A stretch of DNA of 64,000 bases, from contig NC_092568.1 of the NCBI RefSeq assembly GCF_037975245.1, forward strand, positions 22,346,501-22,410,500, read 5' to 3'. The stretch is from Apostichopus japonicus. Its lineage: Eukaryota; Echinodermata; Holothuroidea; Aspidochirotida; Stichopodidae. Positions 1-64,000 of this stretch are shown piece by piece. The position numbers were made by a program, and so were the translations under genes. Each line of letters begins with the position of its first letter. Position 1 is the first letter of the stretch. A model generated the notes under the pieces. The model was not told the origin of the DNA. It did not search any database and saw only the letters and a program-made list of their open reading frames with translations.

Positions 1-304
1 GTACAGGCTGTTGATTTCTTTAAGCATGCTCCGTGCAAAGGCGACATGTTGTATTTTTATTATTCTATAATAAGTACTCCACAGGATGTCCCAAGATGAT
101 GTAAACTTTACTTCCAGGAACAGTCATTGATAGAGAATGATGAACTTGCATGCACAATGTGGCACCATGTGGCACCATGAACTAAACACAACTGGTGAAA
201 AGTGCCCTTGATGCAATAGGTACTGCTCGTACTGAAGCATGCATGCTTCCACAAGAACTATTAACATACAAAATCAATCTTAGCTAATACTTTCTGGTGG
301 CAAA

Positions 305-600
305 GGGACAGTTTATAGAGAGTGTGGTGGACGATTGACTAAGGCTTCAGACTTGTGATCCAAGGATTGTTGCTTCAACTCCTACCTAATTCACTACGTT
401 GTGTCCTTGGGCAAGATGCTTTATCTGTGAGGTAAGTTAGGTAACTTGTCATTGGGCGCAGTATATAACTGCAGCCACCTGGAGGAATTGTCTCTGGGAC
501 AGGTTATCATTGACCAGGGATAACATAACGTCTGTAAGGCGCTTTGAAACCTATTGCTGGTATAAAGCGCTATATAAAAGTGTAATATTATTATCATAGT
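305..600 (+). repeat. tRNA-derived SINE
   Basis: The head resembles a tRNA: an anticodon-arm-like stretch (CAGACTTGTGATCCAAGGAT) is followed by a degenerate B box. The body contains GTGTCCTTGGGCAAGATGCT, a phrase typical of tRNA-derived SINEs in marine invertebrates. The 3' end has GGCGCTTTGAAACC and AAAGCGCTATATAAAAG before an ATTATTAT tail. A related 3' end occurs at 20317-20385. The borders are approximate and no target-site duplication was identified. Confidence 0.65.
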
Positions 601-734
601 TTTTACCAAGGTGTGCTATGGTACTGAACCAAATCTTGGCAAAAGAATAACCTCTTCCATGTTTAAATGAATTCTAAAGCTTACATATCACTCACTTTTT
701 ACATTGAATATTGTCATGGAAAGGGATGGGATTG

Positions 735-790
735 TGGTGCGAGGGGAGGGGAGGGAAGGGGAGGGGAGGAGATGGTAAGGGAGAGGAGGG
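735..790 (+). repeat. G-rich purine tract (possible G-quadruplex)
   Basis: Many runs of three to four G separated by single A residues occur over about 55 bases. This is ample for intramolecular G-quadruplex formation on the plus strand. It is nearly complementary to the C-rich tract at 1139-1183. Confidence 0.6.
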
Positions 791-1138
791 AGGGACAATA
801 TGCAACCAGTTCAGAGCATTCAAAAATTCAAAATCCACTTCGAGAAGTGATCCGTAGGATAATTACATAATTACACACCTGAACGTTAAAGAGTTATTTA
901 ATCACTTTGCTTCGATGACAGTGAAATTTGCAAACCGCTTCGTAGCTCAATTCTTTGAGCAAAACAATGGAATATTGACATGTTACTACACACACAGCCA
1001 ACCCCCACCGGCCACCCCCACCAACACCTGCCCCTAAGTTTCTGTCTTGTTAGCTAATATTTTAGGATTTGATATACCTCTTATACAGTCATGTCACTAG
1101 GATTGTCTTTAGCATGTGTTTTAACCACCAATGTCATT

Positions 1139-1183
1139 AACCTCCCTTCCTCCCCCTCTCCCCCCCTTCCCCTCCCCTCCAAA
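1139..1183 (+). repeat. C-rich pyrimidine tract
   Basis: About 45 bases of almost pure C and T. The reverse complement resembles the G-rich tract 400 bases upstream, so the two could pair as a long imperfect hairpin or form G4/i-motif structures. It is probably simple-sequence DNA. Confidence 0.55.
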
Positions 1184-3373
1184 TAACTACTTTGTTATGT
1201 GAGATGATGTAGGGCCAGATATAACCAATAACGGAAAGATAAGATCTATGTAAATGGACACTGAAATGATATGAATAACTTGTGAATTTTTATTACACAT
1301 GACGATGGCTCAGATCGAGGAAACAGTAGTCTGCAAGGGAAAAAAGCAGGGCACCCTGTGCCTCAGCCTTGATACAGGCCTGCATAGGCCCTGATGGTAA
1401 CCCTAGCAACATACTAAAATGCAGAAAGATTCCCATGCAGATAGATTCATGTTCCAAATGCCTGAATGAATGGATCTTTTTTTTCCTTCAACTACCTCTG
1501 GACTCTTTATAAAGATCAAATTATGAAATCACTCGTCCTTCTCAACGACTGCATGAGCCGGCCGGAGGCTAAGCTAAAGTAATAAGGTCTGAATGAATGA
1601 CATTACTTGTTTCAATAGACATGTAATGTCCAACTAATATCACAAATTAATGGATATTTTTTTTTTCATTTGGTTTAGCATTTTGAAAAACCTCCTAGGC
1701 CTAACCTTTTGATGGAAATTTTTCCATCCACTCTCCTACATGCTAAAAAACAGTTGAATTTTAGTGAGGACTGTGAACTTCCTTCTGCCCCTACAACTAG
1801 GACACCTAGCTAGTCTGTGCCACACGTACCACGTGCAGAGATGAAGCTTTCAGACTTGAGCTGTTTTTGAATTATTCAACATGGATTCATATAATTCAAG
1901 TTTCAGAACCTATAGATACAAAATACAAAGCGAGCGAAAAACACAGGCTTCAAATTAAAACCGTGTCGCCTGAAAAAGTCATGATTCTGCCCGGGAACGT
2001 GCTTTTGAAGTATACAAAATAGACAGGATTGTAACCAAAGTAATGCAAACATTCATAAATTCACATTCGAGCAGTTCGGCAAACTTAAAATTTAATTTTT
2101 GCAATATTTTAGATGCAACCCGACTGCTTTCACAGTTTCTATGTTTCTTTCCAGCAATATATCAGCTTTAATTAAGTAAATTACTTTGTTTTTGCCTGTG
2201 GCTCTGTAAGAGCAGTAATTGTGCCATAAATTAGAGAGAGGGGAAAATAACCCCAAACTCAGAATATACCAATTGTTGCCATGCTTTCATGCAGGAAGAC
2301 ACAAACTTTCGGTCATTGGGATTGTCGCCATAGATACCAACCGATAGTTCAGGCTGATAGATCCCATTGGTTTGTGGCACTTGATTGGACACGATTCCTC
2401 TTTCAAAAGTTTGGGAACGAGCAAAGAAATTTATGGCATCAAAAGCAATTATCTCCGTTCGGTATTTTATTGTCATTACCTTAGTTCACTAAATAAATGA
2501 TACAAATGGGCAAAACATCGATATCTTTCAAATCAACAAACTGCCAGGTCTACAATTTCACAATATTAGCCAGTTGCTAAAAAAATTATGCCAGTGTTTA
2601 TTACTTATATTGGCTACAATGAAATTCCTACTGGCATTTTCCTTGAATTAATACAAAAGCAACAGGAATTTTGCATATTGCAGGAAAGGGAGGGCAAGTG
2701 CCTTTTTTGTGTAACTGTCAGATTGCAAACTCCACTGGCCTAGGTTTAGCCAGAAAATGGCCTGAATTTTGAAGACTGCATTCATAGAACTCCATATCCA
2801 TAAACATCCATTCATATCCAGGGATGTGACAAAAAGGAAATATGGGCTACAAAATATGCCTCTGTTGTTCTCAATGTGAAGAAGTTAATATTAAGAGGGT
2901 CTGGCCGATACCTTCCACCATCTGGCCGTCATTCAAGACAAACTGGTAATCATACATTAGCTGTCTGTGTCCATTTATTTGTCTTGTAGTACTAACCTGC
3001 ACCCTTGACCTTCCTACTTATCTTTGTACATCGCAACCTGTGAATTTGTAAACTGTGTCAGTTTGCCTCTGAAAGACATTCTACTTGTATCACACACAAA
3101 AATGGACACCTCAGAGCAAACTATTTTGTTGAAAATTTCCGGGGTAAGGCAGAGCCAAAGTTTCAACAACCAGGATGTTGTACAGACATGAACTCATTTG
3201 CTTTTTAGATGAGAAAGATGGAAAAGATGCATGAAATAACTAATACATGGAGAAAAAAAGGAATATGAGAAGAAAATCGAAAACACATCAAATCATGAAA
3301 ATAATTGGGGGGGGGGGAAATATAATGAAATAAAAAGTAGACAAAGAAATTGAAAAAAAAGGAAATTACCAAC

Positions 3374-6300
3374 CTTTGAGGCAGCAGCAGTAACCCTTGC
3401 AGCCAAACCACTGTTCAAGAGCTTTTCTCTTTCCTTCCTGAACTCCGAGACAGTTTTATTAAATGATATGACGACCTCCTTCAGCTTGGCTGCCTTTGTT
3501 TTAGCTTGACTATATTTCTCAGCCAAAGAATTCTGTCCCCCAAAGAAACGAAATAATTCAGAGAATTTACGATTCATCATGAGAAACGGCCACAAGCAAA
3601 TTTTGCGAGCACATCCGCATCTAAATTTTTTAGAGTTAATATTCAGTTTTTCCTTTTTTGTTAAAATGATTTCTGGTAGATTACCTGCAGGACATGAAGC
3701 TTTTATCACTAAATTTCCAAACTTAAAGGGCTATTCTTTTTTTTATATAAATGAAGAAAAACAGTGTTACACATTCTAAATCCAAAGCTGAAAAAAAATT
3801 AATTCCAAACAACTGTATCGTAAGTTGGTACAAATTCCATTTTCCCACTCTTTTATTAGTTTCCTCCACAGGAAACTATTTATGTGATAGCTAATGCCCC
3901 GAAGTCTCCGGGTGTAATTACAAACGTAAATGATTGTACTATTAAATTAAATCCCAATCACGACACACTCCTTTAAAGAACCAGCCCCTCTGGGTCCATT
4001 TCTCTGTTTGCTCTGAGGAATGAGGGACCTTGAGTTATATGAGCTGCTACCACCATCCTGGTGCCAGTACATAATCCCTGAGGGGAAACATTTTTTGAGA
4101 GCGTGTGCGGATGGGAGAGTCTGGAAGGCAAAGCAGATTTGTGACAGGGCCAATTCATCTTTACAGAATCCAGCATACTTTTAAGACACTATATTTGAAC
4201 CCATGATATAGATTTCTTGTGTAGTAGGTAACCAGAAACCATAGTATGAAAAATAGCTAATAGTACACATAATACTTGAAGGATTTTTCATTTACAGACA
4301 CAAACATGTCAGTCATGAGAACAGGATGAATATAGTTAGGATGTTTGCAAAAGTCACTTTTTCTCTGAAGTATAGCTCACAATATATCCAATTTTTTTTT
4401 ATGGTTTTATTAATTTGTTTATTGCAGTCACCACAAATCTGTAATAATTGTAGAAATTATAGAAGTCTAATGTATGACACACCTTTCAGAGACAAATGTC
4501 AACACTTTTAGCCCTAGGTCTACAAAGTCATCAACAACAGATGTTCTTCTAGGCCAAATTTTAGATTTGCATACTAAAGATTCCAAGTGATGCATTTCCT
4601 ATTATCCAGTTATTACACTTAACGTTGGCTCCACATTTTCACACTTTTCGATGAAGGAAAATTAATTAATAGCATTTCCAGCCTTACTGTATGCCTTCGG
4701 TATTTTCCTGTAACTATCACGTTTAATATTTGTTTGTTCTTTTTATGCTATCAGTATAATTATTATTATTTTTACTTTTTGATGGTGTTGGGGGGTGGTG
4801 GGGTAGGAAGGATAAAGAGGGAAGAAGCTTTATCAAATGCTTCTCTCAGAATTTGCATTTTAAACAATGGAACAATCATTAACATCTATACTGAAAAAAT
4901 ACAAACTGGCAAAACTTACTGTGACTTTGTGACTTCTGGAAGTTTACTTTTAACATACCTTCCACGATAATGTTAAAAGTTGAAAGACACAGAAGGGTAT
5001 TGGTATTTAATTGGCAGATAGTTGCTTACCAGTAGGCTACAACAAATCTCTCAAGCTTACTACTAGCATAATTCATATTAAAATATGGCAAAAAAAATCT
5101 TTGTGAAGTGCCATCATCACACCACGTATGATCTATATATGGTCCCTTCACACCCCAACCAAAGGGCTTAACACCGGAAGGGAATCTGTAGCCCTGATCC
5201 AATGGGTGAGGGTTGTTACTTAGCTCCTTAATAAGGGGCTCGTAAACATTCCAAACCTGATAATTCTGTATCATTGTTTTATTTGCAAAACTTTTAAATT
5301 TTAGTATGCTTGATTTTATTGTACTTGGTGCGATCTGGGTGGATGAAAATAGGTACCTTTTCTTTCCAGTAACGGTCGAGTACAAACAACACCACATTAA
5401 AAGGTTCTTCGAATCTATTACCTTTTGAGCCTTCAACTGCTTTAGTGCTTCTGCTTTCTCTTCAAGTTCTTGATTTCTCATCTCCAACAGTCTCTCTTGC
5501 CTTCCTATCTTCTGTTGATTTCTGCTCAGATTTGATCGCAGTGATTCTGACAAAAAAGGCAAGGGCAACTTTATGAAAAATCTGCAGTTATATAAAAGAT
5601 TTACCAGTTTGAACTTGCCTAAAACCTCTGTCATATTATCAGATTAGCCCTATCTGTTCATGTAAGTACATGACAAATAAAAAAAGGAAAATTTTATGAA
5701 ATGATTATGGACATACCTAACCTTTTCCCTCTTAACTGATATTCGTAACTCACCAATTTCTTTCTCCAGTTGTGCATTTCTCTTGATAAAGACAGCATAC
5801 TTTAGACCAACTCTAGACATTTCTTCATCTTTAGACGCACACTCCTGGCTTAGCTTCTTCACCTAAAGCAGGCCGACGGAAAATAATTAGGTGATATTTC
5901 ATTTAGGGAAAAAAATTGTTATGAAAAAAAAAAAAAGTTTTCACTGCTCTGTACACTGCTGATAATATTTACTTTATAGACCAAATTGGGAATAGACTAC
6001 TAACCATTCACAGCTGTCTACTTTATTTGATCTGAAAAGTAAATTGACAATTCCAAAGTAAGGAACATAACTTGAACTATCTCAAGAATCCTTGTCACAT
6101 CTCACTTGTGTTGAAGAATCTTCATTGGTTAAAGTTTTGATCTCATTGTCATATTTAATCCAATTCATAACATTAAATTTAAAACTTAATTATGACTACA
6201 AGATGTTTGATGACATCCCTAAAACACTTTTCTATTTGACTTTTCTGTATATATTTGTTCTTTACTATGCATTTTTGGGGCTCTGCAGAGTGGCTCTGTA

Positions 6301-9300
6301 AATCCTCTATTAGTATTTAAATCATGCAATGTGAAAACAATGGCACAACACTAGTCAACAGCACAGGAAAGTATGTGTTTTCTGTTGACAGACAATAGCT
6401 TCTTTAAAAATCATCAATATTGTCCCAAAATAGACTAGAAACTAAAATAATGGTCACTCATGAATATGCAAACCTCTACAAACACTACAAAGCAGCATTT
6501 TGAGTTGATGTGTTCATACATTTTTGCAGAATATTTCTTATTAAAATCCTGTGAGTTTGGGGCTCATTTTTTATAGATTAACATGTCATGTTTCACTTCC
6601 AAGTAATGAAGAAAAAGTCAAATATTTTGAAGGTTTCAAATTTGCCATTTTGCATACATGTGATTAATATCAATAGAAGAAGGATCTACAAGATGAACTG
6701 AGAATTGAACTAGATTCGTTTATTACTTCCTTATTAAGTTAAACTTAGAGACAGAAAAATCTAGCAGGGCATTGTATAGTTGGATCAATTGCAGTCTTAT
6801 TTTGAGGCATATTGTGAGGAATTGGTAAAGATATTCACGCAGATAACACAAATATTTTCCCGCATTGAGACATCTCACTATCTTATTGTAACACTCTTCA
6901 ATATCTCTTTTCATACATGAAATAATTGTGAGACAGACCTACATGGAAAAAAGATATTGAGTTAGTCATGTTTAGTTCCCAAATATATGAAGCAATTCTG
7001 ATGTTCTGACAAGGACTTATTCATATTATGCTAGCAGATCACTTTTTGAAATAACTTCATAAACTTCTTAGAAATACTGTCGTTAAATTCTGTATTTGTA
7101 GGCATAAGTTTGGTTAGGCTCTCTTTAAAGAAATGCTTGTCAAGTGGGGATAAATGATGGTATTAATTTCTTTTACATTTTTTATATCAAATTTTCATTG
7201 CTATCCTGTTCAATATTAAAGATACAAAATTTGCAAAAATTGATATTTTTATTTAACGTAACACAAAATAGAGTAACTTGTTCTCAATGAACCTTAGCAA
7301 CAGAACTAGAGATGTTGGGGTCTTTCAATAAACATTACCAACCTTTGCAAGTAATAGAAGGCTTGTTTTCAGTTTTCTGGTTAAGACATAAGCAAGCAGT
7401 GGTACCAAAATTTTCCAAGAGGCTTGGCGGACACATAAACAAAACATAAACATAATATAAACATAACATAAACATAAAATTAAGTACCAGGAGGGTTTGG
7501 CTCTACAGGTAGAAATCTTCTTGTTATGTTATCCCTACCTGATATTCCAAATCTTTTTGATTAGATGTGTACTCCTCAAGGAGCTGAGATGCTGTAAGAG
7601 AACAAACACAGCCTGGTCAATAGATAAGGTAGAATATATAAATAATGTTCTGTGACTAAATCAACAATGGAGGCTTGAAAACAAGTCACAGTTTATATAT
7701 AATCTGACAGCATCACACAAAAAAATCTTTCCTGAAGTAATATTCAACAAATGCAGAAATGCTTAAAACAATCAAGACATAATCACAAGTCAAATCTACT
7801 ACATACCAGCTGAATACTGGTTTGAATGCTGTCTCAGGCCAGATGGAATTTCCTTCTGGAAAAGCAAAAGTGATGAAGCATAAGATTTAGGAAACAGATT
7901 CAATTTGATGTCACGTACTGTCTTCCAGTTAGCAAGAATTGTGATCTTTGGAAAGGAAATTTTATAATCAATTCTTTCCAGATACTTTGCTCCAAATTCT
8001 CCAACAGTTATTTATCCAGACTACATTATTAAGACTGCTCCACTGTATCAATGTGAAATTGTTGCTTCCTTCCATGCACTTACCTAACTTCAGACTAAGA
8101 CAGTGAGAACAATTTCTAGCAACAATTACAAACAAGTGCAGCAATGAGAAGGCACCACTACTTGATGATACCAAAGGTTACTTGATGATACCAAAGGTTC
8201 AGTTCCAACTTCCTTAATACGTTAATGTCACCATGATGACTTCTGAATAAAGAAATTGTTTCAAAATTATTAATACCATGTACATTGATTTATCCAAACC
8301 TGTCAAAGGAATGCTTTAAAGTGTGTCGCATAATTCTGAAACTTTGGGGACACTTTAGCAGCATTTCTTTGTCGCTTGCTTCATTTATCTTTTATTTTAT
8401 ATCTCAAGATTATAAATAAGGTTTTATTAGGTGATACAGATGAATTTTCCCCATTAAGTAGAGCGCAAACGGGTTATCAGGCACCTAATTTTGTTCTTGT
8501 TGTTGTTAGGTTTTTTTGACAGAAAATATATAAAACTTACACCAACCCCGCTCTGTGTAACTGCTCCATTCTCTGTTGTGTTTTCCTCCTTCAACCTAAT
8601 TCCCAATCCAACCTCTGTTTGAATTCCTTGGTCCAGCTTACGGGATGGCCATCCTCCCTTCTGTGAGAATAAACCATTCTGTCTCTGACAGGTTTCTTCA
8701 AGATTTTCACAGAGAGACCTGGATGCTTCCAGTCTGATGCAATTATAAAAAAGCAAAATTTATCAAACTACTCTCAAGGAGGACAGTGATTGTGATTTAC
8801 ACAACATGACAGAAACTTGTTGACAAACCTTTTTATATACTGTATATATATACATATCATTTGTCATTTTGACAAAATTATGTATGAGTTAACATGGGGG
8901 AACAAAGTAGTGGTGCAAGTATAGTTTCTGTTGAATTAAATATTCTGATCTCACACATTGAGCTTAACAGATTATTCTATGAATATATCATAGTATCAAA
9001 AAGGCATCCGTAGTGTACTTGCCCACTTTTAATTTCCTTTTAGAAGACCTATAGAGGTGATGGAAAGTTAGCTCAATTTAAAGTAACAACATTCACTGAT
9101 GTCCCGTGGTTGCTCTTGGATCCAACAAAGGAACTAACTTACCATTAAGGTATATAGTGCTAAGAAAGTTAAAACCAAGAGCTTACTTACTCATGTTGAA
9201 TCAGTCTCCTATTTTCTTGCTCATCTTTCAGAGTGCTGGTCACATCCTCAATTTGAGACTGTCAAGAAGAAAGGGGATTTATGTCAAATTTGTAGAGATC

Positions 9301-12300
9301 CTTGCCCACAAGTCCCTCAAAAGACATGAAGAAACAAGAAGAAAACAATCAAAGTAGGCTAAACTAAAAGAGATCAAAGTATGTGCTTGAGGTCCTCTGT
9401 GTTACTTTACAACTTTAAAGGGTATGAAGACTCACGCAAAATGAAACGTCTAATGCCGGTAATCTGACCTAGTTCTGAATGAGGTGTAACAGAAGTGTTA
9501 GACACCACCATCGATCCCAGAAAATACACACACACAGCTTGCTACCATCGGTAATAAGACACTAGTGTACAGTCAGTACACACAGCTGCGGTTAATACCC
9601 ACAGCACAGTGTACAAACCATGGACATCTCAGGTCCAGCTAAAGATAACAAGGTATCTCGTTTCATTACTGTACTGTCTGCATTTTGTAGCGACACGAAC
9701 AAAACGTCACTTGCAAGCAACGGAAAGTTAACTTTTTCAGATGACTGCACGCGGTTTGGGGCGAGTCTTCAATGCCTTTAAACATGATTAATTTCGTACC
9801 TCTAGCTTTGCTAATTTCGCCACCAAATCCGGCCTGTCCTCCTCCTCCTGAGATTTTAAACCATTTATTTTGCTCTGAAAAAAAAATTCACTTTAGATAT
9901 GAAAATGCTCCTACATTCATGTTTATGGCAAGGCCAAATTTTGCTAATCTTAATGATTACCACACCATGTATGATTACACATAAAGGCAATAGATGAATA
10001 GATCATGTTCGAATTGGATTATTATGAATAGGGCCTATTAGACCATTCTTTCTCCCAGAAGTTGAAGTATATTGATTACACATACCTAAACATATGCTAT
10101 CTAAGAATGTCTTATAATTGAAGAAGTCTGTATTTACGTCACATCAAAAGTTGGGGCAAACCGTTAACTCAGTTTATGTACACAGGAATTTGTACAGTAT
10201 CATATTTGTTTTTGTTTGTTTTGTTTTTCAATTAAACAAGACGGTGCCCACAATTCATGAAATAAATACCACATTCTACTGGACACTTTCAGCCATAGCA
10301 TTCTTCATTTGTGCCCTAACCCGTTTTAAGCTTGCATAGAACTATGAATGATTCTGTAATGTATAGTAAAGGCTTCATAATTGACGCACCCCCGTAATTG
10401 ACGCACCTTCAATTATTACTAGCAACGATACAGCAGGCCACCTAAACTTTTTGCAGTCAAGCAGAATTACATATTTCATAAGTCTGAATCCATTTCAGCT
10501 ATTTGCTAACCAAATTGTGGTATTTTTGAAGCTTTTAACACTCTCCCCCCAGTTTTGCATGTTTTTGGGACATTAGGAAATCTTACACCCTAAAATTAAC
10601 CAACATTACCTCAATATGATACCACTACTCTCTGGGACTTGACCTGTCTGAGCTTAGAGGCTCAGAGCATAGCAAACATCGTCCAAAGTCAATGGATGGT
10701 TACTAAGGCCTACACTACAGTTAGCTTATCGACGAATGTGTCAATTTAGGGGTATGAAAGAACTTGACACAGCAGACATTTTGTGGTCAAATTCTGCTCA
10801 ATTTTACGGTGTATAAGCACATAACCTTAAATATTTTGAGATCATAACATTTCTGAGGAGCTACACATATGAAAAACACATACAGTTTAGTGATTTGGAC
10901 TTTTCCTTGATAGACATCGTTGATCAAATCCTTAAATGCGTCAATTATGAGCCCACCATGCTACTAACACATGGTCTCCACCAGCTAGGCAAAGATACCT
11001 TAGAAAAGTTACATTTTTTAGCTCTCAAACAAAGTCAACATTTACTAATAATTGCCTACTAGGAATTGCTGCAGTTAGGCCACAGCCTAATATAGTAATA
11101 TTGCCATCCTAGCAAGGCAAACCTACTATTACTAAACTTGTACTTATTATGATCTGTGCCTAGTTCACTACAGCTAGCAAGTTAGGACTTGCCTAATGTT
11201 AGCCTAGTTATATGCGAATGCGAGTCATATAGTTCAGACTAAGAACTCGTCCTTACATTCAATGTTACCAGTCACTAGCCGACGTAAGAACACTAAGTTG
11301 AAATTCTGCTGCTTAATCTTCACAGAACGTTCTCTCTGTGTACCGGTGTAGTTGACAGAAGTATACTCGCATGGCTTATCAGACACCTTTCTGAAATATG
11401 TAGCTACCATTTTGTCACATGAATGTGTATACCGTTCTACACTGCCACACTAGTTTAGCGATGGGCATTTAACAAATGTAGCTAAAATCACAAATGAATT
11501 TCACAAAGAAAGAAATTTACTCCACTGTATGCGTACGAACAAATACATATCACATTATCTTTGATTTTTATGTCAGTGTTTGCTACTGTTACACTGCAAC
11601 ATTTTGAAAATGTTTGTCACAATTTTGGAGAGAGACCACCAAATGTTTGAATTAGCTGCGCACATGCTAAAGGGTGTAACGGTACGGAGGTCCCTGGATA
11701 GACTATACTAATACTAGCGACGACAATGCACTTTAGGCTGTTTAGTGATACTGATCCGTCTTATCCATATAGTACATATAATAAACATCGTGCACACCTC
11801 GGCAAGCTTAGGACTACTTCACAATTCTATTAATCTACTCAGCCTGTAAGCAGAGCACTAAGCCCAAACAAATTTCTATCGATTGGATACTCCCCGAATT
11901 ATCTATCCAAGGTGTAAGGTGATATCCGTTTGGCTGACCTAACCAAATTTGCATATAACTGACATGTTCTGCATACTTTGTGAACTGTGTGTGGTTTTGG
12001 ACTATGATAAGTCCCTTCGTAGCATGGAGGTAATGTTTAACGTTGTGGCTATTCGCACGAACGTAATCGTGCGAATAACACTGACTATTAGCACGCATGT
12101 AACTTGACCAATGAGCGCTCGTGGTTGATGTAACCAATGAACTGTCCTGATATGTGCTGGCCGGGAGGGATGAACAGGACATCGATGGACAATAACACAG
12201 CAGTGCATGCCAATGGAACAGGAATTTGATAATTATGGGGATTTCCAGGGTTATGTTCAAAGGATATGGATACTTTTTCTATTTTTGTAATAAAGGATTC

Positions 12301-13526
12301 CAAAACCGTTGAAGCAGCAAACAAGCGACTAGATGAATTAAATTCATCATATTCCATATGCATTTTAAGAAAGTTTTGCAACAAATCTTTTCTGAAATAT
12401 TCCAACAAAATCTTTAATTATTTCTTTGAATTTTCCCAGAATTGATCACATCATTGATTTCTCTCATATTTTACAGATTTGGCTATTGATTTTGAAAAAG
12501 ATAACCTTTTTTTGAGAATCAGCAAATTTTCATCAACCAAAATCTTCAGGGGGGCAAGTGGGGGGGGGGGCAAATCGACCGTGCACACCCAACACTGTGG
12601 TTGGGGCCTTGGTTTACCTTCCCCGCCTACCCAGTGCTTTTCTAATCACTACATGCTAACATGCCTACTTATACCACATACACGTTCGTGCGAATAACTA
12701 CCTTACTGGCACGCCTTCGTGTGTAAAGTCACTGTCTATAAGCACGAGCATGTTCGTGCGAATATCGATGCTTATTGGTACGTCAACGTAACAATAACGG
12801 TTGTTATTGGCACGTGCACGTGCCAATAGATACGACCAATGTTTAAACAGGGATTTGAGTGAAAACTGACTTTACCGTAAGCTTAGCTAATTCCTTGCAT
12901 TAAAGGTCCGATCAGTATTGGCCCAAAGTTTAGCGTGTTAAACTTACTTAAAGTTACACGTACGTAACAGAAAAAGTTCTCCTAGAGAATCTGACCCTCC
13001 AAATTGTTTTACACTATTAAAATCTTGATCAGTGACGAAACATACGAGAGGCTAACAGAGAAATGATAGTTGACTTTAGAGAATAGATAACCATCCCTTT
13101 AACTCAGGCAGAAACTCAAAGGAAATACTGATGACCTTTATTTTTTAACAGCTAAATGGCGCGGTCACAGAGGTGGGCAGGGAGGGTCTATATGTACGTG
13201 CGACATACTGGCCCCAAAGTTCAGGCATACTAAAAATTGCTAACAATTTCCTGAAGAATCCCAATATCCAAATTATTTTCAAACATTTGAGGGGTGTTAA
13301 ATTTGTAAATTCAATGTCTCAATGAGGAAAAATACTTCGAGGGTGACAGTAGTTTGCTTGGTGAAGTTGAAGTATGGGTGACCATTTCTAGCATATGTGG
13401 CCGGTCAATATCGATGACCTATAAGAGGCTAGATTACTCCTTTCTCTCTTCATTTCTTACCGTTGTTACCGAGGTTGTTGGCACTTTACCATCTGTAGGA
13501 GAATCACCGCATCCAGTTTCTGACAT
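3374..13526 (-). CDS. Unidentified coiled-coil protein, ten exons (3' end unresolved)
   Basis: Ten minus-strand exons join with matching phases: 13461-13526 (start ATG, MSETGCGDSPTDGK), 9800-9874, 9191-9258, 8541-8733, 7807-7855, 7539-7591, 6879-6938, 5754-5862, 5422-5546 and 3374-3532. Together they give 319 codons without a stop. Donors include GTAAGA, GTAAGT and GTGAGT, and most acceptors have a pyrimidine stretch. The middle and C-terminal exons (from about residue 180) are rich in E, K, Q and L with heptad-like spacing, for example LLEMRNQELEEKAEALKQL, so they should form long coiled coils. No signal peptide or membrane segment is visible. The reading frame after residue 319 continues through a donor (GTTGGT at 3373), so at least one more exon lies at lower coordinates. 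The composition suggests a structural or centrosome/cilium-type scaffold, but I do not recognise the family. The first intron, about 3.6 kb, contains a TIR element and palindromes. Confidence 0.7.
7433..7483 (+). repeat. Short ACATAAA-type tandem repeat
   Basis: The motif ACATAAAC or ACATAATATAAAC is repeated about six times within 50 bases, in an intron of the coiled-coil gene. No function is implied. Confidence 0.6.
8159..8200 (+). repeat. Tandem duplication, about 20 bp
   Basis: ACTTGATGATACCAAAGGTT occurs twice head to tail in an intron of the coiled-coil gene. It is a simple local duplication. Confidence 0.75.
10363..10965 (+). mobile_element. Non-autonomous TIR DNA element, copy 1
   Basis: The left end GGCTTCATAATTGACGCA matches the reverse complement of the right end (GGCTCATAATTGACGCA), forming a terminal inverted repeat of at least 17 bases with one indel. 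The ends may extend further as AGTAG-type sequence. The roughly 600-base interior has no coding capacity. A second, closely similar copy lies at 27687-28596, where another element is inserted. This copy has the uninterrupted GAAAGAACTTGACAC site, so it records the empty target site. It sits in the first intron of the coiled-coil gene. The superfamily is not resolved because no clean target-site duplication is visible. Confidence 0.75.
12042..12830. repeat. Cluster of near-perfect palindromes (fold-back element remnants)
   Basis: At 12050-12077 the sequence TATTCGCACGA, a six-base loop, then TCGTGCGAATA forms a perfect 11-bp stem. At 12805-12828, TATTGGCACGTG is followed directly by its reverse complement, a perfect 24-bp palindrome. 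Related half-sites (TTCGTGCGAATA, TATTAGCACGCATG, TATTGGTACG) recur at 12088-12104, 12685-12698 and 12750-12783. The lead-in GTGGCTATTC at 12045-12054 is shared with the element at 28101. These may be termini of a fold-back MITE family related to that element. Confidence 0.6.
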
Positions 13527-15053
13527 GGTCAGTCAAGGTATTATCACGAATGGTACTGTAATATCAATTAACTCCTCGATCCTCTAGTTTACATGAGTTT
13601 AATTTTTCAAGTCGCCACTGTGCAAAGACGGGAGAATGACGCAATGCTCGGTTCGCGTTAACTAACAACGGACATGTTTTAAATTTCAAGCATTCAACCC
13701 GTCAAGTGGCGCTTGGTTCCATGCGCTTTATTTACGTTTTCTGCGCGCGCGTGTTGTTAATGACATCATGCAAATTGTGAAAACAGAGAGTTTTGCGCGG
13801 TAACTTGCAACTAAGTTGGAGTGTGAATGTTGGCTTTGGAACGAAAATAAATAACGCGCCCAAAATAATCTCGTCACATTGAGGAGTGGGCGTTGAGAAG
13901 TCTACGTTGCATTAGCCAATGGATCGCCACATGATCACTCGAAATTGCCGCAAGATCGTTTTTTTATTTAGGCATACCCAAAACATATTTAGTTATTATC
14001 GAAAACGATCATATTAACAGTTGCGGTTACACTTTGCATAAAAAAAAAATCAAAAGCGACAGTCTGACCCATCCTACATATCATATCTACTATCTTACTA
14101 AGTATATAAGTGTCGATACTTTTAGGTCTATAAGTTATTCTTTGCGGCGCAAGGAGGGAGATGGGCGGGGGTTTGGGGGGAGGGGGTTGAGACAGAAAGG
14201 TATCCATAATTTTTAAAAGGAGGCGGTTTGTCCCTGGGACCGTGGTAACGGACTCCCATGTAGGGGGATATTCTGGGATCCCGACCCTGAAAAAAATAAT
14301 TTAACCGTGAAGTGATACGTTTTGAGGTAAGTTTATGATATAAATAGGTCTATAATTTGGTCCACAAGCAAAAACTACTTTAATTCTTTTGTGTGGCATT
14401 GAAAAGGGAGTGTATAACCCACTCACTCAATCACCCCCCCCCCCCCCCCGGCCTGACATACCTGCGCATATCGAGGGTCACTTGATGCGGTGGTAAACAA
14501 TTCAGAATGATTGTTTGGTGCAACATGCATATAAGTATTTTAACTTTGCAAGATTGATTTCCTGTGAACCATTGCTTGTTGAGACTGCTTGGAGATTACT
14601 GGATATAATGTCGTTTTAGCTTTGCCAAATTATAGGATTATACACACAGAATTGAGGTTATGGAGAGCTCCAAAGTCCTCAAAAGTGATTGTTTATTTGC
14701 TTGTCAACGTCGGACGACACGTAGGCCTACAGATACTACTATCCTTATGACTTTGTATATATTTACATTCAGCCTATAGACATGACCTGTTCTTTACCAA
14801 AGTTAAATCCAGTCATTGCATTAGTACTCTTTAGGTTTTTTAATTTGTTTATTTTCTTATTTTGTCCTTTGGACATCGACCCAAAATAGTAAACACCTTA
14901 TTGAAACACACATAGGCCTACATGCACGATATACACGCACTACCCAAAAAATACAAGTGTACTTCAATCAGTTAAAACGGTACAACGTGAACAGTCCCCT
15001 TTCCACGAAATATATTATGTTGACTGTTGATTTTGCTGTTTTAACAGTTGTAC
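13527..15053. other. Intergenic region between divergent genes
   Basis: This separates the start of the coiled-coil gene (-) from the P450-like gene (+). The first 300-400 bases are richer in CpG (for example TGCGCGCGCGTG near 13741) than the rest, which fits a promoter for the minus-strand gene. An acceptor-like CTGTTTTAACAG ends at 15047, six bases before the P450 ATG, suggesting that the P450 has an upstream non-coding exon. A run of about 17 C lies near 14437-14453. No other gene is seen. Confidence 0.5.
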
Positions 15054-18000
15054 ATGGCTCCACTCGGGAAAAATTTACATCGTGTCGTGGTTTTTGTTCT
15101 AAAAATTGTCCGACGGCAACATAAAACCTTCGTTAGTACATTTTCGCTTTTGGTGTTATCGTTTGCGACAATAATTTGGCGACAAAAGTCATGGAAGCGG
15201 TTACCACCAGGACCATGGGGTTTACCCGTAGTGGGGATTCTTCCACATATAATGGCCGTGGACAATCCTGGCCGAAAAATCAGGAACATGTCACAATTTT
15301 ATGGACAGATATTTTGCGCAAGATTGGGAAATCATCGAGCGGTCTTTCTGAATAGTTTGGAAATGATGAAAGAATCCATAAAGCAACGAGAACGAATGTT
15401 TGGCATTGACGAAATTAGTCACGGACTTGTGGAAAACATTAACTTCAAATTTGGTATGTATATGGCGGTATATAGGCCTACCAGTGGGAAGGATGCTGGC
15501 CGGTGGGATGAGAGGAGTCTTACAAATTTGAATGCATACCCATGTGTTCCGTCCTTCACCTCTTCCTTCTCCCTCCTGATCCAAAAATATCAAGAAAAAG
15601 GGGGGGGTGCAAGAACAACAACCAATCAACTATAAAAAGATATACACTACCGGTGTAGAGGGGGAAAGGAACACTCTTCATTTCCACGTATAGCTTACTA
15701 ATGCACAAGATGGTCGTTGTAGGAAATTGAAAACCTTTTTTAAGTTTATCGAAACTTCGATTTAGCCCTAAACGTAGTCGTGACTGTTCAGAGCAGGATC
15801 TCAACTGACTAAGTTAAACAATGTTGACGTAGTGGGAGAGACTAACACATTCGGGGTTATCGGTGTGCCCCTCCCCGATTTTCCTCACCTCTTATGTAGG
15901 TATTGGTACCAATACGTATTAAGGAAAATGTCCATTGTTTAGATTGCCGAATCTACGGAGGGTCGTCTTCTGCGCATCAGCGTTCACAGACGTATATTTG
16001 GCCAATTTGGTTTGGAATCATCTTACCCAATTATTGTAATTCTTGTTTATCCAAAGTCGCGCAACTGAGCCATGGGGGGGGGGGGACATCATTATCCGAA
16101 AACAAAAGCACACGGAGAATGGGGAGATGGTTGGGAAGTGACGGAGGGAGGGGGTGGATGGGTAACAGGTCTTTTCATCTATTTCTCACACCTATGTGGT
16201 TAAACCTCCCATCAGTTCCAGTGCGCAAGCTCAATGGGAAATCACAGGCACCATATCGCAACTTGAAATACTCTAGTCTATATATACTTCCAATTTTCTA
16301 TGAGGTAGGCCATATACATATCCCTTCTAAATAAAAAAAATGGAAGGAACTCCTTTAACCATTTCATAAAACGATATGTGGATGGAAGTGTCTTGAAACA
16401 GAAAGACTCTCCCTTTAAGGCATCAGCGATAGCGCCCTAAACGTTTACGACCCCCCCCCCCCCCACCTAATTACATTCTCATTAAAATGTATACTTATAT
16501 ATCCTACATATATTAAAATCATCCTGACCACAATTTTATAGCGTTTCATATCATCTTTCAGATTTACCATCCTCCAACTTGACATCTGATAATCAGCGCC
16601 AGCGAAGAATGATTCAGAACGTTTTACATCAATTGACATCAGAGAAGACGAGTCAAGCTGTTCACGCGAATATTGTCAACGGATGCCAAATTGTTCTGGA
16701 GGAAATCCAAAAGAGCGCCGCCAAAGAACACTCATTGGTAGATCCTGCTATTCTGTTGACCTACACAATTCCGAATATCCTAATGTCAATTATTTTCAAT
16801 ATTCGCTTTAATCTAGACGATCCTGATTACTTTTTGTTTCTAGAACATTTCTGTCAAATCCAAAAAGCAGGTAGTTCTTCTTGCTATAATCGCCATTCAC
16901 AACTTAATGTTCTAGACGCTTTTGTGAGTAGTATGAGGGGTATGAGTGGGCCTACTAACAATTGGAAGGCTATAGCACTGTGTATGGAAAAGACATTAAA
17001 CATGGAAAGAGATGACATATCTACAGCCGTCGAAGAGTTTCTAACTGGGGTGGAGAAAGAAGATATCAATGCTCTCGATAGTCCGTTTACAATGAATCTT
17101 CTTTTAGCTTACGCGTTAACATACGTCGCCGAAATGGCGCTTCCGATTATAGCTAGTCTTACCTGGTCATTTTTGTACATCGTGAAATATCCACATGTTC
17201 AAGAGAACATACATCGTGAATTAGACAGGGTCGTTGGTCGAGTTGCTTTTGTGACGTCAGCCGATTTCTCAAAGCTGCCATATCTTGCCGCTGTTTTACA
17301 GGAAAGCATACGTCATTCGCCATTAGCATACTTATGTAAGTAACGTATATATATAAAAGATTCATCACTATTGCTGTCAATATATGAAAATTGAAAATAT
17401 TCCATATCAGTCAGTTAAAATGTTGAATTGGAAGCCACCCGACGTGTAAGTTGTAATACATACGTCCTTGCGGGTTTCTCCAACATTTGTGGTCGCTTAA
17501 GCGTCGTAAAAACAACTGCTGATTATTATTATTATTTATGTATGTCAGATATATAAATGTCATTGGTTAATTATGGATACACTTGAGTGCCCCGTTAAGA
17601 GTCTACGTACTGTGGTACTTATGGATACTCTTATCACCTGAAGAATTACCATATATGAAATCCAAAAGTGTCACAAGTTATTTGTTAACGTTTTTTTACC
17701 GAAAACGATGGCATGCAATTGTGAAAATACCCCTGTATCCCTTTCCAATGAACGACCAACCTTCAAATATAAAGAGACTATAGTGATACACACCTGAGGT
17801 GATATCTTTATGATCATGTATAGAGTTACAGCCAGGTGTAAGGGGTCCGGAGATTAAGAGTGAATCAAGTTGTTTGGTTTTCGTGACATTTGCTTCATCT
17901 TGGGTGACTTTTCTTTAACCTATTCATGGAGCTATTTCACCTAACAGATAAGCGACCATGTCCCATGCATCCAAATATCGACGGTATAGGTCTGAAAACT

Positions 18001-19004
18001 TGTATTAATATAGGCTATATGCGGGAAGTGATAACATCATAATTAAAGTGTTTGAACTCTCAAGAATGCGATAAATTACACCTATATACATCTATATCAG
18101 ACATAATGCTAAGTTTCTTCTATCCTTCCTCAGCACTGCAGTATCTAACAGAATCTGAAATCAAGCTGGGCAGTTACACGGTCCCTTCTGACACGTTTGT
18201 ATTCCATAACCTGTGGGCCTTGCTTCATGACCCTAAACATTACCCTGTACCTCACAGATTCAATCCAGATCGCTTTCTATATAATCACCGAACATTTATC
18301 GAGGATGAGAGAGTTAGATTTGTCCATTTCGGAAGGAGTAAGTTTGATATTTTTATTTGAATGTTTGCTCATCTTAAAGTCCGTTTTATGTGTTGGATAT
18401 AGGCAGTGTGTAATTTTGTGCATAGTACTTTGAAGTAGTATTTAAATGAGGTCATGTATGCTTACTTAACGGCAGCATAAATGATTGCATCTTAGTTATA
18501 TACAGCTCGTAAATCGCTGTAAACTGAAAAGGTTATTGATTTAGGCCTATATTAGATGCATTCATTTTTATTTGCGTTGACACACACACATACATAGTGG
18601 AAATACGAAATTTCCTTACCGGTTTCGAACCTGTGGACACACAATCAGCGTCCGGAGCCTATTTTGTTAGGTTGTTCGTATATAAAGCGGGAGGCCCGGT
18701 TTCGAATCCCGGTGGAGGCTGTAAGTTTTATCACTATTTTGGATTACTATACTCATTACAATTTCAAATATATATATGTATAAATATATTATTGTTCTTT
18801 TATTATTCAGAGGGGACACGAGGCGAGTCGCTAAGTACACCAGAAATAATCAGATTCCTTCTATTCTCGAACGTTCTTCACCAGTTTTCACTTTCTTCTC
18901 CAAGCAATCAGGAAGAACTTTCTACAGAAGCCGAAAAGGGACTTGTTAAATTTCCAAAGCCATATGAAGTGAAATTTAGAACAAGAAGAGAAATAAACGA
19001 GTGA
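15054..19004 (+). CDS. Cytochrome P450-fold protein lacking the heme-ligand cysteine (CYP2-clan-like)
   Basis: Four exons join in phase: 15054-15453, 16562-17335, 18134-18337 and 18811-19004. They give 523 residues, a normal P450 length. Seen: an N-terminal membrane anchor (about residues 26-42), the proline hinge PPGPWGLPVVG (51-61), an ExxR motif as E381-S-I-R384, and FNPDRF (434-439) matching the PERF region. The C-terminus FPKPYEVKF is typical of CYP2-type sequences. Known for the family: a cysteine in FxxGxRxCxG binds heme iron, and AGx(D/E)T(T) in the I helix handles oxygen. Here the heme loop reads FGRKGTRGESL (457-467), two residues short and without cysteine. The I helix reads AEMALP (323-328). 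The C-helix tryptophan that contacts heme is also absent (SDNQRQRR). No alternative splice site restores a cysteine. The frame is otherwise open, so this is either a conserved pseudoenzyme or a young pseudogene that has not yet gained stops. Heme-dependent oxygenase activity is not expected. Confidence 0.8.
16450..16467 (+). repeat. Poly-C run
   Basis: A run of about 15 C residues in the first intron of the P450-like gene. Many similar C or G homopolymers occur across the window (for example 14437, 16073, 19531, 22631, 31548, 49650 and 63967), several at the edges of interspersed elements. Confidence 0.6.
18640..18725 (+). repeat. tRNA-like SINE head in P450 intron 3
   Basis: GCGGGAGGCCCGGTTTCGAA followed by TCCCGGTGGAGGCTG has the form of a tRNA T-arm with a near-consensus B box. 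It resembles the tRNA-derived heads of marine invertebrate SINEs. A second B-box-like GGTTTCGAACC lies at 18620-18630. A complete functional tRNA cloverleaf could not be drawn, so this is called a SINE fragment rather than a tRNA gene. Confidence 0.5.
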
Positions 19005-20316
19005 TGATTTTAATTTCGAGGTTATTGTTTTTTCTTATTGTAAACTGGTTTATGATTTTTAACTGGGTATACATGTGTCATAGTTATTGGATGAAGTTGG
19101 TATTATTTTTACTATTTTTATTATTTTATAGACATATTTTGTTATTACTTTCGTTGTTTTCTTTTTGTGCACTAACTTGATGAAAGACGACATGAAACTT
19201 GAAGGATTTTAGCGGTAAATATTGGTTATCTTCAAAGCTGTGATTGCTACAGAATCTATGACTTTCATTGAGATATACATCTCAACTATGCTTGTGGCAT
19301 TTATTTGCATATTTCCGAGACACCAACTGTCTGATTGTGGATGTACACAACAGGGATGGAAGAGATGAATGTTTCCCTGAGCACAATGAATCTGATTAAT
19401 GAAAAGTGAAATAGCGTCCTCTATTCAATGGACTTGATTTTTATACTAAGAGCGCTTACCGTGTCTATGCAATGTAATGTCTATGCACCGCTATATTTCT
19501 GTAATTTCAGTATCTAATGGCACTTGTCCGCCCCCCCCCCCCACTTCTACCGAGAAATAATGGAGTCACCACTGGGATTTGTAAACTATTGTGTTTGTTC
19601 TTCAGTGAAATCCCTAAAGATGGCTTTTCATCTAGTCTCTCACGATTTGTTTATTGTAGCATATACATCAACACCAATTCCATCAGTTACCATGGTGATT
19701 TACATAATTTTGTAACAGTTTTAATATAACTTTCAATTTTATACAAATAAATATCATGACCTGAATTATTACACACGCGCAGTCATCCTTGTGAATATAC
19801 AGGTTTTTTAATTGGAAAAAGCTAATTGGGAATTCAATGAAAATAAACTAAACCAAACGCTTTCAGTAAAACTAACAGCAGGTATATTGTTTACAAATGT
19901 TGGAATAGTTGCCATGGTATTTAATCTCAATATAATGAAACTATCAGATTTTTTTTTTTAAATCTAAGCATGCAGGAAGCAATCTGCTGAAAATAAAATG
20001 ATTGTATTAACTTTTATAGGTTTCACTGAATTGATTTTACTCTCTATAGCTTAAGTCTCTCTATAGCTTTGGAGTCCTTTATTTGATAGGAAGTAATGAA
20101 GTGTGGTCGGCACACTCATTACTATAGTCAGCTACTGTGTTGACTTACTCTCATCGCCGATTGGAGGCAGGACAACGTTTTAAATGGCAAAGACTGTATC
20201 GATAAGGATGTTTAGTGTTTGACTTTGTCTTTTCATAATCCATGACTTTCGTATCTTTTTGAGTTTGCATCTTTTGGTTTCTTAGCCTGGTTTATCTGTT
20301 TTTGACTTTCTTCACT

Positions 20317-20385
20317 GTACAGCGCTTCGAGATTTCTGGGAGGCGCTTTATAAGTAGTATTTATTATTATTATTATTATGACAGG
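20317..20385 (+). repeat. SINE 3' end with (TTA)n tail
   Basis: ACAGCGCTTCGAGATTTCTG then GGAGGCGCTTTATAAGTAGT precedes (TTA)n. This matches the 3' organisation of the element at 305-600. The 5' part is not clearly recognisable. Confidence 0.6.
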
Positions 20386-20725
20386 TTTCTGAAACTTGGT
20401 TTGGCTTAACTACACGTCAACAGTAAAATGTTGCCATAACTACGAGAGTTAATTAAGGTAATAATGGATACTGCGGTAGGATAAATGAAATACATGTTGA
20501 CCTATTTCGGGAAAATCTCTGTAAAATTGTCAGAAAAAGGGAGAAGGTGAGTGGGTAAGGGGATAATCTGGTGGGTCTGAAAATTGAGTGTATAAGTGCA
20601 GTTTGTCATACGAGATATTTACTAAAAGTTTTCAGCCAGAATGCATGGTTGACTACAAAAGTAATATTCAGAACATGTTTAGTTTCAGATATCCGGACTA
20701 AAGCTTTTATTTCACGTAAACATCT

Positions 20726-20753
20726 CAAGGTAAACATCTCAAGGTGATCATAA
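20726..20753 (+). repeat. Tandem duplication, 14 bp
   Basis: GTAAACATCTCAAG occurs twice in succession. It is a minor local duplication. Confidence 0.65.
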
Positions 20754-21530
20754 AGTATAGGCACAATAATTAGAGCTATATTAAAAAAAATTTTTTTTTA
20801 CAAATCGCCAAAATGTCTTAAAAGTTAAAAACCATTAGATCATAAATATGACATATTAAAAGTAGCACAATGTGGCAAGGTGAACTTTCTACAATACTTA
20901 TTAATGTTACTTCTCCATATAATTACCCATATTAAGTTTCATAATATTAACTTTATAAATTCCAACAAGATCAAGACATTAAAACTGTAAAGTGTAGGTG
21001 CAGCATATTGGTAATATTGATATTGAAATGCCACCTGCACTCATAGCTTTTATCATTTTGTTGTCTCTTCTTGCATTCATCTTGATGTTGAGTATAAATA
21101 CTGACCACTTCACATATCCAAAAATTTAATTGGTGCTTAAAGTAATCTGAAAATAGTGTAAGAGGATATTGTCAAAGGCACACAGATATAGTACATATAT
21201 TACGGTTGAAAGTAAGAAGGTAGACAAGGCACATCATTAAAGTAACAGACTCTTCATGAAATCAGATTCATGTACTCTGGTTATAGGTCATTAAAGATTG
21301 GCTCAAAATGTTAAACATGTCAAAATTTGCTAAGATTTTTCAAAAGTATTTTAATGTTGGTCCAAATTATTCCTAAACATTGAGAAATTGTTAAATTAGA
21401 TAAATTGAATATCTTAGCAAGAAAATCTACTTTTTGAGGGTTGTCATAAAAGTCTTGTTAAAGTTTAATAATGAGTGACCATTATTTAACTATCTAGCAT
21501 ATTTGGGTTGGGGCCAATATTAATGGCCCT

Positions 21531-21551
21531 TTATATATATATATATATATA
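21531..21551 (+). repeat. (AT)n microsatellite
   Basis: About ten AT dinucleotides in a gene-free region. Confidence 0.8.
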
Positions 21552-23388
21552 TGTATGCATTGATGGCCGTTAAAGGCTATGAATATCAACCACAAATTTG
21601 TGCATGTTTCAAATTGCCAGAAGTTTCCAAGAACTATTTTCCTTGGAAGATGCTTCCCCTCCATCATTCTCAAATGTTGATTAACGAGGTTTAAATAGTC
21701 TCCGTGAGGTATATGATTCTTTAAAGGAAACAGAAGGCTGACAAAATTTGTAGCATATTTAGATATTGGAAGCATATAGAACAGTTCAGATGATCTTTAA
21801 ATAAACAAAAGATAGTGGGAAGAAAATGTATCTATTAGAGTTTGTGCTTATCAAATGACTATTATTAGTACCCAGGAATACCAATTGTGAGAGACAGAGG
21901 AGGAGCCAAAATACGGCGTTTATTCAGAAATGTTCAAAGTACTCTATATTGGTCAATTTTCAAACGGAATAAAGTGATGAAAGTTCTCCTATTCCTGTAT
22001 AAAGTGCTACGGCAGGTCTCTGAACATCAGTTGCAGCTGAAAGCTCGCTGCATAGCACACAATATCTCAATACGGTTGCATAGTAGTTTTGTATCCATTC
22101 AACTCACAGATACAAAAGACACCTTCTCTTGCTCATTACATGACCTGGACGCAGGGGCCTAAATATGCTACCAGCCCAGTGAGTCAACCAATGGCACTGG
22201 GGCCTTGAAACAAGCAGCACATTTAGCTCAGGTGGCATGCATAGGATTTCAAAAGTGGGGATGGGGGAGACACATTCTTAAGTTTCCCAGAATGATTTAG
22301 GTAGGAAGGGGTAAGAAGGGGGGTAAGGCCCTGGGGTCTTTAAAGTGACTGGCATGTATGGGGGTCTGTGTGTCCTCCACAAGAAAAGAATGAAAAGCTT
22401 ATATGTCATATGATGCATTTGAGAAATATTAAGACTATACATAAAATCGATCTATAATTAAATCTAACTGCCAGGTGCTTATAAATACTTTTGATTGTTT
22501 TGTGTGGATATGAAAAGGGGTATGAATACTCATAGCAGTGGTTAAATTTCATCCAGGCTGAATGTAAAATATCGTCGACTGAACAATTCCTCCCTACTGG
22601 CAATAGGGGTCAAGGACCATGGACCCCCTGCCCCCCCCCCTTTATTACTCTATGCCATTTTATTGAATGAATGAAGCTACTTTGCTACATCAATACCAAC
22701 TGACAGCACATCACTTCCAAGGCCAATCTGTCCTGGCTTGACATGTTTACACAGTGAAGTACAGAGCTGGAAATAAGAATTGTAGAGTTCCAGCTGGCTG
22801 TACTACGATATGTACATTAAATACTGGTTACATTCTTCCTGTATTTTCAGCAGAGCAACTAAAATGACTACTACCTGCACTACAATGCCCTGAACTTCTT
22901 TCTGGGTTATCTACGATAAAAATGAACGACCCTTGAACTATTCTCATTACTAGGATTTCACGGTTAAACGGTACATATTGACTTAAAACTTTTGCCTAAG
23001 TATTCTACCACTGCACAGGCAGTCAATTGAGCTATTCTTCAGCTTTGATTCTCAAGATATAGTAAAGAAAGTCAAAGCATCTTCAAATGCTAAATCAGTG
23101 GCCTTTATTTTGACATATTCTGAACCACAAATTTCTATCTTTAGTCTTGATCAAAGCTATTGGCTGTGTAATTTGTCTTGCACTATTTTACTGCAATATT
23201 TGCTTAAATGATAAATGCTTGTTCTAAGGTGAACATAACAGAAGTAACAAAAGTTTGGCTCACTTCTGAAAATGTTGCAAATAAAAAAACTCTGTATTTA
23301 CCATCAAACTTTTGTAAACTGGAGAGACAGAGAAACTCCATAAGCAGCTTCATAAGAGACTTTAAGACTGACACCGACGTACGATGTC

Positions 23389-26292
23389 CTAACGTTTTCG
23401 ATTCGGAGGTCGATTAGGAGGTGGCTTTGGACGATTCTTTGTGTCTTTACAATGTGGAATGTGTCTATCCGCAGCAGTTGGACTGAATCTTCTTTTGCAG
23501 TACGGACACTGTTTGTAATCTGGATTCTCAGACGGTGCAGGCGGGGGCAGATCGGACACCTTACCTCCTTTAGCTATGTGGGCCTGCACTTTACGAGCAT
23601 CTCTCACGGCACGTACAAACTCTTTGTGTTGATTTTTCCAGTTGCCTCCAGTTTTCTGAATGAAAACATTGAATATTAAAACAAAACATTAGGAAGAGAA
23701 ATTATAGTTTTCACTTGTAAAATTTCAAAACAAAACAAACATTTACTGGGAGTAAGGATGATGGGTGTATTGTGTTCGATGTTAATTTTTGTCTAATGTT
23801 CCCATACATAATAGGATAACTAACAGAGAAATCCATGTGGTTTATTACCACCTGATGGGTCCAAATTGGCAAGGGGGACCCCTTGTAACTCCAAACAATT
23901 CTTTTCTTCTTTTGAAAGTTTTACCTAATTTTCTTCTCAGGGTTTAATACTGATGGATGTACCGGACCATGTTTTCAGGTAGCTTATCTCCCTTTACATG
24001 GGAAGGGATGGGGGAGAGAATGGCATGTAATATGGGTAAACAACATGAGGGTTTCTGCCCGTCAAATAATATAACTCAAATGTAAGAGGGTCACAAGTGC
24101 GAGGTCCTTTGTAAGAGTCACATGGTTATAACCACAGATCCACATCTTTTAGTTTGATGCCTATCCAGTTATGTGCGAATATTACATAACTTTATTACAT
24201 AGTTCTGTAGATATAAACGGGCGCAAAATATGAACTCAATTAAAAAGGCAGCTTCAGACCAAACAAATGTCAAACAAATCGTTGAGTTAATTTATCTACT
24301 CTTTCTGTTTGACAGTTCATTTATATAAGGGAAAAGGATACCCAAAATTCCAATGCTTGATTAACTCCCAAAATAATTTGCAACTTGGCCTAGATTTATT
24401 AACCCCTTCTTATTTTTGAGCTGTAAAACATTCTAAAACAACCCCAGCAACTCTTGGCTTCTATTCTTTCTGTAAATCTGAAGGTAAAAAAAAATGCACA
24501 GAAAGAAATCATTTTAAAAAGTGTGAATTCCATATTAACTTACTTTCTTAGTTTCTTTAAGGTGTTGACCATTCCTCACAAACTGTGACATATCTGTTCC
24601 GTCTGTCCTGTGCTTCGTCGAATCAAACACTTTCCTTTGTATGTTAGAACTTTTCTTGCAGATTGATTTATGCTTTGGCAATCTGTCGGCTGCAAAGCTA
24701 CGCCCACAGATATCACAAGGTCTCAAGTCTAAATCTGATGTTTGATCAGTCTCACCACTGGCTGATTGAAGGTAAAGACTTGTTTCTTCTCTAAACTCAG
24801 ATCTCTGCGTCTGCGATTGTTGCCCGCCGGAAGAGTTGAACTGCCTTTGTTTACTAGTTTCTGGTTTTGTCTTTCTAGTATCACGTGAATCTTCTTCCCT
24901 CTCGATATGCTGTGAAGGATCGAACCGTCTGTTGATTTCATTTTCCTTATCCTCATATCCATAGCGATCTTCATATTTCTCGTAGTCGTCTGCCGGAGGA
25001 TATGGTATCTTTTTGCCCTTCCTGCCGACAGTTTTCTGCACGGTCGGTTTCTTTTGAATTTGATGAGAGTTATAAGATGTATCCAGTGTGCCGTCGTCTC
25101 CACTATTCTCCTGATCGCTGACAGACTCAGCTTGGAGTTTCTTTAATTCCTCTTGATGTTTAGCTATCATTCTTTCCAATTCTTTCTCTTTGCTCAACAT
25201 ATCATCATATTCCTGTCTACGCCTACCATGGGCATCATCTCGGTCCACTCTATCGTAATACTTTTCCCCCTCAAATTCATCGTCGTCTCTGGATACGTCA
25301 AATTTTACCTGCCCTGCTCTCCTCTCTACTTTCAACTTTTCCTGGTACTTCTGCAACCTTACCTCCCTCTGTTCATCCTGTTCGTTTTGCCACTTCTGGA
25401 ACTCTGACAATTCATTCGATTCCTTTTTTGGTGTCCTCTCCCTCTGATACAAAGGGGTTTTGTTTCTCTTTCCAGCTGCCACCTTTGGTAGTGGTTTTCT
25501 CGGAGGGGTTGCATTAATATTATTCCTATTAGCATCGTAATTTGTAACACCTTTGGCCTTTGCATGTTGCTTCCTGACTATTGGACCATCTGAATTTGAC
25601 TTTCCTTGGAAACTGAGAGGAGCTCTCTTTGGTTTTTTTGTGAACACTTTCTGCTGCTCATTTTCTTCGCCAGGGATCAGCCTTTCAGACGTCTCATAAT
25701 GACTATCCCGCAAAGGAGGATGATGAGGAGGATGATCTATCCGTTCAGCAGACTGTTGTTTGATTGGGGCTAGAGGTTTGGACCTATTGTATCCTTGTTG
25801 CTTATTGCTAGGCGTTATTTGACTCTGCTTCTGCCTGTTTGCGTAGTTCTTTAGCTCCTCTTGTTTCTGTCGCTCTTGCTGATACAACGTCAATTGTTCT
25901 GATCTCATCTTTTGGAGATGGCTGCCTGGAGGTAATAGATCAGTTCTGCCATCCTTGTCCATCTGCCGGCGTTCCTTGAAAAATTCTCGGACGACACCTT
26001 TCTTTTCAGCAGATCTACCAGGGTTATGACTTGGCCCCTTCAACCTCTGCAATGTTACATCTGCCTGGTCCTGACTTTTCTGATGTATAGCTATTAACTT
26101 ATCTTCCTTTTCTTTCATCAACTTCTGTTGATATTTAGCCTGCATCTGTTGCAGCTTTGAAGGCTGCGGAGCACTACGGTGGCGGCCTTCATCATCTTTG
26201 ACAGCGGACGTTCGTTTAGCAATTGGAGGCGCTGTCCTATGCAATGCTCGGTCACGCCGTTGATTCAGTTGAGTGTACGTGACATTGGCCAT
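23389..26292 (-). CDS. ZC2HC1C: Zinc finger C2HC domain-containing protein 1C-like
   Basis: Two minus-strand exons, 24544-26292 and 23389-23655, join in phase 0 (donor AAGAAA/GTAAGT; acceptor TTCAG) to give 671 residues. The start is the ATG at 26292 (MANVTYTQLNQRRDR). The N-terminal 500 residues are charged, low-complexity and E/K/Q-rich, with likely coiled coil around EKELERMIAKHQEELKKLQA. Two C2HC fingers of form C-x2-C-x11-H-x3-C follow: C526, C529, H541, C545 and C633, C636, H648, C652. The linker contains NWKNQHKEFVRAVRDARK, matching the family pattern before finger 2, and the second finger ends in PHC. The ZC2HC1 family has no well-defined biochemical role; the fingers bind zinc by family inference. 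The assignment to 1C rather than 1A or 1B rests on the long N-terminus and on divergent adjacency to MLH3. The C-terminal tail is proline/arginine-rich (PKPPPNRPPNRKR). Confidence 0.8.
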
Positions 26293-28100
26293 TTTACAAC
26301 CACTAGTAAACAATTATCGCCATAAAATCTTCCATGAGAATGATTCCCATTGCCTGTAACATGGCAAAAGATAAATAAATAAATGAATACAAGATACGAC
26401 TTACTTTGTGGCTTGTATGAACTACATTTTACGATCGATCCATGATAAGTAAAAGCACAAACATCCTTTTAAAGGATTGAATGGACCGGGCGATCTCTAC
26501 AAATTGGCTCTGTGGTTTAGTTTTATACTTACAAGTTCCTTGAAGTTTTTATAAAATTCGTCCAGAGTGACTTGGATTGATACTAGCAAAGGTCTCAAAT
26601 TAATATGCACTAAACAAGGAGAAACTTCCCTTACTTTGTACATGTGCTAACCTAAACATTGTATACGTCCAGTAAAATGTAGGCCTTGACAGTTAGGCAT
26701 TTTACTAACTAAATATGAGTGGATTTTGCCGTTTACCGGTAGAAAATATTAGCACTGTCATTCTTTTTCCTGTGTAAACAATACATATTACTTTTATATT
26801 TATTCAAGGAAATGCAGAAGGTAATTTGTCTTTAGCAAGTAAGTTTCTTATGCACTGGCCTTTTTGTAGCTAGTGGCTAAAAACATGAAATTCTAGGTCT
26901 AAAAATTAGTGCAATGTTTCATGAAACTGCTACAAAATGCAAACTAGCTATTTCACTTAAGGCTAAATTGCAAGTTGTCCTTAGTTGGTAGAAAAGAGCC
27001 CTGGATCAATATTAGAGGACATACAGTCCCATGAAGTATCCTCTAGTGTGTAAGAGAAAGGTACACACAGAAACCTCAAAATCCTAAATGCAATTGTTAA
27101 AATAGATTTCTTAAACATTCTCAGAACCAATAACACTCAGGCTAACCATTCCATAGGTTCCCAACCCTCTGAGAAAAGAAGTTCATACAATTAAATAAAC
27201 TACTACAAACTTTCTGCAACTAGAGACCTAAAGACTCACCCCTAGTGTTGCTACCATTGTAGAAAATGAGAGATTCTAAGCCTGAATAGCACATTCATTT
27301 AATGAAAGAAACAAGTTGTGTCCTCTCTTGTGAACACTGAAATAAAGTTATTCAGCAAACAGCAAGAACCTGTAACTGTAACAACTAACAACAATGGTCC
27401 CGCACTTCCGCAGAGAAACTAGTGTTAGTAATGAAATTTAAAAGCTTTTGCTTCACCTAACAGAAGGAAAGAGGATTAAAACTTTCACTGAAAACGGTGG
27501 TTAAATTTGATCCTTAATTACTGAAACTACAGTATCTATCACTACCAGTGCTACTACATAATACACGGGCTAGGCCTAGATATGCACAGTACAACACACA
27601 TTGTGCGAAGTTGGTGAACTCAGAAATTATCGTACAATACCTGCTGCCATATCACAAGTAGCAAACAGCGCTGTAATACTACTAGTAGTAGTATAAAGGC
27701 TTCATAATTGTCGCACCCCCGTACAGTAATTGACACACCTTCAATTATTACTAGCAACTATACAGCAGGCCACCTAAAGTTTTTGCAATCAAGCAGAATT
27801 ACATATTTCATGAGTTTGAATCCATTTCAGCTATTTGCTGACCTAATTGTGGTATTTTTTAAGCTTTTAACACTCTCCCCCCCCCCAGTTTTGCATGTTT
27901 TTTGGGCATTTGGAAATCTTACACATTAAAAATAACCAACATTACCTCAATATGATAACACTACTCTCTGGGACCTGACCTGTCTGAGGCTCAGAGTCAG
28001 AGCATAGCAAACAGCATCTAAAGTCAATGGATGTATACTAAGGCCTACACTACAGTTAGCTTATCAACGAATGTGTCAATTTAGGGGTATGAAAGAACTT

Positions 28101-28388
28101 GGGCCGTGGCTATTCTTACAACTAGTCGTAACAATTATTAATAAACTATTCTTACGGCAAAGGCGAATTCAAGCGCAGTAAAGTAAATAAAGCAACTGCC
28201 CATGTAATAGGGGTAACCCTAACCCTAAACATAACCCTAAACCTCAATCCTAACTCTAATCCTAACCCTAACCGGAAATTATTGTTACTCCTCGTCGTAA
28301 AAATAGTACTCCTGGTCATAAAATAGCAACTGCGCATGCGTAGTCGGGAATTATTCTTACAACTTGTCGTAAGAATAGCTGCACTTTG
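28101..28388 (+). mobile_element. hAT-like MITE with 8-bp TSD, nested in the TIR element
   Basis: The insert is flanked by AAGAACTT on both sides (28093-28100 and 28389-28396). The uninterrupted sister element has a single AAGAACTT at the same place. An 8-bp duplication is characteristic of hAT transposons. Both ends contain GCTATTCTTAC in inverted orientation, each followed by a sub-palindrome (TTCTTACAAC with GTCGTAACAA). The interior holds degenerate CCCTAA repeats (28209-28272). It has no coding capacity. Confidence 0.75.
28209..28272 (+). repeat. Degenerate (CCCTAA)n telomere-like repeat
   Basis: GTAACCCTAACCCTAAAC, then TAACCCTAAACCTC, then CCTAACCCTAACC: roughly ten hexamer-like units, several mutated. 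It lies inside the nested MITE, so transposition rather than chromosome fusion best explains its position. Confidence 0.7.
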
Positions 28389-29344
28389 AAGAACTTGACA
28401 CGTCAGCCATTTTGTGGTAAAATTCTGCTCAATTGTACAGTGCATAAGCACAGAATCTTAAATACTTTGAGATCATAACATTTCTGAGGAACTACACATA
28501 TGAAAAACACATACAGTTGAGTGATTTGGATTTTTCCTTGATAGACATCGTTGATCAAATCCTTAAGTGCGTCAATTATGAGCCCACCATGCTACTGTAC
28601 TAACCTACGTTATTACATGCCTAACGTTGCCATGCATTAGAAGTAACGTAGCTATTTCTTAGCCTACTCCAAATACTTCAATATATGTAGCCTATATTCA
28701 ATTTATCATGTCCGTTTTCTTTGGTAATAAAGTTACAAAATAAAAATAAAATATATACCCAGAATAGTCTTAATTGTAACCAGGCTTCGACTGCAACACG
28801 AAAATTCCTACGTTGGAATTAAATGGTTTTACAATACATTTTGAAAGTTCAAAGTGACAACCTCAAGTTGTAGCCATAGTGACATAAACAATATGATTTC
28901 CAGGTAGGCATTCGCGTTCAAGACGAAAACGTTCCTGCCTAGCCTGCATGCACCGCACTAATAGAACAAAAACATGCATTTGTTGCAGCAGCAATCTGCG
29001 CTATAACATATCTATGGGCAGACGTGCAATCAGTAGTGCGATTCCCATGCATGTGACAATCCACCTGACATTGCGAAATGAAAATAGTAAATCTAGAACA
29101 AAACAATGCACATTGTAATCCACTTTTGGCAATGTTTCCGTAAAGCAAATTTCAGCTCGTTACTTTATCTCAGACAGACAACAAGTATGAAGAAGGAAGG
29201 ATGTTCCTTATAAATACAAGACTCCGATGGAACTATTAGAAAGTGAGTCGTCTGCTAATATAGGCTTATTTTTAATGCCTGCAAGTTAAGTGTAACTTAT
29301 AATCTAGTGTCTATTTAGAACAGAGCGTAGACCCTACCAACCTT

Positions 29345-29845
29345 TGTCATGCAGTAGGATGGTGACTTCGAAGTTCGGACACTTAAGACTTAAAACACCC
29401 CAAAACTAAATATTCTGGTCTAAATCACCAGAAAATATACTTCATATGGTGGGAGAATTTTGTTATAGTACGATACACGGCCAAACTTTCTTTCCTGCAA
29501 ACTGTTTTCACGTTGTTTTCCAAGAAGATTCTTCGTGATTGTGGAACTGGTATTTCTTTGCTAGAGTATTGCGAAGTTCGGACACGCAACCCACAGTGTG
29601 GCGCTGGTGATAAAATTGGTGGCGCAGTTGCTTTTTCAGTAATATAACAGACTTCATAGATCTCCGTCATTTTATTGACTAATATGTAAGTAATTTCTTG
29701 CACACGGGCCATTTTGGAGAGAAAATAACTGTAGCTTCGTACTTTTTGGTGAAATTTGGCTCTTCTTGTCAGTTGTCTTTTTAAAATCGTGTATTTCTTA
29801 GGGTGGCCGATCTTCGCAGTATGCCGAACTTCGCACTACTGACTA
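29345..29845. mobile_element. Candidate inverted-repeat element
   Basis: CAGTAG followed within 16 bases by CGAAGTTCGG occurs at the left end. The reverse complement of the right end begins CAGTAGTGCGAAGTTCGG. A third GCGAAGTTCGGACAC lies internally at 29569-29583. The inner coding frame on the minus strand (about 95 codons) shows no family resemblance. No target-site duplication was found. Confidence 0.4.
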
Positions 29846-30934
29846 TAGAGTAAAGAGTAGATGCTACGTATAAAAGAATGATTACTCTGTGGCAGATGCT
29901 GGGATCGCCTGTGGAGTTGAGTAAGTTCCATAGGGAACAAGGAAAGGGTAAATAGGCCTACTGTTAGTATACGGATGATCACAGGAGTCAAGTATTGTGG
30001 TGGACGGTAACTTTGTGTTTTCCCTAAATTCCATTCCGTGTCATATGCCTATGTAGTTGCACTGATAGACTAGTTGCCGTGTTGGCAAGTAAAATTTTAG
30101 CCACTTTTGCAATCTTAATATTAATCATATTTTAATAAACCAAAAATGCGACCGTGAATCAAGGAAAGATCAGTTTTGTAATTTGAGACATTTTCATGGA
30201 TTATTCCACCGATTTAGCAGAATCATACAGTAGACTTCTGCATGGGCAAAGTTTGGGAAATTTCCTTGCTTCAAGCAGTTTGACTCCCTACCTACAAGAA
30301 TAATTCATTCTATTTCTGGTCAGCCCATCGATTTTATCACATAGTTCAGTAACAGAACTGAACCACTGAGCAAAATCAGCGAGATTGTCATCTTTGTTAC
30401 CTTTTGAAATAACATTAAATGCCCTTACTATTGAAAATTTACCATATATACCATCATATCTTAACCTATTAGTATAACACTAATGTTAGCCTTTAGGCTG
30501 TACTGTAGGCTAGTATTACAAAGACTTGTCTCTTATTGTTGCCAAACTTATGTTAGAATGATACGTCATAAAGCCAACTTAATACCCATTTGCTAAGCTA
30601 GAAAATGTTAGCCAGACACTGTTAGACTTCCTCCCCAATCTAATAATGATTAAGAGGAAAATCAGGTATATTAATGACACAAAACTCGAAAGGAGATTTA
30701 ACCTCCAAAATGACTGCTACCAACATTCCTTGGCCAGCTGTGAAAAGACCTCCTCAGGTTTTTGTTATTGTCAAGGAAAAAAATCCTCAGTGGCAGAGGA
30801 TGCTCTGTACTTGCTGCCACAATATCACAAATCTACAAAGCCTTATTGGAAACGGCCAAAACTTACCACACTGAAACAAGAAAGCATCAAGTTTTTATTT
30901 CAGACACTTTCATAGAATTACTCAACCCATGTCA

Positions 30935-31206
30935 GGCTCTTAGCCAAGGGGGGGGGGGCAAAGGGGGCGACCCCCCACCCCTTGAGCATATTTTTTGTAT
31001 TTGTTTATGATATCACTAGTAATTTCAAAATAAAAATTGCTTAGATGCAACTTACAAGGCCTGGGAAGTGCCATTTCCAGCAATCTGGGAGGCATTTCCG
31101 GCCAAATTTTCTTGTACGCTTCGCGCCAACCCATGGTGGTGATATGCTTAGATAGTTTGTGAACAAGTTTCGCCCGTCCTTTGGCAAATTCCTGGCTACG
31201 CCCCTG
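30935..31206 (+). mobile_element. C/G-rich interspersed element, copy A
   Basis: The left end is CTCTTAGCCAAGG followed by a G run and CCCCCCACCCC. The right end is CCTGGCTACGCCCCTG. About 100 bases near 31060-31165 (GGGAAGTGCCATTTCCAGCA through GCGCCAACCCATGGTGG) clearly match 50620-50725 in the element at 49882-50763. It is a non-coding family member with poorly kept ends. Confidence 0.55.
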
Positions 31207-31275
31207 ACCAATGTACTGGAATTATACAGTAAAGTTCAAACAAATCAATATTAGGCTAATCATATGCAGTATTTT

Positions 31276-31438
31276 GAACATTTTAATATACCTTTACATG
31301 GTTAAAATCTTGGCTGATTGGATAAAATTTGAAAACTCTAAATCCTCTAAAGTCCAGTGAACATTTTAATATACCTTTACATGGTTAAAATCTTGACTGA
31401 TTGGATAAAATTTGAAAACTCTAAAGCCTCTAAAGTCC
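31276..31438 (+). repeat. 83-bp tandem duplication (two copies)
   Basis: GAACATTTTAATATACCTTT begins at 31276 and again at 31359. The two units differ at only a few bases (for example CTTGGCTGATT versus CTTGACTGATT). This is a recent local duplication in non-coding DNA. Confidence 0.85.
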
Positions 31439-32426
31439 ACCATATCGTATAGCTTGCCACCAAAGGAATTAAGGCTGGCCCTACGCAAATAGCGCAAAGC
31501 GTCTTAGGCTATTGGTCAATAACTTTAATTGCATCCACCGGACCCTGACCCCCCCCCCAATATGAAATCCTGGGTACACGCTTGACTTTCTTTAATATAT
31601 TAGGTTCTTATTTTTAGTTGGAATATATCACTTCAACAATTGAGTGGATGAAACTGGAATAAGCTGTTCAATTTGGGTACAGAAAAATTACAAAACAGTA
31701 ATGTCACCATGGTTTCAAGTGTTTGAGAATGGGACATATATTGCAAAAGTACCTAAAATGACCAAACTAGTTGTGTGCCAAACTTGCCACCCCGTACTCA
31801 AACTCTTGTACTACCTCAGCCCCCCCCCCCTTCCTCCCGATGAGAATGTCTGGTTACACCACTGCTGTCCACCACAAATAAACAAAATGTTAATAAACAG
31901 TCTTTAATGGTAACTCCTCTGAGGAATTTCACATGTCATCAGATGCTATGACTTCTATAGTATATTTCTCACTGCTCTGTGATTTTGAAACTTGTATTAA
32001 ATCTGGTACTTCTTACTTAAAAAATCAACAACAGTGGTTCAAAATATCTAACACATGGCTCCTAATTTACCATCTCTTCATCCTGGATTTCAGACAAGAA
32101 TATATGGCTGAGTTACCAACAATACATGTTTTTAAGTCTGTGGTGACCCGTAGCCTAAACTGGACCGTTTTAATGTTGGCATGTGCAATGACCACTATAT
32201 GACTACAATTCGTGGTTCAGTGTAGCTCTGCACTATATATATATGACAATCATTTAGGTTATACAAGTTTTGGTACTAGCTATATTGACATTTAATCAAC
32301 ACGTAAAAATTTCTTTCCTTAGTAATCCGTTAGTATGTATTTTGTCTTTCAGGTTCAAAGACAGCTGGTTCCATGTACTTTCGATGAGATACCACTATAG
32401 ATAATGATGTTTACCTGTAGAGGATC

Positions 32427-35400
32427 ATGCAAGCAGAAAGACCTGTTCAAGCCCTACCAACTGAAGTAGTTGCCAAGCTTCGTTCATCAGTTTGCACTCC
32501 TTCTCTGGCCCTCTGTGTCGAAGAGTTGGTCTCCAACAGTCTAGATGCCAAAGCCACCTGCATTGCCGTCAGGGTTGATTTAGAGTCTCTGCGACTCCAA
32601 GTAGTGGACAATGGACATGGCATCTCAAGCGAGGACCTTAAATACATCGGTGACCGCTACATGACCAGCAAGTGCTACAGCTTGGACGACCTACAGAACG
32701 TATCCTATTTTGGTTACCGTGGGGAATTTCTTGCCAGTCTAAGAGGTATCTCTTCAGTGTTAGAAGTAGCCTCGAGACTGAAAGGTGAGGGAAGGACATT
32801 TTCAAAATTGTTCAAGAAAGGTGAAGTGTGTGAGATATCCCCAGTGAAGGAAAAGAGATCGACCCACGGTACAACGATTACAGCATACAATGTCTATTAC
32901 AATTTACCAGTGAGACAGAAAAGCATCAAGGTAGCCTTGGATCTTGAAAGAATTAGGAGAAGTTTGGAAGCATTTGCAATCATCCACCATCATGTCTCAT
33001 TTTCATTAAGAGATGACTGTTCAGGTTCAAAGCTGATTCAGACACACTCCACCCAGTCTCCTAAGAGTGCTTTTGGATTTCTGTTTGGGCATGCCAAGTC
33101 AAAAGCTCTCAGAGAGGTCACAAACTCAAACAAGAAATTTACAGTCAAAGGCTATTTTGGTGTCGAGTGTCATGTCAATAACCATCTACAATTTGTTTAT
33201 GTCAATAAAAGAGCAGTTTTGAGGACCAAGATACACAAGTTGGTCAAGCATGGTTTGAAACAGTCCTACCTTTTCAAATCTCAGAGATGTGGGAAAGAGT
33301 CTCCGGTGAATCCTGATTTCTTATCACTCTGTGACCGATCTAGTCCTAGGCCGAGAGGGTCTGGGGGAGAATTTGCTGTCTATGTGCTTGACATTCGCTG
33401 CCTTAGAACTGAGTATGATATTCTTCCCAACACCACTCAGACTTTCCTTGAGTTTCATGATTGGCCAGGCGTATCATCTTGCATTGAACAGGCAGTACAG
33501 TTATTCTTGATCAAAGAAAATCTTACTCTTAGCAGCAACCTAGAAGATGAGGCTGCCAATGATACAAGCGAGTCAGAGGACTCTAGTGATGAAGAAATTG
33601 ATGAAACCATTCCTCAGAGGTTACCAGTGCCACCATCTAGACTTGCAAAACTGCAAAAGTATGGCTTCAACATTAGTACCAAGAACTGCTCTAATAACAT
33701 GCAATCAAAGCTAGTGACTAGAGCTCATCTCAGAACAAAGGGAGAGAAAGGTGATCAAACTTGGCATAATGATAGTTGCAACAGTGATGTTAACGTCCCC
33801 GAGGATGATAATCGAAAGGTGAGAGGCAAAGGTTCCACAAGGGAAGGTTCCTCTAAGGATGAGGGAAACTATTTAGCATCCCGAGCGTCCTGTGCTCCAG
33901 TTGATCTAGAGAGGTCAGTGGAGGAGGGCTTGTTGTCATCTGATGACAATTCAGGGTCAGGGACGATGGGTTACCTAGACCAACATCACCAGCAAAGGAA
34001 ACAGCAGTCACCCTCAGAGAAAGAAATTCTTTCGGTAGATGCCGTACAAAAGGGTGAAACTCTAAGGTGTATCCAAACAGAGAAGCCTGATGGAAAGGTA
34101 ATGCTGTCTGAGATTAATCCAAAGTCACTTGGTTCAGAAGAGAGACCCACATTGGTTAATTCGAATTTGTTTGATGTTGACAAGGAGAAAAGTGCAGAAG
34201 AATGCCAGTCGACTGGATCCGCAAAAATGAGTAGTAAACTTGTTCCGAAAGTATTAGGGGATAGCTGTGCTGTCGGCCATTCAGACAAAAGTGTATTAAC
34301 TTCAGACATTTTGTCAACTGGCTCAAGTAAGTTTTCTTCCCAAAATCAACAGCACATCTCTGCTTCGAACAGTTTAACTAGAAAGGTTGCCATGGTATCC
34401 AGTCCTGACGGACAGTATAAAAGGAGAGATCACTGTTCATCTAATCAGCTGGAAAGCCATAGAGCAGATGAAGGCAAAACACATTCTCAAGTCAGGACTT
34501 GTGGAATTACTCCTGAGAGAGAAGAAGATATAAGTCCACAAGCCAAGTCCTCGTTATTGAAGGAAACCTCAGAGGAGGAAAAGCAGTCTTTGAAAGATGT
34601 TTCAAAACGTGCCAGTTTTGAAAAACCTGAGACACCCAACATTGGCAAGCTTATGGAAGGAGACCAATCCATGGGAACCGAAACTCAGACAGTACCTCAG
34701 AAGTACCAACAAAAAGTTGGCTCATCAGATGCTTCTGCTCATGCTTCAAGTTCCAAAGTTAAGGAGATACCTACGTCAAACAGATACGTGAGTTCTCTGC
34801 ACAGATTTAAGGAAGGTTTAAGGTCCAAACCAGTGAACGTTTCTGTAAACCTTGCATCGAAGATATCAGAGGCTCTTAACAAATCTCAGGAGAACTGTTC
34901 TATTTTCCCAACAGCTAAGGGCACTAAGAGGAAAACTTTGAGCATGGCTGAAATGAGACATCGATGGTTTCCAACATTTGAGCAAGATATGAAAGGGGAT
35001 GAAGAAGGCGATGTTTCTGTCGAACAGAACAGGAGACACTCTTATCCTTTGTCACATGAACTGGCCGTTCGTCAATCATGTGCATCTTCCAAATGTGATG
35101 AGGAGCAAACAGGATTCTCTTCAAACCAGGAGAAATTTGGCGTCACAGAGAAAGTCGATCATGTCTCATCATTTCCATCACATGAAGAAGACGGGAGGGA
35201 AGGTAAAGTAGCAATGGATAGAACAGGTATAAACAGTAATGTAGAATTCGAGACTAGTTTTCCTATAGATAGAAACGTGGTGAAAAGTGGTCTGGCTGAA
35301 AAGAGGTCACATAATGTGGACCAAAGTCACACCTCAAACAGGATGCAACAATCGGACCCACAAAGCTGGTTGCGTGATGAAGATGAAGAGGACTTAAATT

Positions 35401-37176
35401 TAAATAGCCTGCCATCTTCTGCAGAGACGAGCAACTATTCCAGAAGGTCTCCTCCACTTGTTCAAAGAAGGAACTTTGATCAAGATGGTCTTTTTCTTGA
35501 CCAAAGCTTCCAGAAATATGCTCAGAGTGGTTCTTTAAGATCTTTAAGAGTAAAGCAAAATCTGCCATCTGATTCTGAAGGTCCACAGACCAAGCACAAG
35601 GTTGTTAGAACTGATTCCATGCATCATGCAAGCACTTCAAATTCCAAACAGCAGTCATTTATGTCAACTGTTAGTTTTGTAATTTCTGCACAAGATTTAC
35701 TACCCCAGAGGGACAAGTCAGAAGTAGAACGTGCTGGATGTTCAACCACTGGAAATAGTTCTCAGAGGGAATATTCCTTAACAGATTCAGAATCAATGAG
35801 GCTGCATGATAATCATAAAATGGCAGCTTGCATGACGAAGCAATCCCACCCTAAACAGGTACAAGGTTCCAAGACATGTAAACCTGATGTTGCGGCATAC
35901 AGTGTGGACTCTTTTAGACCGGATGGTGTTAGCAGGAAACTGTTGAAGCAAGGTATAGGTTACGTTACAAGGGATGAATACTTGGACAATGTCGATTCTG
36001 AGAACCAGGGTAGAAAGATTAGCTACACTAGAGAGAATAGGTATCCAAGCAACGATGAGAATGAACCGAGACAGACAGAATTATCCCCGAGTTGCAAAAA
36101 TTTGACAATAAGTGAGAAACAACATCAAGAGTTATTAGCGATACTTGACAGTAGTCCATTTTGTTCTTTTCCGTCTGAGAGTAGAAACTGTGTAGCTGAC
36201 CAAACTGACACCTCTCAAAGACATCTAGTCGAAACCTATGGTGAAGAAGAAATCCTCTCAACACAGCCGTTTAATGTTCAAAGCCCTGAACAAGGAAACT
36301 ACCTTGTGAATCAATGCAACCCTAGTGAAACACAGCAGTCTGCTGATGCGAGTCCAGTTGCTACAACCCAACCGTTTGTTATACCATCTCCGGTTGAGAC
36401 ACCACCCGGCGCTTCTTGGACACAGATGGAGCTGGACTTGGAAACTCTGGTCTCTGGTAGTGATGCAAAGTTAGCTATCCAAGTTGTGGAGGATGATGAA
36501 GCTGATATAAATGTGAATCAGTCAAAGACCAGTGATGAAGATTTCCCAGTGGTATCAAGCCAACTATCACAGAGGACACTGGATGATTTGAAAACATTGA
36601 GTGAAGAGGACATCCGTCTCCTGACAGTTATTGAGCAACAATCAGTATCATCGTCATCTGTCGAAGAAAAGAGGATCGAAAGAGGAGATGAATTGGACGT
36701 AAATCTTGTCCAGTGTTTAGTCGATGGTACTGATGAAACGTCCGACAGTTCTCAGCAGAAATCCAAGTCCATCAACCAACCATTAGACTCTCAAGGAGGA
36801 GGTACCATGGCGGCAAAGAGTGACGAGAACTTCAATACAGATACCAGGACCAAAGTCATCTTAAACGATAATCATACATTTGCTCTGGAGAGAGAAAGTG
36901 TGAACTCTGTTGCTCTTAGGGCAGGGAGAGATAACTTAAAGGCCAATGTTGGGACTAGTAATGATGACCTCCAAGATGGTGCAGGAGGTGATGCTATCAA
37001 GAGTCAGACCACTAATGCTCCCAAGTTTGTTAAATATTCTACAAAAGATACGGTTCCATTTTATGAGCGTGTTCGTAGTACAGAAGAAGGGAACAGTGAT
37101 GAAGAGAGGAAGGGAGGACTCTCTAACAAACAGAGCAAGCAAGAAGTTGTCTCTGCTCCTAGCGATGTGCCTCAAG
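32427..37176 (+). CDS. MLH3: MLH3 exon 1: ATPase domain and giant linker exon
   Basis: This one exon holds 1583 codons plus one base (donor CTCAAG/GTGAGC). It contains the whole ATPase and transducer region (about residues 1-350) and over 1200 residues of presumably disordered linker. Vertebrate MLH3 also has one very large first coding exon, so the organisation is conserved while the length has grown. The linker contains acidic patches (EDSSDEEIDET, DEDEEDLNLN) and SQ/TQ sites (for example STQPF and TTQPF) that could be targets of damage-response kinases. That last point is inference. Confidence 0.9.
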
Positions 37177-40100
37177 GTGAGCAACGTTATTTTGTGGGCT
37201 TTTGACATACTGCATACTTTAGGTCCTGATTTTGACTGATATTTTACCATTAGGAGTCTGTTTCTTCAATTCTTACTGGGGCATTAGGGATGGGGGCAAT
37301 ATAATTGGTCAGTAATTAATTGATGGGGTCAACCTTATGTCATGCATTACAAAATCAGTTTTGTTAATATTTCAATTGTGCCAACAGGTCAAATTGATCC
37401 ATCTTGTAGATTTGGGTTTCTTACAACATGCAACTGACAATGATTTTCCATTAGAAATCTTAGAAAATTATTTGCCTTTTAAAACCAACAATGAAATTGC
37501 TGTAGAATTTTTTTGGCAAATTTTTAATTTCCATGTCACTTCAATGAATTTGATGATTAATTTGAAATTATTGTTCATTTTTATAGGTACCTCTGCCCCA
37601 TTTTCTTGTGAATTGTACTGGTTCCTGCCAAAGAGTGCCAAACCATTCCTCCCTCGTTCCCTCCAAGAACGACAGCGATCTTCGGCAGAAGGAGGGGACC
37701 AGGCGGATGTGGAGAAGCTCATAAATCAACACATCTCATCAAAAGACGAGGAAGAAAGAAAATTAAAATGGAAAGATGGAATACCCTTGGTTGATTCAGG
37801 TAAAGAACGAGAAGATTACTTTACATAAGAAATGTTCTCCTATTTTGGATTTTAGCGAACTTTAATAGTCAACTGAGACAATTTACAGATCAAGTCTTTT
37901 AGCCAAGTTTCAATGGCCAGAGCTCAAAGTTAAAAAATTCTCATGTTTATATTAAAAAGTTGACAGTCTTTTATTCCTTCAAAGCTGCGTAAACCATATT
38001 GTTCACTTTTCGAGTAAATATATCCAAGTTCAAATTCAAAATCACAGTCAGAAATGAACATAATCATATAAAGAGAAAAGGAAAGAAAAGGTAATTTTAT
38101 TTTATCAAAACCACAGGATGACTTTTGTTTACGAGGTTTTGCCCAATTGAATTATTAGAAGAGGGTGACATTGCAAGACATTCTTGCTACTTATTCAGTT
38201 TTAGCATCTCTGTATAAATTTGTTGAAAGAAAATATATGTTTGTTTGTTTAAAGGCTGTAAATGTTTCAAAAATCTCTGGAGATGTTTAGATTTGGCATT
38301 CTTTTCCTTTCCTTGTTGGCTTCTGAGATCAGTTTTGAAGTTTTCACAAGTGATTTACTCTACTAGCTTGACATTCTTATGTTTTGAATGACATTAAATA
38401 GTTAAAATCAGAATAATGCATTCCTGATGCAAGTGTTGTTTTCTTCATTGTTGCATCATGCATAAAATGTTAAAGGGGAAGTGTTTAAAGTGTCCCTAAG
38501 ACTTAACATTTTCAACATTGGTTAATAAATTTTTCACTTTAAATAGTTTCCTGGTAGTGGTACTGCAATAGTCTAAAACTTTATCATGTTTTGCTAACTA
38601 TGAATCCCTCAGATGATATTTTGTCCTTATTATGCATGTTTACATAACTGCTTTGTGCACTTTTAATTCACATGAAATGCAAGTTTGACCATGTTGACCA
38701 TCAATGTTAGTCCCAGGTTTTTGCACAACGCAGGTTCCCAAGAAAAAATTGAATCTTATTATATGTCAGCAATCGAAAAAGATTGTAGTGTGATTAATGT
38801 GTTTCATTAAGCATTGTACATTCCTTGCAATTTATTTGTCTGAATATTTCAGAGTCTTGTAAGTCAATGGATGAACTCTTCGACAACTGGCAGAATCCCA
38901 TCTTTGAGACGGCTGCATCCGAGGCCCTCAATGCTAGTACCACACAAACGCTGGCTGCCACCGTCAAAGTGCACAACAGCTTACACCCATATCAGTTTAC
39001 CAAGGAAATATTCAAGTCCATGCAGGTATATTTCACAAAGTCATCATATTCTGTAATGAAATAGCTTGGTACAATTAGAGAAGTTCCTTAACTATGTAAG
39101 AGAGGGTTGGGAGGAGGAGAGAGGACCTGCTGATCCCCATTTGGAATTTGGGGTACAAAATGGAAGTTCTGGCATGTTAAGATGAGCACTTCCTCCCCAC
39201 CCCACCCCCTCCCTTTTTGTTTTGTTGTAGTACTTTGAATACTATAAACTCATGGGCAATGGACATCCACCCCACCTTACCTCTCTCCTGCCCCACCACA
39301 CCACTTGTTAAAACCTTGTATGTTGGGCATGATGGGGAAATGAAAGCTGCTATTTAATAAGTCAGGTTGACCCAACTTGTAATACCCATGTAATATAAGA
39401 TAAATGAATTCATTTGGAAAACTCTACACTAATATAAAAGAAATCATGAAATAATTGAAGCAATACCTTTTCTTTACAGAAATATTTATATTAACACAAT
39501 AGTGCAAGTAGATTCTGCTTGCTATAGCACGATTTAAATTAAGATCATAACTAACAAAAATCTTTATCCTTATTTCTGAGAAAAATCAGTAAAACAAAAT
39601 ACCTTTAGGCTTATAGATAGAGAAAATAGTTCGGTTGAAAGTGCACGAAGAGGAAGTTCTCCTTCGACTTTCTTTCTTTTTCACATTTTTAACATACTTT
39701 GTGGTAAGTCAAACTGGCACGTACGGTGACCTAGTTCATAAAAAAAATTTCAGGTGAACCGTGGTTTTGTTTGTACAGGAGGCTTTTGATTCCCTCGCAA
39801 ATCATGGATTTAATTTCGCAGCCATTCTTGTAAGAAATGAAAATAAATTATTATATACAGAAAGTAGGCTGGGTAATGTTTTACTCTTCCCAGAGAAAAA
39901 AAAGAAAGAAAAGGGAGGCCTGTCTTATGAAAACAATCAACCATTTCCTATTCAGCATTTTGTTTTTTTATTGCAGTCGTAATAATTGCATTGAGAGCTT
40001 GGCAAAGGAAACTGCATTGTGTGTTGCTTTTGTACATGAAAAGTGAGATCTTAAGTATGCTGCATGTGTTCGTCTAGGAAGTAATTGAAAGGAGGTTCGT

Positions 40101-43100
40101 AATCAAAATATATCATGCCAGGATATGACATGAAGACCTTTTGCATTCCAATTGTTTCAAATTAGTAATTAAGCCAAGATTTATCCAAGGCATCTTTTTC
40201 TTCAAATCTGATTAAATGCTTTGATTTTTGTACTACGTCTCGTTATGTGTAATTTACAGAGAAATAAGATTGTTTGAACATACCTGTATGTGCAAGATGG
40301 AATATGGAAACCATGTCGCTGGTTTGTTGCTTTCCTATAGCAGCAGATGTTTCAAATCTTGATAAACTTTTACTTTAGAAGTAAATATCAGTCAGGATCC
40401 TACACTCTCAAAGCAATCTACTGATATAAGTCAGGGTTGAAGATAAAGTTTAAAAATAGAATTTGCTGTAAACTTGAGTTAACCTTAGAATATTTTGGTT
40501 TTATGGAAATCAAACATGAAATTGTATATGTAATTTTAATGCAACTGTGGTTAAAACAAGCCCCATTAATGCTCCAATATTTTTGACAATGCATGGATTT
40601 CACCTCTGTATGTTCTATTTAATACTCTGTTCAGGTAATCGGACAAGTTGATAATAAGTTCATTGTCTGTCGTGCAGAAGCTTCCGTTAGAAAATCTCCA
40701 GCAGGTGAACCGAGTCTCTTGATTTTAGTGGATCAACATGCAGCTCACGAACGGATTAGGCTTGAACGACTTATTCAGGGTGAGGGAACAGTCACAATAC
40801 ACTTGTGGGGATAAATTTTTAAGTTGCCATGGAAATATGTAACTTTTTTTTTGGGGGGGGGGAAGCCGTATTGCAAGGTGTGAACCTTCACAGACAAAAA
40901 TGTTTGTATACCAAGTCATTGGCATAGTTCTTAAAGTCTGATGTTAAACTACGTAAGATGGAGAATGGGGGATTGGGGCTTGGGAGGGAGGATGGGAGCT
41001 TGACGAAGGGAAAAACAGTATACTGATTATATCAAGCTTGAAGAGCTGATATGTTTTTATTTTAGATTTTGAGCACAGTTTTTGTGGAGTGCAATGAGAA
41101 GCAGTTGGACGCATCTGAGTTATGTCCAAGCATTCCTCTTAACCAAGAAATACTTGATGTCTCTCACTCTTTGCTAGGCATAAGGTTTGAAGAAAAAATA
41201 GAATCCTGGTAATGTCAAGGTTTATGGTTATAATCCTGCTCTTTTTTATTTTACAGATTCTTAACACAGATACCATTCATTCAGACTGTTCATTAATTTT
41301 TTTAACTTTTACGGTAAAATTTTTCAAAAATGTTAGAGTCAAACATTCCCTGTTTTTTGTCTTTCCCTTTGAAGATGCCTACTACCAAAAATCAGACATT
41401 GTTGAGGAGGATGGAGATGTGTCTGATGCAGAAAGTTCCTCTGAATCCTGCCTTAGGTCCTCCTTGGTAATCCCTCCTATACCCATCAACACCACTGAAG
41501 AGGAGAGGCGACTTGCCCAAGCATATTCGGAAAAATTGGATAGGTTAGGGGTGTCAGTTGTCTTTAAGAAGAAGAATGATCGCAGAGAACAAATATCAGA
41601 GGTCACAAGGTTACCAGCTTGTTTGGTAGAACGAGAAGCAAACATGCTGAAAAAGGCTAAACAGCCTATTGCTACGGACTTGGCAGAGGTGAGCAAAAAT
41701 TCTTGCTCTTGTACCAAACCAGATGCCAATAATTTCTAAATATTCAAACTTCTATCTGTTTGACTGCATTGTATCTAGATCTTTAATTCATGCTCAATAA
41801 AGTTGTAGTTTTGGAAGGGCACGCTTCTGATAATTTTGCTTTCATTATTTTCCACATGGACATGTATGATATCAAGATGTAACCATAGAAACCTTTCCCC
41901 AGAGGTGGTTCTATTCAATAACATATCTGGCATATGTAATGTACTAGCATTTACATTCTGAAAGCCATCAGGCTTAAAAACTCTGCATTTCCGCAATCAA
42001 CAAACCAGTTATAGATACTTAGATCGTCTTTTTATTTTCTCATTCATTCCGTTTCAATCGTTTAACCTCTCCAGACCTTGGTCCAAGAGTGTATCCAACT
42101 TATCCAGGACACAGCAGGGTCCTGTGGTGTCCTCCCCAAGACGATCGTCAAGGCTCTAAATTCTCAGGCTTGTAGAGGTGAGAATCGCTCTACAAAATAT
42201 ATTAAAGCTTTATATTTTATGTTCAGAGATGTATTACCTTCAAGGCAGATTATTGACTTTGAACAACACCTTTTGCCAATATTTGATCAGATGATAAATG
42301 GATAAACCTTAACACCTTATTCCATTTTTCTTTTTCTTTTTTTAACTCAACAAACATGAATCAGGAAAAACATGATTGTTTGTATATTGATTTGTAGGAA
42401 AGTTTTGCCAATTTTTTAAAATAACTAACTTTGAACTGTACAAACATACCCTGATTCAACAGTGCCAAAAATGTTTAATTGTTTGTGAAAAGTGACAATG
42501 TTGGCAAACTACAGTAACATGAAGAAAGGAAAAAACATGTTGTAAGAATGCATCCTGGTTGTGGGACAATGGAAACCTATATGCATTCATATATCTGTTA
42601 TTCTATGAAGAAATCGTCAAGTTCTTTTGTATCAAACTTAAACTAGTTTGAAGGGAACTAATGCTTACAGGTATTTGATGAATAGCCAAATAACATTGTC
42701 AACAGGTTGTAAACTAGATTTGGCAGCAATTATCTTGCAAGCTGTCTTTTGACTTATGTACCATACCTATGGTGCAGAAGGAACACAGTGGCAGAGTATA
42801 TGGGTTTATTGGGTCATGTGAAAGGATTGGGGTGGGGTGGAGGGACGGTTCCATGTGGGGACTTTTAACTTGCATTTTTACCACACAAAGTATAGCCACA
42901 CATATATACCTGGTTTGCAAAATGAAACAGCTTTTAGCTTAATATTTAATACTGGGTTTCTAATTTGTTTGTTTTTACGAATGTTGAATATGAATTATGA
43001 TCTGAAAACCCAGCTGATGTGAACCGGCGGAGGCTTTAAGCCATGACCTCTAAACTGCTGAGTGTCACATCTTTATCCCATTGACCATAGCACTGGTTCA

Positions 43101-45910
43101 AAAGATCTTGAAATGGCATTTTGTCAAAGGAAGGAATTCATATTGATGGACTCAATCGACTTGTCTTTTAGATCTCTTCCTTGTCCTCACCTGCCATGTA
43201 ACTGTCAAAGACAAAGCTCTAAGAATTTAAAGCAGTTGCCTAACGTTTGTATCTTTAACTTTTTCCCAGACATTGGAATTTTTAGGGCATAAATCGGGGA
43301 GAATTGGGCAAAATCCAAGGGTAAAGTTAATATGTGTTTGTTGGTGCAACAGTACTATTTGGCAGCAGCAGCATGTTATCCAATTAAATGCAGGTAATAA
43401 ACGTGCATGCAGTGCATTTCTGATAGCTTTTTACGTAGAGATATTAGGAAACAAATTTAGTCGGGAGATCAGTTGCGAGAGCGTGATATTGCCTTAAAGA
43501 TCAGGAGACTCCTGGTAAAACTGGCTGACTTGGGGAGTCTGAAGTCTGTACTGATAAACTGCAACCCAGCTTCTGTAAGTAATCCAACCCACATGTCACA
43601 GAGTTCCTTAAGTCTTTCTAAAGTCCACTGCTATTAATCACTAAATCATAGGTTGTTGTATATAAGTTTTTATAAGTTTTATATTTTTTTCCCCCGGTTT
43701 TCTCCATTCCAGGTGCAATCAAGTTTGGAGATGTGTTGAACATGGAAGATATGGTATGTCTCCTGTCGCAGCTTTCGGAGTGTAAACTGCCCTTCCAGTG
43801 CGCCCATGGTAGACCCTCGATTATCCCCCTCCTGGATCTTGACCACCTAGTAGAGAAGTTGACTCCACAAGTAAGTGTGGACTTTGTTTTGCAAGCATTA
43901 CCCCATTTCTCAACAGACTCATTCTAGTGCAAACTGCTGTATCAAGGACTATGTTAATTATTTCTTATCGAAGCAACAAAAGAAAATTTAATTATGTTCT
44001 TATGAGCTTCAGTGGCTACTAACATGATGATATCAGCCCAGATATATGCAAATTAGGCTTGGTATATCTGATGTGAAAATGTGGTGGGCTTATCCCAATG
44101 TTTGCCTTGAAAAGTAAAAGACTTTCTCAAAATTTTAACAGCTCCTTGTCACATCTTAAAAGGGATATGAAGTCCAAATTTCACAAAAATTTATATCACA
44201 GAGCAAGCACCCAAAGAAACACATTGGCCAGACTCCCATCTTGATAGCTGGATTCGATTCCTGAGATTTAAACATTTGGAAATGTATGCATTTTATTCAG
44301 ATATTAGCACATTCCTACAATCGTTTGTGATGACATGCATAGACAACAAATTAAACTGTCTTTGTTACTGCAAAATGCACTCATTCATATAAAATGAATA
44401 AAATATGAGGTGTAAATATGTTATATCTTAACAACGCAACAATCTACGAAGCTGGGAGCTTTATAAATGTGCTTCGGCAGCCCTTTAATTTCTATGAAAG
44501 GTCTGATGTAGTTTTTGTTAGTGAACCTTTAAAAGAGCTATCACCTGCTTCAATTGTCAAAAAAATAGTTTGCAGGTTGCAGCTGTTATTTCTAAACCCG
44601 CAAAGATCATGGACGAATTATGTTTTCTTGGTCGGGTTTTATCGCAAGAAAAAAAACAGGGTCTAGCAGACAGACCTGCTCAGCATCAGTCAGAATAAAA
44701 TCCATTGCAATAATTTAGTTATATGAGATTACATATTGACATGATGTCAAAGATTATAACATCAGAACAGCTAGCAAAGGTAATGTAAACACAAATTCTC
44801 TCAACCATTAAAATACAAAAAAAAATACATTCTGCCCTCTGTATGACATTGTAGATTGTGAAAATTTTGAGAATATTTGTAATTAAGGAAGCATTATTCA
44901 CTTTCAATAATATATCCTCTCATATTTTCATACTTTAATTTTTCTAATTTTTTTTGGTCAACATAGCCAATACTGTACTTCCTTTATTTTACTCCCATTG
45001 TATTTTGCTATGAAGAGGGGATTCCAAGCCCTGATGAAGGGCACTATTAATCACTGTAAACTTACGTCCATAACTCATAGACCTGTATACATTGTGTATA
45101 TCCCCATTTCATCCTTTTTTTTGGCTATTCTGTTGATGAGAGGAATATTTTGATGTTCTGTTGTCTCAGATTCTTTGCACTATACTACTCCTTCAGAATA
45201 TCACCCCATGAAAGTACATTGTTGTCATAAATAACAATGGTGACATTTGATGCATGTGTGGTATTACATCATCGCACAAAGAAATGATTGAATTTCAGGA
45301 TACGAAGGTAAACATAACCTTTGTAGTCCTTGTAAACCATGTTTTCAGTCCCATTGTTAGTGATATGTGTCCTAGTTATTTGCAGAAGCAAACAGAGGAG
45401 CTTCTCACTCTGCCAAATCGTGGAATAAAATTTAAATTTCTGTAAAGCCTGAAAACAGAGAGTAGGACATGATTCTTTAATAGACTTCTAAATAGCAGTT
45501 CCTCAAAAGTTTCCTTTACAGGAACACTTTTAATATTACTATTAGCATAATTACACATAATAACATTAATTTTTATGGGGCCATCTCAAAGCAGAAATCT
45601 TTGTGGTTTTTGCTTCTGGCATTTTAAAAGTTGAAATCTCTCTTTGTTTACTGTCAAATGAAACTTGGGCGACAAATATCTGTGGTGAATTTGTGTTCAT
45701 TCTCTCCTTCTATCTCTCTCTTTCTTATTTGATCAATTTTTTTACAGTATTCTTGAACATGGACATTTCTTTTTTTTAGTTTATTTGAAAGCTATGCCAT
45801 TCTGTACCTGAAGCATTGATTCTTCTTTCCTTTTTTCCACCTTACAGGAATCAACAAAACCAAATTTAACCAATTTCAGCTTGAAAATGTCACAAAGTAA
45901 CTTGCCATGA
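32427..45910 (+). CDS. MLH3: DNA mismatch repair protein Mlh3 (MutL-gamma subunit)
   Basis: Eight exons join in phase: 32427-37176, 37587-37799, 38853-39025, 40635-40779, 41375-41688, 42075-42177, 43713-43870 and 45848-45910. They encode 1972 residues. Seen: an N-terminal GHKL ATPase with the N-box E33/N37 in EELVSNSLDAKA, DNGHG (61-65), FGYRGE (95-100) and a THGTTI motif. A very long, polar, S/E/K-rich middle region follows. The C-terminus carries DQHAAHERIRLE (1745-1756), ACRGAIKFGD (from 1897) and QCAHGRPS (C1929, H1931). Known for the family: Mlh3 pairs with Mlh1, and DQHA(x)2E with the C-terminal Cys/His sites forms the metal-dependent endonuclease used in meiotic crossover and mismatch repair. 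All those residues are present, so activity is expected. The protein is about 500 residues longer than vertebrate Mlh3; the excess is in the middle region. The last exon (ESTKPNLTNFSLKM then SQSNLP) runs into a tandem repeat that supplies the stop codon. Confidence 0.95.
40635..40779 (+). CDS. MLH3: MLH3 exon 4: endonuclease active-site exon
   Basis: It encodes VIGQVDNKFIVCR and then DQHAAHERIRLERLIQ. The metal-binding DQHA(x)2E(x)4E motif is complete (bases 40731-40766). The acceptor is TGTTCAG and the donor CAGG/GTGAGG. Confidence 0.93.
43713..43870 (+). CDS. MLH3: MLH3 exon 7: C-terminal metal-site exon
   Basis: With the end of exon 6 (42075-42177) it forms ACRGAIKFGD. Later it encodes LPFQCAHGRPS. 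These are the Cys/His positions that complete the MutL nuclease site. The acceptor CATTCCAG and donor CAA/GTAAGT are strong. Confidence 0.92.
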
Positions 45911-46966
45911 AAACGACCACCAGTGTTACGGCGGTCTGGTGATGTTATTCCGGATGGCGCATGTTTACATTCTACTCAGCGTACTGGAGGAGAATTGATT
46001 TCGTCTTCCTTTTACAAAGTAACTTGCCATGAAAATGACCACCAGTGTTACGGCAGGCTGGTGATGTTATTCCGGATGGCGCATGTTTACTTTCTACTCA
46101 GCGTACTGGAGGAGAATTGATTTCGTCTTCCTTTTACAAAGTAACTTGCCATGAAAACGACCACCAGTGTTACGGCAGGCTGGTGATGTTATTCCGGATG
46201 GCGCATGTTTACTTTCTACTCAGCGTACTGGAGGAGAATTGATTTCGTCTTCCTTTTACAAAGTAACTTGCCATGAAAACGACCACCAGTGTTACGGCAG
46301 GCTGGTGATGTTATTCCGGATGGCGCATGTTTACATTCTACTCAGCGTACTGGAGGAGAATTGATTTCGTCTTCCTTTTACAAAGTAACTTGCCATGAAA
46401 ATGACCACCAGTGTTACGGCAGGCTGGTGATGTTATACCGGATGGCGCATGTTTACTTTCTACTCAGCGTACCGGAGGAGAATTGATTTCGTCTTCCTTT
46501 TACAAAGTAACTTGCCATGAAAATGACCACCAGTGTTACGGCAGGCTGGTGATGTTATTCCGGATGGCGCATGTTTACTTTCTACTCAGCGTACTGGAGG
46601 AGAATTGATTTCGTCTTCCTTTTACAAAGTAACTTGCCATGAAAACGACCACCAGTGTTACGGCAGGCTGGTGATGTTATTCCGGATGGCGCATGTTTAC
46701 TTTCTACTCAGCGTACTGGAGGAGAATTGATTTCGTCTTCCTTTTACAAAGTAACTTGCCATGAAAACGACCACCAGTGTTACGGCAGGCTGGTGATGTT
46801 ATTCCGGATGGCGCATGTTTACTTTCTACTCAGCGTACTGGAGGAGAATTGATTTCGTCTTCCTTTTACAAAGTAACTTGCCATGAAAACGACCACCAGT
46901 GTTACGGCAGGCTGGTGATGTTATACCGGATGGCGCATGTTTACATTCTACTCAGCGTACTGGAGA
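45892..46966 (+). repeat. 122-bp tandem repeat, about 8.8 copies, starting in the MLH3 stop region
   Basis: Units begin with ACAAAGTAACTTGCCATGAA at 45892 and every 122 bases after (46014, 46136 and so on to 46868). The ninth is truncated at about 46966. Copies differ at only a handful of sites (AAAACG/AAAATG, ATTCCGG/ATACCGG, TACATTC/TACTTTC), with unit 1 the most distinct (GGCGGTCT). The first unit contains the last five to six MLH3 codons and its TGA at 45908. The array therefore appears to be an amplification of the terminal exon end plus about 100 bases of 3' UTR. 122 is not a multiple of three, so overlapping 65-codon frames in it are by-products. Confidence 0.93.
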
Positions 46967-49881
46967 AGCTTTGTACTCAGTAGTTTATAGAGCACCATGA
47001 AGGTTTGCCAGATGTGATGATGGTCTGAGAGATAGGGCCTTCTTAAGAAACATATGTTTTCCTCAGTATCGACCAACATGTGTTCGATATGATGATACAT
47101 ATTAATGCTTTTATTTGAAATGCACTGTATTGTTTATAGAAATTGAGAATGCCTCCTTCAGAATTGATGAGCTGTGTATAGAGCATGTAGAGGATGTCAG
47201 ATGAAACAGGGGTGGGGGGGAGGGGAGAGTGGGATATGATGAAGTTCTCTAGGGTACGTCTGGCAAACACCGTCCTGTAAACTTATGGTTAAAATGTATC
47301 CCACGTGTAACCTCACACGTTTAATACTTCCACAACATGTCTGTTTGTTTGCATTGGCAATATCTTTATCAGTTTACATTCTGGAACATAACTTTCAGAG
47401 CACTGAAGTTTACTTTAAATTTTACATCATCATCATACTGGTTTTAGCCTTCAGTGTTTCATCTGTGGTACACATGCACCTCCCTGTTAAAATAATCTGC
47501 CCTTAAGGACTTTCTTGTCACTATAAAGAATGACCGATCCAGCATAGTTTTAAGGAATTACAAAAAAAGTCAAAAAAAGAAAGAAAAGGAGGGGGGAGCA
47601 TAAAGTGCAACTCTGTGTATGTAACTAGAGGAATTTATGTGGCTAACCACAAAAGAGCATGATTTACCATAAAAACATAGAAAGTTTGTTGGTAGTCACA
47701 AGAGGCTATTATCACCTATTTTTTTCCTTCCCTTATTAGAGCATATAACTGTCAGCAATATTAAGTGAAACTGTTTGGATCTTCTCCAAGGAGGAGTGTT
47801 AAATTTCTCCGCATTTGTGGTAAAGATGAGTTGACAGGATCTATGAGACGGTTGTTTGATTTGGCGGCTCGTTGAAGTGCCCCTCTGATGGGGAACCCGC
47901 CTAGTTCTGCTCTTTGATTCACTGAGGAGCAGGCTCTCTGTGATTTCAACATTATGGCTGTCAGAAGTGATAACGCCATCGTTATGTCTCTGTTTGAAGT
48001 GATGATAATTCCTTCAGGAGGTATGACAATTAATTATAAGGGGTTGGGGGTTACTGATAATAGAGGAAACCAGCTGGTTGGAGACATAGTAATATTTTCA
48101 GGGTGACCTTTGACTCCATACAGTTAAGGATCAGCAGACACATGTGTATAAGGATCCTTTAAAGAAAAGGTGCAAGATATGGAGGGAAAGTAAAGAAAGA
48201 AGAATATGAAGACTCTAATATTCGTCGTGTTTTGTTTGAAAATGATCGGTTCGGTGGTGTAATCTAACGAGATGATGAATCTCGGCTAGACGATTGAAAT
48301 GATAGAATCCTTCGCAGCTTCTTCCTGTCAGACTCGTTTCATATGAGCTAGACATAGAGAGTTACTACCGTGCATGCCATCAGTAGCTTGCAGAATTAGG
48401 CAGTGACAATCACAGGATTTCAACGTTGTGGGGAAGGGGAGGGGGGCGGGTGGGCCAGTGGGTGAACCGATTCTAAATTCCCTTTATTGATTTAGGTAGG
48501 TGCACGAACCTTTTTGGAAGGTTGTCCTAGGCATTGAAGGAGGAGTGGTTTTATTCTTCCCTGACGGAATGTAAAAAAAATTGAAAGTTTTACCCAGATT
48601 TATCAATGGAAGTGTTTTTCCAGTAAATAGTTGCAATTTTAGACGGTTCAAAATGTAGATTGCTGTTGCATAAATGAAAGATATTGTGTGTAAGCCTCAC
48701 ACAGCAGATAGCTATGAGTTATGTTATCTCTCATATAACAACAATGAAAACTAACTGTCCATGTTTTGGATTTGGAATGCACACTACCAGCAAGGTTGAT
48801 TTTATGTTCAGTATGTATTAGCAAGCTTAGACTCTATCCACGAATAGTGCCAGGTACTTTACCAGCTGTTCCATAGGCTATGATTAGGCCTGACAAGAGG
48901 AGAGTAGTATGTATAATTTGCAACTTTGTTCCAGAGCTATTTATGAGTTACAGGGCTGCCCTGTCATAAAATGAGAATGTTCGTATTGAATTTGTTCCTT
49001 GTAGTTTTCATTAATTTTTTTTTGGCACATGATGTTGCCTTTTATCTTTCTTGACTTTTTGTGCAATAATTTCTTATACAGAATTTATATTACATACTCC
49101 TTGCAAAGGTTGTTGCTTCAATTTACAAGTTTCGTTCCCTTCTTTATCTGATTTTGTTTCATTTTTTTTTCTTTTCTTGTATTTTATAAGTCACATGATT
49201 TCTGTGGTCCCTTTTATAAAGGTCATCATCAAGTTTGAAAGGTGCCAAAATATGCCCACATCTCTTCTTTTTTTGTGGCTTTCTGAAGGTTGACACCTTC
49301 AAGGGTTACATGCAGGTATATATTGAAACGATAGGTGACAGTATAATGTACACTTACTTTTGAACACAAGTGACCATTATTTAACGTTCTAGCATATTCG
49401 GGGACAATCCTGATGGCCTCTGGGACCTGTCAAAGTTTCCTTCGACTGAGTTGATTATCTCTTGAAATGAGACTGTCCAAGGGAGGGGAGGGGAGGGGGA
49501 GGTAGTGACTATAAAATTAGGGGGATCCTAAATACACCTACTTAAAATCGTAGGGGGAATGGGGGGGGGGGGGGTTCAGTAACAATTTCACAGTAGGTTG
49601 TATATAACGATCTTATTTATTCATTATTGGAGAGGCAGCTGCCCCGCCCCCCCCCCCCCCCATTCGCACTCGATCCTCTGGTTTCACATTGCTTCTTTCG
49701 GTGAGGTCCAGTTTAGAAACAAATGCTTTAGTTTGGCCAAGATATACATGCTATGGTACACTTCATCTAGCAAGCCGCGTTACAAGCACTAAAGTCACTC
49801 AAGAAAGATCCTGAGCTCGAAAACCAAACAACTCGATGATCCACTCTCAACCCTTGTCCCAGCTTATATCTTGACTGTAAC

Positions 49882-50763
49882 CAGTGGCGGCGGAACCGGG
49901 GGGGCTCAGCCCCCCCAATGAAAAAGTTGAGGGGACAAATGCATGATAAGCCCCCCCCCCCCCCCAATATTTACCAAGGCTCCGAAACGTGCATCTGCCC
50001 ATTTTTCAATGCATACTTGTCGATCTGTTCGATGCACACGTATACTAGTTAGGTGTAATAATTTTAGTAAATGCTGGGAGGACCCTCGGCCCGTCCCCTG
50101 GCTATAGACCACATTGATTGTCTGTATCATACCCGGCCTCATCGAATATTAGGGTTTTAAATAAGAGTGTAATAAGCTAAACGCTACACTCATCAAAATT
50201 TGCGTTTCCACTACGAGTACACACAAGGCGTGGAACATGGCTCTATGTTTAAACGCAATCAATTATTAAACGAACAAAAACACAATATTAGCATTTCACC
50301 TGTGTATAGGGTACATGCATTCGTGACAGTGCTTGGTTCATAGATATTTGTTGGCAACTGCACATGGTTTTGGAATTACCCATTTGTTGACTTTCTGTTT
50401 TTTCTTATGACATTTATTTAATTATTGCATTTAATTGCAATTAGTAATTTACTACACTCAAAAACGTCTTTGCGAGTACACTACGAGTTATAGCTGCTCT
50501 CTTAAAACACCATCGAATATACAAATTACAATGTTTTTACAGATTTTAACGTGCAATCTGAGAAATTGCAGGCTTGAGACCCATATTTTAGGGCTAGGTA
50601 TTCGCAGCATAAAACACTCGGGAAGTGCCGTTTCCGGCCATCTGGGGGTTTGAAAAACCCAAAATTTTCTTGCACGCTCCGCGCCAACCGATGGTGGCGC
50701 TCCGCTTAGATAGTCTCCACACATTAGCCCCCCCCCCCAATAATTTTCGCGTTCCGCCGCGCC
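49882..50763 (+). mobile_element. TSD-flanked interspersed element, copy B (about 880 bp)
   Basis: TGACTGTAAC flanks it on both sides (49872-49881 and 50764-50773). The ends are inverted: GGCGGCGGAACC on the left and CGTTCCGCCGCGCC on the right. Inside are GGGGGGGCTCAGCCCCCCCA, a C run and a 100-base block shared with 31060-31165. There is no coding frame of note. A 10-bp duplication with short inverted termini does not fit one common superfamily cleanly. Confidence 0.7.
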
Positions 50764-51180
50764 TGACTGTAACGGTATGATTGTTACGGTGTTACGTCAA
50801 TTGAGGTATCACGAATCCATTAGGAAGGGAATAGATAAATATGATCACGAGTCGATTGGAAAGGGATTAGATACTACACACAGGGGGTAGGACCCGCGGG
50901 ACACTGGGGGCACGCCCCCCCTCCACTTTTTACAAATATAGCAAATATGCCCTACTGGCAAATAAAATGTGCCCTTTGATGAAGAACTGTCTTTTGGATA
51001 TCTTAAGCCTTTGTTAAGTTTAATATTTTATTTTAATTATTCACATGCACATGAACACTGACTACACTCCCACTGAAAACAACCATGAACACTTCACAAC
51101 CATGAAATGAGTGATATTACCTTCAACTACTGATTTCATGTAAGTTTTAGCTAGTCAGATTATGACTATATAGCTCGTAC

Positions 51181-51471
51181 CAGGGTTGCCAGTTTTTCTG
51201 TTCCGCAACCGGCCAAATCGTTGAAAAATACGACAAAATACGAATATTGTTATTTTATGGATAAGAATTTTGCGAGGGCTGCAATTCGTTGCAATAGGGG
51301 AGTGTGGTCTCTTAGATGAATATTAGGTAGTGAAACGTGCTAACAAAATTAATTTCCATTTTTTTAAGGACGCTTTGGCGCAAATTTTCCTCCGCCCAGT
51401 GAAATGAAAACGCCAAATTTGACATTCAAAGTTATTTGCGTTTAAAACTCCAAACTGGCAACGCTGGAAAC
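51181..51471 (+). mobile_element. TIR MITE (hAT-type terminus)
   Basis: The left end CAGGGTTGCCAGTTT and the reverse complement of the right end (CAGCGTTGCCAGTTT) match at 14 of 15 bases. CAGGG-type termini are common in hAT elements. The 290-base interior has no coding capacity. No 8-bp target duplication is evident, so the exact ends or an older age are uncertain. Confidence 0.65.
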
Positions 51472-52245
51472 TTCGTTCTCTCCTTATGCATTTTTTTATG
51501 CTCGAAATAGATTCATACTAATTCATTGTATTGCAAGAGATGTCATATATTCACTGGGTGTCTTTAGAGACGATTATTCTAACGGTGGTATAATATAGCT
51601 ATACCGACTTATTAAAGATTTACTAATCTCCTACGTCATCATGTATGCCGAATGGTCATGCATCTAAGTACATATCTGACACATGTAGGCCCTTACCTTA
51701 TACGAAACGTGTATGTTTGCATATTCATTATACTAATGTTATGTTAATTAAGTGTGCGCACCTGGTTGATCTCTCATTGTTTTGTTAAATGCTTGAAATA
51801 CTTTCTACGGCCGCTTGCATTTGTTGAATTACAATACAATCACATGTGCACTTTCCTTGCGTTCGTTTAATGGAGAACCTGTATAAAATCAAACAAGCAA
51901 GACAGCTGGGTTTGTAGGATAGCGGTTCCCTGATCTGGATGCCGAAAATTGTAAGTAAAATTCTTACTATTTTAAAACCATTAACGTTAGAATGTTTGGA
52001 ACGGGAATTATCGATACGAAGCAAATGTGTTTTGAAATGTTTCATATAGACATTTTGCTTGCACTGCGATCAAAATGCTTCTAAAAATCTTCGAGAGTAT
52101 CGTACAACAGAGCTATAAAGTGAAAACTACCCTAAAGAGGGCGAGGTGGGGGAGAATAAAACAATCGCAGAAATATAGGAGAGGAAAGAATTTCAAGCTC
52201 AGTAGTCGAGAAACACTCGTCAAAGACAGAAGCCTCCCCGAGAGA

Positions 52246-52925
52246 AAATTTGCTAACAGAGTACCCGAGATAAGCTCAACGAATAGCGTACTCGGTAAGA
52301 CACTGCGAACAGAGTACTCGAGATACGGTTAATGAACAGCCTGTACTCGGTAAGGAACTTTGTGAACAGAGTACTCGAGATAAAGTTAATGAACAGTGTA
52401 CTCGGTAAGGAACTTTGCTACTTTGCTAACAGAGTACTCGAGATAAAGTTAATGAATAGTGTACTCGGTAAGACACTGCGAACAGAGTACTCGAGATAAG
52501 GTTAATGAATAGTGTACTCGGTAAGGAACTTTGCAAACAGAGTACTCGAGATAAAGTTATGAATAGTGTTCTCGGTAAGGAACTTTGCTACTTTGCTAAC
52601 AGAGTACTCGAGATAAAGTTAATGGATAGTGTACTCGGTAAAACACTGTGAACAGAGTACTGGAGATAAAGTTAATGAACAGTGTACTCGGTAAGGAACT
52701 TTGCTACTTTGCTTACAGAGTACTCGAGATAAAGTTAATGAACAGTGTTCTCGGTATATAAGGAACTTTGCGAACAGAGTACTCGAGATACGGTTAATGA
52801 ACAGAGTACTCGGTAAGGAACAGACTACTCGAGGTAAGGTTAATGAATAGTGTACTTGGTAAGACACTTTGCGAATAGAGTACTCGAGATAAATCATTTA
52901 ACGAATAAAGCTATAGTACTCGAGA
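52246..52925 (+). repeat. Higher-order minisatellite with GAGTACTCGAG core
   Basis: About 11-12 units of roughly 54-62 bases. Each unit combines two related halves: one with CAGAGTACTCGAGATAAAG and one with CAGTGTACTCGGTAAGGAAC. Both derive from a monomer of about 27-30 bases sharing GAACAG(A/T)GTACTCG. Some units carry an extra CTACTTTGCTAAC. The cores contain the palindrome GAGTACTC and the site CTCGAG. Confidence 0.85.
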
Positions 52926-54108
52926 AAAATTGCTTGCTTTTGGTCGCAACCGTCTCTTTTAATGATGTAGACTACTCGATTTATCTTTACTGTCATTCTG
53001 AACTTTAGGATTTAAAGAAACCAGAAATGTATCGCAACCATCAGACTTTTATGAGGTATAGACCAAACCTGCCTTATATGCTCACTGTTCCAAATTGACA
53101 TGTAAACTTTGTCATTGTGAACTTGCTTCAAGTCGTTTCTTCTTTTAAGGATTCAGTAATGTAAACTCAGTCAGTTACTTTTGTCATTGTAAACTTGTGT
53201 AAAGTCGATTTGAAGACTATACAAATGTACCACAAACCACTACTTTAAATTAGTTAAGACTTCACCCGGTTTGTACTCACTGTTCCAAACTGACAAGTTC
53301 ACTTTCTCACAGTCTGAAGTCATTCCCTTGCTTGTTGTAAGGTCGATTTCTAAAGGAACAGTTTGCCATCAAAAAAAGAAAATATAATAAACGCCGAAGG
53401 CGTCGAGTAAGATGACAATATTATACATGAATTTCGATGAGTGATGTCATTTACTCGTCATAAAAATAATGAAGTGTATTTTCCATTATTATTATTTTTT
53501 TATCTCCTTTGAGGCGAAAATGCCACTCTTTCAATGCACCAGCCTCGAGGAGAGGTCGTTGTGTGCAAAGTAACGTGACCTAAAAGAAGAGGATCATGCC
53601 TTAACTGACGCCAGATACTAGACAAACAAAATAACATTTCGTGGGACAGTCACCATTAAAATGAATTTGTGGTCAATTTTTAAAGATTCACAAACGTTTA
53701 TTTATTTTAACTTTTTTTTTTATCTTCTTCAGAGTTTTTCATTGCTAGTATGTATTGTATCCCTTACGGGCAAATTATATACATGACTATATATTCCGTG
53801 TGATAGATTTGTTCGTTCTTGTTTGTCTTGTCGTATGGGCTCCATTCTATGTGTCTCCGGTAAATGAAGCATTGAAAATAAATTAAAGGGAATATGTATT
53901 TACTACCCTCTCTTAAGAAATCTACTTATTTAATTGGTTTTCCCAGAAACCAATCGTATAAGGCTACAAAAAGAATAGGAAGAAAAAGGGGGGAAAGAAT
54001 AAAAAGAAGAAAAAAAAAAGAAAAAAATCGAAAAAAGAAAGAAGAACACTGAAAACCGTACTAATGAAACAATTACCAAGGAATAACATATACTACAGCG
54101 GAAAGGAT

Positions 54109-54290
54109 AGGCCTACATATTGACTGTAGACTACATAGGCATGCACTACTTAGTACTACTACATAGTTCTACAACATAGTACTACATAGGCATGTAAACA
54201 TTAATACTACATAGGCATGTACTATTTAGTACTACTACTTAGGCATGTACATATAGGCATGTACATAAAGGCATGTACTATTTAGTACTG
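54109..54290 (+). repeat. TACTACATAGGCATGTA-type tandem repeat
   Basis: CATAGGCATGTACTATTTAG and AGTACTACTACATAG-like pieces recur irregularly about seven times. It is simple local amplification in a non-coding region. Confidence 0.75.
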
Positions 54291-57200
54291 GGGATGGAAA
54301 GGAAACGGGACTTTAACCTTCTGTGCATCCATGGAAACAACAAGCAATACTTCACCTATAGGCTCGTACATCGCTTTCACATTTGTAAGTTCAGATGTAT
54401 ATATCGAAATGATATACCAGTGTCGTGCGCAAGGGGAAGGGGGGAGGGGGATGGTCCCCTACTTTCCATCGTTATTCGGAGGAAAATTGTTCAGTCCGGA
54501 TGTTAACAAACAGCCGGAGAATTTAGACCACTGACGGGGTGTACATCCCGTTTTCAACCATACACCAAAAATCAGGTACACGGTTTGCGTTTAAAGCTAT
54601 CTATGGACCTAATTTATAGTCTTAATATGACTCAAAGTGCACCACTTGACGTCTGAGATTTTTCTCTGCTATAGGGTGACTTCCCCCAGACCCGCGACAT
54701 GGGGTAGGCATATATGTAGTAGACCCGGGGAAGAGAGGGCAACAGCTGCTCTCCCACTTTTCAAAGCGAGGAGGGGGAGGGAGAAAGGACCCACTTTTTC
54801 AACAAGTTAGGCTTCATCGGCAGTGCTTAAATAATTCAGCATGATTCTTTGTAGTATCAAACAGAGTATAGTAATGGAATCCCAAACTTTCGTTTCATTT
54901 CGTCAAATTCGTAATCCGTCATCCTCAATTTTTTCCTCGAAATTTTGAGAAAAAAAAAACACTGGAATGTGTGCAGTTTTATGAATAATCCCTTATTTTT
55001 CATAGCTTCCTACGTCACTGGTAGGATAAGAATGATGGTGGCTCAAATATTGCATGTTCTAGGCTGTGCCTATGTACCGTAGACATACATATGATATGCT
55101 TGCCACAGTACAATGTATTACTCGATTTATTGGTGGTGTATTTAAACGTTTCAAATGCAAATTTTTTTAACGTATAATTCAAGGTGGTCTCTAAATCAGT
55201 ACCAAGAATTCTTTCTATTTTCCTGTATACCGTAGATTCCTCTGAAATTGTTGTTTTTACAACGAAAGTCAATTGGTGGAAGAAAAAAAAAAGGAATTTA
55301 TTAAATTGAACAGCACATTTTATTCATAAAACGAAATAAACAGATCCACCCATCTGTAATTAACTACACACCATGATAATGGTAATGATGTCTACCATGA
55401 GTAGCCTACCGAATGGATTCATCATATAACCTATCATGTCTACTGACATACACTCAATAACCCACAGCTGGTCTCCACTTGTGTGTATGTGTATACATGT
55501 TTGTCCTACAAAATATATACCATTTAAGATGATAAAATATGACAGGCATAAATGAAAATCTCGGTCACGACCTGAATTCTAACAGATTAAATTAATTACG
55601 ACACACAGGAAGCTCAACAGTTGTGGTATTAATAATATGAGGTTTACTCTATACTATCAAAACAAATCATTTCGAGAGTCCTTCGAGTGTCTTTGCCCCT
55701 CGACATTTCATTGAAGCTCTTCATCACTATCATCTGTATCATTGCTGGCAAAGCAAATTCTTCAAACTTACCAAATAGTTCTGAAGATACGATACTTTGT
55801 TGTAGAAGAGTCTGTCTCTCCAATAGGTGACATTATTTACAGATCATGTAAAATGTGCACAGATACCATCATGGAAACCACCAAACCCAGCCCCCCTCCC
55901 CTTCCCTTCAATAATTTGCTAAAGAAAGAAAATGTGTCATAAAGGTGGGTATGTTATATTTCAAATGCTTTAATGATGTAGAAATGTTTCACTTTCCACC
56001 GTACGGATTCATATTGTAAACTAATTGTGCAGTACACTGTACAACTCAGGTATTCAGGGTGGAGGTTACGACCCTTTTAAGGGTCGTCAAACAATTTTGA
56101 CGGGCCCTGCAAAACATTTGGAATGTAAACAAAAAATCCCGGATATTTGTGGAAAAAACTAAATTACTTCAAAAGTTGCAAAATACAACAACATTTTGAA
56201 ACTAAGAACTATGATAAATTTGCCCTCATTAGTCAATGATAATAACAACGTCGGTTCGAACATTTATATGCAAAGTATAGGCTTAGTCCAGGTATATAAA
56301 CACTGATCTAAAAATTGTTTGAGATCAAGGCAAATGTGTTAAGATCTCTCTTTTCTTTGAAGCAAGAATATGGACTTCTTCGAGGCGTTAAAGCATCTGT
56401 TCTTTAAACACTCATACAGCCCTACACATGCATTATCATTTGTGCTGAAGCTTATTTGCTTCGCGAGGGGAAGTTTCGAGCACATGATCATAAAGTCTGT
56501 TTTCTATTGTTCTTTTTCTTCTCGAAAAGCACCAATCAGTGAAGCGTTAATTGTCATGTGAGTTTAGGTGAGAATGTACTGGGACACGCTGGAGCACCGC
56601 CCCCTCCCCTCCCCCCCCCCGCCATGTACCCGGAGATACACCAGTGCTTTTATCCTACAATATAAAATGGGAGTATAGGATATTACAATATGACACAAGA
56701 CAAAGGACACCTTACTCCTGCATATCCACCCGTTTTCTGATCGACATCACCATTTCATTGTACGATTAAACGGTAACACCTAACCAGAATGTGCAATGAA
56801 GCTGTAATTTTCACAGCTTCTTTATCTATCGTTACCATATTTTTTTTTTCTTCAATCGCCCACATCGTCATGATAAATTATTGCGGTACAACCAAATCTT
56901 CACTCACAAAGTCTGAAATCAATTTGTTAGAAAACCAATAACGCCCCTTCCCTTCACTCCTACGTACCACTCTACCCACTCACCCGAAGAACATGTACAA
57001 CACTGGTGATAGAAATGTTACGCAGTTTTGTAAAGCATTCTGAATGACAAACAAAACCCGCATGCTAATTTTTAAACCTGATGTTAAGTTCAGTTGTGGT
57101 CAGGTCAGGTCAGGTGGGATCAGGTCATTTCAGTTCAGTACAGTGCAGTCTCCTTAGAAAGTTTCGTTGCATCACCATGCAAGCCTTAAGGCAAAATAGG

Positions 57201-57516
57201 CATTGACTCGCGATATCTACTGTTTAAAAACAAAACGTTGCCACTTGGCATGAATTTCATTCATTTTGCAGGCTTGACGAGAGGCAGAGAATGGAGGTTG
57301 GGGGGGGGGGGGTCAGTCCCGGTGCCTGGGAATCAATTATGGGACCGCGAAGATATGTAGGGGCCCGGGAATATATGGGGATAAATAATGTATTCTAATT
57401 TATTAATTAATTTATTAATAAAAATAGAAACCGCAAAATGGGACCGGTGACGTTATTGTCACCTGTGTTGTTCGACTTGGCTCTCGAAGCATCTGGTCAC
57501 GTGTTCTGTCTGTTAC

Positions 57517-57859
57517 AAAGGGCGTAGGAACCGGGGGGCTGGGGGCGCCAGCCCCCAGTGAAAAATATGGTGGGGGAAGTATCATTCCGCCCCCACTTCG
57601 AAAGTCAGAAAACCCCTTTTTCATTTCCAAATGAGAAAAAAATCTCATTTGGAGCACCAAATTGCATCTAAGTCCAGGTGAAAATGCAAAATTATTTACA
57701 AAATGGAGTGGGTATTGAAGTGTGCTATATTGCACCAAATTGCATCTGAGGCCACCTGGAAATGCAAAAAAATTCCCCCTCCCCTTAGACCCCTCCCCAG
57801 GCCAGCCATCAGACTTCAGCCCCCCCCCCACTCAAAAGTACCTTCCTACGCCACTGTCC
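57517..57859 (+). mobile_element. TSD-flanked interspersed element, copy C (about 340 bp)
   Basis: The left end GGCGTAGGAACC and right end CCTTCCTACGCC are inverted repeats (GGCGTAGGAA). Near-identical 13-base flanks lie outside: CTGTCTGTTACAA on the left and CTGTCCGTTACAA on the right. The GAACCGGGGGGCT motif just inside the left end matches copy B. The interior contains a direct repeat (CACCAAATTGCATCT at 57655 and 57734) and a long non-coding minus-strand frame. Confidence 0.7.
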
Positions 57860-58921
57860 GTTACAATTAACAAAGTACACTTTCATATCATCGCTGGATG
57901 ATATTCTGTTCTTAAGTAATCTTTGACACCCGTTTAACACACTTTCATCAGATTTTACGAGTCATCTATTTGGTATATACATCACTTGGCCAATCTACAG
58001 TGTCGCTATTATTATACAGTTCGGGCGTTCTCACTCTGTCAGCGAACTCCCACGATTATTAAAGTCGTGGATCTAGGATAGCTTAAAGTGTTGTCTTTGC
58101 GATATTCGCTTGGTTATAACAGTTAAATCCAAATCTTATACTGGTAATTGATTTTAAAATCCCAAAGATTTAGTCCAAATCCTTTCGTTGGCTGATATTT
58201 GCACTTCCATGAACCCTATATCCAAGCCCCTTTAAACTTCCGCTGTCGAGAAAGGAAGAAAGAAAGAAAGAGAAAACCTTTCGACGCTTTTTTTCTCACC
58301 CAGTTCAGAGCCAAGAATTTTTGTCAAAAATTGAAAGAAAAGTAGAAATTGTTGAAATGTAATATCTTGCGAGATCATCGCAGACAATAGAATCTAGTTG
58401 ATGGGTATTTTCTGGGCCAATCCTTCTGCCGCCCTGTATAGTAGGCCCCTATGTTCATCAAAATATTCACGAAATAAGAAAAGATATATTCAACACAATG
58501 CGAATGCCATTATGAAAGTTGGTTTGCGCAGACATAAATCCTGTTTTTGTTTCGCTGCAACGAGTGCGAACTCGTTGAAAAGAGATTACAAAGGTCGTTT
58601 AGACTCATTGTTCTCCGGTCCACCGGGGACCTATAGTATCTGTCGCGTGACCTAGGGGGTTTCATTCATAACCCTACGTCAGGAGGTTCTGACTGCGAAC
58701 TCTTTCCGGCTGAAGTTCTCTTAAGTTTGAAGCTGCGAATAATTTTGCGATCGCTTAGTTAATAAATTACGTTACAGTGACTTTCCCACTGTGTGATCAA
58801 AGGTGTCCTCCTCAGTACGTGTGTTTGTCCGTTTGTATATTCGTTATTCACGCGATAAAGTCGAAAATGTGTTTTTCTTTTGTTTAAATATTATTTATTA
58901 AAGCCACTTATACATCTTAGA

Positions 58922-61900
58922 ATGAGGAGCAGGCAAGAGCTTGGTCAAAGTGACCCATATATTTACAACCCGACGCAACCTGCAGGTTTTAAGACTTACG
59001 TAGGTGACCATTAGAACCATAAACTCACCGACAGAAAAGCCATTTTTTACCGGGCTATTTAGACCAGCTCGCTGTTCCTCACCCCAACTCACCCAACCCC
59101 TCTCTACCCCCATAATTTGAGAAATAATAACATGAAAAGGACCGAGTCGCTATAGGTTACTTTAAAGTTGTATACGGATTAAAGCATGTTTTGTATCCCT
59201 GAGACGGTGTGGACACACTAAGTTATGCGCTGAATAAATCCCATATATAGTATCTTTGTAGGAGGTCGATATAACATAACGGTAATGGCAGTAATTCAAT
59301 TTCACTTTTTTCATATGAACTGACTCCGTTCATGGAATCCCGGGGTTCAACAATGTCGAAGATTTTGAGGAATTATTTCAAACATATCTATAACATGAAA
59401 CGATTTGAAGAGGAAATACAAAATGTGTTTGTTGATCTGCTTCGACATTCCCTGAACACACAGACACACACCAGAAAACTTAAATATGATTGAAGCGAAG
59501 GAGGGCAGTTTTAGGTACGAAACACTTAACCTGTTCCTACTTCCAACCAAATATTTGTATGAGTCAAAAAGAAGAATGTCAAATTATTTTATATTTACTT
59601 TTCGACAAAAGAAGAACGTTGACGCCAATATGACCTCATTTCTGTTGATTTAATATTTCATTCTGAGAAAAACAAGCGTAAGAGTTTTGTTTTCAATTAG
59701 ATATATAGAGGAAGAGATAGGCTTTCTCTGGTGCCAAATAAAAAACGACTTATGTTTTGTGGTCCAACTGTTTACTGTGACCGAGCAATGACTGTTTGTA
59801 TACGGTTTCCGTTCGTGACAACCATGCATGTGAAATATTTGATTTTGACATTGATGTGCTCCTACATTATCTAAAGAACAATGTTTATTTAGCATGATCA
59901 TTAAGACAACAAATTATCATGTTATGAGTTCACCTATATATATACTTACCGCCCCTCCCGCAATTACATTCCTATACTGTCTTTGTTGCCAGAGCTGTAA
60001 CCCCTGAGTAGAATTCAGAGTTGGTTCAGCTCCAAACCCCTCCGAAAAAAATATATAGTTATTGCACTTGTGATTCAGGGCAAAATTAGCCATTGGAGTG
60101 AATCTGCTCTTCCAAGGTTTCAACGCACTGGACATTTCTAACAATTATAGATTTGCAAACATATATTCGTAAAATGTGATATGCTTTTGTAAATTATGCG
60201 TAACCCCTGTCCCAACTCCCTGCCTCATCACCCCCTCCCCCTGGTATCGCCTCTGTTACATATATTAAGTTATGGTCTCTTCGCGTCACAGGAGCCATCT
60301 CAAGCTGGGTTTCGTGGATGGGATATTGAAACATATACCGACAACAGCTTTTTCGGAAGTCCCGTCCCCTGCAGGGTGTACAACCCAGTGGTAAGGGGAA
60401 ACCACCACCCACCCCTTCAATAAGGGGAAACCACCACCCCCCCTTCAATAATTTGCTAAAAGAAAGAAAATCTCTGAGTAGTACCTCCTTCTGAGATGTA
60501 TTTTGTGCTTGAAAATCGCTACCATGGTGAACAAGAAATATCTGAAAATGCTACAGCTTCCGGTTACTTCCGTCCCATGGGCCCAGATAGGGTTCACTCA
60601 TTCACTGCTCAAGCCAATAATAGTGGGCCCCCTACCATCAGATATATACCCCTCCCTCCAATACATGTCTTCACGTACATAATACAACTGAGGAGGTTAT
60701 TTAACCCAGATGTATAACAAGTACTTTGTTTTCAGGGAAGGGGAGTGTAAGTGTGGGGCCAATTTACAGAAGTTGAAAGACAATTTTCATTTCGCGCATG
60801 AATCGAAAACGTTTTTCACCGGAGAGCCGAGATTGTTGGGGTGGGTGAGGAGGGGGCGGGGTGGGGGTGTGAGTGGAGAGCCATGTGAACATAAATGCAG
60901 TAATACATAAGAAAGGAAAAACAATGAAATAGTGTAAAGTCTCAGGACATTGTCTTGATATTTATTTGCACCCTTTAATTTCAGGGAGAGCTAAAAAATA
61001 AAGCCATATTCTTAGCAGATAAATTATACAAGAAACAGTTACTATTATTATTATTATTATTATTAAAACGTTGACTGGCAGTCCAACCTATGTTACAGTT
61101 TCTTTTTTAGTTTAGTATTATTTACATGTATAAATATATTTATATTGTATATATGCAAGATACTCATCAAGGAAAACCAACATCAGTCAAGGCGAATGAA
61201 ATTTTTCTGATAAAAAAACAAATGATCTTGGTCGTGAATTTCAAATAAGTTTTAAACAAAGAAAGCAAATCATTTTCAGAAATTCATACACTTTTATATA
61301 CAATAAAAGCTATTATAGCTGTATACTGATAAGTCATTACTTGATGACGATAAACGGGTTGTTTTCCCGCCAAGAAAAAACAAGAAAAGAAAAAAAAAAT
61401 AGGTAAAACACATTTACGAGTAATGAGTATAAATCCACATAAATAAGAGAATAATGTTTAGGTGAGTTTTATTACAGCCAAACCCTGCAGGGAGTGAATT
61501 ATGGGATAAATTATTTTTTTTCATAATATTCTTAAGGAATATGAAGGCCTAAAAAGGAAACATGATAAAATTATTATCATTCCCCGTCATGATATATGTC
61601 CGAGCTGGCCTCTCGAAGCATCTATTTGTAGCCTGGCATGTTGTTATATATAAATAACATATGTGCATATATATACGCTTGGAAAGAGGCAACTTCTTGA
61701 ACTTATTTGGGATGCCTTAACGGTAAAGAACGGTAAAGATCTACCCTTTTCACAATCCGCCCCTTTTTTGGGGGTGGGGGGGGGGTATTTATTTGTAGAT
61801 CTAGACACTTTGGATTTGTTCTTCATTTCTGGTAGTTTAAGTGTGGACATGCGTACTGGATGCCATGTGCCTTAGCTAATTGTATTTTTTTCATGTATTA

Positions 61901-63955
61901 TGTAATAACTAATCTATCGTATTCACTTGTATACTCTCGATAACTGTCTTCGATTACACGATTACACATCTCCACCTTTTTAACAACAGGGTGACGTTCC
62001 TTGTCAAATAGTTAAGTGTAGTAGCTGAAGCAATATTTTTGTCAAGAAGGAGGGAGAGGAGGTCCAGCAACATATATCATACGACACACACTATGCCATC
62101 CATGCAAAGGCGTTTGAAGCGGAAATGGTGGGAGGTTCTTGTTTCAATCAAACATATGATAGGAGAAGGTAAACACCACTTCTTGTCACTGTTTTTTCCT
62201 TCCCGCAAACAAAGCCTTTGTAACTTTTCGGTCAGATAGTTTCAGTGGAAATATCTTCCACGTCTCAAAGTAGCAAACCGTAACGTAAACTTTAACATAA
62301 ATATCTGTCGTATTACTATAAAGACCGTCGTTTGCACCCATAGGCGATTCGAATACATACCATACGAGCTCATTTGAGAATGGCGTGTTAACAACATAAA
62401 AAAAAACGAAAGTACTAGTAGGACTACCCCCTTAAAAAAAATATATTACAGGATAGGCTATATGCATGATAGCAGGACGTAACATTTTTATATTTGATAT
62501 CAATGTATTGCAATCAAGTAGATACATTTTGTTACTGATATATAGTTCTTCTCTTTTCGCTGTCAACACCTGACAAAATTTCCTTTCATCATAATCCAAA
62601 GAAAACGTTAGAGTGTGACCTCTCAATCTAACACTTCAGAACCATCAATATGACACCTAATTAAACGTCAAGTGTCTCAAACGCTTTTAATTGCTTTCAG
62701 CCCATGCCTCTGTTCCTCACGCCTAATCCATTGATAAGCCTTCGTGGGTGTGCATCTTTCGACGGGTCTCCTTACCTCAACCCCAGAGTGTAAAGACGGG
62801 TTCAAAATATCATCGCAAAAATTGATGTAACTTTTGTTTTGAGATGTCCCGCGATAGCGTTTGATTCTCAGCTGTGTTAAGAACATCTCTTCCTCCCTCT
62901 TTTTAAGATTACGACACATCGATTGCCATACATCTGCATTTCTTTATCCTTTTGACTCGTTTGGTTTTGATTGGTGGATCCTGACCTGGGCATCTTAATG
63001 TCACCGTTATGTAAGCTACCTTTTGAGGTTTACAAAATGAGCAGGACTGAAAAGCTTGGTTGTAATCGTTCGACTGTTTCGGGATGTAAAATGAATTACA
63101 CTGCCCATAACATAATCTGTTCGTGATAATCCGCGAGATACATCCGGGCTCTTCTATCCTTTGTCGCAGTGTGTAGGCTTTACACCAGTCGTCTCTCAGA
63201 TAACTCGTCCCACTGTCTATAAGTTCCTCACTGGACGGCTGCAGTTTAAAAGAAAGAAGATCAAAATTGACGGTAAAGCTTATCAAAACTGTTGAATTCT
63301 GAGAAATATATAGATATATATTTATATAGATATATATTTATATAGATATTTATGCTGGACGATTCTAATGTGGATTTTATTATCAGTATTTGTTATTATA
63401 ATATATATAAATTATTTTTTCAATATTATTTTATAATTCAAATTTTAGTTGACCTTGAAATAAGTCTCCATTCAACAGCGTCGTCATGACATTGATCTAG
63501 TACTCTACATCTCAAAGAATGAAAAAAAAGAAGAAAGTTGAAAACTGAAGAAGACATTTAGGCTACGATCTTTTCCAATTTCTCTTGTTGAACTATCTCT
63601 CTTTGTGTTTACACATGACAACGGGGAGGCTACCTCGTTCGTTGTATAAATTCATTTCCCACTGATTCGCCCGCTGTTTGCCTAATTGACTTTGAGAGAT
63701 TTAAATTGCTTTACATTATTTTCTTACAGGTTTAGAAAACACAATACCACGCAATTGGCGTTCCTTGCTTCGACATTGAACCATCCTCCCTATGAACTCT
63801 TTACACAAAACTACAAAATATATTCATTTCTTATCACAATTTTGATGAAGAAAATTCGTCAGGGAATTGATAAATGTCGTGCAAATAGTGAAAGATTCTT
63901 AACAACGAGTCCACTATTCAGCAAATCAATTGTGAGAGATATAATACCAAATTAA
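58922..63955 (+). CDS. Unidentified small protein, four exons
   Basis: Exons 58922-58999, 60292-60390, 62047-62168 and 63730-63955 join with matching phases (0, 0, 2) into about 174 residues from an ATG in fair context to a TAA. Donors are TAC/GTAGGT, GTG/GTAAGG and AAG/GTAAAC. The last acceptor, TTTCTTACAG, is strong; the third (GTCAAG) is weak. The protein begins MRSRQELGQSDPYIYNPTQP and contains two similar stretches (PTQPAGFKTY and PSQAGFRGWDIETY). It then has TDNSFFGSPVPCR, HISYDTHYAIHAKAFEAE and LNHPPYELF. It lacks a signal peptide or membrane segment. Short proteins rich in Y, P, N and G of this kind occur among axonemal microtubule inner proteins, but I cannot match it to a family. 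An acceptor immediately precedes the ATG, so the gene could have an upstream exon. The third intron holds the gremlin exon on the opposite strand. Confidence 0.5.
60395..60447 (+). repeat. Tandem duplication of an AAGGGGAAACCACCACCC unit
   Basis: The unit, ending in CCCTTCAAT, occurs twice just after the second donor of the small gene. The downstream part (CCCTTCAATAATTTGCTAAA through GAAAGAAAA) is also found at 55904-55931, which suggests an interspersed repeat. Confidence 0.65.
61048..61073 (+). repeat. (ATT)n microsatellite
   Basis: About eight ATT units within intron 2 of the small plus-strand gene. They could be the tail of a degraded SINE, but no body is recognisable upstream. Confidence 0.65.
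62909..63238 (-). CDS. GREM: Gremlin-like DAN-family BMP antagonist, C-terminal exon (5' part not in window)
   Basis: The exon starts after the acceptor AAACTGCAG and ends at TAA (62909-62911), giving 109 residues. It carries the full DAN cystine-knot domain: DDWCKAY, EPGCISRIITNRLCYGQCNS, FYIPKQ, FQSCSFCKPQK, VTLRCPGQ and KKCRCMAIDVS. The nine cysteines match the gremlin pattern, and CYGQCNSFYIP plus SCSFCKP are gremlin hallmarks. Gremlins are secreted proteins that bind BMP2/4-type ligands outside the cell. The signal peptide and N-terminal basic region are not in this exon. The first coding exon must lie above 63239, probably beyond the window. Vertebrate GREM1 has its coding region in one exon, so an intron just before the knot domain is a difference. 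GREM1 versus GREM2 cannot be decided. Confidence 0.9.
   Translation of the reverse strand, partial: PSSEELIDSGTSYLRDDWCKAYTLRQRIEEPGCISRIITNRLCYGQCNSFYIPKQSNDYNQAFQSCSFCKPQKVAYITVTLRCPGQDPPIKTKRVKRIKKCRCMAIDVS
63300..63352 (+). repeat. AT-rich tandem repeat, period about 20
   Basis: TATATAGATATATATTTA recurs two to three times within the intron between the gremlin exon and the last exon of the small gene. Confidence 0.7.
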
Positions 63956-64000
63956 ATATATTACTGGGGGGGGGGGGAAGGGGTTGGTTACCGCCCATTA

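Follow-up and report, generated by a model that had tools for sequence, protein, structure and literature searches.

Enumeration of splice combinations in the window, i.e., the whole 64-kb stretch of DNA analyzed here, joined four exons on the plus strand into a stop-free reading frame of 523 codons interrupted by GT-AG introns (Table 1). With junction 3 held at 18337/18811 and the GT-AG pairs near junctions 1 and 2 enumerated, two in-phase GT-AG combinations were obtained, one of which was open (523 aa) while the other carried one internal stop. Together with retranslation, this bore out the gene model proposed in an initial inspection of the DNA (hereafter the sequence-only reading) with respect to coordinates, the four exons, their phases and the open frame, and the N-terminal anchor, the PPGP hinge, the ExxR motif (E381..R384) and FNPDRF named in that inspection were all seen. 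The presence of three GT-AG introns rules out a processed pseudogene, and the single assembly shows neither a stop or frameshift nor the loss of a splice site that would mark a pseudogene. No tandem repeats were found across positions 14000-20500 at a score of 50.

Table 1. Exons, retained motifs and altered heme and oxygen sites of the P450-like gene (positions in the window).
Feature	Position	Strand	Basis or remark
Exon 1	15054..15453	+	N-terminal anchor and PPGPWG hinge; phase 1 at end; Pfam p450 match from residue 51
Hydrophobic anchor, residues 24-42	15123..15179	+	Top 19-residue mean hydropathy 1.56, starts 1-80
B-C loop Arg column, Asp119 (GAC)	15408..15410	+	Alignment
Exon 2	16562..17335	+	C helix to K helix; matched in genome P450 search at C8:22363082-22363867
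C-helix Trp column, Asn144 (AAT)	16591..16593	+	MAFFT alignment
I-helix oxygen-activation motif (Gly-Thr-Glu-Thr columns), Met325-Ala-Leu-Pro328	17134..17145	+	Alignment
K-helix ExxR, retained (ESIR, residues 381-384)	17302..17313	+	Alignment
Exon 3	18134..18337	+	Post-K-helix region to heme loop; phase 1 end within Lys460 codon
Propionate-binding His column, Tyr395 (TAT)	18142..18144	+	Alignment
PERF motif, retained (FNPDRF, F434-F439)	18259..18276	+	Alignment
Exon 4	18811..19004	+	Remaining heme loop, L helix, C terminus, stop
Heme-thiolate Cys column, Thr462 (ACA)	18816..18818	+	Alignment

The encoded protein matched PF00067 over its full length (model positions 1-462) with 198.5 bits against a curated cut-off of 22.8, and it carries both ExxR and PERF, the core criteria of the P450 superfamily. 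Among the best 60 of 227 distinct sequences matched in PDB, the top match was CYP2B6 (4zv8; E 9.1e-43, residues 46-518), which at 28% also showed the highest identity to the protein among the 25 other rows of our tree. When the protein was searched against its own genome, 82 of 122 candidates were scored and 71 matches listed; among those listed, the best by E-value beyond the gene's own four exons was 26% identical (residues 52-518), and single-exon matches reached up to 38% identity. A recent duplicate or an assembly copy was dismissed, since even the best nearly full-length match listed was this distant, and the absence of a close copy among the matches listed makes the gene look like an old lineage and not a fresh duplicate.

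The window corresponds to C8:22346501-22410500 of a 671.6-Mb genome with 35 contigs. Under translation table 9, which echinoderm and flatworm mitochondria use, the COX1 gene of contig C35 can be read over 500 codons with no stop, and its AAA codons appear to lie where Asn is usual; the animal is likely an echinoderm. Other P450 genes of the same genome served as comparators. The genome P450 search reported 96 matches, and 32 loci together with 20 short heme-loop stretches were examined. All 52 carry the loop cysteine, namely nine single-exon and 15 three-exon genes, eight further loci (including L034) and 20 of 20 short stretches. The products of the single-exon and three-exon genes (four of the latter, L019, L023, L025 and L028, without a modeled exon 1) and CYP2B6 were aligned with the gene product using MAFFT, giving 25 comparators, and 13 heme and oxygen sites were chosen from known CYP2 structures. 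Retention of the covered sites is complete in 20 of the 25 comparators (13 of 13 sites in 18 of them, 12 of 12 in L019 and L023); L006 and L027 retain 12 of 13 and L028 11 of 12, and the lowest values are those of L025 and L026 with 8 of 13 each, the first site not being truly covered in L025, where exon 1 is missing. L026 (C19:1569300-1571300) is a very divergent single-exon P450 with an end branch of 1.98, in which the heme cysteine is retained, the I helix reads EGVAN and the C-helix Arg is changed to His. L025 (C3:5554500-5560500), likewise with a retained heme cysteine, has the I helix GGTNVP and the propionate His changed to Arg.

Three of the 13 heme and oxygen sites (Arg148, Gly458 and Gly464) are retained in the gene product. 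The cysteine of FxxGxRxCxG, the signature of catalytic P450s, is replaced: with GE of GESL aligned, the heme-ligand column is occupied by Thr462 (ACA) and two additional residues fall in the L helix. Aligning exon 4 without gaps from its C-terminal part places Gly in the Cys column, still giving no Cys; this alternative was rejected since it scores far worse (segment scores of -11 to -21 gap-free versus +16 to +26 GE-aligned against three comparators, with a gap charge of about 12-13 not yet deducted) and does not restore the cysteine anyway. The loss of the heme cysteine claimed in the sequence-only reading thus holds under either alignment of exon 4, and, independently of any alignment, the protein has no Cys beyond residue 274. 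The C-helix Trp column contains W in 25 of 25 comparators and Asn144 in the gene product, and while a pairwise HMMER alignment with CYP2B6 shifts this column by one residue, beside a gap, there is no Trp at all from residue 55 to residue 268, regardless of alignment, so that the missing C-helix Trp of the same reading is confirmed. In the I helix, EMALPI stands in the place of [A/G]Gx[D/E]T[T/S]. Here the reported loss of the motif was right but its register was off by one residue, as AGTETT corresponds to EMALPI when counted from the shared KYP. The damage had been described as affecting three contacts and proved to be wider, with additional changes of the B-C loop Arg to Asp119, the post-K-helix His to Tyr395, the loop Phe to Val455 and the loop Arg to Lys460.

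The losses are concentrated at the heme. The comparators define 69 columns with at least 80% conservation, 42 of which are matched by the gene product; retention is 39 of 56 (0.70) outside the heme and oxygen sites versus 3 of 13 within them (Fisher p = 0.0035). All 25 comparators agree at nine columns. The gene product retains five of these (Pro344, Glu381, Arg384, Pro436 and Gly458), and the four that it has lost (Trp, I-helix Gly, loop Arg and Cys) are without exception heme or oxygen sites. The retention of 0.70 in the non-heme columns is below that of 24 of the 25 comparators (0.76-1.00), only L026 being lower (0.66), and by this measure constraint on the remainder of the protein is also relaxed. 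Divergence alone is nevertheless insufficient as a cause of the pattern, since Cys, Trp and the I-helix Gly are all present in the divergent L025 and L026, which retain 35 of 46 and 39 of 59 other conserved columns, respectively, the overall divergence of L026 being similar to that of the Cys-less gene. The odd I helices of these two Cys-bearing proteins also mean that a changed I helix by itself is no mark of a dead enzyme.

The tree, in which CYP2B6 is the one named CYP2 sequence, places the Cys-less protein on the side of CYP2B6 and the three-exon genes with a support of 100/100, at the end of a branch of 2.34 compared to a median of 0.74. Its pairing with L022 (support 92/89) carries a long-branch warning, and the placement is open once L022 is removed. 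Close kinship with L022 was hence set aside, since two long branches meet and the placement depends on L022 itself. Intron 1 agrees with that of L022 in phase, and in both genes it precedes the Trp column by ten residues. Should the two indeed form a pair, the amount of change in the Cys-less protein would be about 1.5 times that in L022 (1.56); from a sequence free of constraint we would expect more.

The 13 heme and oxygen sites comprise 39 bases and require a minimum of 17 nucleotide changes, or 0.65 substitutions per site (Jukes-Cantor); in the gap-free alignment the Cys site counts as one change instead of three, with the other loop sites left at their original count. We compared this with neutral simulations of substitutions only, starting from the gene sequence and assuming a kappa of 2, with 1000 runs per divergence. 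The frame stayed open in 52% of runs at 0.01 substitutions per site, 14% at 0.03 and 6% at 0.05, while at 0.1 the copies had a mean of 5.6 stops and 0.2% of them were open. No open frames were obtained at 0.2 per site or above, including 0 of 1000 at 0.66, and all these open-frame figures are overestimates, since indels would cut the open fraction further. For the 13 sites, a total as high as 17 changes was not reached in any run at divergences of 0.3 or less; it was reached in 1.5% of runs at 0.5 and in 9.5% at 0.66. Since about 0.65 per site is needed, and no frame survived from 0.2 upwards, the heme sites would not have changed by neutral decay alone, which speaks for selection having preserved the frame during the time in which they changed. 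A pseudogene that acquired its heme-site changes solely during neutral decay is very unlikely. Adaptive, fast change at the heme sites would look the same as slow change in single-genome data.

A related explanation is that of a dying gene, in which heme binding was lost while the protein was still of use in some way or selection was relaxed, and which is by now a pseudogene too young to have gained a stop. The long end branch and the less than usual retention of the other conserved columns would fit such a history, as would the substantial fractions of simulated copies that were stop-free at 0.01 and 0.03 with indels excluded. In contrast, the divergence that an all-neutral change of the heme sites requires, at which not one simulated copy remained open, and the GT-AG borders with agreeing phases at all three introns speak against it. 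On balance we regard a dying gene as somewhat unlikely; the version in which heme binding was lost long ago and the gene died recently, no more than about 0.03 neutral substitutions per site ago, is possible.

Alternatively, the heme chemistry may have been altered and not abolished, with heme held by another residue or by the pocket alone, for a non-monooxygenase reaction or for ligand sensing. The retained C-helix Arg148 and loop glycines 458 and 464, the conservative nature of the loop change from Arg to Lys460 and the occurrence of odd I helices in L025 and L026, which nevertheless retain Cys, could be taken in its favor. However, the Trp, the His, the B-C loop Arg, the Gly, acid and Thr of the I helix and the loop Phe have been lost as well, and Thr, instead of His or Cys, occupies the ligand column, for which reason we find this explanation quite improbable.

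The position of the heme loop relative to intron 3 required separate attention. In 15 of 15 modeled three-exon paralogs the last intron is in phase 1 and lies within the FxxG glycine; intron 3 of the Cys-less gene is also in phase 1 and lies two codons further downstream. An extra microexon restoring FxxGxRxCxG, which the sequence-only reading had named as a finding that would overturn it, was looked for in intron 3 and not found: 12 in-frame GT-AG mini-exons of up to 120 bases were obtained, three of them with Cys and none heme-loop-like. Neither did any of the alternative donor and acceptor pairs tried put a Cys into the loop, and restoration of the cysteine by a microexon or by alternative splicing was rejected on this basis. 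The motif FxxGx[RKH]xCxG is absent from all six frames of the window, and looser heme-loop patterns gave two matches (29984 on the plus and 28009 on the minus strand) with surroundings that are not P450-like. An annotation or assembly artefact, in which the real heme loop sits in another exon or is missing from the assembly, might be suspected from the displaced intron 3 and from the dispersed repeat within it, but is highly improbable given the outcome of these scans, the continuation of exon 4 into an L helix and a C terminus that can be aligned with the paralogs, and the loss of further heme sites in different exons.

The dispersed repeat in intron 3 (window 18596-18730) lies about 80 bases upstream of exon 4 and has at least 39 other matches of 85-90% identity (40 listed including its own, of 1244 first-look candidates). 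By eye it contains a stretch resembling a tRNA B box, no tRNA gene was called in it by ARAGORN, and it is perhaps a SINE.

We therefore consider it more likely than not that the locus encodes a pseudoenzyme with a P450 fold, close to the CYP2 clan, that is anchored in the ER and has been retained without catalytic function. The sequence-only reading had likewise proposed a retained non-catalytic P450, of which the selective loss of heme contacts and the intact frame proved real, and retention itself gains from the failure of neutral decay alone as an account, so that this interpretation is supported in part. The N-terminal helix would probably anchor the protein in the endoplasmic reticulum, and the fold is probably P450-like since the protein retains its hinge, ExxR and PERF along with much of the glycine and proline framework. 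Heme could not be held through a cysteine thiolate, and since both the thiolate Cys and the oxygen-activating I-helix motif are gone, the protein should be without monooxygenase activity. It may instead act through its surface or through an empty pocket. Its most likely role would be that of a membrane-bound partner that stabilizes or regulates another ER enzyme (a P450, a reductase or a transferase) in the manner of EryCII, and our next choice would be a heme-free binder of lipids or xenobiotics. The step from a non-catalytic protein to a partner protein is one that we infer by analogy, and any particular partner or ligand would be a guess. That a heme-free P450 fold in the animal ER has long been under selection as an allosteric partner or decoy, as an independent counterpart of EryCII and DesVIII, is a suggestion that we consider unlikely in this specific form.

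The gene resembles the microsomal P450s of the CYP2 type (CYP2B6, 4zv8) in its full-length fold as judged from sequence, its N-terminal anchor, hinge, ExxR and PERF, and its last intron interrupts the heme loop, as is the case in the three-exon P450 genes of the same genome. It differs from the CYP2 enzymes in lacking the thiolate Cys, the C-helix Trp, the Gly, acid and Thr of the I helix and the propionate His. The bacterial P450 homologs EryCII and DesVIII are described as lacking the heme cysteine and as not being active P450s, and EryCII as stabilizing EryCIII and acting as an allosteric activator of this glycosyltransferase (PMC3391682); AknT is described as another glycosyltransferase auxiliary P450 homolog without the heme cysteine (PMC10054333). 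These proteins share with the present one, as far as its fold can be judged from sequence, a P450 fold devoid of the heme Cys, but they are bacterial and partnered with glycosyltransferases, and EryCII is further described as lacking the C helix and having an extra N-terminal helix (PMC3391682). Eukaryotic examples are provided by CYP5619D of oomycetes, for which six P450 proteins are reported without the conserved cysteine (PMC5919972), although these belong to a separate lineage in which the P450 is fused to a peroxidase/dioxygenase. Among animals, the orphan P450 CYP20A1 is likewise predicted to have unusual structural features (PMC8669017), yet CYP20A1 of Capitella is given with its Cys retained (PFGFGKRKCLG; PMC4229089). 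A paper on the annelid CYPome cites Sezutsu 2013 for documented departures from the conserved cysteine. No report of a Cys-less P450 from an echinoderm was found by title or abstract opening among the matches listed, in a literature of which coverage is incomplete. Cys-less P450 homologs are thus already known from bacteria and oomycetes, and the present gene is an animal variant. At least one P450 survey is described as explicitly dropping sequences without the heme motif (PMC9603955), and because of such motif filtering, retained non-catalytic P450s of animals may be under-counted. A stop-free, full-length CYP2-like animal gene that has lost nearly all of its heme contacts would make non-catalytic uses of the fold testable in an animal.

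Translation of the window in six frames gave 149 ORFs with a length of 70 aa or more, and 10 of these, in the neighborhood of the gene, were scanned against Pfam without a match to a glycosyltransferase. Four of them gave Pfam matches, namely a C2HC zinc finger in two ORFs (one below the cut-off), a MutL-like ATPase and a DAN domain, and none of the scanned ORFs suggests an interaction partner. The MutL-type ATPase domain is part of a 1594-codon open frame on the plus strand (window 32421-37202), the product of which presumably resembles an MLH3-like mismatch repair protein. The DAN-domain cystine knot is encoded by an exon on the minus strand (window 62912-63337) that we take to be gremlin-like. 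Elsewhere in the genome, in addition to the full gene on C35, COX1 was matched five times on contig C29, where the matches contain TGA codons; C29 could be mitochondrial, as a second contig or a rearranged one, or the matches could be copies in the nucleus.
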